This document shows positions 1-64,000 of a DNA stretch of 64,000 bases, piece by piece. A program made the translations under genes and the position numbers. Below the pieces are notes generated by a model that ran no database searches, was not told the origin of the DNA, and saw nothing but the letters and a program-made list of their open reading frames with translations. The DNA is taken from NCBI RefSeq assembly GCF_009362845.1, contig NZ_WHNW01000002.1, forward strand, positions 248,001 through 312,000. The letters are read 5' to 3'. Source of the DNA: Ostreibacterium oceani (GTDB lineage: Bacteria > Pseudomonadota > Gammaproteobacteria > Cardiobacteriales > Ostreibacteriaceae). Numbering within the stretch: position 1 is the stretch's first letter; the number at the start of each line of letters is the position of its first letter.

Positions 1-197
1 TGCCCGTCTGCTGCAACGGTAATCAATACGTTTTTGCTTGCATCTGCTGGATCGGTGGTGCTAGTGGCACTGGACTCTGGCAAAGTGACTTCAATCTGGC
101 CTTGCGAGACAAACGACGCCGTCATCAACACAATAGCCAACAAGACCAACATAATATCAATAAACGGAATGACATTCATTTGATCCACTTTTTTCAT
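1..197 (-). CDS. exbD: ExbD/TolR-family biopolymer transport protein, partial (C-terminal end outside window)
   Basis: Reading the minus strand from the ATG at 197 gives a product starting MKKVDQMNVIPFIDIMLVLL, the usual ExbD/TolR start: a short cytoplasmic N-terminus followed by one membrane segment with the conserved Asp (FIDIMLVLL). After it comes a periplasmic stretch (GQIEVTLPES). ExbD works with ExbB as a proton-driven motor that energises TonB-dependent outer-membrane uptake. Only about 65 residues are in the window; the rest lies beyond position 1. The start codon is one base after the exbB stop codon, so the two genes form an operon. TolR is the alternative family member; the small ExbB next door favours the type-2 ExbB/ExbD pair. 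Confidence 0.85.
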   Translation of the reverse strand, partial: MKKVDQMNVIPFIDIMLVLLAIVLMTASFVSQGQIEVTLPESSATSTTDPADASKNVLITVAADG

Positions 198-198
198 G

Positions 199-648
199 TC
201 AATTACCGCGTGGCGTGCTAAATTGGCTTAACCATTCGGATTTTTTCACCTCAACGCGGCGCAACAAACCGTTATATGCCATAATCGTTGGAATCGCCAC
301 CAAAATACCCACTGCCGTTGCCTTTAGCGCTAACGCCAAGCCAATCATAATTTGCCCCACGACAATCTGACCACCCGCCTCACCGATATCATAAAAGGTA
401 ATCAGGATGCCAACAACCGTCCCTAGCAACCCAACATAAGGCGCATTCGCCCCAATCGTAGACAATGTCGTCAGATGCTGGGTTAGCTGTCGATCTAGGG
501 TATAAACATCATTAAAATCATGGATATTGATGCGCCAATAATAAATTAACCGCTCAATGGTGAGCCACACCGCAATAAACGCCATCACGCCTAAAGAACC
601 CAAAATAGCATAATCAACGTAGTCTTTTAATAGGGCAATCCACTGCAT
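199..648 (-). CDS. exbB: TonB-system energizer ExbB, short type
   Basis: This 149-residue MotA/TolQ/ExbB-family protein has three predicted membrane segments, near residues 15-35, 65-90 and 100-125. The middle region carries the family signature (GANAPYVGLLGTVVGI). The length fits the short ExbB type (about 140-150 residues) and not the roughly 240-residue E. coli ExbB. It should form the pentameric part of the ExbB-ExbD proton channel in the inner membrane. Its stop codon is one base before the exbD start. A tonB gene may lie further downstream outside the window; that is inference. Confidence 0.88.
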   Translation of the reverse strand: MQWIALLKDYVDYAILGSLGVMAFIAVWLTIERLIYYWRINIHDFNDVYTLDRQLTQHLTTLSTIGANAPYVGLLGTVVGILITFYDIGEAGGQIVVGQIMIGLALALKATAVGILVAIPTIMAYNGLLRRVEVKKSEWLSQFSTPRGN

Positions 649-657
649 AATAACAAC

Positions 658-1614
658 CTAATAAGCTTTTGTTTTTTTAAATAATTTACCCTGCAACTGC
701 GCCAAAATAATGCCAGTTAGAATCAAGGCAAAGCCGAGTAATATTTTAACCGTAACGCTTTCGCCCAAAAACATCACGCCAAAGACAAACGCAAATACCG
801 CCTCGGTACTCATAATCAATGCTGCACTCGTCGCATCAATGTGGCGTTGTCCGACGATTTGCAAGGTAAAGGCAAATGCCCCCGAAATAATACCGGTATA
901 AAGAATTGCATCACGAATCCCCCAAATCGTTTCCCAGCTAGGTAGGGTAAAATGCCCAAACAGCGCCAGCACGGCCATCGTGAAAAAACTCAACCCTGAC
1001 ACGGTAATCATTTGAATAATCGCCACATTGAGTACATTGCTATAGCGCGCAAAAATTGCCAACCATAATACCTGTGCCGCCCAACCCAACGCACAAAACA
1101 AGGTCATTACATCACCAATATTAAACGACAACTCAGCGTCTAACGTCCCGTCATGACTGCCTAAAAAATACACCCCGACAAAGGTAATCACAGCACCAAT
1201 CCACACCTCTAGCGGGCAGCGCTGACGAATAAATAACGCCAGTATGGGCACCAATATCATATACAACGAGGTTAAAAACCCCGATTTACCCGCCGTCGTA
1301 TAGGCGAGCCCCCATTGTTGTAAGTTAATACCAATGTACATAAAAAAACCCGCCGCACCACCAACCCACCACGCCGAATACTGCCGTTTTGCCGACTGCA
1401 TCACCGCCGCGCTGGGCTGGAATAGTTTTTTGGGCAATAAGTAAAGCAACAACAAGGCAGGCACGGCAATGCCAAAGCGCAGGGCATTAAACGTCAGGGC
1501 ATCGACCGTTTCTGCCGCGCCTTTTTGAAAGATAAATGCACTCCCCCAAATCATTGCCGTAACGAGCAACAACATCGCACCGTGCAGCCCTGCCAATCGT
1601 GATATCAATGACAT
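658..1614 (-). CDS. DMT-family (EamA) transporter
   Basis: This 318-residue hydrophobic protein has about ten predicted membrane segments in two EamA repeats (roughly residues 15-150 and 165-310). The N-terminal repeat shows the typical start AMIWGSAFIFQKGAAETVDA followed by LTFNALRFGIAVPAL, and the second repeat ends GFALILTGIILAQ. Members of the drug/metabolite transporter superfamily export amino acids, nucleosides or other small metabolites; the substrate cannot be read from sequence. It lies 9 bp upstream of exbB on the same strand and could be co-transcribed with exbBD, although no functional link is known. Confidence 0.85.
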   Translation of the reverse strand: MSLISRLAGLHGAMLLLVTAMIWGSAFIFQKGAAETVDALTFNALRFGIAVPALLLLYLLPKKLFQPSAAVMQSAKRQYSAWWVGGAAGFFMYIGINLQQWGLAYTTAGKSGFLTSLYMILVPILALFIRQRCPLEVWIGAVITFVGVYFLGSHDGTLDAELSFNIGDVMTLFCALGWAAQVLWLAIFARYSNVLNVAIIQMITVSGLSFFTMAVLALFGHFTLPSWETIWGIRDAILYTGIISGAFAFTLQIVGQRHIDATSAALIMSTEAVFAFVFGVMFLGESVTVKILLGFALILTGIILAQLQGKLFKKTKAY

Positions 1615-1738
1615 AATATGTTTTTGGTGTTTTCGTATCGATTGTTAAAAACACCCCCTATTCTAAGCCACAATTTAACAAAGTCAACAAAAAACAAATC
1701 GTTGCTTAGCCGCACGCTCAGATACGGCCGCAACACGA

Positions 1739-2824
1739 CTATGATTCAAGCCCTGTCGCATAGCCCTCGCGGTAACTGGGAAACATCAATTCAAGCCCTA
1801 ACGCCCTAAGGCGCGCATTGCAACAGCGTTTGCCCTGCATGGTTTTGATAGCTTGTGCGGTAATAATCACTTGCTTTGTCGTGGCAATTGCGCTTTTTTC
1901 GGGCAGCATTTCCGCAGCTGCGGCTGATAATCCTACTGGCGATTCTTTAACAGCAAGTCTATTAGCAATATAATCATAGACTTCATGCAATGGCGCAGGG
2001 CAATCATCACTAGCCAAATACACCGAATCCAGTGCGTGACCTTGCCGCGCACGGCTTAATAACAAGACCAATGCAGCCACACAGTCGTTTTCGTGGATGC
2101 GGTTAGTCCAGTATGGTGGCGTGCGCTGTACTGGCGTGCCACGAGCGACGTTTTTCAGCATGCGATTGCGGGCATTACCATAAATCCCTGAAAATCTAAC
2201 AATGACCGAATTCGGCAAGGCGGACTGCACCAAATCTTCGCCAAACAACAGCCACTTCGAGCGATAATCATGCGCGCTGGTTGGGCTGGCTTCATCCACC
2301 CATTCACCGTTATCTTGACCATAAACACGGGTCGATGAAACCAACACAAACAATGGGGCAGCCGATTGACGCACCGATTGTCGCGCCGATTGACGCGCCG
2401 CGCATTGCTGGGCGAATGTCACGGTATGCTGCAACATTGTCTCATAAACCGCTTGATACCCTGCGTCGCTGTATTCGCTAGGTGTCACGGTAAAGACTAT
2501 CGCTTCTATCGTTGTATCGCCCGTTGCTTGCATCGCTGCATCAACCGTTACGCCATCCGTTACGCCATCCGTTACGCCATCCGTTACGCCATCCGTTACG
2601 CCATCCGTTACGCCATCCGTTACGCCATCCGTTACGCCATCCGTTACGCCATCCGTCACATCCAGCGCATCAAACGCCGTTGGCCGTTGCAAGTCGGCAT
2701 AAATCATCTTAAACGGACTCGATATCGGCGTCCGCTTAATGCCCACCACCGACTGCCCTGCCGCACTCAGCGCGGTGCCTAACTGCATCCCCAACTGCCC
2801 ACATCCTACCAATAAAATTGCCAT
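1739..2824 (-). CDS. NAD(P)-dependent epimerase/dehydratase-like (SDR) protein with nine VTDG repeats
   Basis: The N-terminus MAILLVGCGQLGMQLG is a Rossmann nucleotide-binding loop (GxxGxxG). LVSSTRVYGQ near residue 165 matches the catalytic strand and Tyr region of extended SDR enzymes, close to the YeeZ-type epimerase-like family. The C-terminal half (NRIHENDCVAALVLLL) fits substrate-domain motifs of that group. The substrate is unknown. The oddity is residues of about 55-95, where a four-residue VTDG unit is repeated nine times without change at DNA level, plus one degenerate VTVD. It follows the strand that normally precedes the NAD-contacting loop, so the insert probably lies on the surface. 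A second low-complexity patch (RQSARQSVRQSA) sits near residue 150. Confidence 0.8.
   Translation of the reverse strand: MAILLVGCGQLGMQLGTALSAAGQSVVGIKRTPISSPFKMIYADLQRPTAFDALDVTDGVTDGVTDGVTDGVTDGVTDGVTDGVTDGVTDGVTVDAAMQATGDTTIEAIVFTVTPSEYSDAGYQAVYETMLQHTVTFAQQCAARQSARQSVRQSAAPLFVLVSSTRVYGQDNGEWVDEASPTSAHDYRSKWLLFGEDLVQSALPNSVIVRFSGIYGNARNRMLKNVARGTPVQRTPPYWTNRIHENDCVAALVLLLSRARQGHALDSVYLASDDCPAPLHEVYDYIANRLAVKESPVGLSAAAAEMLPEKSAIATTKQVIITAQAIKTMQGKRCCNARLRALGLELMFPSYREGYATGLES
2547..2654 (-). repeat. 12-bp tandem repeat, 9 perfect copies, inside the SDR gene
   Basis: The plus-strand unit GTTACGCCATCC is repeated nine times head to tail with no mismatch. On the coding strand each copy reads Val-Thr-Asp-Gly. 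The period is four codons, so copy-number change by slippage would alter protein length but not the reading frame. Confidence 0.95.
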
Positions 2825-2922
2825 TGCTTGATTGCCCCTGCTTTTTGTCGCACGCTGTTAATTAACGATTGAAAGTTGTACCAGACTCTTCCTAATATCC
2901 CCCCAAACCATTTCGCTGAAAC

Positions 2923-3252
2923 TTACGATTTTAGCTTGGGGTTTTGTTGGTGGCGGTTATGATCGCGCTGTGTTTTTAGTGCCAGCTTCGCGTCAAATGC
3001 GACCTGTAAATCCACGCCCGTTTGATTTGCTAGACACAGCACGACAAACAGCACATCGGCTAATTCTTCGCCTAAATCCTTGTCTTTATCGCTGGGTTTT
3101 TCGCTTTGTTCGCCATAGCGCCTCGCAATGATACGCGCCACTTCACCGACCTCTTCGGTCAGTTGCGCCATATTGGTTAGCTCATTAAAGTAACGCACAC
3201 CATGCGCTTTAATCCAATCATCGACGGCTTGTTGGGCATTTTCAATATTCAT
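2923..3252 (-). CDS. MazG-like nucleotide pyrophosphohydrolase
   Basis: This 109-residue all-alpha protein carries the MazG metal-binding pattern: an EEVGE motif near residue 33 and DLGEELADVLFVVLCLA near residue 60. These acidic residues bind Mg and hydrolyse nucleoside triphosphates to the monophosphate and pyrophosphate. The single-domain length fits the small house-cleaning MazG-like group rather than two-domain E. coli MazG. The tail (DHNRHQQNPKLKS) is poorly conserved. It is transcribed leftward and stands alone; moaC starts divergently to the right. Confidence 0.85.
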   Translation of the reverse strand: MNIENAQQAVDDWIKAHGVRYFNELTNMAQLTEEVGEVARIIARRYGEQSEKPSDKDKDLGEELADVLFVVLCLANQTGVDLQVAFDAKLALKTQRDHNRHQQNPKLKS

Positions 3253-3357
3253 GTTATCCTGTCGTTAGTGTGTTTTATTCAATGGTTATTATTATCCCAC
3301 GGTTATTTTATCCTAGGGTTTAACCACTCATCATATCATAGCATCTTAGACAAGACC

Positions 3358-3405
3358 GATACTAACAACGATACTAACACCCATGCTAACACCCATACTA
3401 ACACC
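3358..3405. repeat. 12-bp tandem array upstream of moaC
   Basis: Four 12-bp units of the form GATACTAACACC / CATACTAACACC follow each other with one to three differences. The array overlaps the upstream extension of the moaC reading frame and translates there as Thr/Pro-rich filler, which argues that translation starts after it. Confidence 0.85.
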
Positions 3406-3424
3406 GACACCGATTCCACCGCCT

Positions 3425-3970
3425 ATGCATTCAGATACCCCACACAACGACAAAAACAGTCAACACACAACCAACGCGCAATGCACTGAAACAACACTGA
3501 CGCACTTTACCCCTAGCGGTGAAGCCCACATGGTCAGCATTAGCGATAAATCCGATAGTCACCGCCAAGCTATCGCCGAAGGTCAAATCCACGTCTCAGA
3601 AGCCGTACAACGCCTCATTATTGACCATGGCCACAAAAAAGGCGACGTCCTTGGGATTGCCCGCATCGCGGCTATCATGGCGGCCAAAAAAACAGCAGAC
3701 ATTATCCCGCTGTGCCACCCTATTCCCATTACCCATATCCACGTAGATTTTGATTACACCAGCACACAAATCATTCGCTGCACCGTCACCTGCGACACCA
3801 TTGGCAAAACGGGCATCGAAATGGAGGCATTGACCGCGTGCAGCGCGGCGCTGCTCACCATATACGACATGTGCAAGGCTGTCGATAAATCCATGACCAT
3901 TGAATCCATTCGTTTAGTCAAAAAAACGGGGGGGAAATCGGGGGATTTTTCGGCAACCGAATGCCAGTAA
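3425..3970 (+). CDS. moaC: Cyclic pyranopterin monophosphate synthase MoaC
   Basis: MoaC converts the MoaA product (3',8-cyclo-7,8-dihydro-GTP) to cyclic pyranopterin monophosphate in molybdenum cofactor synthesis. Conserved blocks are present in order: LTHFTPSGEAHMV, the active-site PLCHPI, GKTGIEMEALTA, and DMCKAVDK with the catalytic Asp and Lys. The frame is open upstream of the conserved start through a 12-bp repeat array, so an in-frame ATG at 3383 is possible. I use the ATG at 3425, after the array; neither has a convincing ribosome binding site. About 20 residues precede the normal MoaC start, so the true start is uncertain. fdhD, also needed for a molybdoenzyme, lies 6 kb away. Confidence 0.9.
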   Translation: MHSDTPHNDKNSQHTTNAQCTETTLTHFTPSGEAHMVSISDKSDSHRQAIAEGQIHVSEAVQRLIIDHGHKKGDVLGIARIAAIMAAKKTADIIPLCHPIPITHIHVDFDYTSTQIIRCTVTCDTIGKTGIEMEALTACSAALLTIYDMCKAVDKSMTIESIRLVKKTGGKSGDFSATECQ

Positions 3971-4071
3971 CTGAATGTGACATTATTTCTGCTATACTGA
4001 TAATCAATAGAACAATCTTTAACCATCTTTAGCCATCTTTAACCACTTTCAATAACCAAAGGACAAACCGC

Positions 4072-5463
4072 ATGAAAATTGAATTTTACGGCGCCGCTTC
4101 GGGTACAGTGACTGGTTCTTGCCATATTTTGCACGTTGGACAGCATAAAATCTTACTCGATTGTGGCCTCATTCAAGGCTCGCGCCAGGCATTCGAGCAA
4201 AACCGTGAACCCTTTCCGTTTGAGCCCTCAGCCATTGATGCCGTAATTTTGTCTCATGCGCATATTGATCACTCTGGACGCCTACCGCGCTTAGTCAAAG
4301 AAGGCTACCACGGCACCATACATACACACAACGCGACCGTGGATTTATGTGAGATTCTATTCAAAGACTCCGCCAAACTCGCCCAATACGACGCCGAGCG
4401 TTACAACAAAAAAAACAAAGGCAAACGCCCGCTATACCCGCTGTATGATTTAAGCGATGTGGACGATACCCTAAAAAAGTTCAACGGGCATAGCTATCAA
4501 GCATGGTTTGAGCCTTTAGCAGGGATTAAAGTCCGTTTTCACGACGCAGGGCATATTTTGGGCTCAGCCATCGTCGAGCTCATCATTAACGAAGACGGCA
4601 ACGAAAAAACCATCGTGTTTAGCGGCGATATTGGTCAGTTTAACTCACCCATTTTGCAAGACCCGACACTGCTTGAAAAAGCCGATATTGTCCTAATGGA
4701 ATCGACCTACGGTGGCCGTGAACACAAAGCACGCGAAAACACCTATACCGAAATCGGCGAGATTATTGCCAGCGCCTCCGCTGACCAAGGCAACATCCTA
4801 ATCCCTGCATTTTCAGTCGGCAGAACACAAGAAATCCTCTACCAACTCGTGGAGCACTACGATGAGTGGCAGATTGACAATTGGGCGACTTACCTCGACT
4901 CACCTATGGCGATTGAAGCCAGCAAAGTGTACTGGGACTTCAAACACCTGCATGACAATGATGCCAAGCGCCTACTGGGGGATTTTGGTAACAAAATACC
5001 GCTCCCCAACTATAAACGCACCGTCACACCCGCTGAGTCCAAGCACCTCAATACCATCGAATCGGGCTGTATTTTTATCGCAGGCTCGGGCATGTGTAAC
5101 GGCGGTCGTATCATCCACCACCTCCGCCACAACATTACACGCCCCGAATGCCATGTCATTATTGTGGGTTACCAAGCAGGTGGCACGTTAGGTCGTCGTT
5201 TAGTCAATGGTGAAAAGCGCATCAAAATGTTTGGTGAATGGCTAGAGGTCAAGGCACAAATCCACACAGTAGGCGGTTTATCCGCACACGCTGACCAAGC
5301 CGATATGTTTAAGTGGTTAAGCCATTTCAAAACCAAACCCGATGTTTATTTGGTGCATGGCGAAGACGACAGCCGTCAGGCATTCAAAGACCACGTTGAG
5401 CAACATACCGACCTCACCGTACACTGCCCCGTCGCAGGTGACGTGGTGATGCTTGATGGCTAA
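4072..5463 (+). CDS. Metallo-beta-lactamase fold / beta-CASP hydrolase with RNA specificity domain
   Basis: The 463-residue product has the MBL motif HAHIDHSGRLPRL near residue 63, a second metal-site region (FHDAGHILGSAIVEL near 160, FSGDIGQ near 185) and the beta-CASP middle domain. The C-terminal RNA-metabolising segment has GSGMCNGGRI, GYQAGGTLGRR and GGLSAHADQ, ending with VHGEDDSRQAF. This is the Cft2/YSH1-like group of predicted RNA-processing exonucleases or endonucleases; its role in gammaproteobacteria is poorly known. AAGGACA 6 bp before the ATG is a good ribosome binding site. The leader just upstream holds decaying 10-bp repeats of AACCATCTTT. Confidence 0.9.
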   Translation: MKIEFYGAASGTVTGSCHILHVGQHKILLDCGLIQGSRQAFEQNREPFPFEPSAIDAVILSHAHIDHSGRLPRLVKEGYHGTIHTHNATVDLCEILFKDSAKLAQYDAERYNKKNKGKRPLYPLYDLSDVDDTLKKFNGHSYQAWFEPLAGIKVRFHDAGHILGSAIVELIINEDGNEKTIVFSGDIGQFNSPILQDPTLLEKADIVLMESTYGGREHKARENTYTEIGEIIASASADQGNILIPAFSVGRTQEILYQLVEHYDEWQIDNWATYLDSPMAIEASKVYWDFKHLHDNDAKRLLGDFGNKIPLPNYKRTVTPAESKHLNTIESGCIFIAGSGMCNGGRIIHHLRHNITRPECHVIIVGYQAGGTLGRRLVNGEKRIKMFGEWLEVKAQIHTVGGLSAHADQADMFKWLSHFKTKPDVYLVHGEDDSRQAFKDHVEQHTDLTVHCPVAGDVVMLDG

Positions 5464-5531
5464 GTACTTGATAGCTAATACTTGGTGGCTAATGAATTGA
5501 TGTTCAATCACTTGATGACTAATCGTTTGGC

Positions 5532-5756
5532 ATGAATAAAATCAATCAGATCAACCCAAATAAACTACTAAACAGTAAATGGACCGCGGTGACGCCGATA
5601 AATAAAGAAAAACACTTTTTAGTCTCTGATATTGAATTCAACGAAGCGGGCGCAGTCGTTTCGTGTTGCATTGAGGCCGTTATCTCAAAGCGAGTGATGC
5701 CTATCAACTGGCAAGATTTGCAAAACGAAAGTCTGTGGATTTATGGCTGGAAATAA
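5532..5756 (+). CDS. Small Trp-rich protein, TIGR02450 type
   Basis: This 74-residue protein matches the conserved small Trp-rich family by its pattern NPNKLLNSKWTAVTPINKEK, then HFLVSDI, IEAVISKRVMPINWQDL and a C-terminal ESLWIYGWK. The function is unknown; family members are common as stand-alone genes in gammaproteobacteria. It follows the beta-CASP gene by 68 bp made of loosely repeated TTGATGGCTAAT-like units and may be co-transcribed with it. No signal peptide or membrane segment is visible. Confidence 0.85.
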   Translation: MNKINQINPNKLLNSKWTAVTPINKEKHFLVSDIEFNEAGAVVSCCIEAVISKRVMPINWQDLQNESLWIYGWK

Positions 5757-5835
5757 TGTGGCAATAACGCTGGCAATGGCGTGGCAATAACGTGAAAATT
5801 CGATAGTTTTGCCGATAGTATCGCCGACACTCTCA

Positions 5836-7572
5836 CTAAAAATACGACCATAAATCACTCGCCCGCAGTGTTTTACCGCCCGCTTTATTGACGCTATGCC
5901 GTTTTTTCTCTGCACAATAATCATCCGCTGCTAACCCATGACGATAGACACCTTGTAGCGCGGCATCTAGCGGCGTATAGCCTTGCGCTAACAAGCCACT
6001 AATCACCCCCGCCAATACATCGCCCGTACCCGCCGTTGCCAAATTCACATTGCCACTTTCGTTAATCCAGACGCTATTGCCATCACTAATCAACGTACCC
6101 GCGCCTTTTAGTACCGCAATACAGCGATAAGTCTGCGCCAATTGCTTGACGATTGCTGGCTTATCTTGTCGCACGGCAGCAACCGTTATTTGTAATAATC
6201 TCGCGGCTTCACCCTCGTGTGGGGTTATTACCGCAATCGCGTTTTCCAAGCGATTGGCACTATGATTGTCACTATTAGCCAAATGATACAAGCCATCGGC
6301 ATCAATTAATAATCGCTGGTTTGTAGTCAACCGTTCCGTCACGGTCTTAAACTGCGCCCAACCCCAATCGTCTCTCCCCAACCCTGGACCTAAGCAAATA
6401 GCGTTAAAGCAAATGGACGCGTCGATGGCATGTAAATCATGACAGCGCATCACCTCATACAGCGGCGTCCCATCGAGATGAAACTGCGATTGATAATCAG
6501 GGTGTGCGTATAGGCTAGATTTTCCTGCGCCGACTTTTAGCGCGCTGACCGCCGCGAGTGCTGCGCCCCCAAACATGCCTTGACCACCGCCGATGGTCAG
6601 TACGTGACCAAAGTCACCCTTGTGTTGATTGCCCGAGCTAAATCGCCTAGATTGACCAGATTGACCAGATTGCCTAGATTGGCCAGATTGATTAAGTTGT
6701 TGTTGCCGCCGTCGTTCGTCTGCACCACAGTGATATACGCGATGATATACGCAGTGATAGCGAACCACGGTTGCCTCGGCTAGATTTGCAGGCAGCACAG
6801 CCCCAAGCGTGGCAACCACGACCTGACCTGATAGCCCTTTGCCGTCTGCTGTGTGCAAACCGATTTTATCACCGATAAACGTCACCGTCATATCAGCCTG
6901 CACGGCATTTAGGTCAGCACCCTCAATACTGTCAATACTGTCAATGTCACCCGCCTCGTCTGCGACATCAGTATAAGCTTGCCCTGTATCACAGCGCAGA
7001 CCACTCGGCACATCGACCGCGACCACTGCCGCCGCGTTAGCCTGATTAATGGCACGAATTGCCCATTGTGCGTCACCTGTCGGTGGCCTATCCAGCCCAA
7101 TACCGAATATTGCATCGATAATGACATCGGTGGGTTGGCTTTGCCACTTCGCGACAGGCACGATCGGCACGCCACTGTCTTGCGCCATTTGATACGCTTG
7201 TGCGGCATCGCCTGTGAACGGTGGCAATGATTGTGAACGTGGCTGATCAAACACCGTGTAGCAAATAACCGCCTGCCCTTGTTGTTTTAATCGTGCTGCC
7301 AGCACTAGTCCGTCACCCGCGTTATTACCGCAACCCAATACCACACGATATGTGCCTCTATTCTCAGCTCTATTCTCAGTTATATTTTCGGCTGCATTTT
7401 CGTCCACATTGTCTGTTAAGTGTTTTGCTAGCGGAAAACATTCATTGATGACCGTTAACAACGCCTCAGCAGCGCGTTGCATAATCGCAAAGCTATCGTG
7501 GTGTGCAAATAATTGGGTTTCGCCTTGACGAATTTGCGCGGCATCGTACAGAGGCGTTTCAACGCGTTGCAT
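5836..7572 (-). CDS. nnrED: Bifunctional NAD(P)H-hydrate epimerase / ADP-dependent NAD(P)H-hydrate dehydratase
   Basis: This two-domain repair enzyme (578 residues) epimerises and dehydrates damaged NAD(P)H. The N-terminal epimerase part shows GCGNNAGDGLVLAARL near residue 80, DAIFGIGLDRPPTG near 150 and AVDVPSGLRCDTG near 185. The C-terminal kinase-like dehydratase shows GGGQGMFGGAALAA, ITPHEGEAARLL and the catalytic AGTGDVLAGVISG near 530. The ATG at 7572 overlaps the ampD stop codon (TGATG), so translation is probably coupled. Between the domains lies a linker of five near-identical 9-bp units (QSGQSRQSGQ type); shorter duplications (IDSIDSI, AENITENRAENR) occur in the epimerase half. The E. 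coli homologue is YjeF (Nnr). Confidence 0.93.
   Translation of the reverse strand: MQRVETPLYDAAQIRQGETQLFAHHDSFAIMQRAAEALLTVINECFPLAKHLTDNVDENAAENITENRAENRGTYRVVLGCGNNAGDGLVLAARLKQQGQAVICYTVFDQPRSQSLPPFTGDAAQAYQMAQDSGVPIVPVAKWQSQPTDVIIDAIFGIGLDRPPTGDAQWAIRAINQANAAAVVAVDVPSGLRCDTGQAYTDVADEAGDIDSIDSIEGADLNAVQADMTVTFIGDKIGLHTADGKGLSGQVVVATLGAVLPANLAEATVVRYHCVYHRVYHCGADERRRQQQLNQSGQSRQSGQSGQSRRFSSGNQHKGDFGHVLTIGGGQGMFGGAALAAVSALKVGAGKSSLYAHPDYQSQFHLDGTPLYEVMRCHDLHAIDASICFNAICLGPGLGRDDWGWAQFKTVTERLTTNQRLLIDADGLYHLANSDNHSANRLENAIAVITPHEGEAARLLQITVAAVRQDKPAIVKQLAQTYRCIAVLKGAGTLISDGNSVWINESGNVNLATAGTGDVLAGVISGLLAQGYTPLDAALQGVYRHGLAADDYCAEKKRHSVNKAGGKTLRASDLWSYF
6649..6693 (-). repeat. 9-bp tandem array in the NnrE-NnrD interdomain linker
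   Basis: Five units related to AGATTGACC lie head to tail. On the coding strand they give the Gln-Ser-Gly / Gln-Ser-Arg triplets of the linker between the two enzyme domains. The period of three codons keeps the frame. Confidence 0.85.
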
Positions 7573-8243
7573 CACCGCAACCCATCCGCCGCTGTCGATT
7601 CTAAGTGCAGTTTCTCAGGCAGTTTCTCAGGCACAGGAATACCAAAGGGCATCAAATAGCGCGCCCAATCAAATGACGGCCCCGGATCTGTTTTGCGGTC
7701 TGGCGCGATATGTTCATGCCCGACAATATGCGTACCGATGGCAGGATAGTGCGCCACCAAGGCTTGCGTTAGTGCTTGTAACGCAGCGTACTGCCCGTAA
7801 CGATACGCAACATCGCCCGTGCCTTCTAATTCAATCCCGATAGCAAAATCATTACAGTGAGTACGACCTTGATAACTAGACTGCCCCGCATGCCATGCAC
7901 GGTCATTAAAATTGACCAACTGGACAATCTCGCCATTGCGGCGAATCAAGCAATGCGCCGATACACGCATATCGGCGATTTGTGCATAAAATGGGTGCTG
8001 TGTTGTATCTAGCCTGTTGGTGAAGAAGTCACACACGGCATTGCCACCAAACACCCCAGGTGGTAACGAAATATGGTGAATCACTAATAACGAAACACCG
8101 CAAGGCCGCGCATCAAAATTAGGCGAAGGGCAATGCTTCACGGCGTGGGCGCGGGCAATCCAGCCATCGTCAATCGACAATACCGACGAGGGCAATTGCT
8201 GATTGAATGATAATGGATTAAATGGCATGGCTAGGTTTATCAC
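7572..8243 (-). CDS. ampD: 1,6-anhydro-N-acetylmuramyl-L-alanine amidase AmpD
   Basis: AmpD cuts the amide bond between anhydro-muramic acid and the stem peptide during cytoplasmic murein recycling. The match to the family is close: LLVIHHISLPPGVFGG with the first Zn ligand His, MRVSAHCLIRRNGEIVQLV, NDRAWHAG, FAIGIELEG, and GHEHIAPDRKTDPGPSFDW with the other ligands His and Asp. The first start in frame is GTG at 8243; the ATG at 8228 is an alternative, and neither has a good ribosome binding site. A 12-bp duplication (GCAGTTTCTCAG twice, 7607-7630) near the 3' end yields PEKLPEKL. The stop overlaps the nnrED start. Confidence 0.93.
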   Translation of the reverse strand: MINLAMPFNPLSFNQQLPSSVLSIDDGWIARAHAVKHCPSPNFDARPCGVSLLVIHHISLPPGVFGGNAVCDFFTNRLDTTQHPFYAQIADMRVSAHCLIRRNGEIVQLVNFNDRAWHAGQSSYQGRTHCNDFAIGIELEGTGDVAYRYGQYAALQALTQALVAHYPAIGTHIVGHEHIAPDRKTDPGPSFDWARYLMPFGIPVPEKLPEKLHLESTAADGLR

Positions 8244-8366
8244 CGTTTGGGTCTCTAATCGACAGTATACCGTCTTACGATACCACCAATCTCGATAAGA
8301 TTCAAAGTCTGTTGACAGGCCTCAGCTAATCACTCAACCAGCCTCGTTTTTTACTAATGCTTTTTA

Positions 8367-9341
8367 CTAATGCGACTTTTTTATTCTGCGATTAAATCCA
8401 ACGAATCCTAACAAACTCGCCAAAAACACAAGCCCTAACCATGGCATTGTGGGAATAGACGCCACTTCAGATACACCAACCCCATAACCCTGCCAGCCAT
8501 TGCGAGAGGCATCCCAAACGAACAACTGACCATTAGTAAATCCCATCCCATAACTAAACGGCACCGATATATCCAAAATCGACGTACCGACATAGGCACC
8601 AGACAAATCAAAAATCACTGCTGTGTTGTTGCTACTATCCAGCACAATGAGCCAGCCATCCGGCTCTGAAAAACCTAGCGAGTAACTAGACAAAGTGCCT
8701 ATCCCAGCAGCAGCGGTGTCTAGTGTGATGGTATTAGACAGGCTACCGTCCACCCTGCTGACCACGTTGACGGTATTGCCTGTATTACGCGAATAAAACA
8801 CGTTATTACCACTATCGTACGCAGGCATCGTCTGTTGACCATCGTTACCAGGCATATTGGGCAACAACGTCGATGTTCCCCCAGTATAAAAGCCACTACC
8901 ATCGAGCTGAGACTCGATTAGCCCTCGCCCAGTGCCGCCAGAAACAGCATTAAAAGTAACGACTTCGAGCAACCCACTATTGGCGTTAAAGTTCCAGCTG
9001 CGCACATCAATATTAATTGGTGCGATGCTGTTGACAATATTCCCATTTTCATCATAGACTGAGGCCTGCGCGCTAGGAAAACCGCCACTAGAAGCATAAT
9101 ACTGGTCAAAACCCGGATGATAAGTTACGTTCATCGGCGTACCAAAGCTGCCCGGACCTTGAGGCAGAAAAATGGTCCTATTTGCATTGGTAGGGATTTG
9201 CGCCTGCGCCACTTGCCCAAATAAGACCAGTACGGTCAACGAGATGAGTGGCAACACGCGCCGTAGCACCCGTAATTGACTGAGTTTTTGCTTAATCGTA
9301 CCAGTTATTGCACCAGTTGTCGTATGCATTGTCATATTCAT
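8367..9341 (-). CDS. Exported beta-rich protein with IPTL-like C-terminal sorting signal
   Basis: No enzyme motif is recognised. The 324-residue product has a long N-terminal signal peptide (hydrophobic LPLISLTVLVLFGQVAQA, residues about 30-47). The body is Gly/Ser/Asn-rich with repeated short strands such as YDENGNIVNSI, YDSGNNVFYSRN and FDLSGAYVG, suggestive of a beta-propeller. The tail is the most informative part: IPTMPWLGLVFLASL, a hydrophobic helix, then NRRIKKSH. That is the tripartite layout (motif, membrane segment, basic end) of IPTL-CTERM sorting signals, processed by exosortase-type enzymes. AGGGG lies 6 bp before the ATG. The gene at 38154 ends in the same way. Confidence 0.75.
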   Translation of the reverse strand: MNMTMHTTTGAITGTIKQKLSQLRVLRRVLPLISLTVLVLFGQVAQAQIPTNANRTIFLPQGPGSFGTPMNVTYHPGFDQYYASSGGFPSAQASVYDENGNIVNSIAPINIDVRSWNFNANSGLLEVVTFNAVSGGTGRGLIESQLDGSGFYTGGTSTLLPNMPGNDGQQTMPAYDSGNNVFYSRNTGNTVNVVSRVDGSLSNTITLDTAAAGIGTLSSYSLGFSEPDGWLIVLDSSNNTAVIFDLSGAYVGTSILDISVPFSYGMGFTNGQLFVWDASRNGWQGYGVGVSEVASIPTMPWLGLVFLASLLGFVGFNRRIKKSH

Positions 9342-9783
9342 TGAAATCCCCTATTGTTTATTCGTGTTATTATTCTTATTTATCGTTTATGATGAAGTCT
9401 CGCATTGATTGCCGCATTGATTGCCGCATTGATTGTCGTATTAATTAGTGCGTTGATTAGATTGCGATTATCGACTTCGCTTGTTTGTCAATAATAAAAC
9501 CATTTAACATTATAAACCCAATCACCCATCAGTGGTACTTTTTTTACTACAAGTTAACAAATAGATAGTCCTCTTAGGTTGCTAGAAGGCGCTGACAGAT
9601 GCATCCACAGATGCGTTCACAGGGGTTGCATCACACCCACAGCCATGCTATAAAGATGCCATCAAGATGCTAAAAGGCACTAAACACAGTGGCACGGTCA
9701 TTTTACGCCTAGCAACCCATAACACCCATAACACCACACCTATAACCCCCATAACGTTCATACAACTATACACCCATCATATT
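9342..9783. other. Intergenic region with a degenerate 12-bp array, between the sorted surface protein gene and fdhD
   Basis: This 442-bp gap holds no convincing gene. From 9401 to 9460 there are five 12-bp units of the CGCATTGATTGC type, the first two perfect and the others decayed. Further short repeats follow (ACAGATGCATCC/ACAGATGCGTTC near 9596; CATAACACC units at 9718-9760). The fdhD frame is open through the last of these. No clear sigma-70 promoter or terminator stands out. Confidence 0.7.
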
Positions 9784-10626
9784 ATGTCATCATCTACCGC
9801 ATCTAACCTGTCTGCGCAACACACCATCGACATTATCACCGACAGCCTGCCGGCGACCGTCGAGACCACGGCGCTCAGTGCCACAGGCGAAACACAGACC
9901 ACGCTATTGGTCCAAGAACACCCCTTGACCCTATACCTTAATCGCGTGGAAATTGTCACCCTGATGACGATGGGTAACGAGCCGCATTACTTAGTGGTTG
10001 GCTTTTTGCTGCACCAACATTTAATCGAATCCGTCGATGATATTAGCGCAATCCATATCGATTGGTCCGTCCACAGCGCCGCGGTTTCTGCCAAAACTAC
10101 CCAACAAATCGAAGAAAAAACAAACAGCCGCGTGGTCACCTCAGGCTGCGGGCAAGGCACGATGTTTAGCCATGTCATGGATAATTTGCCGTCATTTTCC
10201 AAGCACAATACCACCATCACCACCGCCCAAATTTACGAACTATTAGCCCAACTTGCCCACGAAAATACCATTTATCGCCAAGCAGGTGCCGTGCATAGCT
10301 GTGCGCTGTGTACCCACGACAGCGTTATCAAATCGGTAGAAGACGTTGGGCGGCACAATGCCATTGACGCACTCGGTGGCTACATCGCACTAGAAAGCCC
10401 TCAACAAAAACCCACCGTCATGTACACCACTGGGCGATTAACCTCCGAAATGGTGATAAAAACCGTACAAATGCAGATTCCGATTTTGCTATCACGCTCA
10501 GGAGCAACGGCAATGGGGGTAGCGGTTGGCAAAGCCGCAGGCGTGATGCTAATTTCACGTGCGAAAGGGCGTAGCTTTAGTGTCCTAACCGAGCCGCAGC
10601 GCTTAGTCATTCACCAGACAGAATAA
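9784..10626 (+). CDS. fdhD: Formate dehydrogenase accessory sulfurtransferase FdhD
   Basis: FdhD moves sulfur from IscS to the molybdenum cofactor to activate formate dehydrogenases. Recognised blocks are HPLTLYLNRVEIVTLMTMG, the Cys-containing VVTSGCGQGT, GAVHSCALC, and VEDVGRHNAIDALGGY, then TGRLTSEMVIKTVQMQIP and LSRSGATAMGVA. The frame is open to an ATG at 9667, but that extension is repeat-derived (THNTHNTTPITPIT). Starting at 9784 gives 280 residues, close to the 277 of E. coli FdhD. No formate dehydrogenase gene is in the window, so the client enzyme is encoded elsewhere. Confidence 0.92.
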   Translation: MSSSTASNLSAQHTIDIITDSLPATVETTALSATGETQTTLLVQEHPLTLYLNRVEIVTLMTMGNEPHYLVVGFLLHQHLIESVDDISAIHIDWSVHSAAVSAKTTQQIEEKTNSRVVTSGCGQGTMFSHVMDNLPSFSKHNTTITTAQIYELLAQLAHENTIYRQAGAVHSCALCTHDSVIKSVEDVGRHNAIDALGGYIALESPQQKPTVMYTTGRLTSEMVIKTVQMQIPILLSRSGATAMGVAVGKAAGVMLISRAKGRSFSVLTEPQRLVIHQTE

Positions 10627-10673
10627 GCAAAAGTAAGCGGAAATAAGTGCGTTAAAGGCGCGTTAAAATAGTG

Positions 10674-11498
10674 TTAAGGCAATAGCCGACCTTGCAATCG
10701 AACTTCAAGCGTATCTGGTGCGACTTGACGACCAAAAAACGACAACAATGGGGCGTATTGCGCCACCGCTTCACCCGTTAACTGACCGCTGGTACGATAA
10801 CGTTTACCGTCAATCTCGCTTTGCAAAAATAGCGATAGCGCCTCGTCTGCGCTGATTGTCAATACAATATCCTGCGCTTCAGATAGCTGTGGTTCACGCG
10901 TGGCTAAATCAACCCGATTCAATACGATCTGATCAAAAAACTGTAGCCCCGTTGCCTGCCCCTCAACCGACAAATAGCGCAATGCCCCCGCGCGAATATC
11001 TGCCCTCGCCAAACGCACGTTGAGCGTGGCATCAATCCCCGCTGGCAACTGCAACCAATCTAACCACGGCCGTGCGGCAGCTAACTGACCTGTCAATTGC
11101 CCGTTAGCTACGGTGATGCCACCTTGATGCAAGGTGACTTCAGCGCTCAAGGCAAACGGTGATTCGCACGCCACATGATAGCGCAATCGCCAGTGCCACT
11201 GCTGGGAGTATTCACAAGTCAGTGGATAACGCTGCCCTGATATTTCCACGCCCTGCCACCCGCCTTGGCGTAGCGTACCTGTCGGCTGGACTAGCTGTAT
11301 TTCTGCTCCTATGCCGTTTTGCGTACCCTGTTGCATACCCTGTTGCATACCCCATTGGCTGACCCACGATAATGGCGCACGCCAAAATAAAAACAACACC
11401 AAGCACAGCAAAAAAAACAACGCATAACCGACCGTGATAAGGATACGGCTTTGGCGCCGATTCAATAGGTTTAATGCCTTTAGTGCGTCAATTGGCAT
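10674..11498 (-). CDS. gspN: Type II secretion system protein N
   Basis: This last gene of the leftward T2SS arm encodes a bitopic inner-membrane protein: an N-terminal membrane segment (ILITVGYALFFLLCLVLFLF, residues about 18-37) and a beta-rich periplasmic domain. Phrases such as GRWQGVEI-like GGWQGVEISGQRYP, and a C-terminal YAPLLSFFGRQ, fit GspN. Identity rests partly on its position after gspL and gspM. The ATG at 11498 overlaps the end of gspM by 11 bp; a TTG two codons earlier is less likely. A 12-bp duplication gives GMQQGMQQGTQNG just after the membrane segment. Confidence 0.85.
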   Translation of the reverse strand: MPIDALKALNLLNRRQSRILITVGYALFFLLCLVLFLFWRAPLSWVSQWGMQQGMQQGTQNGIGAEIQLVQPTGTLRQGGWQGVEISGQRYPLTCEYSQQWHWRLRYHVACESPFALSAEVTLHQGGITVANGQLTGQLAAARPWLDWLQLPAGIDATLNVRLARADIRAGALRYLSVEGQATGLQFFDQIVLNRVDLATREPQLSEAQDIVLTISADEALSLFLQSEIDGKRYRTSGQLTGEAVAQYAPLLSFFGRQVAPDTLEVRLQGRLLP

Positions 11499-11973
11499 TG
11501 GCAATCACCGTCAGAATGATTTTACCACCATGTTCAACGGAATTATTACCAGCGGGATTATTGCCAACGGCTTCAACGCCCTCAACGGCTTCAGCATCAA
11601 CAATCTCCATACTAACCACCGCAACGGGCGCGAGTGCCAGTAGTAGCGTCTTGGCCTGGGTAATCGACAACGGCGCTGTCTGTACGCCACGACTGCCGTC
11701 CGCGAGTGGCTGCGCACTGACCTCGTGTTGCGCTAGTATTTCCGCGACTGACAAGGGCGCTAAAATGCCGTGAAATTCATTAATCGTCGCCGCCATTGCT
11801 TTCATTTCAGCCAATTGGGTTTGCCGTGCCGCTGTGTTTTGTTGTAATTGCGCGGTGCGTTTTTGCAACGGCTCTAGCCAGACAAAATACCAACCCATCA
11901 GTAGCAGTAGTCCGCCGCCAACCCCGAGTACGATTTTTTCACGCTGCGCTAACTGCTGCCACCACGCTACCAT
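11488..11973 (-). CDS. gspM: Type II secretion system protein M
   Basis: GspM pairs with GspL in the inner-membrane platform that anchors the secretion ATPase. Starting at the ATG at 11973 the product is 161 residues and opens MVAWWQQLAQREKIVLGVGG, the standard GspM start, followed by a membrane segment (LLLLMGWYFVWLEPL). A ferredoxin-like periplasmic domain follows. This ATG overlaps the gspL stop (ATGGTAG) and has GGGTGA 6 bp upstream; the frame stays open to 12042 inside gspL but that extension is not GspM-like. The C-terminal part is rich in Ala/Val/Asn with near-duplications (AVEGVEAVGNNPAGNN). Confidence 0.88.
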   Translation of the reverse strand: MVAWWQQLAQREKIVLGVGGGLLLLMGWYFVWLEPLQKRTAQLQQNTAARQTQLAEMKAMAATINEFHGILAPLSVAEILAQHEVSAQPLADGSRGVQTAPLSITQAKTLLLALAPVAVVSMEIVDAEAVEGVEAVGNNPAGNNSVEHGGKIILTVIANAN

Positions 11974-13238
11974 GTAATCACCCATTGCTGGCTGTTCTGT
12001 TGCCCGTTTTGCTGCACGTTTTGTTGAACAGCTTGCTGCCACAAAAACCCCGATTCAGTCAACGCCGTTTGTACCGCTTCATCCAACACACCCACCAGCG
12101 TCACTTGCCGCACACTTAAATCCACCGATAGACGGTCAATTTCCACCCGCCCTTGCCCAAACAAGGCATCTAATTGAATCAGTTTTTGCAGTGCATGTGA
12201 ACTAATTTGCCGTTGCGCCACCTGCATCCGTGTATAAGGATCATCGGGGCGCGCATTGGGTAATACCTGCTTGAGTAATGTGGCTTGCTCGGCAGTCACT
12301 GCGGATAAGGCGGTTTGCGCCTGCTGATACGAAAATAACGCATTCCCCGTCAAACTCGCGATAATCAAACCACCCAACATTAACCAGCGCCTAATGGGTC
12401 GTTTTTTTGCGCTTTGTTGCTGTGTTGGCCACAGATTTGGTAACGATTTTAATCGCGATGGCTGCAACGCATCAAACAATCCAGCCCCGCCCTGCGCTAG
12501 GTTCTGCGGTAGGTTCTGCGGTAGGTTCTGTGTTAAATATTGCGCCAAATCAACCATCGGCTGCGGTGTCAACGATAAGTGCCGCGCCCATGCCTCAAAT
12601 GGTGCAGCCTCCATCGCCATTATTTCTTCACTGGACACCACATAAATCAACGGGGCGTATTCATACACGGCATGCGTGTTTGCCTCTGTGTTTGCCTCTG
12701 TGTGTACCTCTGTATGCAAGTCTGTGGGCGGCAGCAACTGCCAACCTAAAGGCAAAAAATAAAGCCCCTTAACCCGTGGTCTAATCTGCGAAAAACGTTG
12801 TTTTAACGTATCAATTCGTGCCTTTTCTATCCACGACACCCACATATCGCCCTGTGACTTGTCGCTCTGTATTTTGCCACCTTGCACTTTGCCACCTTGC
12901 ACTCTCGCATGGGCAAAGGTATACGCCTCAACGCCATGCAATAAATCCTTTTCCATCGCGGCGGGAATTATTTTTTCTAGCAATCGATCATCCTGAACGG
13001 GCTGGGTGAACCGTTTGCTGGTAATAAATAACGAGTCGAATAAATAAACATCCGTACGATGATAGTCTGTGTTGCTATCCACGTTGCCCATATCCACGCC
13101 ATTCGCGCCCACACCAAGCATCTCAAACAGGGCTGCATCATCTATTATACGGACGGTCTGATTGATACCGTCGTATAACCGCACGTGGTTATCACTCACG
13201 ATTTCAACGCCTAGAAATTGACGAAAGAGTTTACTCAC
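11967..13238 (-). CDS. gspL: Type II secretion system protein L
   Basis: GspL links the GspE ATPase to the inner-membrane platform through its cytoplasmic actin-like domain. The 423-residue product has a long N-terminal cytoplasmic part, one membrane segment near residue 290 (WLMLGGLIIASLTGNALF) and a periplasmic part ending YTRMQVAQRQISSHALQKL and a ferredoxin-like fold. It starts at GTG 13238. Four separate in-frame duplications sit in weakly conserved stretches: VQGGKVQGGKIQ near 125, HTEVHTEANTEANT near 185, NLPQNLPQNLAQ near 240 and QQNVQQNGQQNSQQ near the end. These make it longer than a typical GspL. Confidence 0.9.
   Translation of the reverse strand: MSKLFRQFLGVEIVSDNHVRLYDGINQTVRIIDDAALFEMLGVGANGVDMGNVDSNTDYHRTDVYLFDSLFITSKRFTQPVQDDRLLEKIIPAAMEKDLLHGVEAYTFAHARVQGGKVQGGKIQSDKSQGDMWVSWIEKARIDTLKQRFSQIRPRVKGLYFLPLGWQLLPPTDLHTEVHTEANTEANTHAVYEYAPLIYVVSSEEIMAMEAAPFEAWARHLSLTPQPMVDLAQYLTQNLPQNLPQNLAQGGAGLFDALQPSRLKSLPNLWPTQQQSAKKRPIRRWLMLGGLIIASLTGNALFSYQQAQTALSAVTAEQATLLKQVLPNARPDDPYTRMQVAQRQISSHALQKLIQLDALFGQGRVEIDRLSVDLSVRQVTLVGVLDEAVQTALTESGFLWQQAVQQNVQQNGQQNSQQWVITW
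12499..12534 (-). repeat. 12-bp repeat (three units) inside gspL
   Basis: Two perfect units AGGTTCTGCGGT plus one with changes in its last four bases. On the coding strand they encode Asn-Leu-Pro-Gln repeats in the linker before the GspL membrane segment. Confidence 0.85.
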
Positions 13239-13258
13239 AAGAATTCATTCATCCCTAT

Positions 13259-14173
13259 TTATTCATACATTAATTGGCTATGTCGCCGACTCAACCGTGT
13301 TAATCTTCTCGCGCTGGCACGATCATAGTACGCCACCACGCTTTGCACGGCATCGCCGATTTGCACTTGCCCCACCACTTGGAAATATCGGCTTTGCGTG
13401 CTAAATTTTAATTCTATCACGGATACCGCATTCTGCCCTGTGCCTGCTGCTTTTTTTCCTAATAAATTGTGTTTGCTGGCGAATGCCATTAATTCGCTTT
13501 GGTTTTGTATTGGGTTAGACAGACGTTCTGCCAATAAGTTTTTGGCGCTTTCTATGGTCATCTCAAAATAGGCGGCAAAAACCTCGGGGCTGACGACATT
13601 CATATTGAGTTTTTCTGAGTTAATGGGCAAAAACGAAAAAAACGGAGACACGCGATGAATATCGGCTTCGGCCATACCTGCACTGGCAAACGCGCCAATC
13701 ACACTGACCCGCTGACCTTGCCGTATTTGCTCAATCACCGCATCGGCCTGTCGGCGCGGTAACGCCAACAGCGAAAACAACCGATAAAAAACATCCACCG
13801 CAAACCGATCCGCAATCCGCAACTGCGCCAGATTAAAGCGCGAAGAGTACTCATTTATATGGCCGCTCACCTCACCGCCATCAATCGAATAAGCAGGCAA
13901 ACGCTGCGCCCAGTCCTCATCCAAACTATCCGCACTGCTGCGATACTTATCCAGCACCAATACCCGCTCAGCGTAGGTGAGCAGCGCATCCGTATAGTGT
14001 TGTGCCTGATTTAAATGCGTCAACACGCTGGTACGCCGCAAATTTGCGTTGCTTGAGACGGTGACGTGCGTCATCACGGTAGTCACCACCACCACCAGTA
14101 ATATTGCCATCATGATACTGACGCCTTGCTGGTGGCTTGGTCCACGCAACCGTGCCTGCACATAGTTAACCAC
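13259..14173 (-). CDS. gspK: Type II secretion system minor pseudopilin GspK
   Basis: GspK caps the pseudopilus tip together with GspI and GspJ. The 304-residue size is typical for this largest pseudopilin. The N-terminal hydrophobic helix follows a Gly (QQGVSIMMAILLVVVVTTVM) and, as usual for GspK, lacks the Glu at mature position 5 that other pseudopilins have. The body carries the GspK pattern around DEDWAQRLPAYSIDGGEVSG, then NEYSSRFNLAQL and FAAYFEMTIESAKNLL. The start is GTG 14173, overlapping the gspJ stop by 8 bp, consistent with translational coupling. Confidence 0.92.
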   Translation of the reverse strand: MVNYVQARLRGPSHQQGVSIMMAILLVVVVTTVMTHVTVSSNANLRRTSVLTHLNQAQHYTDALLTYAERVLVLDKYRSSADSLDEDWAQRLPAYSIDGGEVSGHINEYSSRFNLAQLRIADRFAVDVFYRLFSLLALPRRQADAVIEQIRQGQRVSVIGAFASAGMAEADIHRVSPFFSFLPINSEKLNMNVVSPEVFAAYFEMTIESAKNLLAERLSNPIQNQSELMAFASKHNLLGKKAAGTGQNAVSVIELKFSTQSRYFQVVGQVQIGDAVQSVVAYYDRASARRLTRLSRRHSQLMYE

Positions 14174-14774
14174 CCAACGCCTCCATGACCGTCACTTCAC
14201 CATAGCGCGCATGCGTAAAAATCAGTCCCATCGTCCGTGGCAGTTTTTCGTCTAGCCATTGGTTAACGCGGCGATTATCGTCATCATAAAAAATCAGTGA
14301 CACTGCATCAATCTGCGTCAACACGATGCTTTGCTGTGATTGTCCTTGATAAACCGTCTCACGGACAAGGGTGTCGTCAGCCAGCAAGTAACGGACTTGC
14401 GTCACGCCTTGCAAGGTCTCGGCATTCGGCGCAATAAAAAACCGCCATAATTCAACAGCCTCAGTCGTTTGTTTATACTCACTACTGTCAAACAAAGACA
14501 CCAAAGGCAACGATGCATTGGGCAACGGTGCAGTTTGCAGCTGCGACATGTCTTGTTGCAATATCCACAAACCGAGTTGCAATTCACGTAGCGTTTCACT
14601 GCGTTGTTCAACCACTTGCTGGGTCGTTAGTGATACCGTCAACAGACGATACCCCATCACGGCCAATAACACGACAATGGCCATCACCACAAGTAACTCA
14701 ATCAGGGTAAACCCTGTTGCTGTGGCTTTCGTGGCTTTCGTGGCTTTCATCGGCTGTCTCATCAATCGTCTCAT
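14166..14774 (-). CDS. gspJ: Type II secretion system minor pseudopilin GspJ
   Basis: The product has a prepilin leader and the cleavage site G|FTLIELLVVMAIVVLLA, with Glu at mature position 5. After it come YRLLTVSLTTQQVVEQRSE and LQLGLWILQQDMSQL, typical of GspJ, and 202 residues in all. It should join GspI and GspK at the pseudopilus tip after processing by a prepilin peptidase, whose gene is not in this window. The leader includes a 9-bp tandem duplication (KATKATKATATG), so this leader is longer than usual. The ATG overlaps the gspI stop (ATGA). Confidence 0.92.
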   Translation of the reverse strand: MRRLMRQPMKATKATKATATGFTLIELLVVMAIVVLLAVMGYRLLTVSLTTQQVVEQRSETLRELQLGLWILQQDMSQLQTAPLPNASLPLVSLFDSSEYKQTTEAVELWRFFIAPNAETLQGVTQVRYLLADDTLVRETVYQGQSQQSIVLTQIDAVSLIFYDDDNRRVNQWLDEKLPRTMGLIFTHARYGEVTVMEALGG

Positions 14775-15190
14775 TGAATGCGACGAACCCTAGCAACGAC
14801 TTGCCCAGACTGCGTATCCGTTAAGGTCGCTTGCAGCACTTGCGTTAGTTGATTTTGGCTAGGCTCAATCAGAATGTCCCAACGATACTGATAATGTGAC
14901 ATCCGATACGTACCACTGTATTGCCCCACACCCGCCAACTGCCCTGCCCCTAATTGTTTTTCATCTGATTGCCCAGATGTCAGTCGGTTTTGCTGAAATT
15001 CAAGGACAATATTATTTAGCGCACGCGTGGCTATGGTTCGCGATTCGCTGGTCATTAACGTATTAATCCCCGTCTGATTCACGGTCGTCAGCGCCGCAAT
15101 CAGCAACGTAAAAATTGCCAATGCCACCAATGTCTCAATCAGCGTAAAGCCTTGACTTCGTTGGCGTATTTTTTTGTCAGTTCGATTCAT
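14771..15190 (-). CDS. gspI: Type II secretion system minor pseudopilin GspI
   Basis: This 139-residue pseudopilin has the leader and cleavage motif QG|FTLIETLVALAIFTLL with Glu at mature position 5, followed by TTVNQTGINTLMTSESRTIA and a C-terminal strand region (YRMSHYQYRWDI, VVARVRRIQ). GspI starts assembly of the tip complex with GspJ and GspK. GGGATAAA about 8 bp before the ATG may serve as ribosome binding site. The stop overlaps the gspJ start. Confidence 0.92.
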   Translation of the reverse strand: MNRTDKKIRQRSQGFTLIETLVALAIFTLLIAALTTVNQTGINTLMTSESRTIATRALNNIVLEFQQNRLTSGQSDEKQLGAGQLAGVGQYSGTYRMSHYQYRWDILIEPSQNQLTQVLQATLTDTQSGQVVARVRRIQ

Positions 15191-15214
15191 TGGTATGCGT
15201 TTATCCCGTTCGTG

Positions 15215-15754
15215 TCACTCGCCAATGGCTAGTTGGGCTGCTGGCTGGGCTGACTGGGTTAATTGGGCTGGCTGGTCATCGGCCGTTAAGCGACCCAGTG
15301 CATCGCCGCTAATTTGCCGTGTAAAGCCGTTTTCGCTTAGCGTTAATTGAAACGCACTGCTTTGCCCTGTCGGCCAAAAATAAACAGGCGTTGCCGGCTG
15401 CAATCGCATGTCTAACCCTTGTCGCTCCCAGTCTATCGAACGCCTATTGAGTGCAAAAGGCTGCCACGTTAGATTATCCCGCTTTTCCGCATACCAGCCG
15501 TCTTGTGTGACTTGCATTCGCAAGACATTTCCCGAAAATAAGGCCTCTTCTTGTAGCGAACGATAAGCGCTCACGAGCGCCGCAGCGGTGGCGTTTAATT
15601 GTCTTTCGCCGCGATCAAACCGCAATTGGGTCAAGGCAATACCGCTGAGCACAGCGATAATCGCCAGCACAACAAGCGTCTCTAACAAGCTAAACCCTCG
15701 CGCTCGGCAAAAGTCGCCAGTCCGCACATCCATCGTTGCACTAATGGCTGACAT
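15215..15754 (-). CDS. gspH: Type II secretion system minor pseudopilin GspH
   Basis: The cleavage motif RG|FSLLETLVVLAIIAVLS with Glu at mature position 5, followed by RFDRGERQLNATAAALVSAY and QEEALFSGNVLRMQ, marks GspH. The 179-residue length is normal. The ATG at 15754 lies inside a 15-bp duplication, and an internal ATG at 15733 would also leave a complete leader; no ribosome binding site decides between them. The last 30 residues contain a Gln/Ala/Pro-rich near-repeat (PAQLTQSAQPAAQL), another trace of local duplication. Confidence 0.9.
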   Translation of the reverse strand: MSAISATMDVRTGDFCRARGFSLLETLVVLAIIAVLSGIALTQLRFDRGERQLNATAAALVSAYRSLQEEALFSGNVLRMQVTQDGWYAEKRDNLTWQPFALNRRSIDWERQGLDMRLQPATPVYFWPTGQSSAFQLTLSENGFTRQISGDALGRLTADDQPAQLTQSAQPAAQLAIGE

Positions 15755-15779
15755 TGATTACGCTGACATTGATTACGCT
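15750..15779. repeat. 15-bp direct duplication between gspG and gspH
   Basis: GACATTGATTACGCT occurs twice head to tail without mismatch. The first copy includes the gspH start codon, so the duplication lies in the gspH translation start region. Confidence 0.9.
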
Positions 15780-15804
15780 TTTGGGATCGCCAACATTGCT
15801 AGCA

Positions 15805-16278
15805 TTACCACGACACCACGTCGGCGTTTTCACCTTCACCGCCAACAACGCCATCTGCCCCAAACGAATAAAGGTCAAAATCACCGTGCTGGCCTGGGCT
15901 CAAGTAGATATAATCATTCCCCCACGGGTCTTTGGGGAGTTTGCTGAGGTAACCCGATGTCGCGTAGTTTTTCGGCACAGGTGGCAGCGTTGGCTTTTCA
16001 ACCAACGCTTGCAAGCCTTGGTCCGAGCTGGGATAAACAAAGTTATCAATTTTATAAAGCTGTAACGCTTGGCTAATTGCCGTTATATCGGCTGCCGCCG
16101 CCACTGCGCGCGCCTCACCTGGCTTATCAACCATTTTAGTCACAACAATACCTGCCATTACCGCGATAATCGCGATGACTACCACCAACTCAATCAACGT
16201 AAATCCACGTTGACACGCGGGCATCGTTTGCCGCTTGATTTTATTGCCTCGGTTTGTTTTTGCGTTTCGTCCTGCCAT
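15805..16278 (-). CDS. gspG: Type II secretion system major pseudopilin GspG
   Basis: GspG is the main subunit of the T2SS pseudopilus. The motif RG|FTLIELVVVIAIIAVMAG with Glu at mature position 5 is followed by KPGEARAVAAAADITAISQ and ALQLYKIDNFVYPSSDQGL. Then come KDPWGNDYIYLSPGQHGDFD and LYSFGADGVVGGEGE, including the Asp residues of the family calcium site. The ATG at 16278 has AGGA 8 bp upstream; an ATG at 16293 is in frame but lacks one. It is the first gene of the leftward arm, divergent from gspC. Confidence 0.95.
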   Translation of the reverse strand: MAGRNAKTNRGNKIKRQTMPACQRGFTLIELVVVIAIIAVMAGIVVTKMVDKPGEARAVAAAADITAISQALQLYKIDNFVYPSSDQGLQALVEKPTLPPVPKNYATSGYLSKLPKDPWGNDYIYLSPGQHGDFDLYSFGADGVVGGEGENADVVSW

Positions 16279-16571
16279 GAATACGTTCCTCATTAGTTTT
16301 TCATTATTTCATTCATTAGCACAGTATTTTAACAAAAATGTGGGCAAAACCATGTAAAAGAAATTAAAAAAGCATCACGTTTTACACAGACAAGGCTTTT
16401 TGCTTAGGTAATCTTAGCGTCGCTTCAAGCCACTTAGCGCCACTTAGCGCCGCTTCAAGCCTACAAGCCAATTCAGCAGCCGTCTTCAATAATCACCTTT
16501 AGCAGACACCAAAATTAATTGACCTGTCAATAAGTCCACCCTTAACGCAGATTTATTGTAAAATAACCGCT
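16279..16571. other. Divergent gspG / gspC intergenic region
   Basis: The 293-bp region between the two T2SS arms must carry both promoters. From about 16413 to 16470 it holds a compact repeat block: CTTAGCGTCGCTTCAAGC, two copies of CACTTAGCGC, then CGCTTCAAGC again. A TAAAAT about 12 bp before the gspC ATG could be a -10 element, but no good -35 stands before it. No further gene is visible. Confidence 0.6.
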
Positions 16572-17594
16572 ATGCGATACGTTGACTCACTAAAAAAAAC
16601 GCTGAATAACCTACTCCCTGCTGGCATTAACCTCGGCATTACCCTTGTCCTGCTTGGTCTGTTGGCTTATCAGCTTGCTGGGCTGTTTTGGTCTATTACC
16701 CCTAGTTTAGCCGCCGCAAACGCTGCCACAAACACTGCGACAAACCCCGTTACAAAATCGACCAGCACTCAGTTTCAAACCAACACCACAAATACAGCAA
16801 ACACAACAAACGCACCGTTGCCCAATTTTGTTTTCAGACAAACGAATACCAGTCAAGACGCAAACACATCGCTTAGCACATCACGCCCAGCAGCCGTTAA
16901 AGACTGGCAATTAATCGGCACTTATATCGACAATGCAGGCCCTCGTGTCGCCATTATCCGCACAAAAACGCAAAGTTTAGTCGTCTCAGCCAACGACATT
17001 ATCACGCCTGAGAGTGACATGACGATTCGCCTCAACCCCGATAACGACCCAGATAACGACCCAGATAACGACCCAGATAACGACCCAGATAACGACCCAG
17101 ATAACAACCCAGATAATCAGCCAGAAAATCAGTCAACAAGTCAGTCAGCAAGTGCGCAAGATATAGTCATTGCCGCCATCCACCCCCATCACATCTTAAT
17201 AACGCACCAGGGGCAAACCATCACGCTGACCATGTCTGACACTGACACTGACACCAATGCGGATACCCAATCAATGCCTACCAACCCGACACAGACCCAA
17301 GCACGGCCACAGCTTCAAGCACTACTACGCCATATCCAGCCCATCGCAACCGACACACCAACACCAAGCTATCAAATTAAGCTAGACAACGCCAACCAAC
17401 AAATCAAGGCAACCGTTGCCGCAATGGGGCTAAAAAATGGCGATGAAATTTTACAGATTAATAACCAATCATTAACACCCAGCCACGTAAACTCAATTTG
17501 GTCAAGCGTTGAAAAAAACAAAAAAATCAGTGCGAAAATTAAGCGAAACGGTACAATACGAGAAATTATTATTCCACTACCCCCTGCATTTTAA
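16572..17594 (+). CDS. gspC: Type II secretion system protein C with DNDP repeat insert
   Basis: GspC bridges the inner-membrane platform and the GspD secretin. The product has a membrane segment (LGITLVLLGLLAYQLAGLFW, residues about 21-40) and a Thr/Asn-rich periplasmic linker (residues about 50-95). The homology-region domain starts DWQLIGTYIDNAGPRVAIIR and resumes with IVIAAIHPHHILITHQGQT. The C-terminal PDZ domain has MGLKNGDEILQINNQSLTP. Between the two halves of the homology region, residues about 157-195, sit five exact DNDP units, then DNNP, DNQP and Ser/Gln-rich sequence. At 340 residues it is longer than usual. The start has no clear ribosome binding site. Confidence 0.88.
   Translation: MRYVDSLKKTLNNLLPAGINLGITLVLLGLLAYQLAGLFWSITPSLAAANAATNTATNPVTKSTSTQFQTNTTNTANTTNAPLPNFVFRQTNTSQDANTSLSTSRPAAVKDWQLIGTYIDNAGPRVAIIRTKTQSLVVSANDIITPESDMTIRLNPDNDPDNDPDNDPDNDPDNDPDNNPDNQPENQSTSQSASAQDIVIAAIHPHHILITHQGQTITLTMSDTDTDTNADTQSMPTNPTQTQARPQLQALLRHIQPIATDTPTPSYQIKLDNANQQIKATVAAMGLKNGDEILQINNQSLTPSHVNSIWSSVEKNKKISAKIKRNGTIREIIIPLPPAF
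17040..17123 (+). repeat. 12-bp tandem array inside gspC
   Basis: Five perfect copies of GATAACGACCCA are followed by GATAACAACCCA and GATAATCAGCCA. They encode Asp-Asn-Asp-Pro repeats and their decayed forms. The gradient from perfect to diverged copies suggests recent expansion from one edge. Confidence 0.93.
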
Positions 17595-17684
17595 CCATGC
17601 AACAATCGGTCATCACCATTGGGGAATTCATCGGTAACTAATGGGTAACTAATGGGTAATATTTACACTAAACATAGGCGTCTA

Positions 17685-19709
17685 ATGGATTTAATAAAAA
17701 AATACAGACTAATTTTTTGTTTACTTATCAATGGCATTGCTTTTAGCGCGGCCGCTGAAAAAACCATTCAGCTCAACTTACAAGGCGCTGATTTGCGTGA
17801 ATTTATCGAGACAGTTGCAAAGATAACCGGCAAAAATTTTGTCATCGATAACCAAGTACAAGGACAAGTCACCCTAATTAGCCCAGAAAAATTCGACAAA
17901 AGCGCGCTCAATCAAATTTTTGAAAATGTCTTAGCCGTCAATGGATACCAAGCCATCGATAGTGGCGCAGGTGTCACGAAAATTGTGCCAGCCAGCCAGC
18001 AATCGTTTATCGGATACAGCGGCGTATCACACGTCATCAAACCCAATTTTGTCAAAGCCAGTGAAATTTTACCCAGCATCCAGCCTTTGTTACCCGACGG
18101 CAACTTTATCAGCGCTGACAGCAAAAACAACCTCCTCATCCTCTCAGGAAAACCCGAAGATATTGACCGTGCTGTCCGTGTTATTGAGCGCATCGATCGC
18201 CAAAGTGCGACTGATTTTGAAATTGTACGCCTGCAAAATGCATCTGCCAGTGATATTGCCAGCACTGTTAACTTACTGCTTGGCGCAAATGCTGGCGCTA
18301 ACGGCAGCCGTGTCGTTGCCGATGAACGTACTAATTCCATTTTACTGCAACAAACCAAGGCAGATAATCTACGCATCAAAGCACTGATTGCGCATCTCGA
18401 CACGCCAATCGAACGGGCAGGCAACACCGAGGTCATCTATTTAAAAAATGCCAAAGCCAGCGATATTGCTCGAATTCTTGGGCAAACCCAATCGGCCTTG
18501 CTGACAGATAACAGCGCTAATATCAACGGCAATTTCAACGACAATGGGGCGCGACCAACCGCGCCTGCAGGCGGAGATGAAGGGGTAATTGACTTCACTA
18601 ATCTATCGTCCACCCAACAAACGGCAATCAACATCCGTGCCGATGATGCGACCAACGCCCTGATTGTCACCGCGCCACCTGCGGCGATGCGCAATATCAA
18701 ACAAGTGATTGGCAAACTCGATATTCGTCGCGCACAAGTATTAGTCGAAGCCATTATCGCAGAAATTGCCTTTGATGATATCGAAAATCTTGGCGTGCAG
18801 TGGTATGCTGCAGGTAGCTCTGGCACCATCCCCGTCGGCGTGATTGATTTTAATAATGCTGGCAGCTCTATCCTTAGCATCGCTGCGAGCGCTATCACGC
18901 AACAAGACGGCGACGATATCCCCGTCGATAGCACAGGCCGACCGGCGGCTATTTCTAGCGGCGCAACGTTTGGCATTGGTAATCGCAATGCTGGCGTTCT
19001 CATCAACGCCCTGTCGGCACTCAATAACAGCAATATATTGTCAACGCCGTCTTTACTGGTTATGGATAACGAAGAGGCTGAATTTCTCGTCGGACAAAAC
19101 ATCCCCTATGTGACGGGTAGCTTTTCAACCAGCGGCAATGGCAGCGACAACCCGTTTCAAACAGTCGAACGCCAGGATGTCGGCATCAAACTCAACATCA
19201 AACCGCAAATCAACGAAGGTGACACAATCGCCCTAGACATCTATCAAGAAGTCTCTAATGTCACTAGCGTTGACCCGCAACAAGGCCCAACAACGGCAAA
19301 ACGCGCCCTAAAAACAACGGTATTGGTCGAAGACAATCAAGTCCTTGTTTTAGGTGGGCTAATCGACAACCAATCGACTGAAGGCGTGCAAAAAGTCCCT
19401 GGTCTCGGCGATGTCCCTGTGATTGGCAATCTATTTCGTTCGCGTAGCCAAGGGATGCGCAAACGTAACTTAATGATTTTTATCCGCCCGACAATTTTTC
19501 GCAACACCCAAGTCGCCAATTTTGCCACACAAGAAAAATACGATAGTATTCGGCTTCGCCAAATTGCCGATGACAACACACCGCCTGAATTCATCCTACC
19601 GCCCATTGCGCTAGATACGGATGATGACAACTCGGGTGATGGCAGCACCGAGTCGCTAATGCAAGCACCTGCCCCCGTTTACGAACGTAGCCAACCGCTC
19701 ACGCCATAA
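17685..19709 (+). CDS. gspD: Type II secretion system secretin GspD
   Basis: GspD forms the outer-membrane secretin channel. From the ATG at 17685 the product is 674 residues with a signal peptide (MDLIKKYRLIFCLLINGIAF, then SAAA). Next come the N0 domain (IQLNLQGADLREFIETVAKI), three N1-N3 KH-like domains (AVRVIERIDRQSATDFEIV; GANGSRVVADERTNSILLQ; IRADDATNALIVTAPP), and the secretin core with VEAIIAEIAFDDIENLGVQW, NSNILSTPSLLVMDNEEAEF and LVLGGLIDNQSTEGVQKVPG. An ATG at 17652 is in frame but lies in a short GGGTAACTAAT repeat. The tail after 620 is Asp/Ser-rich and may hold a pilotin-binding segment. Confidence 0.95.
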   Translation: MDLIKKYRLIFCLLINGIAFSAAAEKTIQLNLQGADLREFIETVAKITGKNFVIDNQVQGQVTLISPEKFDKSALNQIFENVLAVNGYQAIDSGAGVTKIVPASQQSFIGYSGVSHVIKPNFVKASEILPSIQPLLPDGNFISADSKNNLLILSGKPEDIDRAVRVIERIDRQSATDFEIVRLQNASASDIASTVNLLLGANAGANGSRVVADERTNSILLQQTKADNLRIKALIAHLDTPIERAGNTEVIYLKNAKASDIARILGQTQSALLTDNSANINGNFNDNGARPTAPAGGDEGVIDFTNLSSTQQTAINIRADDATNALIVTAPPAAMRNIKQVIGKLDIRRAQVLVEAIIAEIAFDDIENLGVQWYAAGSSGTIPVGVIDFNNAGSSILSIAASAITQQDGDDIPVDSTGRPAAISSGATFGIGNRNAGVLINALSALNNSNILSTPSLLVMDNEEAEFLVGQNIPYVTGSFSTSGNGSDNPFQTVERQDVGIKLNIKPQINEGDTIALDIYQEVSNVTSVDPQQGPTTAKRALKTTVLVEDNQVLVLGGLIDNQSTEGVQKVPGLGDVPVIGNLFRSRSQGMRKRNLMIFIRPTIFRNTQVANFATQEKYDSIRLRQIADDNTPPEFILPPIALDTDDDNSGDGSTESLMQAPAPVYERSQPLTP

Positions 19710-19725
19710 TCGCAATTGCACACCC

Positions 19726-21216
19726 ATGTTATCCTATCGTTTTTGCAAAACGCACCAAATTGCCCTCAAGTCCTCCGACGGTGGCGCGAATTATACTTTG
19801 TGTTATGTCAAACCCATCAGCCCTGCCATATTACAACAAATCCAACAACAGTTTGACACCCCCCTTGCCTTTGAGCAGATCACCGAGCATGAACTCACGC
19901 ATTTATTAGAAAACATGCACCATGCCCACGATAGCAGCACTGAAGCCGCCGTCGCCGCACTTAGTGAAGACATTGACCTTGCTGGATTTCGAGAACAATT
20001 CGCCCAGTCAATAGACCTCTTAGACACCGATAACGATGCACCGATTATTCGCCTGATTAATGCCATTTTAACAACGGCTATCAAACAGCAAGCATCGGAT
20101 ATTCATATCGAAAGCTTCGAACACCGTATTGCTGTCCGCATTCGGGTTGACGGTGTGCTACAGTCACTGATGGAGCCGCCTGTTGAACTGGCGCCTTTTT
20201 TAATTTCTCGCGTCAAAATCATGTCAGGGCTAGATATTGCTGAAAAACGCCTGCCGCAAGATGGCCGCATCTCAACACAAATTGCCGGCCGTGCCGTCGA
20301 TATTCGTGTATCTACACTGCCTGTCGCCAATGCCGAACGCATTGTGCTGCGTATTTTGGACAAGGCCGCATCGAGTTTTACCTTGACCGAACTGGCCATG
20401 CCCGTACCTATCAAATCCAACATCGTCGAGCAAATACACCAACCCCATGGTATTTTTTTAGTGGTTGGCCCAACCGGCTCAGGAAAAACGACCACGCTGT
20501 ATGCGGCGTTATCTGAATTAGACATCGCGCATAAAAACATTATGACTGTCGAAGACCCTATCGAGTATTTTCTGGACGGTGTTAGCCAGACGCAAGTCAA
20601 CAATAAAATTGGCATGAATTTTGCCAAAGGACTGCGCGCAATCTTGCGACAAGATCCTGACATTATTATGGTGGGTGAAATCAGAGACCTAGAAACAGCA
20701 GAAATGGCCGTGCAAGCCAGCCTAACGGGGCATTTGGTTTTATCGACCTTGCACACCAATACCGCCACCGGCGCCATCACTCGATTACAAGAAATGGGAA
20801 TCGCGCCTTTTTTGCTGAGCTCAACCTTAGGCGGTGTATTGTCACAGCGATTGGTGAGAAAACTCTGCCCACACTGCAAACAAACTGCCACCGCAACCAC
20901 ACTTAGCACCCATCTATTAGGACCGACTACCCCGCATTACGACGCTGTCGGCTGCAAACAGTGTAATTATATCGGCTATCGCGGTCGCGCGGGCGTCTAT
21001 GAATTCATCCAGCTCGATCACAAAACCCGCGAGCTTATTGTGCAGCAAGCCAGCGAAAACGCCATTGAAAGTGCAGTCAGATTGGCGTTTCCTAGCCTAC
21101 TTGACAACGGCCTCGAACTGGTCAAATCTGGCACCACGACCTTAAACGAACTCATGCGGGTTGCCGCGATGAGCGAACCGACAGGACAATATGAAGAAAA
21201 ACAACCAACCGATTAG
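19726..21216 (+). CDS. gspE: Type II secretion system ATPase GspE
   Basis: GspE is the cytoplasmic ATPase that powers pseudopilus assembly. The 496-residue product carries the N2 domain, ASDIHIESFEHRIAVRIRVD near residue 124, Walker A GPTGSGKTTTLY near 248, the Asp box MTVEDPIEYF, Walker B IIMVGEIRDLETAEMA near 315, and the His box GHLVLSTLHTN. A zinc-binding tetracysteine follows (CPHCK near 381, CKQC near 407). All key residues are present. The gene starts 16 bp after gspD without an obvious ribosome binding site. Its 3' end overlaps pgpA by 26 bp, where gspF would often be found. Confidence 0.95.
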   Translation: MLSYRFCKTHQIALKSSDGGANYTLCYVKPISPAILQQIQQQFDTPLAFEQITEHELTHLLENMHHAHDSSTEAAVAALSEDIDLAGFREQFAQSIDLLDTDNDAPIIRLINAILTTAIKQQASDIHIESFEHRIAVRIRVDGVLQSLMEPPVELAPFLISRVKIMSGLDIAEKRLPQDGRISTQIAGRAVDIRVSTLPVANAERIVLRILDKAASSFTLTELAMPVPIKSNIVEQIHQPHGIFLVVGPTGSGKTTTLYAALSELDIAHKNIMTVEDPIEYFLDGVSQTQVNNKIGMNFAKGLRAILRQDPDIIMVGEIRDLETAEMAVQASLTGHLVLSTLHTNTATGAITRLQEMGIAPFLLSSTLGGVLSQRLVRKLCPHCKQTATATTLSTHLLGPTTPHYDAVGCKQCNYIGYRGRAGVYEFIQLDHKTRELIVQQASENAIESAVRLAFPSLLDNGLELVKSGTTTLNELMRVAAMSEPTGQYEEKQPTD

Positions 21217-21697
21217 CGCCAGCACCTATTTCCACGGCAAAAGCTACACGGAAAAAATGATTTTGTTTACCGCGTTTGGCTTTGGTAGCGGGTTGGCTAA
21301 GTTCGCACCTGGGACTTGGGGGACACTTCCTGGGCTTGTACTTGCTTACTTCTTGATGCCGCATCCCTGGTTGCATTTGCTCACCATAGTCGCACTCACA
21401 GCGCTGGGTATTTGGTTATGCCAACGCGCATCCGACCTATTAAAAACACATGACCACAGTAGTATCGTCATCGATGAAATTGTCGGTGTTTGCATCACCC
21501 TGCTCTTTTTGCCCGCATCGCCTTGGGCTTTGCTTTTAGGGTTTGTTTTTTTCCGTTTTTTTGACATTGTCAAACCATGGCCTATCCGCTGGGTTGACCG
21601 CCGTGTACACGGCGGACTGGGCATTATGCTAGACGACATCATTGCTGGCGTGTTTGCCGCTGTTCCATTGCAGCTTATTTGGTATTACTTTTTTTAA
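21191..21697 (+). CDS. pgpA: Phosphatidylglycerophosphatase A
   Basis: PgpA removes the phosphate from phosphatidylglycerophosphate to make phosphatidylglycerol. The 168-residue membrane protein shows the family blocks FGFGSGLAKFAPGTWGTLPG, SSIVIDEIVGVCITLLFLP, FFRFFDIVKPWPIRWVDR and GGLGIMLDDIIAGVFAA, with the Asp/Glu residues of the metal site. It overlaps gspE by 26 bp and is read as the last gene of the rightward T2SS arm. PgpA is usually found after thiL, so this position is unusual. Coupling to T2SS expression is inference. Confidence 0.93.
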   Translation: MKKNNQPISASTYFHGKSYTEKMILFTAFGFGSGLAKFAPGTWGTLPGLVLAYFLMPHPWLHLLTIVALTALGIWLCQRASDLLKTHDHSSIVIDEIVGVCITLLFLPASPWALLLGFVFFRFFDIVKPWPIRWVDRRVHGGLGIMLDDIIAGVFAAVPLQLIWYYFF

Positions 21698-21711
21698 ACC
21701 GTCCGACTGGC

Positions 21712-21755
21712 TTAACCACACATTAACCACACATTAACCACACATTAACCACACA
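21712..21755. repeat. 11-bp tandem array after pgpA (4 perfect copies)
   Basis: TTAACCACACA is repeated four times without mismatch, starting 14 bp after the pgpA stop codon. There is no U-tract or stem, so it is not an ordinary terminator. Confidence 0.95.
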
Positions 21756-21889
21756 ATTAACTGCTCACAACTGTCGACTCACCAAATACCCACCCTGCCA
21801 GCCCACCAAAAACCGATGGATGACGAGGTGGTGGTTATTGTGGCGTTATTGTATTGTTATTATTATGTTATTGCGGCGTTATTGTCGTG

Positions 21890-22858
21890 TTATTGCGGCA
21901 ACAAGGACTTTTCTTCTAAATACTGTAGTGCACCAGGGTGATAAGGGACTTCGTACTGACCACTGGCCATCCTCACTGCACTCAACTGACTCAATGTCGG
22001 ATGCACAGTACGCAAACCTGCGATATTTTCCAAGGCAGCTTTCGTTAAATTATAGATTGCGTCTGTATCGGCTTTTGCTGTTGTCACCAATACCGCACTT
22101 AGGCCAAACGTCGTTGCCGCGGTCTGGCCTGCATATAAATCCTCAGGCACCACCGATTGGACGTAATAAGGATAACGCGTCTGTAACGCCGCAATCTGCT
22201 CGGTCGACAAACTGACCAACTGCCCATCACAGCGCGACAAACTATTTCTGATATTATCATTCGGATGCCCAACCATATAGACCGTTGCATGAATTTCACC
22301 ACTGCAAAGGGCATCCAATGCTGCGTCAGGTGACAGCTCCCGCGTTGATGCGAAATGGTTCACATCAAGCATCAAAGCATCTAGCAAGCGACGCATATTG
22401 AGATAGCTTCCTGAATTCAGCCCACCCAAATTAATGGTCTTACCCGCCAAATCATCGAAGGTTTTAATCCCTGATTTTTGTGTAGCAACAATCGTAAACA
22501 TTTCTTGGTGCAACGAAAACATGACGCGCAATTGGTCATTGGCTTTATCAGCAAACGCCCCCGTTCCGTTATAGGCCGCAATTAACGTATCAGACTGCAC
22601 AATACCCAAATCCATTGTACCCGCCGCCAATAATTGCAAATTATCAACCGAGCCACCTGTCGGTTGCGCAAAGCAGATAGATTTTTTCCCGTCGTCACGC
22701 GCCTCTTTCATATAACGGCAAACCGCACCACCCACTGGATAATACGCACCACCCGTGCTACCCGTGCCAATTTTAATAATATTGCCCTGACTCATCGCCA
22801 GCGCAGGTAGGCACATCGCTACCCACAATAAAATATTTAATCTATGTCTTCGTCTCAT
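21890..22858 (-). CDS. TAXI-family TRAP transporter solute-binding protein (orphan paralogue)
   Basis: The periplasmic TAXI-type binding protein has a signal peptide (RLNILLWVAMCLPALAMSQG) and the family start IIKIGTGSTGGAYYPVGGAV near residue 32. Then come PTGGSVDNLQLLAAGTMDLG, GTGAFADKANDQLRVMFSLH, and LAGKTINLGGLNSGSYLNMR. A Cys pair (CRYMKEARDDGKKSICF) matches that of the second binding protein at 23102. TAXI proteins bind small carboxylates such as glutamate; the ligand here is unknown. I use ATG 22858, with a TTG four codons upstream as alternative. It is transcribed away from the permease operon; no permease follows it. Confidence 0.88.
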   Translation of the reverse strand: MRRRHRLNILLWVAMCLPALAMSQGNIIKIGTGSTGGAYYPVGGAVCRYMKEARDDGKKSICFAQPTGGSVDNLQLLAAGTMDLGIVQSDTLIAAYNGTGAFADKANDQLRVMFSLHQEMFTIVATQKSGIKTFDDLAGKTINLGGLNSGSYLNMRRLLDALMLDVNHFASTRELSPDAALDALCSGEIHATVYMVGHPNDNIRNSLSRCDGQLVSLSTEQIAALQTRYPYYVQSVVPEDLYAGQTAATTFGLSAVLVTTAKADTDAIYNLTKAALENIAGLRTVHPTLSQLSAVRMASGQYEVPYHPGALQYLEEKSLLPQ

Positions 22859-23016
22859 TTTTTTATTCAACCTTGAAAGTATTTTTGAATCATCTGCTAT
22901 ATGAATTAATACAGTATATCAGAAACCCGTATTTGAAAAAGCTTTTACGCCGTCACATTTATTGAATTTTTACATACAAGAAAAACAAATTTGTTATATA
23001 ATATAGCCTCGTCAAT

Positions 23017-23045
23017 AAGAGCCAATTGTTTTAACAGGCTTTTTT
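23017..23045 (+). terminator. Possible leader hairpin upstream of the TAXI binding-protein gene
   Basis: AAGAGCC (23017-23023) can pair with GGCTTTT (23037-23043), with one G-U pair, and a run of six T follows. It lies in the probable 5' leader of the gene at 23102, after a TATAAT at 22997. It could act as an attenuator, but the stem is short and the loop 13 nt. Confidence 0.35.
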
Positions 23046-23101
23046 GTCGAAATTAACTCTATAAAAAAACGATAAAGCTTTTATCTAAAGGAGAAAAATA
23101 C

Positions 23102-24064
23102 ATGAAAAATGTAGTTAAACTATCATTACTAAGTGCAGCAATTGCGACAGGCTCTATGGCAATCGCTGAGGAACAAAAATTTGTCACCATCGGTACTGGT
23201 GGTCAAACTGGCGTCTATTACGTTGTTGGACAGTCTATCTGCCAATTGGTTAACCGCTCAATTTCTGAGCATGGCATCAAGTGTAATGCACCCTCAACAG
23301 GCGGCTCCGTGGCTAACATCAACGCCATCGGCGCGGGTGAGCAAGACATGGGTGTAGCACAATCAGACTGGCAATACCATGCCTATAACGGCACTGCGCC
23401 AGATAAAATCGCTGAAAACAAAGAAATCCGTGCTGTATTCTCTGTTCACGCCGAGCCATTAACGGTTGTTGCACGTGCAGACTCTGGTGTCACGCACATG
23501 AATGAAATCAAAGGCAAGCGCGTTAACATTGGCAACCCAGGCTCAGGTACACGTGGTACCACCGAAGTTGCGATGGAAGCACTCGGCCTATCTGCTGGCG
23601 ACTTAGCACTTAGCTCTGAGCTAAAAGCAGCAGAAATGGCAGCAGCCCTTTGCGATAACAACCTAGATGTTATCACTTATGTTGTCGGTCACCCATCAGG
23701 TGCTATCAAAGAAGCTGGCGCATCTTGCGAATCGGTTGTTGTCCCCGTCACAGGCGAAGGCATCGATAAGTTAGTTGCTGACAACCCATACTATGCCAAA
23801 GCAACCATCCCAGGCGGCATGTATAACGGCACTGACGCAGACGTTGAAACGTTTGGTGTATATGCTACGTTTGTTAGCTCGACCAATACCGACGAAGAAA
23901 CCATCTACCAAGTCGTTAAGGCTGTCTTTGACAACTTTGAGCGTTTCAAAAAGCTTCACCCTGCGTTTGAAGGGCTAAAAGAAGAAGACATGATTAAAAA
24001 CGCCTTATCTGCACCACTACACGATGGCGCGATTAAGTACTACAAAGAAAAAGGCTGGATGTAA
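23102..24064 (+). CDS. TAXI-family TRAP transporter solute-binding protein
   Basis: This 320-residue periplasmic protein has a clean signal peptide (KLSLLSAAIATGSMAIAEEQ) and the TAXI family start FVTIGTGGQTGVYYVVGQSI. Then PSTGGSVANINAIGAGEQDM, GKRVNIGNPGSGTRGTTEVA and YVVGHPSGAIKEA follow. A Cys pair near residues 41 and 54 may form a disulfide, matched in the paralogue at 21890. AAAGGAG 8 bp before the ATG is the strongest ribosome binding site in this region, in line with the high level needed for a binding protein. The fused permease follows after a hairpin, so the two form one transport system. Confidence 0.93.
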   Translation: MKNVVKLSLLSAAIATGSMAIAEEQKFVTIGTGGQTGVYYVVGQSICQLVNRSISEHGIKCNAPSTGGSVANINAIGAGEQDMGVAQSDWQYHAYNGTAPDKIAENKEIRAVFSVHAEPLTVVARADSGVTHMNEIKGKRVNIGNPGSGTRGTTEVAMEALGLSAGDLALSSELKAAEMAAALCDNNLDVITYVVGHPSGAIKEAGASCESVVVPVTGEGIDKLVADNPYYAKATIPGGMYNGTDADVETFGVYATFVSSTNTDEETIYQVVKAVFDNFERFKKLHPAFEGLKEEDMIKNALSAPLHDGAIKYYKEKGWM

Positions 24065-24073
24065 TCAGCTGCC

Positions 24074-24110
24074 AAAGAAAAAGCAGGGGCAATCCCTGCT
24101 TTTTCTTTTT
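24074..24110 (+). terminator. Strong hairpin with T-run between binding protein and permease genes
   Basis: AAAGAAAAAGCAGGG (24074-24088) and CCCTGCTTTTTCTTT (24094-24108) form a perfect 15-bp stem with a 5-nt loop, and T residues follow. It sits 10 bp after the binding-protein stop and 77 bp before the permease start. The position fits partial termination that yields more binding protein than permease. Confidence 0.85.
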
Positions 24111-24186
24111 ATAACAACATAAAACAAATAACTAAAAATAAGCATTATTAAAAACAAACATTTGGTCATTTAAAGAGAGGCTGATT

Positions 24187-26805
24187 ATGAGTACAAAAAC
24201 CAATCAAATGTCAGAGACCGAGCTGCAAGATTTAGTTGCCTCGACTGACACCGGCGGGCGAAACCCTGGTGGTTTTCCTGCAAAATTGATTATTTGGGTA
24301 GCGATTGCATGGTCATTATTCCAATTATATTTTTCATCGCCATTGCCCTTTATCTTTCAGGCATGGTTAAACGGGCAAGGCATTAGCCTCAATGTCGCAT
24401 TGGATGATACCAAAGCACGCTCTATACACTTGGCATTTGCTTTATTTTTAGCCTTTTTATCTTACCCTGCTTTTAAATTTTCACCGCGCCACAAAATCCC
24501 TGTTCCAGATTGGGGATTAGCGGTTATCGGGGCTTTTTTAGGCGCCTATTACTTTATTTTTTATCACGGCATCGTCAATCGCCTTGGCACACCAAATACC
24601 ATGGATATTATTGCAGGTATTGCGGGAATTTTGATTTTGCTAGAGGCCACTCGCCGTGCGTTAGGGCTCCCGCTGGCCATTATTGCCATTGTCTTTATCT
24701 TGTTTAATTTCGCAGGCCCTCATCTACCACAACTCGTTGCGCATAACGCCAATCGAATCACAACCATTATCAACCAGCAATGGCTAACAACCGAAGGGGT
24801 GTTTGGTATTGCACTCGGTGTCTCGACCAAGTTTGTTTTCTTATTCGTGCTCTTTGGCGCTTTACTAGACAAAGCGGGCGCGGGGAATTATTTTATCAAA
24901 ACCGCGTTTTCCTTGATGGGTCATTTCCGTGGTGGCCCCGCCAAAGCAGCGGTTATCGCCTCTGCTTCTACTGGTTTGATTTCAGGCTCTTCTATCGCCA
25001 ATGTCGTCACCACAGGAACGTTTACCATCCCTATGATGAAACGCGTTGGGTTTTCATCAGAAAAATCTGGTGCTGTCGAAGTCGCCTCATCGGTCAACGG
25101 TCAAATCATGCCACCTGTTATGGGTGCGGCGGCGTTTTTGATGATTGAATACGTGGGTATTAGTTATTTTGAAGTCGTCAAACACGCCATCATCCCTGCG
25201 CTCATTTCATACATTGCGCTAGTGTATATCGTGCATTTAGAAGCACTAAAAGCGGGCATGAAAGGCCTTGACAGACCCAAAGCCCCGCCGCCAGTACTGA
25301 CACGCTTGTTTATTTGGGCGACCATTATCGTTGGCATCCTCATTCTTTCTGTTGTCTTAAAGTATGGATTAGGCTTTATCAAAGACATTTTTAAAGACCA
25401 ATCACTGTATGCGGTCGCGGTGCTGATTTTGGGCGCTTACATTGGACTTGCTTGGTGGTGCGCCAAATTCCCTGTCCTAGAGCTTGATGACCCGAATTCA
25501 GAAGTCACTGTGCTACCTTCGGTCAAAGAAACCGTCAACTCAGGATTGCACTTTTTACTACCGGTCGTTGTGCTAATTTGGTGCTTGATGGTAGAGCGTA
25601 TGTCGCCTGGCGCATCGGCTTATTGGGGCGCGGTAACATTAATCTTTATCTTACTAACACAGCGCGCTTTGTTTGCCTTTTTCCGTAACCAAGGCGAATA
25701 CGGCAACAATCTGAAACTCGGCTTTGCCGACCTGCTTTCTGGTTTAGAAACGGGCGCGAGAAACATGATTGGTATTGCCATTGCAACCGCAACCGCAGGC
25801 ATCATTGTCGGTGTTGTTGCCCTGACTAATATTGGCGCACCACTTGCACAAGTCGTCGAAATCATTTCAGGCGGTAATATTTTAGTGATGCTCATTATGG
25901 TTGCGTTTTTGAGTCTTATTCTTGGGATGGGGCTTCCAACGACTGCTAACTATATCGTGGTTTCGTCGCTACTCGCAACCGTTGTTGTCGAAGTTGGCCG
26001 GCAAAACGGGCTCGTTGTCCCCTTGATTGCGGTGCATTTGTTTGTCTTTTATTTCGGCATTATGGCCGATGTCACCCCACCCGTCGGGCTCGCGTCATTT
26101 GCGGCCGCGGCGGTCTCTGGCGGCGATCCGATTAAGACAGGATTCATTGCCTTTTTCTACAGCTTACGAACGGCTATTCTTCCGTTTTTGTTTATTTTCA
26201 ACACGGACTTACTGCTGATTGATGTCACCGCGGCGCAGGGGGTACTGGTCTTTATTGTCGCCACCGTCGCGATTCTGGTCTTTACCGCGGCATCACAGGC
26301 TTATTTCTTTGATCGCTGTAATATAGTTGAAATTTTGGTTTTATTACTCATTGCTTTCACCTTATTTAGACCAGGATTCTTTATGGAGCGTATTTCACCA
26401 TCATACGACACCGTCAACGCGTCTGATTTTGTATCAGCATTAGCAGATGCCCCGACTGATCGCGAGATGATTGTAGAGATTAGCGGCCTCAGTGATATTG
26501 GCGAGCCGATTACTTTCTATACACCATTGCCGATTGCGGGGGCATCAGCAGAAGAGCGTCTAGATAATCTGGGTGTCACCCTAATCAACAAAGACGGCAA
26601 AGTCATTGTTGACGATGTGACCTTTGATTCTCCTGCCAAAAAAGCAGGGCTAGACTGGGATCAAGAAATTCTAAGCGCAAGAATTCCAAAAGCCAGCTAC
26701 TTACCCAAGGAGCTACTATACATCCCAGCACTCGGCGTGTTGGCTGCGATTGGCTTCTTACAGGCAAAACGCCGCCGCAAAAAGCTTGCCGCTGCGACTA
26801 TCTAA
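24187..26805 (+). CDS. TRAP transporter fused permease (4TM/12TM) with C-terminal DUF3394-like domain
   Basis: The 872-residue inner-membrane protein fuses the small and large TRAP permease subunits, as TAXI systems do. Signatures are the N-terminal DctQ-like segment, GNYFIKTAFSLMGHFRGGPA followed by KAAVIASASTGLISGSSIAN, then QIMPPVMGAAAFLMIEYVG, LGMGLPTTANYIVVSSLLA and ADVTPPVGLASFAAAAVSGG. About 17-19 membrane segments are visible. Residues about 740-840 form a soluble domain (GVTLINKDGKVIVDDVTFDS followed by PAKKAGLDWDQEI) that looks PDZ-like and matches the DUF3394 extension seen in some fused permeases. A final membrane segment and a basic tail (QAKRRRKKL) end the protein. AAAGAGAGG precedes the ATG. 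Confidence 0.93.
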   Translation: MSTKTNQMSETELQDLVASTDTGGRNPGGFPAKLIIWVAIAWSLFQLYFSSPLPFIFQAWLNGQGISLNVALDDTKARSIHLAFALFLAFLSYPAFKFSPRHKIPVPDWGLAVIGAFLGAYYFIFYHGIVNRLGTPNTMDIIAGIAGILILLEATRRALGLPLAIIAIVFILFNFAGPHLPQLVAHNANRITTIINQQWLTTEGVFGIALGVSTKFVFLFVLFGALLDKAGAGNYFIKTAFSLMGHFRGGPAKAAVIASASTGLISGSSIANVVTTGTFTIPMMKRVGFSSEKSGAVEVASSVNGQIMPPVMGAAAFLMIEYVGISYFEVVKHAIIPALISYIALVYIVHLEALKAGMKGLDRPKAPPPVLTRLFIWATIIVGILILSVVLKYGLGFIKDIFKDQSLYAVAVLILGAYIGLAWWCAKFPVLELDDPNSEVTVLPSVKETVNSGLHFLLPVVVLIWCLMVERMSPGASAYWGAVTLIFILLTQRALFAFFRNQGEYGNNLKLGFADLLSGLETGARNMIGIAIATATAGIIVGVVALTNIGAPLAQVVEIISGGNILVMLIMVAFLSLILGMGLPTTANYIVVSSLLATVVVEVGRQNGLVVPLIAVHLFVFYFGIMADVTPPVGLASFAAAAVSGGDPIKTGFIAFFYSLRTAILPFLFIFNTDLLLIDVTAAQGVLVFIVATVAILVFTAASQAYFFDRCNIVEILVLLLIAFTLFRPGFFMERISPSYDTVNASDFVSALADAPTDREMIVEISGLSDIGEPITFYTPLPIAGASAEERLDNLGVTLINKDGKVIVDDVTFDSPAKKAGLDWDQEILSARIPKASYLPKELLYIPALGVLAAIGFLQAKRRRKKLAAATI

Positions 26806-26817
26806 TGGAGAAACGAC

Positions 26818-27249
26818 ATGTTTAAGAATGTATTACTTGCTATCGACTTAAATCACAAAAACCAGCATCAGGCCGCGATAGACGCGGCCAAGCAACACGC
26901 TGAAATGGGCAGTCAGTTGTATGTTGTCTCTGTCATCCCATTAATCGAAACCGAAGGATTTGTCTCCTCTTTTCTACCACAGGGCTATGACAAAGCACTC
27001 ATAGAAAAAGGGCAAAATGTGTTGCGTGAATTCACCCAAACACACCTGAGCGGCGTTGATAATATCAAACACTTAGTGACGCACGGCAAAGTCTACGAAC
27101 GTATTGTAGAAATGGCTGAACAACTGAGCATTGATTTAATTATTACCACTGCCAACAACCCAGTTGATCCAAAGCACCCCAACAATTTTGGACCTAATGT
27201 CGCCCGCATTTCACGTAATGCGGGATGCTCGGTACTGATTATTCGATAG
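26818..27249 (+). CDS. Universal stress protein (UspA family), TRAP-operon member
   Basis: The 143-residue product has the UspA fold: start MFKNVLLAIDLNHKNQHQAA, middle HLVTHGKVYERIVEMAEQ, and the nucleotide-binding end LIITTANN followed by GPNVARISRNAGCSVLIIR. The last part resembles the G-x2-G-x9-G(S/T) ATP-binding pattern of the family only loosely. It begins 12 bp after the permease, with GGAG upstream, so it belongs to the operon. In Halomonas the UspA-type protein TeaD is part of a TRAP operon and modulates that transporter; a similar role here is inference by context. Confidence 0.88.
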   Translation: MFKNVLLAIDLNHKNQHQAAIDAAKQHAEMGSQLYVVSVIPLIETEGFVSSFLPQGYDKALIEKGQNVLREFTQTHLSGVDNIKHLVTHGKVYERIVEMAEQLSIDLIITTANNPVDPKHPNNFGPNVARISRNAGCSVLIIR

Positions 27250-27332
27250 CGTGTCACTGGTCGGTTTGACCAGTTGACTTTAATAATTTGTGTTGCCGAT
27301 TAGTTAGCCTATTGGTGAGCCGATTATTTAGT

Positions 27333-27387
27333 ATTGGCTACATATTGGCTACGCATTGATCGCGTATTGATTAGGGTTGGTTAGGGC
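27333..27387. repeat. Degenerate 11-bp periodic array after uspA
   Basis: Five successive 11-bp units, ATTGGCTACAT, ATTGGCTACGC, ATTGATCGCGT, ATTGATTAGGG and TTGGTTAGGGC, lie without gaps between the UspA gene and the next gene. Neighbouring units resemble each other more than distant ones. Confidence 0.8.
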
Positions 27388-27437
27388 TTCACAAAAAAGT
27401 TACGAAGCCAACACGCTATTTATTGCCTATTCGTGGT

Positions 27438-27479
27438 AAAATCCCTCATTTAGTGACTACTTTAGATGAGGGATTTTTT
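27438..27479 (+). terminator. Perfect 12-bp hairpin with T-run directly before a start codon
   Basis: AAAATCCCTCAT (27438-27449) pairs perfectly with ATGAGGGATTTT (27466-27477), followed by T residues. It looks like the intrinsic terminator of the TRAP-uspA operon. Its 3' arm ends two bases before the ATG at 27480, so the hairpin also covers where that gene's ribosome binding site should be. Confidence 0.8.
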
Positions 27480-28415
27480 ATGACCAAGGTCAAGCTTTCT
27501 TTAGCGATTACCCTGGCGCTGGCTTTTTCTAGCCACGCACAAACCAACACAAACACCATCCCACCTGCGCCGCAGTCCGCGCCAGGTCAATGCCATGCAC
27601 TGGTTAATGTCCCTGCAAAGCTCACCTCGACGGTTGCCGAAATCATCAGCCAAGAAGCGGGTGAAACCCTAGAGGTCATTCCCGCCAAATACGAATGGGT
27701 AGAAAAACAAATCCCTATTTCAGAGGAAGAAAAATCCTTTGAAATCGTGCCAGCCACCTATAAAACCATCGAAGAACAAGTCTTGGTTGAGCCTGAGCGT
27801 AAGGAATTTGAAATCATCCCCGCTAAGTTCGAAGAAACCAGCGAAGAGATTTTAGTCAAACCCGCCATACGTGTTTGGCAACGCGCCCAAGGCGGTGCAG
27901 CAGCACTCACGGGGGAAGTGATGCGTTTGGTAGAAATTCCCGCCGAATATGAAACCGTTGTCAAGCGCAAAATGGTTGCCCCACCACAAATACGCGAAGT
28001 CATCATCCCTGCGGTTTTCGCAAGCGTTGAAAAAAAAGTCGTCGACACACCCGCTACCACTCGTGAAGTATTGATTCCCGCTGAATTCAAAACCATTCGC
28101 GTTAAAGAATTAGTCGAAGAAGCGCAAGAAATCAGAACACCAACCCAAGCAGAAATGCAACAAATCACCAAACAAGAAGTCGTAGAAGAAGCCCAATTCA
28201 AGTGGCAACGCGTCCCTTGTGAAAGCGATTTGAACGAAGAAAACATTATTGCGATTCAAAAGGGGTTGCGTGCCGCAGGCTACGACATCACCGCGGATGG
28301 AAAATTTGGCGCTGGCTCACTTGAGGCACTAGAGAAATACCAAGAGGCCAAAGGGCTTGCAAAAGGTGCGATTACTATTGAGACCATGCGCAACCTCGGC
28401 GTTAACATTGATTAA
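27480..28415 (+). CDS. Secreted repeat protein with C-terminal peptidoglycan-binding domain
   Basis: From the ATG at 27480 the 311-residue product has a signal peptide (VKLSLAITLALAFSSHAQ). The centre, residues about 45-230, consists of six or seven units of about 25-30 residues around an E-x-x-I/V-P-A-x-[FY] motif, for example EVIPAKYEWVEKQI, EIVPATYKTIEEQV, EIIPAKFEETSEEI, VEIPAEYETVVKRK and LIPAEFKTIRVKEL. Two WQR motifs (VWQRAQGG, KWQRVPC) flank part of it. The C-terminus, residues about 250-311, is a PG_binding_1 domain (IQKGLRAAGYDITADGKFG followed by AGSLEALEKYQ). It is probably a periplasmic or outer-membrane protein that binds murein. The function of the repeats is not known to me. 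Confidence 0.8.
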   Translation: MTKVKLSLAITLALAFSSHAQTNTNTIPPAPQSAPGQCHALVNVPAKLTSTVAEIISQEAGETLEVIPAKYEWVEKQIPISEEEKSFEIVPATYKTIEEQVLVEPERKEFEIIPAKFEETSEEILVKPAIRVWQRAQGGAAALTGEVMRLVEIPAEYETVVKRKMVAPPQIREVIIPAVFASVEKKVVDTPATTREVLIPAEFKTIRVKELVEEAQEIRTPTQAEMQQITKQEVVEEAQFKWQRVPCESDLNEENIIAIQKGLRAAGYDITADGKFGAGSLEALEKYQEAKGLAKGAITIETMRNLGVNID

Positions 28416-29719
<1,304 letters not shown>

Positions 29720-29763
29720 ATTGATAAAATAAACAAACAAAAACCATTATTTTAGAGAGGTAA

Positions 29764-30117
29764 ATGATGATTTCTATTGCACACGCACAAACAGCAGGCC
29801 AATCAGGCTCAGGCGAAAGTTTCACGACATTAATTATGTTGGTCGCGATTTTTGCGATTTTTTATTTTTTGGTCATTCGCCCGCAACAAAAAAAACAAAA
29901 AGAACTTCGTGGTCTCATTGAGGCACTCAAAAAAGGTGACGAGGTACTAACCGCTGGTGGCATTGTCGGTCGCATTGTTGACTTAGACGAGCAATTCATC
30001 GACCTTGAAATTGCGCCAAACACCACCATTAAAATGCAAAAGAATACGGTGATTAATTTGCTCCCTAAGGGTAGTTACAAAGGTGGTAATGGTGGCAGTG
30101 GCAAAAACCAAAAATAA
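29764..30117 (+). CDS. yajC: Sec translocon accessory protein YajC
   Basis: YajC is a small single-span protein that copurifies with SecDF. The membrane segment (LIMLVAIFAIFYFLVIRPQQ, residues about 22-41) ends in the signature RPQQKKQKE, followed by LKKGDEVLTAGGIVGRIVD. The 117-residue length is normal. AGAGAGG 5 bp before the first of two adjacent ATG codons is a good ribosome binding site. A Gly-rich tail (KGGNGGSGKNQK) closes the protein. Confidence 0.96.
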   Translation: MMISIAHAQTAGQSGSGESFTTLIMLVAIFAIFYFLVIRPQQKKQKELRGLIEALKKGDEVLTAGGIVGRIVDLDEQFIDLEIAPNTTIKMQKNTVINLLPKGSYKGGNGGSGKNQK

Positions 30118-30180
30118 CCCGACATCAATACAATTAAACACAAAATAAACTTAATCACGCAATAAAAACGCTGTTATGCC

Positions 30181-30210
30181 AGACAGGTTAGTTTACCTGT
30201 CTTGGTTTAT
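30181..30210 (+). promoter_or_regulatory. Intercistronic hairpin between yajC and secD
   Basis: AGACAGGT (30181-30188) and ACCTGTCT (30195-30202) form an 8-bp stem with a 6-nt loop, followed by the T-rich TGGTTTATTT. It lies 27 bp before the secD start and could be a weak terminator or RNA-processing site within the operon. Confidence 0.5.
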
Positions 30211-30228
30211 TTCTATGGAAACGACACA

Positions 30229-32088
30229 ATGAAACACTACCCACTTTGGAAAATTGTCTTAGTCTTTGCTGCCATCGCACTCGGATTCATCTACGCTTCG
30301 CCGAATTTATATCGCGATCAACCAGCGATACAGCTCAAACCCATTAGCGAGCAAGACAGCCTGAATCTTGCCGAAGGAAATAAACAACAACAAATAGAGA
30401 CCTTACTTAACAACCAGCGTATTGCCTTTGAAAAAATCACGGTTGGCGAAGACAGGCTGATTGCCATATTTCCTGATGCCACCAACCAAGCCCAAGCCAA
30501 AGCCGTTTTTGAAGCTGAACTGAGCAGCCAATACTATACAGCACTCACACTAGCACCCAATAGCCCAGACTGGTTACAGTCTCTGGGGCTAAAACCCATC
30601 AACAAAGGACTCGATTTGCGCGGCGGCGTTAGTCTGTTGCTTCAGGTCGATACCAGCCTGCTCATTGACCGCATGTCCGATACCAACCTACAAGACATCA
30701 AAGCCATGCTAGACGATGCCAGCATTGCCTACAACACCCTAAACCGTCAGCCCAATGGGGCCATCGACATTGCACTGGTTAATGCAGACGACAGAGCCAA
30801 TCTGCAAAACCTGTTGTTTGAAAAGCGCCCCGACTTGTTAGTCACGCCAGATTTACAAAACCCGTCTAAATTAATCGCTGGCATTAGTGATGCAGAGCTC
30901 GAAAGACGCAAGCAAATCGCCGTTGAGCAAAACACCGTCACCTTACGGACTCGGATGAACAGCATTGGCGTTGCCGAGCCTTCGGTTACGCGCCAAGGCA
31001 GCGACCGAATTGTTGTCGAATTACCAGGTCTTTCTGATCCCAACGATGCCATCGCACTAATCCAATCAACGGCAACCCTCGAATACTACATGGTCGACGA
31101 AGAGTCGACTTCGTCAGGGCGCGGGCGGTTTGGTGTTAAGTTTTTGTACGACGAGAATAATCAACGGATTGCCCTTGATCGTCGTTTAATCATCTCAGGA
31201 GACAACATCATTGATGCCAGCTCATCCTACGACCAACAGCAAGGGCAGCACATCGTCTCGGTTGTTTTGGACGAAGCAGGCGCATCTAAAATGGGCGAAA
31301 ACACACAGCGAAATGTCGGCAATCGCATGGCAGTTGTCTTTATCGAGTACAAACCCGTTCAGGAAAAAGCCGAAAACGGAGACACCGTCACCACCCTGCT
31401 CAAAGAGGAAAAAGTTATTTCTGCAGCAACGATCCAAGGACAATTTTCTAAACGCTTTCAAACCACAGGGAACTTCACCGCCACTGAAGCGCGAAATTTG
31501 GCGCGCAGCTTACGCTCTGGTGCACTTGCAGCCCCTGTATACGTCATTGAAGAACGCACCATAGGACCTAGCGCAGGCGAACAAAATATCCGCCAAGGAA
31601 CACTCGCTATTATTCTCGGGTTTGTCCTCGTGATGATATTTATGGGGCTATATTACAAAAAATTCGGTCTCGTCGCCATTACCGCCTTGTTACTTAACGT
31701 CATCTTTATTATCGCGTTACTGTCCTTTATCGGGGCAACATTGACCTTGCCGGGTATTGCAGGCGTCGTTTTGACGATGGGGATGGCCGTGGATGCCAAT
31801 GTCCTCATATTCGAACGCATCAAAGAAGAACTCAGGCTCAATAAATCGCCCAAAGAAGCCATCCAGTCAGGCTTTGATAATGCCTTCTCAACCATTATGG
31901 ATGCCAATATCACCACCCTTATTGCGGCAGCTATTTTGTTCGCCTTTGGTACGGGGCCGATCAAAGGGTTTGCCGTCACACTATCGATTGGCATTCTAAC
32001 GTCTATGTTTACCGCCATTGTCGTGTCTCGGTTTATCATCCATTACTGGCTTGATAAAAAGAAACAAATTAACGCACTGTCTATATAA
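30229..32088 (+). CDS. secD: Protein translocase subunit SecD
   Basis: SecD, with SecF, uses the proton gradient to pull secreted proteins through SecYEG. The 619-residue product has the first membrane segment (WKIVLVFAAIALGFIYASPN), the large periplasmic P1 domain with LGLKPINKGLDLRGGVSLLL, and the five-segment membrane domain with QGTLAIILGFVLVMIFMGLY, GMAVDANVLIFERIKEEL and the Gly-rich IPVG-like end. The ATG at 30229 has GGAAACG upstream; the in-frame TTG at 30202 falls inside a hairpin and is rejected. Confidence 0.96.
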   Translation: MKHYPLWKIVLVFAAIALGFIYASPNLYRDQPAIQLKPISEQDSLNLAEGNKQQQIETLLNNQRIAFEKITVGEDRLIAIFPDATNQAQAKAVFEAELSSQYYTALTLAPNSPDWLQSLGLKPINKGLDLRGGVSLLLQVDTSLLIDRMSDTNLQDIKAMLDDASIAYNTLNRQPNGAIDIALVNADDRANLQNLLFEKRPDLLVTPDLQNPSKLIAGISDAELERRKQIAVEQNTVTLRTRMNSIGVAEPSVTRQGSDRIVVELPGLSDPNDAIALIQSTATLEYYMVDEESTSSGRGRFGVKFLYDENNQRIALDRRLIISGDNIIDASSSYDQQQGQHIVSVVLDEAGASKMGENTQRNVGNRMAVVFIEYKPVQEKAENGDTVTTLLKEEKVISAATIQGQFSKRFQTTGNFTATEARNLARSLRSGALAAPVYVIEERTIGPSAGEQNIRQGTLAIILGFVLVMIFMGLYYKKFGLVAITALLLNVIFIIALLSFIGATLTLPGIAGVVLTMGMAVDANVLIFERIKEELRLNKSPKEAIQSGFDNAFSTIMDANITTLIAAAILFAFGTGPIKGFAVTLSIGILTSMFTAIVVSRFIIHYWLDKKKQINALSI

Positions 32089-32102
32089 TTCAGGAGAAAG
32101 CC

Positions 32103-33038
32103 ATGCAATTCGTATCAAAAAAATTAGCGAACCTGGATTTTAATTATTTGAGCAAAGTTAAAACAACTTTCTTTATTTCGTTGATTTTAATTGTCATTAG
32201 TATCTATTCATTATCGACTCAGTGGTTAAATCTAGGACTTGACTTTACGGGCGGTATCACTGTCGAGTTACAAGCAACACAAAATGTTGACACCGAAACC
32301 ATTCGCAACACACTCGCTGAAAAAGGCTTTCCTGATAACCAAGTTGTCCATTATGGCACAGAAAGCACGATTCAAATTAAAATCCCACCCACACTAAATC
32401 AAGAAAGCGATGTCTCGACCGAATTACAACACGCCTTGGCTGACAGCGGTTATCAATTTACCTTTCTCGGGCAATCCTTAGTCGGCGCACAATTCGGGCA
32501 AGAGCTGGTTGATAAAGGGCTTTATGCGCTCATTATTGCCCTTGCGGGGATTATGCTTTACGTATCCATTCGCTTTCAATGGAAACTTGCATTGGGCGCG
32601 GTTGCCGCTTTGGCACACGACCTGCTGATTACACTGGGTTTTTTCTCGCTGACACAAATTGAGTTTAACTTAACCGTCCTTGCCGCGCTACTTGCCGTAC
32701 TGGGTTATTCTGTCAATGACACCGTGGTTGTATTTGATCGTATTCGAGAAAATTTTCGCCTTATGCATCAGGAAAACGAATTCAATATTACCAATCAATC
32801 AATCAACCAAACGATGCCAAGAACATTAATCACATCAACCACAACGCTACTGTCGGTTGCTGCACTGGCGATTTTTGGCGGCCCTATTTTGTTTGGTTTT
32901 TCTTTGGCGTTAATTGTCGGCATCTTAATCGGAACGTATTCGTCGATATTTGTTGCGAGCGCTTTGGCGATGCAGCTTAAGCTTAGCAAAGACGACCTAA
33001 CCCCCAAAGCACCTGAAGACATTGATGATTTACCTTAA
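32103..33038 (+). CDS. secF: Protein translocase subunit SecF
   Basis: The 311-residue partner of SecD shows the signatures LNLGLDFTGGITVELQA near residue 38, then VSIRFQWKLALGAVAALAHD, AALLAVLGYSVNDTVVVFDR with the conserved Asp, and TMPRTLITSTTTLLSV near 230. Six membrane segments are visible. AGGAG lies 7 bp before the ATG and secF follows secD by 14 bp, so the tgt-yajC-secD-secF genes are likely one unit. No intrinsic terminator is evident after it. Confidence 0.96.
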   Translation: MQFVSKKLANLDFNYLSKVKTTFFISLILIVISIYSLSTQWLNLGLDFTGGITVELQATQNVDTETIRNTLAEKGFPDNQVVHYGTESTIQIKIPPTLNQESDVSTELQHALADSGYQFTFLGQSLVGAQFGQELVDKGLYALIIALAGIMLYVSIRFQWKLALGAVAALAHDLLITLGFFSLTQIEFNLTVLAALLAVLGYSVNDTVVVFDRIRENFRLMHQENEFNITNQSINQTMPRTLITSTTTLLSVAALAIFGGPILFGFSLALIVGILIGTYSSIFVASALAMQLKLSKDDLTPKAPEDIDDLP

Positions 33039-33136
33039 AAAAATCCCTGATTTATTCAGCGTTGCCTTAAGCAAAGCTCCCACTCGCCAATGACCCAATA
33101 AATAGTTAAGGCAAAAAATAGCTAGGCAAGAAAAAG

Positions 33137-34309
33137 CTACGCCGTTGTGGGCAAAAACGCCGCGACACAATCATTCAAAAAGCGCTGACCCTGAGCGGTT
33201 GGCGCAATCCACTGACCTTCCCATGTTAATAGCCCAGTGTCGACCAGTTTCATCAAAACAGGGGTTAGCGTATCCAATGAAACCAACCCACGGCTTGTTA
33301 TTAAGCTTTGATTAAAGCCACCACAAAGCCGCAGGGCATTTAGCATAAACTCAAAGCCTTTCTCAGCGGTTGGCACTGGCGTTTCTTGACGTAAATTATC
33401 TGCGGCTAAGTATTGTTTCGGATGCTTAGGCTTTAGCGTACGAATGATGGTTTGACGGCCATCAATGCCTTCACCACCCGTTGTTATTTTTCCATGCGCG
33501 CCCGCACCAATACCTAAATAATCACCGTATTCCCAATAATTGACATTGTGCGCCGAAGTGCGCCCCTTTGTCCAAGCAGAGACCTCATAACGTCGAAACC
33601 CTGCTTCAACAAGCCTTTCACTGGCCAGTTCAAATGTGTCAATTATTTGGTCTTCTTCGGGTAGTCTAGGGGGGCGATGCGCAAAAGCGGTATTGGGCTC
33701 GATGGTTAATTGGTAATACGATAAATGTTCAGTCTCTGCCGCGATGCCTTGCTCAATATCGGCAAGCATTTGTGCAGCCGTCTGCAAAGGCAGCCCAAAC
33801 ATTACATCTATATTGATATTGTCAAAGCCTGTCGCCTTAGCTATTTCAACCGCACGTATTGCCTCGTCGCGATGGTGTATTCGCCCCAACGCTAACAATT
33901 GTCGATTATTAAAACTTTGTACCCCAATCGACAGGCGATTAACACCCGCTTGTCTATACGCTGCAAAATGGGCAGCATCCACCGTGCCTGGGTTGGCTTC
34001 TAGGGTAATCTCTGTATTTTTATTGATACTCAGCTGCTGCGCTACGCCGTCCAATAAACGCGCTATACTCGCACCACTAAATAAACTCGGTGTCCCGCCG
34101 CCTATAAAAATCGATTGCAACGGTCGCCTTTCTGTAAATCGGCTAACATCACTAGCCAAATCCATTAATAAGCGATCAATGTATTGCGATTCGTCTGGGG
34201 CTCCCTTTAGTTCGTGCGACTTTAATTCGTGCGAATTAAAGTCACAATAAGGACATTTCTGCACACACCAAGGGATGTGAATATACAAAGAAAGTGGGAT
34301 AGCATTCAT
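33137..34309 (-). CDS. hemW: Radical SAM heme chaperone HemW (HemN-like)
   Basis: The 390-residue product starts with the HemW radical-SAM site PWCVQKCPYCDFNSH (CxxxCxxC) near residue 14. It also has FIGGGTPSLFSG near 68, LEANPGTVDAAHF, GVNRLSIGVQSFNNRQL and VMFGLPLQTAAQM. The C-terminal HemN domain carries EFMLNALRLCGGF. HemW inserts heme into respiratory proteins; it lacks the extra N-terminal Cys and residues of true HemN and is often misnamed coproporphyrinogen oxidase. A 15-bp duplication just after the cluster motif gives HELKSHELK. In many relatives the gene follows rdgB; that is not the case here. Confidence 0.93.
   Translation of the reverse strand: MNAIPLSLYIHIPWCVQKCPYCDFNSHELKSHELKGAPDESQYIDRLLMDLASDVSRFTERRPLQSIFIGGGTPSLFSGASIARLLDGVAQQLSINKNTEITLEANPGTVDAAHFAAYRQAGVNRLSIGVQSFNNRQLLALGRIHHRDEAIRAVEIAKATGFDNINIDVMFGLPLQTAAQMLADIEQGIAAETEHLSYYQLTIEPNTAFAHRPPRLPEEDQIIDTFELASERLVEAGFRRYEVSAWTKGRTSAHNVNYWEYGDYLGIGAGAHGKITTGGEGIDGRQTIIRTLKPKHPKQYLAADNLRQETPVPTAEKGFEFMLNALRLCGGFNQSLITSRGLVSLDTLTPVLMKLVDTGLLTWEGQWIAPTAQGQRFLNDCVAAFLPTTA
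34206..34235 (-). repeat. 15-bp near-perfect duplication in hemW
   Basis: TTTAGTTCGTGCGAC and TTTAATTCGTGCGAA lie next to each other with two differences. On the coding strand they encode a duplicated Ser-His-Glu-Leu-Lys five residues after the last cluster Cys. Confidence 0.85.
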
Positions 34310-34430
34310 AGTGGCAGTTACCGAAAAAATACCACCATTGTAGACTATTTATTTAGCAAATCCTATAAACCCAAGCAAAAGTATCTGATGCTTTGCTAGT
34401 ACAAGCTAGCTAACGCCTATCCGTCTTTTA

Positions 34431-34853
34431 CTACAGTCTGGTTTTTTCTTTTTTTTCTTCGATTTCTTTGCAATCGATACACAGCTCAGCCGTCGGTCGA
34501 GCTTCTAGGCGTTTGATGCCAATATCAACACCACATTTTTCGCAATACCCAAAATCACCGGTAACAATGCGCTCCAATGCAGCATCGATTTTGTAAATCA
34601 ATTTTCGCTCACGGTCACGCGAACGCAGCGTCAACGAAAACTCTTCTTCTTGTGAAGCTCGATCAGCGATATCTGCCAATTTTGATGTGTCTGACTGTAG
34701 ATGCACTTTCGTATCTGATGCGTGATCTAAGATGCTTTCTTTCATCGACAATAACAGCTGTTTAAAATGCGCCAGCTGGCGAGCATTCATATACGCTTCA
34801 TTTTTTTCTAATTGATAGCTAGCGTTTTTTAGTTCGTGTTGCAGTAATTCCAT
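34431..34853 (-). CDS. dksA: RNA polymerase-binding transcription factor DksA
   Basis: DksA binds the RNA polymerase secondary channel and, with ppGpp, controls rRNA and amino-acid promoters. The 140-residue product has the coiled coil (FKQLLLSMKESILDHASDTK), DIADRASQEEEFSLTLRSRD with the acidic tip, and the zinc finger CEKCGVD followed by CIDCKEIEEKKEK. The ATG at 34853 has an excellent ribosome binding site (GGGAGGT, 5 bp away); an in-frame start at 34916 gives a Cys-rich, non-family extension and is rejected. The N-terminus is shorter than in E. coli (151 residues). Confidence 0.95.
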   Translation of the reverse strand: MELLQHELKNASYQLEKNEAYMNARQLAHFKQLLLSMKESILDHASDTKVHLQSDTSKLADIADRASQEEEFSLTLRSRDRERKLIYKIDAALERIVTGDFGYCEKCGVDIGIKRLEARPTAELCIDCKEIEEKKEKTRL

Positions 34854-35201
34854 TTGGCACCTCCCACATAGTGGGTCATCGCGGTTAAAAAAGCACAATA
34901 TAACGGTTTTTTGCACATTTGACTAACGTTTTTTTGTTACATTATTATGACATCGCTTGTCAAGCCTTTTCCGCCTTACCCTGATGCGGTTTAACCATAT
35001 TTTTCCTTAACTCGCCACCCCATAGACAACCCATAAGCACCCTATAAACACCCTGCAAGCAGCAAAAACAATGAAAAATAAGCCCCTAGCGAAAACCCAA
35101 GCGAGAAGAAAACCAAGGAAAACTAGCACGTGTTTTAAAAAAGGTGTGTTAAAATAGCGCTTCATAAAATGGCATAAAACCCAAGTAGGGTTAAAACTAA
35201 A
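34854..35201. other. Divergent dksA / lytic transglycosylase intergenic region
   Basis: The 348-bp gap has no gene that I can support. On the minus strand a possible dksA promoter is visible (see separate entry). On the plus strand a TAAAAT at about 35150 could be a -10 for the transglycosylase gene, without a convincing -35. A-rich, loosely repetitive sequence (ACCCTATAAACACCCTGCAAGC) fills the centre. Confidence 0.5.
34936..34963 (-). promoter_or_regulatory. Predicted dksA promoter
   Basis: On the minus strand TTGACA (34963-34958) is followed after 16 bp by TGTAAC (34941-34936), which matches the sigma-70 -10 consensus at four of six positions. It lies 83 bp before the dksA start codon. 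The prediction rests on consensus only. Confidence 0.4.
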
Positions 35202-36104
35202 ATGGAAAATAACACAATTACAATAAAACGATTTAACAGAAACGTCATCTTCGCTGCCTTTATCACTGTCTTATCCGCACTGATGCTTCCTTCGTTAGCC
35301 CGCGCGGATATGGTTAAGTGTGTTGTTAAAAAACACCCCGAAGTGGTGACCAATTACTTTGATTCGGGCGATACCAAACAAAGAGAAAAATGCCTCACCA
35401 CGCCTGAAGTCATCATCACGGCAACAGGCGAAAAAATAAAAACCCAATACAAAGCCCCTACTGGCAATGCCTATAACACCAATGCGACCAAAGCCGAGTT
35501 TGAGCCAGTCGCCGCCAAAGATGTCAAACCCATGGGCTGCAGCGGCTCTGGTGGCACGGTCAAAGTCAACGGCAGAGTCTTTCACCTCGATCCCGCCGCG
35601 TTATGCGAAAAATACGGCGCAGGTGGCAAAGGCTCTATCAGCAAAGGCTATGCCGCTAGTCACGTCAAACTCAATGGCGTTGATGCCAATTTCCGCAAAA
35701 AAATTTCCGCCTACGTTAACAAAATGGCACGCAAGCACAACATGGAGCCCGAATTTATTCATGCCGTTATTTCAGCTGAATCCGCCTACAAACCCAACGC
35801 AACCTCGCATGCTGGCGCCATGGGTTTAATGCAACTGATGCCGTTTACCGCAGAACGTTTTGGTGTCAAAAATGCCTATGACCCTTATCAAAACGTTGAA
35901 GCTGGTGTTAAATATCTACGCATTCTTTATGATGAATTTGGCACGCTTGAACTTGCCGCCGCTGGTTATAACGCAGGCGAAGGCTCTGTGCGCAAATACA
36001 ATCGCAGCATACCACCATTTAAAGAAACACAAGCCTATGTCCCAAAAGTCATGGCCTTTTACAGAAAATACAAACAGAATCGAACACTGATTGCACTTAA
36101 TTAA
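35202..36104 (+). CDS. Periplasmic lytic transglycosylase, SLT domain
   Basis: The 300-residue product has a signal peptide (IFAAFITVLSALMLPSLARA) and a Cys-containing N-terminal domain (MVKCVVKKHPE, REKCLTTPEV), similar in layout to DUF4124-type proteins. Residues about 165-295 form the SLT catalytic domain: PEFIHAVISAESAYKPNATS with the catalytic Glu, GAMGLMQLMPFTAERFGV, and LELAAAGYNAGEGSVRKYN. It would cleave the MurNAc-GlcNAc bond of murein and form 1,6-anhydro-MurNAc, the kind of product that AmpD (7572) later processes. It is a relative of the MltC/Slt family and not Slt70 itself. Confidence 0.9.
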   Translation: MENNTITIKRFNRNVIFAAFITVLSALMLPSLARADMVKCVVKKHPEVVTNYFDSGDTKQREKCLTTPEVIITATGEKIKTQYKAPTGNAYNTNATKAEFEPVAAKDVKPMGCSGSGGTVKVNGRVFHLDPAALCEKYGAGGKGSISKGYAASHVKLNGVDANFRKKISAYVNKMARKHNMEPEFIHAVISAESAYKPNATSHAGAMGLMQLMPFTAERFGVKNAYDPYQNVEAGVKYLRILYDEFGTLELAAAGYNAGEGSVRKYNRSIPPFKETQAYVPKVMAFYRKYKQNRTLIALN

Positions 36105-36206
36105 ACTTATCATTAAATGACGCCATCACGCCTCGATATCCGTATTCATCCTAAGTTAAAAACAAGCAAAAGATAAACCATAACCCAATTATTCACTGAG
36201 TCTACT

Positions 36207-38069
36207 ATGATGAAACTTATCAGACACGCTGTATTTTCGATGGGCTTAATCATGAGCCCATTTTTTTCGCAAGCAAGCGAGTTCGAGGTCAATAATTACC
36301 TTAGCGCCAAAGCTGCGATTGCTGCTGGCGCAGATATCCGTGCAATTGAATCACTGACCGCCCACCCCCTTTACCCTTATTTAGCGGCGGATTTTTACCG
36401 CCAAAATTTAACGCGAGATGCTGATATCACCGCGCTATTTACAACGCATTTTGATGCGCCACCTGTACGTCGATTACACGACACATGGATACTGCGCCAA
36501 TTTGATTTAGGCAACTTTGATACGATCGTTAAGCACTACTACGACACGGGCGACCAAGCTGCCAACTGTGCCTATCGAAGTGCATTGCACCAGCTAGGCA
36601 ACCACAAAGACGCGCTCGTCGATATCGATAAAATCTGGTTATCACCGCGTTCCATTTCTCACTATTGCGACACCATTTTTGGTGCTTGGGAACAGACGAA
36701 TCAGCCTGATTATATTTTAAAACGCGCACGATTAGCCTACCACGAAGGCAATACGGCGTTTGCGCAAACCATGGCCGACAAACTTCCAGAGCAAGCTCCT
36801 ATTTTTTCTCGATTTATTGGTTTTTTAAATGCGCCAACAACGCTACTTAATTATACGCCCGAGCAGCTAACAGCGACGCCACTACACCGCGATTTATTGC
36901 CTAGCGCACTAGAAAAGCTCGTCAGAATTGATTCGGTCAAATACACCCCGTTTGCGACACAGTTTGCCACACAGTTCAGCGACAATAATAACTACCAAGC
37001 TATGCTGAGTAAACTCACTCTATTTTTGGTCAATCGCCATAATTCGCAAGCACTAACCACCTACGCACTAATGACGCAGCCAGATGAAGACGCCACCGAA
37101 GCGATTACGCGTTATCTTGTCATTAATCGCCAGTGGGACAAGCTGCGTCAACTCACCGAAAATTCACCCAAAACTAACTTAGTTAATTATTGGCGCGGAC
37201 GTGCTTTTGCAGCACTAGGCGATGATAAAAACGCCAAAGCCCACTACCAACTCATTGCCAATAAACGAGATTATTACAGCTTTCTCGCTGCGGACAAACT
37301 CAATCAACCTTACGAATTTAACCACGAACCAATCAAACCCGTTGCTGAATTACAAACAGATCTCAGCCGCAACCAGTCGTTGATTCGCGCCAAAGCATTT
37401 ACCGAAAACGGCGACCACACTAACGCTACGCGCGAAATCCTAGACATCGCAAGCAAGCTCGCGCCACCTATGGCGAGACAGCTCGCGTACTGGCTTAATC
37501 AACACAGCTATCACCACGAAGCAATTATTGTGCTTGGCCGCATGCGCGATTGGAACGACACCGACGTTAGATTTCCCAGACCTTACGACTCGTTAGTCGA
37601 TGCAGCATCGCAACTCACAGGCGTAGATGCCAACTGGATTTACGCTATCATTCGCCAAGAATCATCAATGAACCCACGTGCCGTTTCCAGCGCTCAAGCA
37701 CAAGGGTTAATGCAGCTCATCCCAGGCACTGCCAGACAAATGGCCACTGCCTATAACATCACGCTTAATTCACAAGATATTTTCAACCCGAGCATCAATA
37801 CACAGCTTGGTGCGGCTTACCTAAAAAGCATGCATAATCGATTTAATCATCTCGTCCTTGCAACCGCGGCCTATAATGCGGGTCCTGCCAGAGTGGAGCA
37901 ATGGGTTAGCTTTGACACCAGCGATATAACCATCTGGATAGAAGCCATTCCGTTTAACGAAACCCGCAAATATGTCAAACGCGTCTTAGAGTACAAACAA
38001 ACCTACGCGCAATTGCGACAAACCACCTTACCCAGCGTAAGCGAACTCATCAACTTAAGCGCTAATTAA
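36207..38069 (+). CDS. slt: Soluble lytic murein transglycosylase (Slt70-like)
   Basis: The 620-residue product has a signal peptide (GLIMSPFFSQASE), a long alpha-superhelical region (residues about 30-430) and a C-terminal SLT domain with YAIIRQESSMNPRAVSSAQA (catalytic Glu), QGLMQLIPGTARQMA, and LGAAYLKSMHNRF, then AAYNAGPARVEQWV. E. coli Slt70 (645 residues with signal) has the same layout. It follows the smaller transglycosylase by 102 bp on the same strand; the two could be co-transcribed. A 15-bp duplication at 36951-36980 gives FATQFATQF in the superhelix. Confidence 0.93.
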   Translation: MMKLIRHAVFSMGLIMSPFFSQASEFEVNNYLSAKAAIAAGADIRAIESLTAHPLYPYLAADFYRQNLTRDADITALFTTHFDAPPVRRLHDTWILRQFDLGNFDTIVKHYYDTGDQAANCAYRSALHQLGNHKDALVDIDKIWLSPRSISHYCDTIFGAWEQTNQPDYILKRARLAYHEGNTAFAQTMADKLPEQAPIFSRFIGFLNAPTTLLNYTPEQLTATPLHRDLLPSALEKLVRIDSVKYTPFATQFATQFSDNNNYQAMLSKLTLFLVNRHNSQALTTYALMTQPDEDATEAITRYLVINRQWDKLRQLTENSPKTNLVNYWRGRAFAALGDDKNAKAHYQLIANKRDYYSFLAADKLNQPYEFNHEPIKPVAELQTDLSRNQSLIRAKAFTENGDHTNATREILDIASKLAPPMARQLAYWLNQHSYHHEAIIVLGRMRDWNDTDVRFPRPYDSLVDAASQLTGVDANWIYAIIRQESSMNPRAVSSAQAQGLMQLIPGTARQMATAYNITLNSQDIFNPSINTQLGAAYLKSMHNRFNHLVLATAAYNAGPARVEQWVSFDTSDITIWIEAIPFNETRKYVKRVLEYKQTYAQLRQTTLPSVSELINLSAN

Positions 38070-38153
38070 CGCCTTGATTGAATGATGTTTTTTTCTATTT
38101 TACCCCGCTAACCAATTGAACTAACTTTGAACTAACAATTAAAGGATTTAATC

Positions 38154-39707
38154 ATGCTAACTCAACACCCTGTTTTGTCAACTGTTTTATCACGCCGCTC
38201 TCTACGCCACCCACTGCTTGCTTTTTTACTGTTATTATGCGGATTAGCGACTAGCATCAGCCGCGCTGATTTTATTGCCGCTGTTATTCCTGGCAGTTTT
38301 GTAGATTATTCCGCAGCCTACCTCGTTATCTCTGGCGAAGCAGGCACAGCAGGAACCATCACCAATAATGCAGGTTTTAACTTGCCTTTTACCATCGGCG
38401 CAACACAGCTCATTGAAATCCCCATTCCGCAAACTGCATTTGTTGGCAACCCTGACGTGCTGGGGTCTGTTGTTCAAGAAGCCCTATTCATAAACGCTGA
38501 CAAACCAATCGGTGGTTATATCCTAAGAACAGATGATTTATCATCCCGACCCGCTCCACCCCCTTTGGCGACAGACAGACACTTTTCATCAGAAGTGATG
38601 CCGCTATTAAACACCAATCAACTAGGTACTCGGTACCGTGTCCTACAATCGACTCGCGCCAGCGGACCTGCCTTTCGGGCTGATTTCGTTGACCGAAGTA
38701 TCGCCATTGTCGCGACCCAAGACAACACCAGCGTCACCTACACACCAAACGAAGATTTAATCACCCCAGCAACTCTTGCTGGCACACCAGTTACCACCAC
38801 ACTAAACGCTGGGGAATCGATTGTATACAGCAGTGAAAATACCCCAGCAGCTATTATCGATAGCAGCGGCGGACTGGTTGAGTCTAGCAAACCAATAGCC
38901 GTATTTACTTACATTAGTCGAGGTTTTGCACCTCAAATTAATGCCGTGCCTCTCCCTATTTTGGGGCGTAGCTTGCTAGGCATGCAATTACCGCCAAGCA
39001 GTTCTTTTGGTACGGAATTTGTCTTTGCAAAAACGCCATATAGCAATGATAACACTGACCCTAGCACAGGAGATGACATTATTCACGTGGTTGCCGACCT
39101 AGACAACACTGAAATTCGAGTTAATGGCACCCTAATTACGACAATCAATGCAGGCGAAAGCTTTAGCATCAACGGTGCTGACGGCGTAGAAAGTGCAGTA
39201 ATTGAAACCTCCAATCCTGTGTTGGCTGCGCAGTATGTTCGTTCGCAAGGTAGTGATAATTTTCCTGGTCCCGCTGTCACATATTTACCACCTGTTACCC
39301 AAACCGCTAGTCGCTACTTATTTAACAAACAAATCAACGCCACGGCTATTTACACCGAAGAATACCTCAATATTGCGATTCCAACCGCCGCACTAGCCAG
39401 CTTGGCAATCGACGGAACAACGGTTGACACGTCTAGTTTTATGCCTATTGGCACGACAGGCTACAGTGCGGGCAATATTCTCATACCGAGTGATGTCGGC
39501 GAGATTACTGCCAGCCAAAGATTCACCGCAACCATTGTGGGTTACGGCAATAATTCGCCTTATTATGGCAATTACTTATCTTTACCAGTCGGCCTATCAT
39601 CACCTACAAGCAAAATTCCTGCCTTGACGCCGTGGTTTTTATCCCTTATCGTTTTATTGCTTGGCAGTATGGCCGTGCTTTATCGTCGCAAAACCCAATT
39701 CTACTAG
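38154..39707 (+). CDS. Surface protein with IgGFc-binding-like domain and IPTL-like sorting signal
   Basis: The 517-residue product has a signal peptide (LLAFLLLLCGLATSISRA) and a large beta-rich domain. Its pattern (AYLVISGEAGTAGTI, NADKPIGGYILRTDD, IAIVATQDNTSVTYTPN, GESIVYSSENTPAAIIDSS, SSKPIAVFTYISR, GDDIIHVVADLDNTEIRVNG) resembles the IgGFc-binding N-terminal domain found in bacterial and animal adhesins. The C-terminus is IPALTPWFLSLIVLLLGSM followed by YRRKTQFY: an IPTLxxW-like motif, a membrane helix and a basic tail. Such signals direct exosortase-type processing. AAAGGA lies 7 bp before the ATG. The assignment of the main domain is from pattern recall and less sure than the sorting signal. 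Confidence 0.75.
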   Translation: MLTQHPVLSTVLSRRSLRHPLLAFLLLLCGLATSISRADFIAAVIPGSFVDYSAAYLVISGEAGTAGTITNNAGFNLPFTIGATQLIEIPIPQTAFVGNPDVLGSVVQEALFINADKPIGGYILRTDDLSSRPAPPPLATDRHFSSEVMPLLNTNQLGTRYRVLQSTRASGPAFRADFVDRSIAIVATQDNTSVTYTPNEDLITPATLAGTPVTTTLNAGESIVYSSENTPAAIIDSSGGLVESSKPIAVFTYISRGFAPQINAVPLPILGRSLLGMQLPPSSSFGTEFVFAKTPYSNDNTDPSTGDDIIHVVADLDNTEIRVNGTLITTINAGESFSINGADGVESAVIETSNPVLAAQYVRSQGSDNFPGPAVTYLPPVTQTASRYLFNKQINATAIYTEEYLNIAIPTAALASLAIDGTTVDTSSFMPIGTTGYSAGNILIPSDVGEITASQRFTATIVGYGNNSPYYGNYLSLPVGLSSPTSKIPALTPWFLSLIVLLLGSMAVLYRRKTQFY

Positions 39708-39719
39708 AACCCATCTATC

Positions 39720-40403
39720 ATGACGCATAAAATCGTGTGTGTCGGGCGCAACTACGCTGACCACGCCAGCGAACTAGGGAATGCGATTCCTAGTTCGCCT
39801 GTATTATTTATGAAGCCATGGGACAATTTGGCTGACCTCACTAAGCCCATACAGATCCCAACACACTTAGGCGGAGTCCATCATGAACTGGAAATTATCG
39901 TTGAAATTGGCCAACCGCTCAAAGCACCTAGCAAAGAACAAGCCAGACAAGCGATTCGCCGCATCGGATTAGGGCTAGACTTAACCTTACGCGACATCCA
40001 GAATGAACTAAAAAACAAGAGACTGCCTTGGGAACGCGCCAAATGCTTTATCGGTTCATGCCCAATTGCTTGGGCAACCATTGATACCACATTAATCGAT
40101 TTAAATCACCTGAGCCTTCGATTTTTCAAAAACCGTACTCAACAACAATCTGGCAACAGCGCACAAATGCTGTTTTCTATTGTCGATTTAATTAGGGATA
40201 TCAGCCGCCAATTTACCCTGCAAATGGGCGATATCATCATGACAGGGACGCCTGCGGGTGTTAGCACCCTTTCTCAAGGTGACCAATTGCGATGTGAGCT
40301 TTGCTACCACCCAACAACTAACACAACAACGCACACAACAAGGCACACAGCAACTAGTCAAACGCTATTGACTATCGATACAACCGTTGTCAGCCTTACT
40401 TAA
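39720..40403 (+). CDS. Fumarylacetoacetate hydrolase (FAH) family protein
   Basis: The 227-residue product carries the FAH core: VCVGRNYADHASELGN at the start, SPVLFMKPWDNL, HHELEIIVEIG with two metal-binding Glu, LGLDLTLRDIQNELKNK with the metal-binding Asp, and IIMTGTPAGVSTLSQGDQL. This fits the acylpyruvate hydrolase/YcgM-like group; the exact substrate cannot be told. It starts 12 bp after the surface-protein stop codon with no ribosome binding site of note. The last 25 residues are Thr/His-rich (TTNTTTHTTRHTATSQT), another low-complexity duplication. Confidence 0.88.
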   Translation: MTHKIVCVGRNYADHASELGNAIPSSPVLFMKPWDNLADLTKPIQIPTHLGGVHHELEIIVEIGQPLKAPSKEQARQAIRRIGLGLDLTLRDIQNELKNKRLPWERAKCFIGSCPIAWATIDTTLIDLNHLSLRFFKNRTQQQSGNSAQMLFSIVDLIRDISRQFTLQMGDIIMTGTPAGVSTLSQGDQLRCELCYHPTTNTTTHTTRHTATSQTLLTIDTTVVSLT

Positions 40404-40539
40404 AGCATCTATTTTTTTAGCATCCTTTTCTGATTGCCCACCCACTCATTGTTCATCCACTTGAGCAACCCAAATTAACACTCAACTCACCCAAACCACT
40501 CCACTGCCGTTAGGTTATTGAGCATCAGCGCGTTCGGCA

Positions 40540-41370
40540 TTAGCGTTCGGCATTAGCGCTCAGCATTAAACCATATTGCGCAATTAATTGCATCACGTTC
40601 TCCGAAGAGATACCGCTGTGCGCTAAAAAGTGGGGATTAATTAACGATTGTCGACGCCCATACTGTAGCGGTTGCGCTGTTTTAAAGTCAAGCACTTCAC
40701 CGCCGACCGCCTCCAGTATACAATGCCCCGCTGCGCTGTCCCATTCACTGGTATCCCACATTTTGGGATAAATCGCGGCACGCCCTGTCACCAAATCGAT
40801 AAATTTCAGTGCGCTACCACGGCGATAGCAATCATAATCACCAAGGACACTCAACAACTGCCGCATCTTATCACTGGGGTTATCCGCGCTAATCGCGACC
40901 CGAAACGGCGCAGTGGGCGCGCTCTGTTTCAGCGAAACCACGCCAGCTTGATCACATTGCAAAACACCGCGTGAGCTATCGGCAAGCCAAGCACGCTGCG
41001 CTACTGGCGAATAAATCAAACCAAACACAGGGCGATGGTGATAAATCAGCGCAATACAAATACAAAAATCATCGGTTTGATTAATGAATCCTTTGGTCCC
41101 GTCTATCGGGTCTATCAGCCAATAAACAGGCCAGTCTAGCCATGCATTACTTGCGGGTAAATTTTCTTCGCTGAGCACAGGATAATTGGCAATTTCAGCC
41201 AACCCTGCCTCGAGACACTGACTAGATTCCATGTCGGCAATCGTGACGGGGGAGCCGTCGCTTTTATGCGTAATATTAAGCGAAGACTGGTAGTAACGCA
41301 TGACACATTGCGCTGCTTTTCCCACCAACCCCAGCGTTTGCTCAACCTGCTTGTCATTCAAAATAATCAT
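40540..41370 (-). CDS. cysQ: 3'(2'),5'-bisphosphate nucleotidase CysQ
   Basis: CysQ hydrolyses 3'-phosphoadenosine 5'-phosphate and belongs to the inositol monophosphatase fold. Seen here are SDGSPVTIADMESSQCLEAG, PVLSEENLP, the metal site WLIDPIDGTKGFINQTDDF and WDTSEWDSAAGHCILEAVGG. With the ATG at 41370 the length is 276 residues and the start aligns with the family; a GTG at 41397 is also in frame. A TATAAT (on the minus strand) ends 6 bp before that ATG, which leaves almost no room for a leader. A CysQ-type role is likely, though related phosphatases act on inositol phosphates. Confidence 0.9.
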   Translation of the reverse strand: MIILNDKQVEQTLGLVGKAAQCVMRYYQSSLNITHKSDGSPVTIADMESSQCLEAGLAEIANYPVLSEENLPASNAWLDWPVYWLIDPIDGTKGFINQTDDFCICIALIYHHRPVFGLIYSPVAQRAWLADSSRGVLQCDQAGVVSLKQSAPTAPFRVAISADNPSDKMRQLLSVLGDYDCYRRGSALKFIDLVTGRAAIYPKMWDTSEWDSAAGHCILEAVGGEVLDFKTAQPLQYGRRQSLINPHFLAHSGISSENVMQLIAQYGLMLSANAER

Positions 41371-41626
41371 ACCACTATTATAGCGAAATCTCGGCACTGA
41401 TTGTCAGAATAACTGGCCTTTTCCTCGGTTTTTTAACACGGTACTTTGGGTTGTGCTTTGGGTTGCGTTTTGAGCTGAATTTTTAATCTAATTTTGAATC
41501 CAATTTCTAGCCAATTTTGCAACCTGCCTTGTTGTTTTTGTGATCTTGTTCCTATCATTTATTTAACTTTAACTTATCGTAATTACAGTATATACTGTAA
41601 TTACGATAATCTTAGTAGGAAAAGCC
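41371..41626. other. Divergent cysQ / gbsR-like intergenic region
   Basis: The 256 bp hold a near-consensus -10 element for cysQ on the minus strand and the palindromic operator of the plus-strand regulator gene. Between them lies sequence with short repeats such as TTTGGGTTGTGCTTTGGGTT (around 41445) and further TTTTGAATC/AATTTT units. No gene is seen. Confidence 0.6.
41574..41609 (+). promoter_or_regulatory. Perfect 36-bp palindrome: likely operator of the GbsR-type regulator and cydAB
   Basis: Left arm TTATCGTAATTACAGTAT and its exact reverse complement follow each other with no spacer. The site ends 17 bp before the regulator ATG at 41627. A possible promoter overlaps it: TTTAAC (41568-41573), 17 bp, TATACT (41591-41596). 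Binding of a dimeric winged-helix protein here would block that promoter, so autoregulation of the whole gbsR-cydA-cydB unit is the simplest reading. The nested core TTACAGTATATACTGTAA could be the basic recognition unit. Confidence 0.8.
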
Positions 41627-42223
41627 ATGAATTTACCACCGCTCATACAAAATTTTGTCATTCATTTCGGTGAAATGGGTTCACGCTGGGGCATCAATCG
41701 CACTGTCGGACAAATTTACGCCCTGCTGTATCTATCGGATCAGCCAATGCACGCTGATGAAATTGTCGAGCAGCTGGGGTTTTCTCGCTCTAATGTCGCT
41801 ATGAGCTTAAAAGAGCTCATGGGCATGAATCTTGTTTTACGCCAACATCTACCTGAAGACCGCAAAGACTACTACGCCACGCATGATGATGTTTGGGATA
41901 TTGTCCGTAATTTACTGGAAGAGCGCCGCAAACGAGAAATTGATCCTACATTGACCATGCTTCGTTCTGTGATTATGGAAACGCCCGCCAGCGAAACCGA
42001 AAAACAGGCACAAGAAAAAATGAAAGCCATGCACGATATGATCGAAATGCTGACAGATTGGCATGCAGAAATGCAAAAAATGGAAACAGAAAAACTCATT
42101 AATCTGTTAAAAATGGGCGCTAAAATCTATCAGGTTTACCTCCTCAAAGACAAAGTAAACCCTTTTGCTAAAAAGAAAGATAAAGCGGTCATCGAAACAC
42201 CCCCTAACAACCCATCGGAGTAA
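41627..42223 (+). CDS. GbsR/MarR-family transcriptional regulator
   Basis: The 198-residue product has the GbsR-type winged helix: GSRWGINRTVGQIYALLYLS, HADEIVEQLGFSRSNVAMSL (recognition helix) and LKELMGMNLVLRQHLPEDRK (wing). A long helical C-terminal part (residues about 95-175) should form the dimer interface. AGTAGGA lies 8 bp before the ATG. The gene ends 3 bp before cydA, so it should control cytochrome bd expression from the palindrome just upstream. The signal sensed is not visible; no Cys cluster, heme motif or other sensor domain was found. Confidence 0.9.
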   Translation: MNLPPLIQNFVIHFGEMGSRWGINRTVGQIYALLYLSDQPMHADEIVEQLGFSRSNVAMSLKELMGMNLVLRQHLPEDRKDYYATHDDVWDIVRNLLEERRKREIDPTLTMLRSVIMETPASETEKQAQEKMKAMHDMIEMLTDWHAEMQKMETEKLINLLKMGAKIYQVYLLKDKVNPFAKKKDKAVIETPPNNPSE

Positions 42224-42226
42224 ACC

Positions 42227-43618
42227 ATGGAATTTGATGCCTTCATGCTATCGCGTATTCAGTTTGCCGCCAACATCACGTTTCATATTATGTTTCCATC
42301 CGTCACGATTGCGATGGGATGGATTTTACTTTTTTTCAAATTACGCTTTAACAAAACGGGCGACGAAGCATGGATGCACGCGTATTTTTTCTTTACTAAA
42401 GTTTTTGCCCTTAGCTTTGCCATTGGCGTTGTCAGCGGCATTACCATGTCATTCCAATTTGGCACGAATTGGCCAGGTTTTATGGAAGTTGTCGGCAATA
42501 TCGCAGGCCCGCTCCTTGCCTACGAAGTGCTGACCGCTTTCTTTTTAGAAGCCACTTTTTTAGGCATTATGCTCTTTGGCTTTCGCCGTGTGCCAGGCTG
42601 GCTACACACCACCGCCACGTCGCTGGTCGCGATTGGTACAACCGCATCCGCTTTTTGGATTATCGTGCTCAATAGCTGGATGCATACACCGACTGGATTT
42701 GAAATGATTGCCAACGATACTGGTCTAATGCAAGCCCACGTCACAAACTGGTGGGAAGTCATTTTTAACCCATCAATGCCTTATCGATTTATTCATATGC
42801 TACTGGCCTCTGGACTCACTGCATGCTTTTTGATTGCAGGGCTGTCTGCGTATCGCTTGCTTCGAGCCGACCCCTCGCCAGCCGTATTAAAGGCACTAAA
42901 AACCGCATTATACAGTGCTGCGGTGCTCATTGTTATGCAAATTATTGCAGGACATGAGCACGGCCTCAACACCAAACAATACCAGCCCGCTAAACTCGCC
43001 GCCATGGAGGCCGTCTGGGAAACAGAGCGCAGTGTACCGTTTGTGCTATTCGCCATCCCTAACGAAGCCGAGCGCCGCAATGATTTTGCCATTGAAATCC
43101 CCTATGCTGCCAGCCTCGTTGTTACCAGCTCTCTTGATGGCGAAATCAAAGGACTGAACGAATTTGATGTGCATCCACCTGTTGCGCCTGTATTTTTTGG
43201 ATTTCGAATTATGGTGGGTATTGGCATGCTAATGTTGCTCGTTTCTTGGATAGGAAGCTATCACTTAACACGCAACAAACCCCTTAAAAAATGGTTTTTA
43301 TATATCTTGGTCGGCATGACATTTGCAGGCACCATTGCAACCATCGCCGGCTGGTATGTGACTGAAATTGGTCGCCAGCCTTGGTTAGTCGAGGGGGTAT
43401 TAACGACTGCAGATGCACTGGGACCAATCTCTGGCGGTATGGTATTTTCAACCCTGATGATGTACTTAGGTGTTTATGCGTTTTTGACGGTTGCTTATAT
43501 CGCCACGTTATTTTATCTGGCGAAAAAAGCCGGCGACGGATCCAGACGAGACCCTGAAAAACTGGTTGCCGAAGGTGGTGAACGCCATGCATACAGTGCA
43601 AGCGCCACCACTGACTGA
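42227..43618 (+). CDS. cydA: Cytochrome bd-type quinol oxidase subunit I, short Q-loop
   Basis: CydA carries hemes b558, b595 and d and oxidises quinol while reducing oxygen to water. The 463-residue product shows the heme ligand region NITFHIMFPSVTIAMGW near residue 20, RFIHMLLASGLTACFLIAGL near 187, the Q-loop GHEHGLNTKQYQPAKLAAME, and the GRQPW motif (YVTEIGRQPWLVEGVL) near 380. The loop after PAKLAAME is short, as in the cyanide-insensitive oxidase (CioA) group, and unlike the 522-residue E. coli CydA. It follows the regulator by 3 bp and is followed by cydB after 49 bp. Confidence 0.95.
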   Translation: MEFDAFMLSRIQFAANITFHIMFPSVTIAMGWILLFFKLRFNKTGDEAWMHAYFFFTKVFALSFAIGVVSGITMSFQFGTNWPGFMEVVGNIAGPLLAYEVLTAFFLEATFLGIMLFGFRRVPGWLHTTATSLVAIGTTASAFWIIVLNSWMHTPTGFEMIANDTGLMQAHVTNWWEVIFNPSMPYRFIHMLLASGLTACFLIAGLSAYRLLRADPSPAVLKALKTALYSAAVLIVMQIIAGHEHGLNTKQYQPAKLAAMEAVWETERSVPFVLFAIPNEAERRNDFAIEIPYAASLVVTSSLDGEIKGLNEFDVHPPVAPVFFGFRIMVGIGMLMLLVSWIGSYHLTRNKPLKKWFLYILVGMTFAGTIATIAGWYVTEIGRQPWLVEGVLTTADALGPISGGMVFSTLMMYLGVYAFLTVAYIATLFYLAKKAGDGSRRDPEKLVAEGGERHAYSASATTD

Positions 43619-43667
43619 GATTGTCCGCAGCTTAGACAACAAACAACAAACATGACAAGAGGATAAT

Positions 43668-44681
43668 ATGATTCAACAAGCATTGACCGATGGCACGTGG
43701 CTACCCTACACCTTTGCTTTTTTGATGGGTTTGTCTATGCTAATTTATGCCGTCTTAGACGGATACGACTTAGGCGTGGGCATGTTAATCGATCGCGCGA
43801 CAGACGACGAAAAAGACACGATGATTGCCTCAATTGGGCCGTTTTGGGATGCTAATGAAACTTGGCTCATTCTCGGCGTGGGGCTGCTGCTTGTTGCCTT
43901 TCCTATGGCGCACGGCGTTATTTTAACCGCGCTATACTTGCCCGTTGCCATCATGTTATTTGGTCTTATTTTTCGTGGCGTATCGTTTGACTTTCGCGCC
44001 AAAGTACCAAAACATAAAAAAAATCGCTGGAATAAAAAATTCTTTTACGGATCACTACTCACCGCACTGGCACAAGGGTTTATGTTGGGGTTTTATATCA
44101 TCGGATTTGATACCAGCTTGGCAGGTTTATTGTTTTCGGTGTTAATTGCTGTTGCACTGGCCTCTGCGTATTGTTTAATTGGCGCTTGCTGGCTTATCAT
44201 GAAATGCGAAAAACAACTTCAAGTCAAGGCGGTGCGCTGGGCAACTATCCACACGATTGGGTGCGCGGTCGGTTTGGCTGCCGTTTCTGTCACAACGCCA
44301 CTAATGAGTGAGCGTATTTTTAACAAATGGTTTGCATTCCCAGAGCTACTTTGGCTGGCGCCCATTCCTGTCCTGACAATCGGGTTGTTACTGAGCCTGT
44401 TTTTACTACTCAAAAAACTCCCCATGCAAAACGACCGTTATTGCTGGCTGCCATTTGTGATGACGATTGTCATTTTCATATTGGGTTTTTTGGGGTTGGC
44501 GTATAGTTTTTTCCCGTATCTAGTGCCTGAAAAAATGACCATTTTACAGGCCGCCGCCGCACCCGCTTCGTTAAAAATTATGCTCGTTGGCGCGTTGATT
44601 GTCTTGCCGATTTTAATCGCCTATACGTTTCTTGCCTATCGAATCTTCCATGGCAAAGCGACGGAATTGCATTATGATTAA
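43668..44681 (+). CDS. cydB: Cytochrome bd-type quinol oxidase subunit II
   Basis: The 337-residue partner of CydA has nine or so membrane segments and the family start YTFAFLMGLSMLIYAVLDGY followed by DLGVGMLI. PFWDANETWLILGVGLLLVA and LYLPVAIMLFGLIFRGVSFD with FRAK are also typical. AAGAGGA lies 6 bp before the ATG. No small cydX gene follows: the next gene starts from the other strand 10 bp after the stop codon. This also fits the CIO-type complex. Confidence 0.95.
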   Translation: MIQQALTDGTWLPYTFAFLMGLSMLIYAVLDGYDLGVGMLIDRATDDEKDTMIASIGPFWDANETWLILGVGLLLVAFPMAHGVILTALYLPVAIMLFGLIFRGVSFDFRAKVPKHKKNRWNKKFFYGSLLTALAQGFMLGFYIIGFDTSLAGLLFSVLIAVALASAYCLIGACWLIMKCEKQLQVKAVRWATIHTIGCAVGLAAVSVTTPLMSERIFNKWFAFPELLWLAPIPVLTIGLLLSLFLLLKKLPMQNDRYCWLPFVMTIVIFILGFLGLAYSFFPYLVPEKMTILQAAAAPASLKIMLVGALIVLPILIAYTFLAYRIFHGKATELHYD

Positions 44682-44691
44682 CTAACGAGAT

Positions 44692-45423
44692 TTATTCTTG
44701 ACGTAGCCTGTCTATCAAGCTTAATAAATCTTCGCCTTGTTTTACCTTGTCTAAGATGTAATACAGACCAACTGATGAATTTTGACCTAATAATTTAGCG
44801 TATGCCGCTTTTGCACCCTGATAATTTCTGATATTTTGCTGAGCATCGTCACTCCAAAATTTACTGGGCTTATCCAATGCAGTAACACGGAAAAATTCCG
44901 CCGACGTAATAGTCGGCAAATCTATATAGTGATGGCGAAAATCAACTTGCAAAGCTGCACCCTCATCAAACCATGTCGGTATTTCCATCGTCCTTTTTAG
45001 ATACCCCAATCGCGCTAAAATTTCAGCATGAACCAATTCATGCGCAACCACATCAATACCGATTTTATTTGCATCCAAGATAATATAGCTTTCCCACGGC
45101 GTTAAATAAGCAACACCTGGAATGCCTTTTGGCAGATTTAGCTTGGTAGCTTCCTCATCATCAGAAACAAATAGAATTTTGGGATTTGCGAGTGGCTCAC
45201 CATAGTAATCCGTAACTCGCTGTCTCGCCTCCGAGATTAAATTAATGGCTTTTTTTTGGTCTTTTTCCGAAAACTTTTTTTGTGTATAGATTTCATCCGC
45301 TATTTCAATAAACCCGAAAGAGTCAATAAAAACAAGACGTATCATATAACTATAATAATAACCAACCAGCAAAAAACCTGCTAATAATACAATAAGACTA
45401 GACTTAATCAACTTACCTTTCAT
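44692..45423 (-). CDS. Membrane-anchored putative metallopeptidase with HExxH motif
   Basis: I do not recognise the family, but the 243-residue product has an N-terminal membrane segment or signal anchor (SSLIVLLAGFLLVGYYYSYM, residues about 8-27). The zinc motif HELVHAE lies at about residue 127 (VVAHELVHAEILARLGY). WFDEGAALQVD follows about 20 residues later, where the Glu could be the third zinc ligand, as in gluzincins. The catalytic part would face the periplasm. Its ATG lies one base after the upstream gene's stop codon (45425), so the two are translationally linked. Substrate unknown. Confidence 0.7.
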   Translation of the reverse strand: MKGKLIKSSLIVLLAGFLLVGYYYSYMIRLVFIDSFGFIEIADEIYTQKKFSEKDQKKAINLISEARQRVTDYYGEPLANPKILFVSDDEEATKLNLPKGIPGVAYLTPWESYIILDANKIGIDVVAHELVHAEILARLGYLKRTMEIPTWFDEGAALQVDFRHHYIDLPTITSAEFFRVTALDKPSKFWSDDAQQNIRNYQGAKAAYAKLLGQNSSVGLYYILDKVKQGEDLLSLIDRLRQE

Positions 45424-45424
45424 T

Positions 45425-46315
45425 TTACAATCCTTGTCGGTTCAAAACGCTTTTATCCGAGGGAAAAATATCAGCAGGGATGTCAATGCCTTGGGACTGT
45501 GCCAGTTCGACAAAGCGCTGGTAGTTTTCGCTTGCCTTTGCGCTATCACCTAGGGCTTCATAGCCCCGACCAAGCACAAAATACCCATAGGCAGCATTAG
45601 CGTCATAGTTGACGATATTGGCGGCGACTAGAATCGCTTCGTTATGCAATTCATAACCCAATAACCACACCGCCATCTGTGTATATTGCTGGATGGTCTC
45701 TGCTGACATCGGGTATTTTTCTAGGTAAGCGATATAGCGTTTTGTTGACTCATAGTTAGGCTTAAATGAACTGCAAGCGCTACTAGTACGCCCACTTGTC
45801 GATTGTTCTTCTAAACAAGTTATTATTTCGTCCAATGAACGCTCAATATGAAATGTTGTTTTACACTCGCTATCAGATAATAATGCGTCAAAAAAATTCA
45901 TCACTGGATAGTCAAGAGGGAAATCAACTAATTTCCGACATTCGACAATAGGAAGGTCTGGGTCAGGGCCTTCTCTTCTATAGATAAATATTTCGGAAAT
46001 GCGCCATGCATGATCGTTTTTTGTATAAGTGACTTCAAGTTCATTTCTATCACCACCCGTCTCGACCCTAACTTGACTGGTTTTTGGGTACGATACGGTG
46101 AAAAGCCCTTGTCCATAGCTTATGAATGTAGATAATGCTTTATTTGGGCATGAAAGATAAAACGGGGCAGCGTTCTCGATGTGCTCAGGATAGTCCTCTT
46201 CATAAGTAATGACACAATGCTCATCTTGGAAAAAAAATTCTTGGGAAACATGCTCTTGAGCCGCCACCAGATTGGTAAAACAGATAATAAAATAAAACCA
46301 TAAATTTCGTATCAT
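45425..46315 (-). CDS. Exported protein of unknown function with TPR-like C-terminus
   Basis: No family is recognised. With the ATG at 46315 the product is 296 residues and opens with a signal peptide (MIRNLWFYFIICFTNLVAA). The N-terminal half holds five or six Cys (EHCVITYEED, FYLSCPN, IVECRKLV, SECKTTF, IITCLEEQ), which suggests disulfides. The C-terminal third reads like tetratricopeptide repeats (EAILVAANIVNYDANAAYGY followed by FVLGRGYEALGDSAKASENY). A TTG at 46327 with AGGA 9 bp upstream is an alternative start. It precedes the HExxH gene by one base; the pair looks like a small functional unit. Confidence 0.6.
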   Translation of the reverse strand: MIRNLWFYFIICFTNLVAAQEHVSQEFFFQDEHCVITYEEDYPEHIENAAPFYLSCPNKALSTFISYGQGLFTVSYPKTSQVRVETGGDRNELEVTYTKNDHAWRISEIFIYRREGPDPDLPIVECRKLVDFPLDYPVMNFFDALLSDSECKTTFHIERSLDEIITCLEEQSTSGRTSSACSSFKPNYESTKRYIAYLEKYPMSAETIQQYTQMAVWLLGYELHNEAILVAANIVNYDANAAYGYFVLGRGYEALGDSAKASENYQRFVELAQSQGIDIPADIFPSDKSVLNRQGL

Positions 46316-46417
46316 GCTAACTTTCAATTTTTAAATTCCTAGGCAGTTATTACTTTTAAGAAATACACGCGCTATCTACAGCTTGCAACCGAAATGCATT
46401 CGCTACCTTAGTACAAT

Positions 46418-46452
46418 AAAAAAGGCCCGAACCAATAACACGGGTTCAGGCC
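46418..46452 (-). terminator. Rho-independent terminator of the rpsP-rimM-trmD-rplS operon
   Basis: On the minus strand GGCCTGAACC pairs with GGTTCGGGCC across a 9-nt loop (stem arms 46443-46452 and 46424-46433, one G-U pair). Six T residues follow. It lies about 50 bp after the rplS stop codon. Confidence 0.92.
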
Positions 46453-46504
46453 TCGATACTGACAGCTAATCGGTTTACGTTATCTACACGACAACGTGCG
46501 ACCG

Positions 46505-46864
46505 TTATGATGATTTGATATTTAGCTTTTCCTTGATTCTCGCAGCACGTCCCGTCAATGAACGCAAGTAGTACAACTTGGCACGTCTGACGTCACCACG
46601 ACGCTTGACCTCGATCGAATCGATACCGTGACTGTAAGTTTGGAATACCCGCTCAACGCCCTCTCCGTGTGAAATCTTACGCACAGTAAAGGCAGAATTC
46701 AATCCACGATTTCGTTTGCCGATGACGACACCTTCAAATGCCTGAAGTCGCTCACGGTTGCCTTCTTTTACCTTAACCTGCACCACTACTGTATCCCCTG
46801 GCGCAAAGTCAGGATACGTTTTGTTCATTTGGGCTTGTTCAATCTCGTTAATTAAATTGCTCAT
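46505..46864 (-). CDS. rplS: 50S ribosomal protein L19
   Basis: L19 sits at the 30S-50S interface of the ribosome. The 119-residue product matches along its length: [60 protein letters not shown] and [19 protein letters not shown]. The ATG at 46864 has GGAG 6 bp upstream; a start four codons earlier lacks that. It is the last gene of the canonical rpsP operon and is followed by a strong terminator. Confidence 0.98.
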
Positions 46865-46881
46865 CGTGTACTCCACACTTA

Positions 46882-47619
46882 TTAGTTTCTATATTGTTTT
46901 AAGAAGTCGTTCAAAAGACATAAATCTGCTTCAGAGAGCGCCTTCTTGGCAAATAAATCTGGTCGTTTTAACCAGGTCATTCCCAGTGCCTGTTGATGTC
47001 GATAAGTCGCAATCGCTTGATGATTACCGCCCAACAACACTGTAGGAACAGATTTGCCAGTAACCGTTTCCGGTCTCGTAAAATGCGGATGATCCAATAA
47101 CCCTGTGGCAAACGAATCATATTGTGCAGACTCGTCATGCCCCAACGTCCCTGGAATTAACCGTGCAATACTGTCAATAACAGCCATTGCTGCGATTTCT
47201 CCGCCACTTAATACAAAGTCCCCTAAGGAACATTCTAAATCAATTTCATCATCGATAACCCGCTGATCGATGCCTTCGTAGCGCCCACATAATAACACTA
47301 CATGGGGTTTTTTGCTTAGTTTTTTCACCAAACGATGGTCTAATCTTTGCCCTTGCGGACTCAAATAAACCCGATAACCGCGACCGTGCTCTGCTTTGAT
47401 ACGTCCTAATGCTTGCATCAAAGGCGGCGCTTGCATTACCATGCCAGGTCCACCACCATAAGGTCTACCATCAACCGTCTGATGCACATCGCTAACAAAA
47501 TCTCGCGGGTTAACTATTGACAGCGATAAAATTGCTTGCTTTATCGCACGTCCTGTCACGCCATAAGACATTGCTGACTCTAGCATCTCAGGAAATAGAC
47601 TGATGACGTCAATCCGCAT
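46882..47619 (-). CDS. trmD: tRNA (guanine-N1)-methyltransferase TrmD
   Basis: TrmD methylates G37 of tRNAs with a G36 to prevent frameshifting. The trefoil-knot SPOUT enzyme shows [20 protein letters not shown] at its start, [59 protein letters not shown] and [11 protein letters not shown]. Of several candidate starts the ATG at 47619 fits the family and has GGGAAG 6 bp upstream. It overlaps rimM by 11 bp. Confidence 0.97.
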
Positions 47620-48142
47620 CATCTGCTTCCCAGTCCAGCGTCCAATCAACTATCATTTTGTTTGCATCCAAATCCACGGATAATACAAAATAATCAGGCA
47701 CAAAGGGAATCAAAATCTCCTGTGTTTCTTTTGTATCACTATTTTCATTAGTGACAACTATCACATCGTTGGCGCCTGTTTCCATCAAACTAGAGATGCT
47801 ACCAAGCAATTTGCCATGCAAGTCAAAAACCTGCAACCCAATCAAGTCGTCCCAATAATATTCTTTGTCGTTTAGCGCTGGTAACTCACTGCGTTTAATA
47901 AACAGCGATTCGCCAATCAAATGTGCCACTGCTTCGCGAGAGTCTACGCCATCAATATATCCAACAACGTATTTGCCCTGTTCGCGTATCGACGAAAAAA
48001 CCACAGCGCTTTTGGATTCACCAACATAAAAAGTTTTATATTGACCAATTCCTAGACGTGGCCGAGTATAAGAAAATAACTTAACCCCACCACGAACACC
48101 AAAAAAACTACTGACTTTACCCAGCTCGATGTATTTATCCAC
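47609..48142 (-). CDS. rimM: Ribosome maturation factor RimM
   Basis: RimM helps assemble the 30S head around S19. The 177-residue product opens YIELGKVSSFFGVRGGVKLF, then has a PRC-barrel with YYWDDLIGLQVFDLHGKLLG and SISSLMETGANDVIVV, and ends LIPFVPDYFVLSVDLDANK followed by MIVDWTLDW. The start is GTG at 48142, preceded by AGGTTG. Its 3' end overlaps trmD. Its place between rpsP and trmD is canonical. Confidence 0.96.
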   Translation of the reverse strand: MDKYIELGKVSSFFGVRGGVKLFSYTRPRLGIGQYKTFYVGESKSAVVFSSIREQGKYVVGYIDGVDSREAVAHLIGESLFIKRSELPALNDKEYYWDDLIGLQVFDLHGKLLGSISSLMETGANDVIVVTNENSDTKETQEILIPFVPDYFVLSVDLDANKMIVDWTLDWEADDAD

Positions 48143-48178
48143 GGCAACCTGTTACCACGAACACACCAATCGCTAAAT

Positions 48179-48430
48179 TTAGGCCTGTGCTTTTTTGTAA
48201 TCTTTTAATAAGCTCGCAACGCGGTCGCTTGGCTGGGCACCTTGGCTAATCCAATGCTCAACTCGCTCAACGTTAATTCTGAGTTTATCGGCTTGCCCTC
48301 GCGCTACTGGATTGAAAAAACCAACATTTTCAATAAAGCGGCCATCGCGTGCACGGCGGCTATCTGCCACGACTACTTGGTAAAAGGGCTTTTTCTTCGC
48401 GCCACCGCGAGAAAGTCTAATTGTGACCAT
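48179..48430 (-). CDS. rpsP: 30S ribosomal protein S16
   Basis: The 83-residue product starts [20 protein letters not shown] and continues [40 protein letters not shown], ending in [18 protein letters not shown] 7 bp before the ATG at 48430 supports this start over one four codons upstream. It is the first gene of the four-gene operon; an AT-rich stretch upstream (48460-48520) should hold the promoter, but I cannot pick a single site. Confidence 0.97.
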
Positions 48431-48606
48431 TAATAACCTCAATCAATGTAAATAAAGGACGATAATTTTACCGTTTTTCGCGTAAAAATAAAGCATTTAT
48501 TTTATTTATTTCGCATACCCGTATTTTTGTTATGCCTAAATCGGCTAATAAAATCGGCTGCAGACAGCCCAACGCCATCAGCAACCTATTTTTACTTACT
48601 TTACCA

Positions 48607-49980
48607 TTATTTTAACTTATTCATCAGCCCTGGTACTTTGCCCTGCATTTTATTGGCCATTTTCAACATTTTCCCCATTTTTCCTGAGTTAAAATTAGCC
48701 ATTTGCTTTTGCATTTCTTTAAATTGCTTGAGCATGCGGTTTACCTCTGGGATATCAATCCCGCTTCCCGCAGCAATCCGTTTTTTTCTAGAGCTTTTAA
48801 TCAGCTCTGGGGTTAACCGCTCTTCGGGTGTCATCGCATTAATAATTGCCACCATGCGACCAATTTGTTTGCTGTTTAATTGCTGATCTCTGACCTGCTG
48901 CGGAATTTCACTCATGCCAGGGATTTTTTCCATTAACTTTGCGATATCCATGCCTTGCATTTGTTCGAGTTGATCTTTGTAATCAACCAACGTAAACTTT
49001 TGCCCCGATTGCATTTTTTTAGCCAGCTTTTCGGCTTTGTCTTGATCGACTTGGTGCTGAATATCTTCGACTAAAGACAGCACATCACCCATCCCCAAAA
49101 TCCGTGATGCAATCCGCTCTGGGTGAAATGCCTCTAGCGCGTCGGTCTTCTCACCAATACCTAAAAATTTGATTGGTTTACCCGTGATATGGCGAATCGA
49201 CAACGCAGCACCGCCACGTGCGTCTCCATCAATTTTCGTCAATATTACGCCTGTTAACGCCAGTGCATCATGAAATGCCTTGGCGGTATTGGCGGCATCT
49301 TGCCCCGTCATGGCATCGACGACAAATAACGTCTCAACAGGATCAACTGCGCTGTGAATTGCCTGAATTTCCGCCATCATTTCAGCATCAATATGCAAGC
49401 GGCCCGCCGTGTCAATAATAAGCACATCCAGTGTTTTTTGTTTGGCATACGCCAAGGCACGCTGCGCGATATCTAGTGGTTTTTCGTCAGCGCTACTCGG
49501 GATAAAGTCAGCACCTACTTGGCTCGCAACGGTTGCTAACTGCTCAATCGCTGCTGGTCGGTAAACGTCTGCCGAAACGACGGCGACTTTTTTATGCTCT
49601 CGTTCAATCAATCGTTTGGCCAACTTTGCTGTACTGGTGGTTTTACCCGAGCCTTGCAAGCCCGCCATTAATATTACCGCTGGCGGCTGTGCACTCAATG
49701 CCAAGCCATCATTCGCCTGCCCCATGACCTCCGTTAATTCTGCATGCACAATCTTGATAAATGCCTGTCCTGGCGATAGCTTGGTATTAACTTCCGCGCC
49801 GATGGCTTTGTCTTTAATCTCGGCGATGATTTGCTTAACGACGGGCAAGGCGACATCTGCCTCGAGCAACGCCATGCGAACATCGCGTAACGCTTCCTTG
49901 ATATTGTCTTCGCTAAGGCGTGCTTGGCCTTTTAGGGTTTTAACGGTTTGCTGTAAACGCTGACTTAGATTTTCAAACAT
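48607..49980 (-). CDS. ffh: Signal recognition particle protein Ffh
   Basis: Ffh binds 4.5S RNA and delivers membrane proteins to FtsY. The 457-residue product (ATG at 49980) has the N domain (MFENLSQRLQQTVKTLKGQA), the GTPase domain with GLQGSGKTTSTAKLAKRL, DVYRPAAIEQL, DTAGRLHIDAEMM, and LTKIDGDARGGAALS, and the Met-rich M domain (MQGMDIAKLMEKIPGMSEIP; EVNRMLKQFKEMQKQM). An in-frame start at 50040 would add an atypical Asn/Ser-rich extension. It is upstream of rpsP on the same strand only in the sense of transcription order; 176 bp separate them. Confidence 0.97.
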   Translation of the reverse strand: MFENLSQRLQQTVKTLKGQARLSEDNIKEALRDVRMALLEADVALPVVKQIIAEIKDKAIGAEVNTKLSPGQAFIKIVHAELTEVMGQANDGLALSAQPPAVILMAGLQGSGKTTSTAKLAKRLIEREHKKVAVVSADVYRPAAIEQLATVASQVGADFIPSSADEKPLDIAQRALAYAKQKTLDVLIIDTAGRLHIDAEMMAEIQAIHSAVDPVETLFVVDAMTGQDAANTAKAFHDALALTGVILTKIDGDARGGAALSIRHITGKPIKFLGIGEKTDALEAFHPERIASRILGMGDVLSLVEDIQHQVDQDKAEKLAKKMQSGQKFTLVDYKDQLEQMQGMDIAKLMEKIPGMSEIPQQVRDQQLNSKQIGRMVAIINAMTPEERLTPELIKSSRKKRIAAGSGIDIPEVNRMLKQFKEMQKQMANFNSGKMGKMLKMANKMQGKVPGLMNKLK

Positions 49981-50193
49981 AATTACTCTATTTGCATTCG
50001 ATTTGTTGGAATTTATTGGGATTGATTTGGCTTGAACCAAGTATTGTATTATATTATAACCGATAATGCGGCGAAAGTTTTAACAAATATACCGCTTCTC
50101 TGCTACGCACCTGTCACAGCAAGCAACAAAGCAAGCAAACACAGCAAGCGGCACAACAAACCCACACAAAACACAACCTGAACGGAGTTTGCC

Positions 50194-50604
50194 ATGACCA
50201 ACCAACCAGCCCCAGCATCTAGCGCCGAAAACACCAATGCCAAAAACGTACTCGGTGAACCGCTACAATCCTGCTGTTTTGCACCCATCACAGGATTTTA
50301 TCGCGATGGCTATTGCCGAACAGACAAATACGACATCGGCGAACACACCGTATGCACCCAGATGACGGAAACCTTTCTCAACTTCTCTAAACAAGCGGGC
50401 AATGATTTATCAACACCACGCCCCGAATTTGGTTTTCCAGGGCTAAATGCAGGCGATCGCTGGTGCGTTTGCGCCTTACGTTGGTTAGAAGCGTATGAAG
50501 CAGGCTGCGCGCCACCCGTTATTTTAGCCGCTTGCGATGCCAGCGTGCTCGATAGCATTCCGCTATCGGCACTGCAAGCCCATGCCATCAAAGCAACCCA
50601 CTGA
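50194..50604 (+). CDS. DUF2237 family protein
   Basis: The 136-residue protein fits DUF2237: VLGEPLQSCCFAPITGFYRD, GYCRTDKYDIGEHTVCTQMT, FLNFSKQAGNDLSTPRPEFG, then FPGLNAGDRWCVCALRWLEA. The family is widespread, small, soluble and without known function; the conserved Cys residues (CC, VC, CVC) might bind a metal. The first 17 residues are Ala/Asn-rich filler. GAACGGAG lies upstream, ahead of a leader with AGCAAGC repeats. selO starts 11 bp after the stop codon, so the two are likely co-transcribed. Confidence 0.88.
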   Translation: MTNQPAPASSAENTNAKNVLGEPLQSCCFAPITGFYRDGYCRTDKYDIGEHTVCTQMTETFLNFSKQAGNDLSTPRPEFGFPGLNAGDRWCVCALRWLEAYEAGCAPPVILAACDASVLDSIPLSALQAHAIKATH

Positions 50605-50615
50605 ACGATAACCGC

Positions 50616-52076
50616 ATGCGCTTTCAATTCGAACACAGTTACCAGCAACTGCCCGACTGCTTTTTCAGCCGTGTTGCCCCGTTGCCTGCCAGTCAACCTT
50701 TGCTGGTTATATTTAACCACGCATTAGCAAACACGCTTGGCCTAGATTGGTCCGCGTTGAGCGATGAAGCAATCGCCACTGCTCTCAGCGGTGTAACGCT
50801 CCCAGAAAATGCCGACCCCATTGCCCAAGCTTACGCAGGGCATCAGTTTGGACACTTTACCCAGCTTGGTGATGGCCGCGCGCATTTATTAGGCGAACAT
50901 CGTACGCCCCAAGGCGAGCGCCTAGATATCCAGCTCAAAGGTGCTGGCCCTACGCCTTATGCTAGGCGTGGTGATGGTCGCGCAGCGCTTGGCCCTATGT
51001 TACGCGAATACCTCATTAGCGAAGCCATGCACGCGCTAAACATCCCGACCACACGCAGCCTTGCCGTCACGGCAACTGGCGACCCCGTCTATCGCGAGGA
51101 TGTCCTTGCTGGCGCGGTACTGACCCGCGTTGCGCAGTCACACTTACGCTTTGGCACCTTTCAATATACTGCCAGCACGGGCCAGCCTGAGTTTACACAA
51201 CACTTACTGAATTATGCCATCAATCGACATTTTCCAGATTGTGCAAATCATGACAACCCTGCCTTGGCTTTTTTACAGGCGGTTTGCGATAAACACGTGA
51301 CACTGGTGACTGACTGGTTGCGCGTTGGTTTTATCCATGGCGTCATGAATACCGATAACATGACCATATCGGGCGAAACCATTGATTACGGCCCTTGTGC
51401 GTTTATGGATACATACCACCCAGACACCGTATTTAGTTCGATTGATCGCCAAGGTCGCTATGCTTTTGCTAATCAACCGACGATGGCGCAATGGAATTGT
51501 GCGCGTCTAGCCGAGACTCTACTGCCGCTAATCGACAGCGACACGGACCAAGCTATTAAACAAGCCGAGGCATGCGTTAACGGCTTTAGCAATCAATTCA
51601 CCCGCGCGTGGCGACAAATGATGGCTAATAAACTAGGGTTAATCGACAGCGAAGCCCAAGACGATTCGCAAAACAATTCCCAAGACAATTCACTCATTGA
51701 GGATTTGTTACAGTGGATGCAGACAAACCAAGCCGACTACACCAACACGTTTGTTGCGTTGACGGCTGAACACCTCCCTGACGATTCGATTTATCACACA
51801 CGCGAATTTCAGCAGTGGCACAGCGCTTGGCAAACGAGAATTGCACCTCACTTACCCGCCGCCAAACAAACAATGAAAGACAATAACCCGCTCGTTATTC
51901 CTAGAAACCACCAAGTAGCGCACGCCCTCAGCGCAGCAGAAAGTGGCGACATGGCGCCATTCATGGCGTTATTGTTCGTACTACAAAAACCGTATCAAAC
52001 AACCTCAGATACCAAAAAATACCAATCCCCGCCTGCGGCTAGCGAACGCGTATATCAGACTTTTTGTGGCACATGA
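50616..52076 (+). CDS. selO: Protein adenylyltransferase SelO (YdiU/UPF0061)
   Basis: SelO is a pseudokinase that transfers AMP to Ser, Thr or Tyr residues of proteins, linked to redox balance. The 486-residue product has AYAGHQFGHFTQLGDGRAHL, DIQLKGAGPTPYARRGDGRA, LISEAMHALNIPTTRSLAVT, the catalytic region HGVMNTDNMTISGETIDYGP and DRQGRYAFANQP. The end is YQTFCGT, with a Cys three residues from the terminus, the position of selenocysteine in animal SelO and of a redox Cys in E. coli. No obvious partner Cys is seen in the activation loop (DTVFSSIDRQG). A Gln/Asn/Ser duplication lies near residue 350. Confidence 0.94.
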   Translation: MRFQFEHSYQQLPDCFFSRVAPLPASQPLLVIFNHALANTLGLDWSALSDEAIATALSGVTLPENADPIAQAYAGHQFGHFTQLGDGRAHLLGEHRTPQGERLDIQLKGAGPTPYARRGDGRAALGPMLREYLISEAMHALNIPTTRSLAVTATGDPVYREDVLAGAVLTRVAQSHLRFGTFQYTASTGQPEFTQHLLNYAINRHFPDCANHDNPALAFLQAVCDKHVTLVTDWLRVGFIHGVMNTDNMTISGETIDYGPCAFMDTYHPDTVFSSIDRQGRYAFANQPTMAQWNCARLAETLLPLIDSDTDQAIKQAEACVNGFSNQFTRAWRQMMANKLGLIDSEAQDDSQNNSQDNSLIEDLLQWMQTNQADYTNTFVALTAEHLPDDSIYHTREFQQWHSAWQTRIAPHLPAAKQTMKDNNPLVIPRNHQVAHALSAAESGDMAPFMALLFVLQKPYQTTSDTKKYQSPPAASERVYQTFCGT

Positions 52077-52109
52077 GCCACATTGCCTAGTACGTTTTTA
52101 ATTCACTCG

Positions 52110-52844
52110 CTATTGCGCTAATGGCTGTTCTAGCTGCCCCTCGGGTGGTTGCTCGGATAGTTGCTCGGATGGTTTTATCAAAACCGACTGCCAAAAAGGC
52201 AACATAATCGCATAAATTTTCGGTTGCGCTGCTACGTTGGGGTGCAGCCCATCGGTCTGGCTATAATCGGGCTGACCCACAATATCAGAAAACGCATCGC
52301 CTGAGAGCAAAGGCAATTCAAACGTCTCGGCTAGCGTTGCAAACACCTGCGCAAACGCTTGACGAAACGGCGCGCCGTAATTTTGTGGCAAATCCATACC
52401 AATTAGCGCTACCTTAGCACCCGCTTGCCGTGACAAGACAATCATCTCGCGTATATTGTTTTGCATGGCAGGCAACGACAGCCCGCGCAAGCCATCGTTT
52501 GCACCCAGCGCCAAAAACACCCAGTCTGGCTGGTACTGCACCAAAGCATCTGGCAATCGCGTCAATCCATTTGCCGTTGTATCACCGCTAATGCTATCGT
52601 TAATCATGATTACTGGTGGTTTTTGCCGCGCCAGCTCAGCCGCCAACATTGATACCCAATTTTCATCATAGGGCAATCCATAACCTGCGCTCAAACTATC
52701 TCCCATTAATAGCACGCGGATACTTTCTGCGGGTGGCGTTACCGAAACATTCGTCTCCGCTGAACTAGGCTTGGCAAACCCCAGCACCGCTAAGCAAATT
52801 GAAACAAAAAATAATATTTTCGTACAAGCACAACGCCCAAACAT
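52110..52844 (-). CDS. tesA: GDSL-type arylesterase / acyl-CoA thioesterase TesA
   Basis: TesA is a periplasmic SGNH hydrolase (thioesterase I / protease I / lysophospholipase L1). The product has a signal peptide (ILFFVSICLAVLGFAKPSSA), the Ser block LLMGDSLSAGYGLPYDENWV, the Gly block SGDTTANGLTRLP, the Asn block FLALGANDGLRGLS and the His block DGLHPNVAAQ. The start at 52844 has AGAG upstream; ATG 52874 is possible. A 12-bp duplication at the 3' end makes a Ser/Glu/Gln-rich tail (PSEQLSEQPPEGQLEQPLAQ). It is divergent from the ABC exporter genes, as tesA and ybbA are in E. coli. Confidence 0.92.
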   Translation of the reverse strand: MFGRCACTKILFFVSICLAVLGFAKPSSAETNVSVTPPAESIRVLLMGDSLSAGYGLPYDENWVSMLAAELARQKPPVIMINDSISGDTTANGLTRLPDALVQYQPDWVFLALGANDGLRGLSLPAMQNNIREMIVLSRQAGAKVALIGMDLPQNYGAPFRQAFAQVFATLAETFELPLLSGDAFSDIVGQPDYSQTDGLHPNVAAQPKIYAIMLPFWQSVLIKPSEQLSEQPPEGQLEQPLAQ

Positions 52845-52900
52845 CTGATAGACTCTTTGTAATAATATAATCATGGCTACATAATAAACGAAAATCTCGC

Positions 52901-53602
52901 ATGAATACATCTCAAACACACCTCGTCGCCAAAAATTTATCCCAAATAGTCACCATGGGAGGCGATAAACTCGTCTTGCTAGAGCAGATTAACCTAACCA
53001 TCGCCAAAGGCGAAAGCATCGCCATTGTTGGCGTTTCAGGCTCGGGAAAATCGACTTTACTCGGCTTACTGGCTGGACTTGAATCCGCTACCGAAGGCGA
53101 TATTTATCTCGCAGATCAACACCTTACTTCAATGAATGAGGACCAACGCGCCCATGTTCGGGCTAGCCATGTCGGATTTATTTTTCAATCATTTCAATTA
53201 CTACCTAACCTCACTGCGCTGGAAAACGTCGCACTGCCGCTAGAGATCCTCAATCGTTCGCATGATCAACAATTAGCCAAGGCGATGCTAACACGTGTGG
53301 GGCTAGCCAATCGACTGCACCATTACCCCAAACAATTATCTGGTGGCGAGCAACAACGCGTAGCTATCGCACGTGCCTTTGTCACGCAACCTGATATTTT
53401 ATTTGCCGACGAACCCACGGGCAACTTAGACCAACGCACTAGCCAAAGTATCGAAGCGCTCTTGTTTGAACTAAACCAAGAAAACCAAACCACCTTGGTG
53501 CTGGTCACGCACGATAACGACTTGGCCGCCAAATGCCAGCGTGTTGTGAATATGCACGCTGGGAAACTCAGCGAACTAACCGAACACAAACCGACACAAT
53601 AA
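52901..53602 (+). CDS. ybbA: ABC transporter ATP-binding protein (YbbA-like)
   Basis: The 233-residue ATPase carries Walker A GVSGSGKSTLLGLLAG near residue 45, the signature LSGGEQQRVAIARAF near 147, and Walker B DILFADEPTGNLD near 165. It belongs to the MacB/LolD/YbbA subgroup. The partner permease gene starts 29 bp downstream. In E. coli YbbA-YbbP is an uncharacterised complex with proposed roles in export of hydrophobic compounds; divergent tesA is conserved next to it. Confidence 0.92.
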   Translation: MNTSQTHLVAKNLSQIVTMGGDKLVLLEQINLTIAKGESIAIVGVSGSGKSTLLGLLAGLESATEGDIYLADQHLTSMNEDQRAHVRASHVGFIFQSFQLLPNLTALENVALPLEILNRSHDQQLAKAMLTRVGLANRLHHYPKQLSGGEQQRVAIARAFVTQPDILFADEPTGNLDQRTSQSIEALLFELNQENQTTLVLVTHDNDLAAKCQRVVNMHAGKLSELTEHKPTQ

Positions 53603-53631
53603 AACCCGCATAAAAGCCCCATAAAAGCCAC

Positions 53632-56151
53632 ATGAAAGCCGAATTACGCCAACAAGCCATACGCTGGAATCTTCTGCGTTTTGCGTTCAAACAACTGTAT
53701 CGCGAATGGAAAAGCGGGCAGTTGTGGGTATTAACCCTCGCATTAGTCACCGCCATTGCCAGCCACACCGCCATCGGTCATTTTAGCGACCGAATTGGCC
53801 GTGCCATTGCCAGCAATGCAAATAACCTAATCGCAGGCGATTTAATTGTCTCTTCGTATCGCCCATTTGAACCAACGCTATCAGAAAAAGCGCTCGCCAT
53901 TGGTGCAAACGTTGCTGAAAAACGTAACTTAACCACGATGAGCAGCGCCAATGACGCGTTTTTATTAGCCAATATCACTGCGGTAAGTCCAAATTACCCA
54001 CTAAAAGGCGACATTCAAATTGCTGACGCTTTATACGCAGACGCCTATGCCGTTAAACATCCACCCAGCCAAGATGGCGCGTGGGTAGATGCCCGTATTC
54101 TAACCCAGCTCGATTTGGCGATTGGTGATACGCTTCGTCTCGGCAACAAAGACTTTACCGTCACCAAAGTCCTCATTCAAACGCTAGACAGCAGCGGCGG
54201 ATTTTATAACTTGACCCCACGCATTCTAATCAACCTTAATGACCTCGGTAGCACAGGCATCGCCCAACCCGGCAGTCGTGTACAACATCAATTGATGTTT
54301 ACAGGGGACACGCGACAAATCGAATCACTACGCACAGCCCTAACACCATTACTCAAGTCTGGCGAACGCTTACGCAGCATCGACGAAGAGCGCCCTGGCA
54401 TCGCCCAAGCCTTGGACAGAGCCAACCAATATACTGGGCTGGCCAGCCTTGTCGCGCTATTGCTCGCTGCGGTTGCCGTTGCAGGCAGCGGCCGCCACTA
54501 TATTCAGCGCCATTTCGACACCAGTGCGCTTATGCGCTGCATTGGCGCATCACAAGCGTTTACCGTGAGTACCTTTGTTATACAGCTTCTCGCGATTGCC
54601 TGCTTGTGCGGCTTGCTCGGCAACTTACTGGGCTGGAGCATTCAACAAGGACTCATCTGGATGATTCGTGATTTATTACCCAACGACATCCCCGCCAGCC
54701 GTTTCAACACCGTTATATCTGGGATGCTATTGTCTTTTATTATGCTACTGGGTTTTACTTTACCGTCACTTATTCGCCTCAAAAATGTCTCGCCCAGCAA
54801 AGTGCTACGCAATGATTTGCTGCCACTACCTTTGTCCTCATGGCTAACTTACGCAGGCGCAGTTGTCCTGATTGTGGGGTTAATGTGGCTATACACAGGC
54901 AATTTAACGCTGACACTTAGTGTTACGATAGGCGCAGCCATTGTTCTCGGCGTGTCAATTTTAATGATACGGCTGCTGTATCAATTACTGGGGCGATTAC
55001 TCCCCTATTTCCCAAACGTGATGCGCCCTGGCATGCGTCATTTTTTACGGCGTAATTGGACAACTAGCGCACAGACGATTGCATTTGGTTTAACCATTAT
55101 GGCATTAATGCTGATTTTTTCGATACGAACTAACCTCATTAACACTTGGCAAACCAGCGTCCCATTGGATGCTCCCAATCATTTTGTTATCAATTTACAA
55201 AAAGACGACAAAGCCGCCTACATCGAATTTCTGCACAAATTAGCCATCAAAGAAACACCGGCATTTCCTGTCGTTCGCGGGCGCTTAACGCAAATTAATG
55301 CGCAGCCTGTCAACGAAGTAGTCAGCCAAGAAAACCAAGACCACGAGAGCATCCGCCGTGAATTAAACCTCACATGGGCAACCGAACTACCGGCTGACAA
55401 TCGTATTACACAAGGCAGCTGGTGGCATAAAGATGAAGCGCAGCCCCTCGTCTCAGTCGAAGCAGACATTGCCAAAGATTTAAATATTCGTATTGGCGAC
55501 CAATTGACATTTGTCACAGGCGCCAAAACTTGGCAGGCACAGGTCAGTAGCTTACGTGAAGTCGATTGGGGTAATTTCAAACCTAATTTTTATATGATTT
55601 TCACACCAGCCACGCTAGATGGATTGCCGAGCACATGGCTGCATAGTTTCTATCTACCAAAAACAGAAAAACATCAGTTAGTTGACTTAGTAAGGCTATT
55701 TCCTGCCGTTAGCGTGATTGAACTCGACATCGTTTTAGCACAAGCGCGTCATATCATTAACCAAGTGACACTCGTGCTACAAGCCTTGTTGTTATTTGTT
55801 TTGCTCGCGGCCTTTTCTGTTACCTTATCAGAGCTAAAATCCAGTCTCAGCCAACGTATCCGCGAAGGCGCGATCATCCGCACACTCGGTGCGGGCAGCC
55901 ACCAAATCCGACTGGCACAATGGACTGAATTTGCCGCCATTGGTGTGTTCTCAGGGATGGTTGGTATGCTCGGCACTGACATTATTAACCGATTAATTTA
56001 CAAACGATTATTTGACATTACCTATGAATCTAGCTTGCTTATGTGGATTACCGTGATTACACTATCAGCGCTAATCATTGGTTTATTGGGCGTTTACAAC
56101 AGCCGCGAGGTGATACGCAATTCGCCTATCACCAGTTTGCGCGACAATTAA
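53632..56151 (+). CDS. ybbP: FtsX-family ABC transporter permease (YbbP-like)
   Basis: The 839-residue permease has two FtsX-type membrane bundles. The first segment is at residues about 33-52 (LALVTAIASHTAIGHFSDRI), then a periplasmic domain (residues about 55-260), then clusters of segments near 265-400, 410-470 and 710-830. Blocks such as GSGRHYIQRHFDTSALMRCI, LKNVSPSKVLRNDLLPLP and REGAIIRTLGAGSHQIRLAQ are typical of YbbP. It pairs with the ATPase at 52901. The linker between the two genes consists of three 11-bp units (CATAAAAGCCC, CATAAAAGCCA, CATGAAAGCC). Confidence 0.92.
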   Translation: MKAELRQQAIRWNLLRFAFKQLYREWKSGQLWVLTLALVTAIASHTAIGHFSDRIGRAIASNANNLIAGDLIVSSYRPFEPTLSEKALAIGANVAEKRNLTTMSSANDAFLLANITAVSPNYPLKGDIQIADALYADAYAVKHPPSQDGAWVDARILTQLDLAIGDTLRLGNKDFTVTKVLIQTLDSSGGFYNLTPRILINLNDLGSTGIAQPGSRVQHQLMFTGDTRQIESLRTALTPLLKSGERLRSIDEERPGIAQALDRANQYTGLASLVALLLAAVAVAGSGRHYIQRHFDTSALMRCIGASQAFTVSTFVIQLLAIACLCGLLGNLLGWSIQQGLIWMIRDLLPNDIPASRFNTVISGMLLSFIMLLGFTLPSLIRLKNVSPSKVLRNDLLPLPLSSWLTYAGAVVLIVGLMWLYTGNLTLTLSVTIGAAIVLGVSILMIRLLYQLLGRLLPYFPNVMRPGMRHFLRRNWTTSAQTIAFGLTIMALMLIFSIRTNLINTWQTSVPLDAPNHFVINLQKDDKAAYIEFLHKLAIKETPAFPVVRGRLTQINAQPVNEVVSQENQDHESIRRELNLTWATELPADNRITQGSWWHKDEAQPLVSVEADIAKDLNIRIGDQLTFVTGAKTWQAQVSSLREVDWGNFKPNFYMIFTPATLDGLPSTWLHSFYLPKTEKHQLVDLVRLFPAVSVIELDIVLAQARHIINQVTLVLQALLLFVLLAAFSVTLSELKSSLSQRIREGAIIRTLGAGSHQIRLAQWTEFAAIGVFSGMVGMLGTDIINRLIYKRLFDITYESSLLMWITVITLSALIIGLLGVYNSREVIRNSPITSLRDN

Positions 56152-56303
56152 AAACCGCCCATCACCCCAAGCAATTTCATCGCACTAACTAAATAGCCCC
56201 CTATCGCCTAGGTAGCATGCGCCGCAGGTTGCCATAGATTCGCCATGGATTTTCAATGGATTTGCCATAGATTCGGGGGGATAGATTCGGGGCAGCGCGT
56301 CAC

Positions 56304-56789
56304 TTAATGTGAACAGCCACCCGCCGAATGAACGTGACCGTGGGCAATTTCCGTTTCAGTCGCTTCGCGAACAGATAACACGTCAACATCAAAATGTAAT
56401 ACTTGGCCTGCCAGCGGATGATTCGTATCAATGGTGACAGTTTCGTCATTGACTTCGATGACGGTCACGACCTCGACTTGTCCGCTGTCAGATTGCGCTT
56501 GAAACTGCATGCCCACAGCGATTTCATCAACATCGACGAATGCTTCTCTTGGGACGGATTGCTTTAATGCGTCATTGACGACACCGTAAGCGTCTTCTGG
56601 TTCGACGCGGACTTGGACTGTTTCACCTGCCGCCTTTCCAGTTAAGGCATTTTCTAAACCAGGGATAATATTATTTGCCCCATGCAAATATTCCAACGGC
56701 GCATCAGGTCGTGATGCCTCAATGGCATTTCCTGCTTCGTCTGCTAATTGATAGCCAATACTGACAACACAATTTTCGCTGATTTTCAT
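56304..56789 (-). CDS. FKBP-type peptidyl-prolyl cis-trans isomerase, SlyD-like
   Basis: The 161-residue product has the SlyD-type FKBP half (NCVVSIGYQLADEAGNAIE; PLEYLHGANNIIPGLENALT; AGETVQVRVEPEDAYGVVND) and an inserted-flap chaperone domain (AVGMQFQAQSDSGQVEVVTV). It ends VLSVREATETEIAHGHVHSA followed by GGCSH, a short metal-binding tail compared with the long His-rich tail of E. coli SlyD. The ATG at 56789 has GGGGAG 6 bp upstream; the GTG two codons earlier is rejected. It is a cytoplasmic folding helper, possibly also handling nickel. Confidence 0.92.
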   Translation of the reverse strand: MKISENCVVSIGYQLADEAGNAIEASRPDAPLEYLHGANNIIPGLENALTGKAAGETVQVRVEPEDAYGVVNDALKQSVPREAFVDVDEIAVGMQFQAQSDSGQVEVVTVIEVNDETVTIDTNHPLAGQVLHFDVDVLSVREATETEIAHGHVHSAGGCSH

Positions 56790-56894
56790 CTTCACTCCCC
56801 TGCCAATACTGGCTTTACTTCGTGGCTTTAGTTTAATAGTTTTATTTTCGATTATTGATTGGCTAATCCGCGAGTTATCCGATTAACTTAACGG

Positions 56895-57563
56895 CTACGA
56901 CTGATGCTGTTCAAACCACTGTTGGTGCAAAGCCAATTCGCTCGCATCAACAGGCACTGGATGAATCGATATCGACTCGAGATGCTGCCCTTCTGCATTG
57001 CTTGATTGTGCTTTATCCTGCCTATCAAATGACAGCCCCAACCCCGACTGTCCGCCTGTCATCATCAAATAGACCTGCGCTAAAATTTCAGCATCTAGCA
57101 ACGCACCGTGCAAATCTCGGTTAAATTGCGTAATCCCATAGCGCTTGACCAATGCATCCAAGCTCGCCCGCGCGCCTGGGTATTTTTTTCGCGCCATGGC
57201 TAGCGTATCGGTGACCTCGCACAGCGTTTCAATGGTTTGGTCACGACCCAATAATCTCAGCTCATGATTCAGGAACCCTACATCAAATGGCGCATTATGA
57301 ATAATCAGCTCAGCACCCTCGACAAAGTCTAAAAACTCATCGGCTATCTGCGCCATCACGGGTTTATCTAATAAAAACGCATCACCAATGCCATGAACGC
57401 CGAACGCCCCTTCATCGACTTCGCGCTCGGGATTAATGTATTGGTGATAATAATTGCCTGTGAGCTCACGGTCGTGCATTTCAACCGCACCAATTTCAAT
57501 GATACGGTGACCCGCCTCGGCGGGCAAGCCTGTGGTTTCTGTATCGAGAAATATACGTCGCAT
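56895..57563 (-). CDS. dnaQ: DNA polymerase III epsilon subunit (3'-5' proofreading exonuclease)
   Basis: The 222-residue product carries all exonuclease motifs: Exo I FLDTETTGLPAEAGHRIIEI, Exo II IIHNAPFDVGFLNHEL and Exo III HGALLDAEILAQVY. The stretch TGGQSGLGLSF after the nuclease domain sits where E. coli has its beta-clamp motif and keeps the Q-x-x-L-x-L pattern. The C-terminal alpha-binding tail is somewhat shorter than in E. coli (243 residues in all). It starts 8 bp from the aspS stop codon. The intact motifs mean that the unusual repeat content of the window cannot be blamed on a visibly broken proofreading subunit. Confidence 0.95.
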   Translation of the reverse strand: MRRIFLDTETTGLPAEAGHRIIEIGAVEMHDRELTGNYYHQYINPEREVDEGAFGVHGIGDAFLLDKPVMAQIADEFLDFVEGAELIIHNAPFDVGFLNHELRLLGRDQTIETLCEVTDTLAMARKKYPGARASLDALVKRYGITQFNRDLHGALLDAEILAQVYLMMTGGQSGLGLSFDRQDKAQSSNAEGQHLESISIHPVPVDASELALHQQWFEQHQS

Positions 57564-57571
57564 CTGATGCG

Positions 57572-59347
57572 TTAATCCAACTTGCGGTGGCGGATATTGA
57601 GTTCTTTTAATTGCGCCTCAGAAACGGCCGCTGGGGCATCGGTTAACAAGCAACCTGCGGATTGCGTTTTCGGGAAAGCAATCACTTCGCGAATCGACTG
57701 CTCACCCGCCATCGCCATGACGAGCCTATCCAAACCAAACGCCAGCCCACCATGCGGTGGACAGCCGTAGCGCAGCGCATCTAATAAGAAACCAAACTTC
57801 TCTTGCGCTTCATCAGCCTCAATACCCAGCATAGAAAATACGGCCGATTGCATGTCTGTATCATGGATACGCACCGAACCACCCCCAATTTCCATACCGT
57901 TTAGTACGATATCATAAGCTCGAGACAGTAATGTCGTGGGATCGGCTTGGGTTAATTCATCAACGTGATTCACCTGTGGCGCAGTAAATGGGTGGTGCAG
58001 CGAGGCATAAGATTTGCTCTGTTCATCGTATTCAAACATAGGAAAATCAACCACCCAAAGCGGCGCCCACTTATCGGCAACCAATCCTGTATCTTGCGCC
58101 ACTTTAATTCTAAAGGCACCCATCGCATCATTGACGACCTTGGCTTTATCCGCCCCGAAAAAGACGATATCGCCATCTTCTGCACCAACAGCCTGCATAA
58201 CCGACAAAGCAACCTCGTCACCCAAAAATTTCACAATCGGCGATTGCAGCCCCGCCGCGCCTTGCGCCAAATCGTTGACTTTGATATACGCCAATCCTTT
58301 AGCGCCATAGCGCGCAACGTAGCCTGTGTAATCATCAATTTCTTTGCGCGTGAGTTTGTCGGCAGCGCCTGGCACTCGTAATGCCACGACACGGCCGTCT
58401 GCCGCATTGGCTGGGGCTGAAAATACCTTAAAATCACAATCCTTAACCAAGTCGGCAATCTCAACAAATGCCAAGTCAATCCGCATATCAGGCTTATCCG
58501 AGCCGTAATAATGCATGGCATCGGCATAGGTCATGCGCTGAAATGGTTCGGGCAAGTCCTCAGACAACACCGTTTTAAACACATAACGAACCAATGATTC
58601 CATCATGCCCATAATATCGTCCTCGTCCATAAAGGAGGTCTCTATATCCAGCTGGGTGAACTCGGGCTGACGGTCGGCGCGCAGGTCTTCGTCACGAAAA
58701 CAACGCACAATTTGGTAATAGCGATCAAACCCAGACATCATTAATAATTGCTTAAATAATTGCGGCGATTGCGGCAGTGCAAAAAAATGATTCAAATGCG
58801 TTCGCGACGGTACTAAATAATCCCTCGCCCCCTCTGGTGTCGCTTTGGTGAGCATGGGGGTTTCAATTTCTAGGAAGTTTTCTTGTTCTAAAAAAGTTCG
58901 CATCGCGTGCGCGACTTTGGATCGCAGACGGATGTTGTCTTGCATACGCGGGCGACGCAAATCAATATAGCGGTATTTGAGGCGATGCTCCTCTGAAACG
59001 TCGTCCGTCAACTGAAATGGTGGCGTCAAAGCACTGGATAAAATGTCAACCGCACTGACGTGAATTTCAATCTCACCCGAATCTAACAATGGATTCACCG
59101 TGCCATCCAAGCGATCGACCACTTCACCCGTGATTTTGATACAGTACTCATTGCGTACTTTATCTGCCAAAGCAAACGCATCGCCTTGCTGGGGGTCAAT
59201 GACGACTTGTAAAATGCCAGTCGTGTCACGCAAATCAATAAAAATCACACCACCGTGGTCTCGGCGTTTATTCACCCAGCCACAGGCGGTTATTGTTTGC
59301 CCCAAATGGGTTTTGTTAATTTTTGCACAGTAATGCGTTCTTAGCAT
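57572..59347 (-). CDS. aspS: Aspartyl-tRNA synthetase
   Basis: This bacterial-type class II synthetase (591 residues) has the OB-fold anticodon domain ([20 protein letters not shown]), motif 2 around [20 protein letters not shown] followed by PEFTQLD, the GAD insertion domain and motif 3 [40 protein letters not shown] closes the active site. It charges tRNA-Asp. It is followed by dnaQ and preceded by a small membrane protein gene. No T-box or leader is visible. Confidence 0.97.
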
Positions 59348-59368
59348 GCTACAACCTATATTTGACTA

Positions 59369-59641
59369 TTATTTTAAATTAAACACTCGCTCTAACCGAC
59401 TCCCAGCCAATACCGCTAGCAACATGCAGCCAATTGCAACATTGCGGTAGACAGCAAAAGAACCAAAATAAGCACCTGCCATGACGGATGAAAATCCGCC
59501 GCGGACATATTCCCACCAGCTCATTTGACTATAAATCGTACTTTGAAAAAAATAACTAACGGGTAAGGCAATCACCAACCCTATTGCGCAGTAAATTAAG
59601 GTAAGCACTATCCGTATCAACGTCATTCGTACTGATTTCAT
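59369..59641 (-). CDS. Small membrane protein of unknown function
   Basis: Not recognised. From the ATG at 59641 it has 90 residues with two predicted membrane segments (LIRIVLTLIYCAIGLVIALP and NVAIGCMLLAVLAGSRL) and an aromatic, Ser-rich middle (SQMSWWEYVRGGFSSVMAGA). The frame is open upstream to 59734, where it would overlap folC; that extension has no sign of being translated. AGAG lies just before the chosen ATG. It lies between folC and aspS on the same strand. Confidence 0.55.
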   Translation of the reverse strand: MKSVRMTLIRIVLTLIYCAIGLVIALPVSYFFQSTIYSQMSWWEYVRGGFSSVMAGAYFGSFAVYRNVAIGCMLLAVLAGSRLERVFNLK

Positions 59642-59726
59642 CTCTATTGATTTTGTCAAAACAATGGCGTAGTATAACGGTTTTTCAAAGGTTTGAGAAT
59701 AAAAAACATTGGAAAAAACACGGGGG

Positions 59727-61331
59727 TCACGCACGCGCTTGGTAATAGGCGCTTGCCCAGCCTGCCAAATAAACCGACCCAGTAATGACTAGACAATCGC
59801 TGGATTGCAAATTCGATAATGCCAAGGTTAGTGCTGCTTCTGGGTCTGCTTCGCTTAGGATACGTTCAATCGCCGCCCTTTTAGTCACGCCGTCACTTAG
59901 TTCACCAGCTGCATCGCTTTTCGTATCATGCGCTTGTAAGCCCTGCAAGGCATCAACAATCAATTCACAGGACAACGACCGTGTAGTGGTCGCCTCGGTC
60001 ACAATCACGGTTGCTATCATGGATGGTGGTTGCAGAGCAACTACCTGCGAACTAGAATTAGATGCCGCCTTAGATGTCACCTCAGATATATCCTCAGGTA
60101 TCTGCTTAACGGCCTTGTTAAGGGGGTTGTTAGCCACTTTGTCAAATGCCTCCATCGCCGCATAGACGTTCTTTGTCGCTGAAAACGATACCAACATAAC
60201 CAGACGCCCTGTCAACCCCAATGCATCCCGCCGCGCCATGACAAACTGTGCCAAATTGGCTGCTGACTGCGCGGTATGGGCGCTATCAATCACAATCAAT
60301 GGCGCTTCACTGACGACTTCCTCGCGCGCAGGTAACGTTAATGTCGATAAGGTTGTGGCGACGGATTGCGTCATTCGAATGTCCAATGCTTGCAGCGCCG
60401 CAACCGCAATCGCCATATTGCGCGCTTTAATTTTTGAGTGAGCCGATAGCAGACAACCCTCAACAGGCCACTGATAACTCGGGGCTTGCGATTGCGCCGA
60501 TGGGCAGGCGTTGATCGCCGCATTATCGATAACATTGTCGATACGATCGACCGAACAAACATCAACTGACAATTGGTTAGCGATGGTTTTGACCGCATCA
60601 ACCACAACGGGTTGTTGCGCCCCTAAAATGAGTGGGGTATGCGCCCTCATCACGCCACATTTTTCATCAATCAGCGTTGGCATATCGCCAAAAATATCCA
60701 AATGCTCGGCCTCAATATGTGTCAGTATCGCCACCTCATGTACCGATTGATTCACGGCATCCGTCTTTGCGCCAATACCCGTTTCCATTACGGCCATCGC
60801 CACCGATTGTTCGGCAAAATAAAGGTACGCAATCGCCGTCGTGATTTCAAAAAATCGAGGTCGCTCATCTTCGTGGTTAATGGTTAACTGATTGGCGGCC
60901 GCAAAGACACAATTACCTAAATTCACTAGCGTATCGACTGGAATCATTTCACCGTTTATGCGGATACGTTCGCGGTAATCAAATAGATGCGGCGAGGTAA
61001 ATAGCCCCACACGAGCGTGTGCTTGCTGCAATGCCGCGCTTAGCATCAGCGCCACCGAACCTTTACCCTTAGAGCCAGTAATAACAACACTACGACATTG
61101 GCGTTCAGGGTGACCTAGTTGCTGCAACAGCTTAGCAGTTACTGCACGCGGCGTGGTGATTGCGCGATTGAATCTAGGCGGTAACGCATACAGCGCTGCA
61201 TAAAATTCGTCTAACGTCGATACACTCGGGTATGACGCTGGATGCTGTTCAGCTTGTTTCCTAGCTTGCTGCTGGCGTTGCTGTTGCTGGGGTTCGGATT
61301 GTCGTTTGGGGGGTTGCATCGGGGTTTGCAT
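59727..61331 (-). CDS. folC: Bifunctional folylpolyglutamate synthase / dihydrofolate synthase
   Basis: FolC adds glutamate to dihydropteroate and to folates. The Mur-ligase-like enzyme shows the P-loop ITGSKGKGSVALMLSAALQQ near residue 84 (GSKGKGS instead of the usual GTNGKGS), GLFTSPHLFDYRERIRINGE, ETGIGAKTDAVN, and IDSAHTAQSAANLAQFV near 350. The 534-residue length is about 100 above normal. The excess lies in a Gln-rich N-terminus (PQQQQRQQQARKQAEQ) and in Ser/Ala-rich inserts near 400-420 and 460-475. Core motifs look intact. Confidence 0.92.
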   Translation of the reverse strand: MQTPMQPPKRQSEPQQQQRQQQARKQAEQHPASYPSVSTLDEFYAALYALPPRFNRAITTPRAVTAKLLQQLGHPERQCRSVVITGSKGKGSVALMLSAALQQAHARVGLFTSPHLFDYRERIRINGEMIPVDTLVNLGNCVFAAANQLTINHEDERPRFFEITTAIAYLYFAEQSVAMAVMETGIGAKTDAVNQSVHEVAILTHIEAEHLDIFGDMPTLIDEKCGVMRAHTPLILGAQQPVVVDAVKTIANQLSVDVCSVDRIDNVIDNAAINACPSAQSQAPSYQWPVEGCLLSAHSKIKARNMAIAVAALQALDIRMTQSVATTLSTLTLPAREEVVSEAPLIVIDSAHTAQSAANLAQFVMARRDALGLTGRLVMLVSFSATKNVYAAMEAFDKVANNPLNKAVKQIPEDISEVTSKAASNSSSQVVALQPPSMIATVIVTEATTTRSLSCELIVDALQGLQAHDTKSDAAGELSDGVTKRAAIERILSEADPEAALTLALSNLQSSDCLVITGSVYLAGWASAYYQARA

Positions 61332-61416
61332 CGGTAGTTACTCGCAAAAAACTCGTCAAAAGTCATGTCTGGCATGATAGGCTATGCATTGTAGTGCATT
61401 ATCGCGCGACTGCCAA

Positions 61417-61460
61417 TGGTTGCCAAATGGTTGCCAAATGGTTGCCAAATGCTTGCAAAT
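61417..61460. repeat. 11-bp tandem array: TGGTTGCCAAA x3 plus a degenerate copy
   Basis: Three perfect copies (61417-61449) are followed by the decayed TGCTTGCAAAT. Period 11 bp. Confidence 0.92.
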
Positions 61461-61488
61461 GGCTGAAAATGGCAACCACCAAGCAAAG

Positions 61489-61514
61489 ACAGACAAAAGA
61501 CAGACAAAAGACAG
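61489..61514. repeat. 11-bp tandem array: ACAGACAAAAG x2.4
   Basis: Two perfect copies and the first four bases of a third. Period 11 bp. Confidence 0.9.
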
Positions 61515-61590
61515 TGAAATTCAGCCGATATTTTTGTTTCATTTGCTTTATAATAAGGCTTAAATTCAATTAAATGGCAATTTTAATGGC

Positions 61591-61620
61591 AATTGATTTG
61601 TAATTGATTTGTAATTGATT
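61591..61620. repeat. 11-bp tandem array: AATTGATTTGT x2.7
   Basis: Two perfect copies and the first eight bases of a third, preceded by a related AATGGCAATTTT duplication. Period 11 bp. Confidence 0.9.
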
Positions 61621-61673
61621 AAGCGCAAAACAAAAAGCCTATAAAAACCAATAAAATAAACCCAGAAAAAGCC

Positions 61674-63122
61674 ATGAGCCAACAACATACGACAACACCC
61701 GACGCCCTAATCCCTGCGCTCAAACTCATCGTAGGTGAGGCCAACCTCCTGCTGTCTGGTGTGCACGATGATGCCCTAACGCCCTATTTAGAAGAGTCCC
61801 GGCAACGCGTCAATAGCGTCTGTCAATGTATCGTCTTCCCCTCAACAACAGCCGAAGTCGCCCAAATCGTCGCGACCTGCCGCCACCACAAAACACCCAT
61901 TGTACCAATTGGCGGTAATAGTGGCCGCTGTCTCGGCGCACACTCGGACGACCCTGCCACGGTAATGCTTAGTCTCAAAAAACTCAATCGTGTTCGCGAA
62001 ATCGATATAGCAAATCGAACCATCACGGTTGAGGCAGGCTGTATACTACAGACAATTCAGGAAACAGCTGAGAAGCACGGCCTCTTTTTCCCGTTGTCGC
62101 TGGGCGCAGAGGGTTCGTGTCAAATTGGCGGTAACCTCGCAACCAATGCAGGCGGCATCAATGTATTGCGTTATGGCAATACCCGAGATTTAACCTTGGG
62201 TGTCGAAGCCGTCATCCCAAACGGCACCGTATTTAACGGGCTCAGCGCCCTACGAAAAGACAACACAGGGTATGATTTAAAAAACCTACTCATTGGTAGC
62301 GAAGGCACGCTGGGGATTATAACAGCGGCTACGTTTACATTATCTCCCCCTGAGCGCAACAACGAACACGGCTTTATCGCCGTTAACACCATCGAAGATG
62401 CCATCACCTGTCTACATCAAACAAATCAAGTATTTACAGGAAAAGTCTCTTGCTTTGAAATCATCCCAAATCTCGCCATGCAGTGGCTAGAAAAACACAG
62501 CGATTTACGTTGCCCAATCGGCAATAACCACCCGTGGTATATTTGGTACAAAATTGCAAGTGCAAACCCTGACGACTCGCTGGCAGAGGATAACCTTGCT
62601 TGCTTAGAAGCCTTAATGGAAGACGGCATTGTGATTGATGCCACCGTGTCACAAAACGAAGCGATGAAAACCCTATTCTGGCAAATTCGTGAAACCTTGG
62701 TCGAGGTGCAAAAATTCGAAGGGGCATCGGTTAAATTTGACGTATCCGTACCCATCTCAAGCGTCGCCAAACTCATTAACACAGGCTATACCGTGGTCAA
62801 CGACCTCTGCCCTGATATCCGCCCGTATCCTTTTGGCCATCTGGGTGATGGCAATATTCACTTTAACCTTAGCCGCCCCGAAACCATGAGCGATGAGACT
62901 TTTGTCAATCATTACAAAGCCACATTAGTCGAGGCGCTACACGATTTAGTTGACGGACTGGATGGCTCATTTAGCGCCGAACACGGCATTGGCAGTCAAA
63001 AAATCGCCGACATGGCAAAATACAAAGACCCGATTGCACTGGATATGATGCGCCGCATTAAACATGCCTTTGACCCACTTAATCTCATGAATCCCGGTAA
63101 AGTTATCCCGCCATTAAAGTAA
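61674..63122 (+). CDS. FAD-linked oxidase, D-2-hydroxyacid dehydrogenase (GlcD/D2HGDH-like)
   Basis: The 482-residue flavoprotein has the FAD-binding PCMH domain: CIVFPSTTAEVAQIVATC, PIVPIGGNSGRCLGA, ITVEAGCILQTIQ, GAEGSCQIGGNLATNAGGIN and GYDLKNLLIGSEGTLGIITA. The C-terminal oxidase domain has PYPFGHLGDGNIHFNLS with the metal-binding His, SAEHGIGSQKI and NLMNPGKVIPP. It fits enzymes that oxidise D-lactate, glycolate or D-2-hydroxyglutarate; which one cannot be decided. GGNSGRCLGA departs from the usual GGxTGLxGG pattern. No ribosome binding site is clear (AGAAAAAGCC precedes the ATG). Confidence 0.92.
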   Translation: MSQQHTTTPDALIPALKLIVGEANLLLSGVHDDALTPYLEESRQRVNSVCQCIVFPSTTAEVAQIVATCRHHKTPIVPIGGNSGRCLGAHSDDPATVMLSLKKLNRVREIDIANRTITVEAGCILQTIQETAEKHGLFFPLSLGAEGSCQIGGNLATNAGGINVLRYGNTRDLTLGVEAVIPNGTVFNGLSALRKDNTGYDLKNLLIGSEGTLGIITAATFTLSPPERNNEHGFIAVNTIEDAITCLHQTNQVFTGKVSCFEIIPNLAMQWLEKHSDLRCPIGNNHPWYIWYKIASANPDDSLAEDNLACLEALMEDGIVIDATVSQNEAMKTLFWQIRETLVEVQKFEGASVKFDVSVPISSVAKLINTGYTVVNDLCPDIRPYPFGHLGDGNIHFNLSRPETMSDETFVNHYKATLVEALHDLVDGLDGSFSAEHGIGSQKIADMAKYKDPIALDMMRRIKHAFDPLNLMNPGKVIPPLK

Positions 63123-63228
63123 TCTAGGGGCGAGCGCCAATAGAGCTAGTGCCAATAGAATTAGCGACAATAGAACTGACACCAATACTAACAAAGCCTA
63201 TCGGCTTAATATCGAAATCCAATACTAA

Positions 63229-63897
63229 TTACTTTGGTCCTAAAACGATAAATACAAAATACACTGGCAACAAAGCAGCATCTAGCGTCATCGCCAATGG
63301 CATGAGCACCGCACCTTTTGCTACAGTCCCTACACTGACACCATCAGTATTAACTTCAGGCTGACTAACCGCTATAACAATTTCTTGGCGTAACGGCTGT
63401 CGCGGCATTTCACCGTCAATACGGTAGACCCGCCCCTTTAAATATGAAGCATACGTTAATTCACCATCAGGCTGTTCAATAAATCCTAATAAAACAAGCT
63501 GATCAAATACTGACCAATCCATGTCAGTCACATCATTTTCGAGGTGCTCTCGATGGATTAAAGTAATCTCACCCGTAATTTCGCCATCGCGATTAATTGA
63601 AAAATCATCGAATTTCGGCGTAAAGCTAATCTCACTTGAGAGCAATAATATTTGAATAAACTCCTCTTCAATTTCAAATCGGTAGGCTTTATCACCACTA
63701 AGTGCGACTAGGTCAGACGTGTCAGAGCTGACATAAAACCCATCAATTGTAACGTATTGAGTTTTCGAATCTTCTTTTTTTTCATAATCTTTTCGCTCTT
63801 CTTCAAGCTGAAGATGATAACCTGTCAGCACGGAAGCACAGCCAGACAACAGCGCACAACCCATTAAGCTAACCGTTAATAATAAAATACGAACCAT
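63229..63897 (-). CDS. Putative lipoprotein of unknown function
   Basis: From the ATG at 63897 the 222-residue product has a lipoprotein signal peptide with the lipobox LLSGC (MVRILLLTVSLMGCALLSGC), so the mature protein starts at Cys20. The residue after Cys is Ala, which does not suggest inner-membrane retention. A charged stretch (LEEERKDYEKKEDSKTQY) precedes a beta-rich domain, and a C-terminal hydrophobic segment (LMPLAMTLDAALLPVYFVFI) resembles that of YceK/DUF1375-type lipoproteins. AGGGG 6 bp before the ATG supports the start; the longer frame to 63948 is rejected. Function unknown. Confidence 0.75.
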   Translation of the reverse strand: MVRILLLTVSLMGCALLSGCASVLTGYHLQLEEERKDYEKKEDSKTQYVTIDGFYVSSDTSDLVALSGDKAYRFEIEEEFIQILLLSSEISFTPKFDDFSINRDGEITGEITLIHREHLENDVTDMDWSVFDQLVLLGFIEQPDGELTYASYLKGRVYRIDGEMPRQPLRQEIVIAVSQPEVNTDGVSVGTVAKGAVLMPLAMTLDAALLPVYFVFIVLGPK

Positions 63898-64000
63898 TTT
63901 TACCCCTGCTGTCAATGCTAAAAACCATAATCTGCTACAGGTTAACATACCAACCGCCTAACTCCATTGATTTTTCTCTTTTTATATCAATTCAGATTGA

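Follow-up and report, generated by a model that had tools for sequence, protein, structure and literature searches.

A 36-bp perfect palindrome as the predicted operator of an autoregulated cydE-cydA-cydB operon in Ostreibacterium oceani

The perfect 36-bp palindrome upstream of a GbsR-type regulator gene in Ostreibacterium oceani is very probably (we put the probability at about 0.9) the operator of an autoregulated cydE-cydA-cydB operon. Circuits of this kind are known from two other bacteria; in O. oceani the site is unusually long and perfectly symmetric, and its core has diverged. Control of cydAB by the regulator through the palindrome, as proposed in the first-pass annotation, is a prediction from sequence that gene order, fold family, a conserved core and a match to a published footprint support well. 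The following features lie within the 64,000-nucleotide stretch of DNA analyzed here (the window):

40540-41397, minus strand: inositol monophosphatase-family gene, on the other side of the palindrome and reading away from it
41569..41596, plus strand: candidate sigma-70 promoter TTAACT-16-TATACT, a weak match to consensus only, with its -10 element inside the core operator
41574..41609, no strand assigned: perfect palindrome, 36 bp, composed of four consecutive 9-bp half-sites, TTATCGTAA, TTACAGTAT, ATACTGTAA and TTACGATAA
41582..41610, plus strand: alternative candidate promoter ATTACA-17-GATAAT, weak, overlapping the palindrome
41583..41600, no strand assigned: core operator TTACAGTATATACTGTAA, 18 bp, corresponding to the TTTCAGTAATTWCTGAAA conserved at CydE-type genes and to footprinted site 1 of CydE
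41627..42223, plus strand: GbsR-type MarR regulator, CydE/CioR orthologue, 198 aa, with the recognition helix at about residues 54-66 and the wing at 70-85
42227..43618, plus strand: cydA, cytochrome bd subunit I, 463 aa (PF01654, E=2.4e-156; GRQPW motif in the translation)
43668..44681, plus strand: cydB, cytochrome bd subunit II, 337 aa (PF02322, E=5e-83)

The two arms of the palindrome (41574-41591, TTATCGTAATTACAGTAT, and 41592-41609, ATACTGTAATTACGATAA) are 18 nt each, 100% complementary and separated by a spacer of 0 nt. An earlier placement at 41568-41609 was right about the end and about the 17 bases between 41609 and the regulator ATG at 41627, but set the start 6 bases too early. The accompanying claim that 18-base arms with zero mismatches are far beyond chance was confirmed by an inverted-repeat search and by Markov windows: across 40 such windows with the dinucleotide make-up of the original, the longest arm measured 7-11 nt, and arms of at least 18 nt are expected ∼9e-7 times per window and ∼3e-5 times per genome. 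The runner-up among perfect gapless palindromes in the whole window, CCGCCGTGTACACGGCGG at 21598-21615, has 9-nt arms, which is roughly what chance alone would give. No second copy of the palindrome was found in the window with up to three mismatches allowed, and a genome-wide search for the 18-bp core at up to three mismatches returned a single further match, at three mismatches. A mobile or repeated element is ruled out by the single-copy status of the palindrome in the genome. Elsewhere in this genome (G000), TTACAGTATTCTCTCAAA is found at three places, with a near copy at a fourth (C1:146609, C3:90, C4:24854, and C4:96519), a recurrence that suggests a dispersed repeat.

The regulator gene lies directly upstream of cydA and cydB on the same (plus) strand, with a gap of 3 bases between its stop and the cydA start. 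A small cydX-like gene is absent after cydB (44682-44691), where the neighbouring gene lies on the other strand. The regulator matches PF12802 above cut-off; of all solved structures, MJ223 (1ku9) is the one that its family profile hits best (E=8.5e-24). A search with the predicted fold of the regulator (mean pLDDT 81.8) again retrieves 1ku9 first (E=6.5e-09). These matches place the regulator among the GbsR-type proteins, which join a MarR winged helix-turn-helix to dimerisation helices like those of MJ223, and with MJ223/1KU9 leading both searches the earlier GbsR-type assignment is upheld. MJ223 was also the template used for GbsR (PMC6207618).

The published point of reference is CydE of Alishewanella sp. 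WH16-1, reported in 2018 as a GbsR-type repressor of cydEAB with footprints on TATTTCAGAAATTTCTGAAAGTTCA and GGGATGCGCATATGCAAAT, the first of which (site 1) contains TTTCAGAAATTTCTGAAA (PMC6096048). We drew relatives of the window regulator from 57 related genomes, 369 genomes of the class and a genome contig collection; none of the genomes compared belongs to the same genus or family. A first set comprised 14 cydA-linked loci other than the window, each with cydA shortly after the regulator gene; 14/14 carry TTTCAGTAATTWCTGAAA or a sequence close to it, 26-56 bases before the regulator start. With the window counted in, the best match to the CydE core in the upstream 150 bp has a mean of 16.0/18 over 15 cydA-linked loci; shuffles give 10.2 and coding DNA gives 9.3. 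The window has the most diverged core in this set, and the agreement of that core with the CydE footprint core (12/18, p 0.21) is by itself within chance. Its link to the CydE-type operator comes instead from a position weight matrix built from the 14 other sites, with the window left out, because this matrix ranks 41583-41600 first among all positions on both strands of the window (15.8 bits; next 11.8). Training loci score 23-32 bits, against 15.8 for the window core, and the CydE footprint sequence (PMC6096048) scores 29.3. An operator of the CydE site-1 type is therefore found upstream of the regulator gene, with a diverged core; the second CydE footprint, GGGATGCGCATATGCAAAT, shows no resemblance to the operator motif.

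A second set of 25 regulator loci from the phylum was scored with the unchanged first-set matrix. Upstream regions beat all 100 shuffles at 23 of the 25 loci, and at 19/19 where cydA lies downstream; two loci (L066 and L076) had no site beating shuffles with this matrix. The earlier expectation that the site is conserved upstream of orthologous genes was thus borne out by a site of the same design at 14/14 first-set and 23/25 second-set loci. What is conserved is the 18-bp core, whereas the perfect 36 bp occurs only in this genome among the loci examined. A genome scan for palindrome-like sites, suggested in the first-pass annotation, yielded no clear further ones: TTNCAG-N6-CTGNAA occurs at exactly one place, and allowing one mismatch gave 97 forward matches versus 77 for the reversed control pattern, with no clear enrichment.

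Sites of this family go with GbsR-type regulator genes at many loci, also where cydA was not detected, and lie at -22 to -111 relative to the regulator starts; relatives without detected cydA mostly carry the sister design TTTCTG-N6-CAGAAA. Four of these CTG-N6-CAG-class relatives (L034, L037, L039, and L007) have the same site type before the regulator; in the first three, the regulator is followed by a DCC-type thiol-disulfide-like protein and then an epimerase-like protein (both named by eye), which may represent another, uncharacterised set of targets for GbsR-type regulators. At another locus without detected cydA, from another family of the same order, three head-to-tail TTTCTGTAA half-sites with a 9-bp period lie upstream of the GbsR-type gene (L004:1433-1459).

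These distributions also bear on the possibility that a different regulator, such as one responding to oxygen or redox state, is the main protein on the palindrome and that the GbsR-type protein acts at other sites. Escherichia coli cydAB is under ArcA and Fnr control, and the core in the window departs from the consensus of the family, both of which would fit such an arrangement, as would the additional activation of cioRAB by CviR (PMC11837568). Against it, the CydE footprint shares the site design, and the site family accompanies GbsR-type genes at many loci, whether or not cydA was detected there. This association of motif and regulator gene makes control by another regulator less likely, and we regard it as very improbable.

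Outside the core, the family retains further conserved bases at a 9-bp period, forming partly conserved outer half-sites (TTY at -7 to -5; T, C, G, A, and A at +20, +22, and +24 to +26). The window takes this layout to four half-sites in perfect mirror symmetry, a state seen only here among the loci examined: the outer nine pairs are symmetric at 9/9 positions, compared with 0-7/9 at other cydA-linked loci, and where the core differs from its consensus, the change in one arm has its mirror image in the other. Both features would also be expected if an ordinary CydE operator core had acquired its 36-bp symmetry through quasipalindrome correction by template switching, a mutational mechanism, with no consequence for function. 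Selection on four half-sites is equally possible, since the family partly keeps the outer ones, and a symmetric dimer would likewise select mirrored change; we consider the mutational account unlikely, though it deserves some weight. The perfect symmetry may be functional or a mutational product.

Differences in the regulator may parallel those in the site. In the predicted regulator fold the recognition helix spans residues 54-66. Regulators with Met59 mostly have CAG-N6-CTG sites, and those with Thr59 or Asn59 mostly CTG-N6-CAG; the CAG-N6-CTG site is absent at two Met59 proteins without detected cydA (L026 and L038). Residue 58 is Ala in the window regulator and Ser in all other tabulated helices of the family, and half-site position 3 is A in both window arms (TTACAG) and a nearly fixed T elsewhere (TTTCAG). 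The co-occurrence of Ala58 and TTACAG is one case and would amount to a hypothesis only. That regulator and operator shifted specificity together, the four half-sites becoming a symmetric 36-bp platform for two cooperating dimers, is a speculative and rather doubtful extension. Ser58/TTTCAG and Ala58/TTACAG offer a natural pair for probing how GbsR-type proteins read DNA.

Two promoter-like matches lie near the gene start, and each overlaps the palindrome. The first-pass annotation had described the overlapped promoter as the only plausible one; the overlap applies to both matches, but their being the only ones is not established, with 0.9 such matches expected by chance. A terminator is ruled out, as no T-run follows the stem, and the sole terminator-like match lies elsewhere (41403-41417).

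The element could in principle act in RNA, as a 5' UTR hairpin of 16 pairs that alters how stable the cydE mRNA is or how well it is translated, and the transcript is predicted to fold stably (-20.3 kcal/mol, z -5.8). Folding is, however, a property of any perfect palindrome, and pairing and covariation at 12 orthologous sites are no better than with shuffled partners (covariation 109/500, cells paired 197/500). Fixed sequence accounts for the five invariant pairs, the outer pairs are mostly broken elsewhere, and the window contains no Rfam match. Because the two candidate promoters overlap the palindrome, it may not even be transcribed whole. Action as an RNA hairpin is thus extremely unlikely.

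Under the operator reading, dimers of the GbsR-type regulator would bind 9-bp half-sites of the form TTnCWGnAA through the winged helix. The central pair of half-sites makes up the conserved 18-bp core, and the flanking pair lengthens it to 36 bp, enough space for another dimer or for binding in alternative registers. The bound protein would cover the promoter/start region and block transcription of the regulator gene and cydAB. A signal acting on the regulator would release it from the operator, after which cytochrome bd and repressor would rise together in a feedback loop. Binding by the window regulator, repression and two-dimer occupancy are inferred here.

These results would extend CydE/CioR-type control of cytochrome bd to another lineage. 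The open literature searched yielded no consensus operator for this branch of GbsR proteins; the one given here for the CydE/CioR branch, TTTCAGTAATTWCTGAAA with its 9-bp half-sites, is conserved beyond the class, within the phylum, and repressor regulons should therefore be predictable from sequence.

Control of cytochrome bd by a GbsR-type protein, for which the first-pass annotation could name no characterised case, has in fact been described for CydE (PMC6096048) and for CioR (PMC11837568), and a survey lists 34 gbsR-type genes adjoining cyd operons (PMC6207618). As in cydEAB, the window has its GbsR-type gene directly upstream of cydA and cydB, and its predicted operator likewise sits in the regulator's own putative promoter, with CAG-N6-CTG inside an 18-bp palindrome. 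Unlike CydE site 1 with its core TTTCAGAAATTTCTGAAA, the window core TTACAGTATATACTGTAA lies within a 36-bp perfect palindrome; CydE in turn has a second, dissimilar footprint, and its repression and response to sulfate, its reported signal (PMC6096048), are demonstrated, whereas the window system is known from its sequence. CioR of Chromobacterium violaceum, reported in 2025 as a GbsR-type repressor of cioRAB on the basis of reporter assays, RT-qPCR and EMSA, also lies ahead of cytochrome bd genes and is an autorepressor that binds its own promoter in EMSA; its binding is disrupted in vitro by iron and zinc, and the accessible text defines no exact binding site that we could find (PMC11837568). 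GbsR, OpcR and OpuAR of Bacillus belong to the same MarR subfamily, with an MJ223-like fold, and control genes for glycine betaine synthesis or osmoprotectant uptake, GbsR and OpuAR responding to choline or glycine betaine (PMC6207618). The window protein differs from this group and is rejected as a choline-type regulator of the CudC kind, scoring 56.7 bits on the CudC NCBIfam equivalog profile, for which the cut-off is 218.
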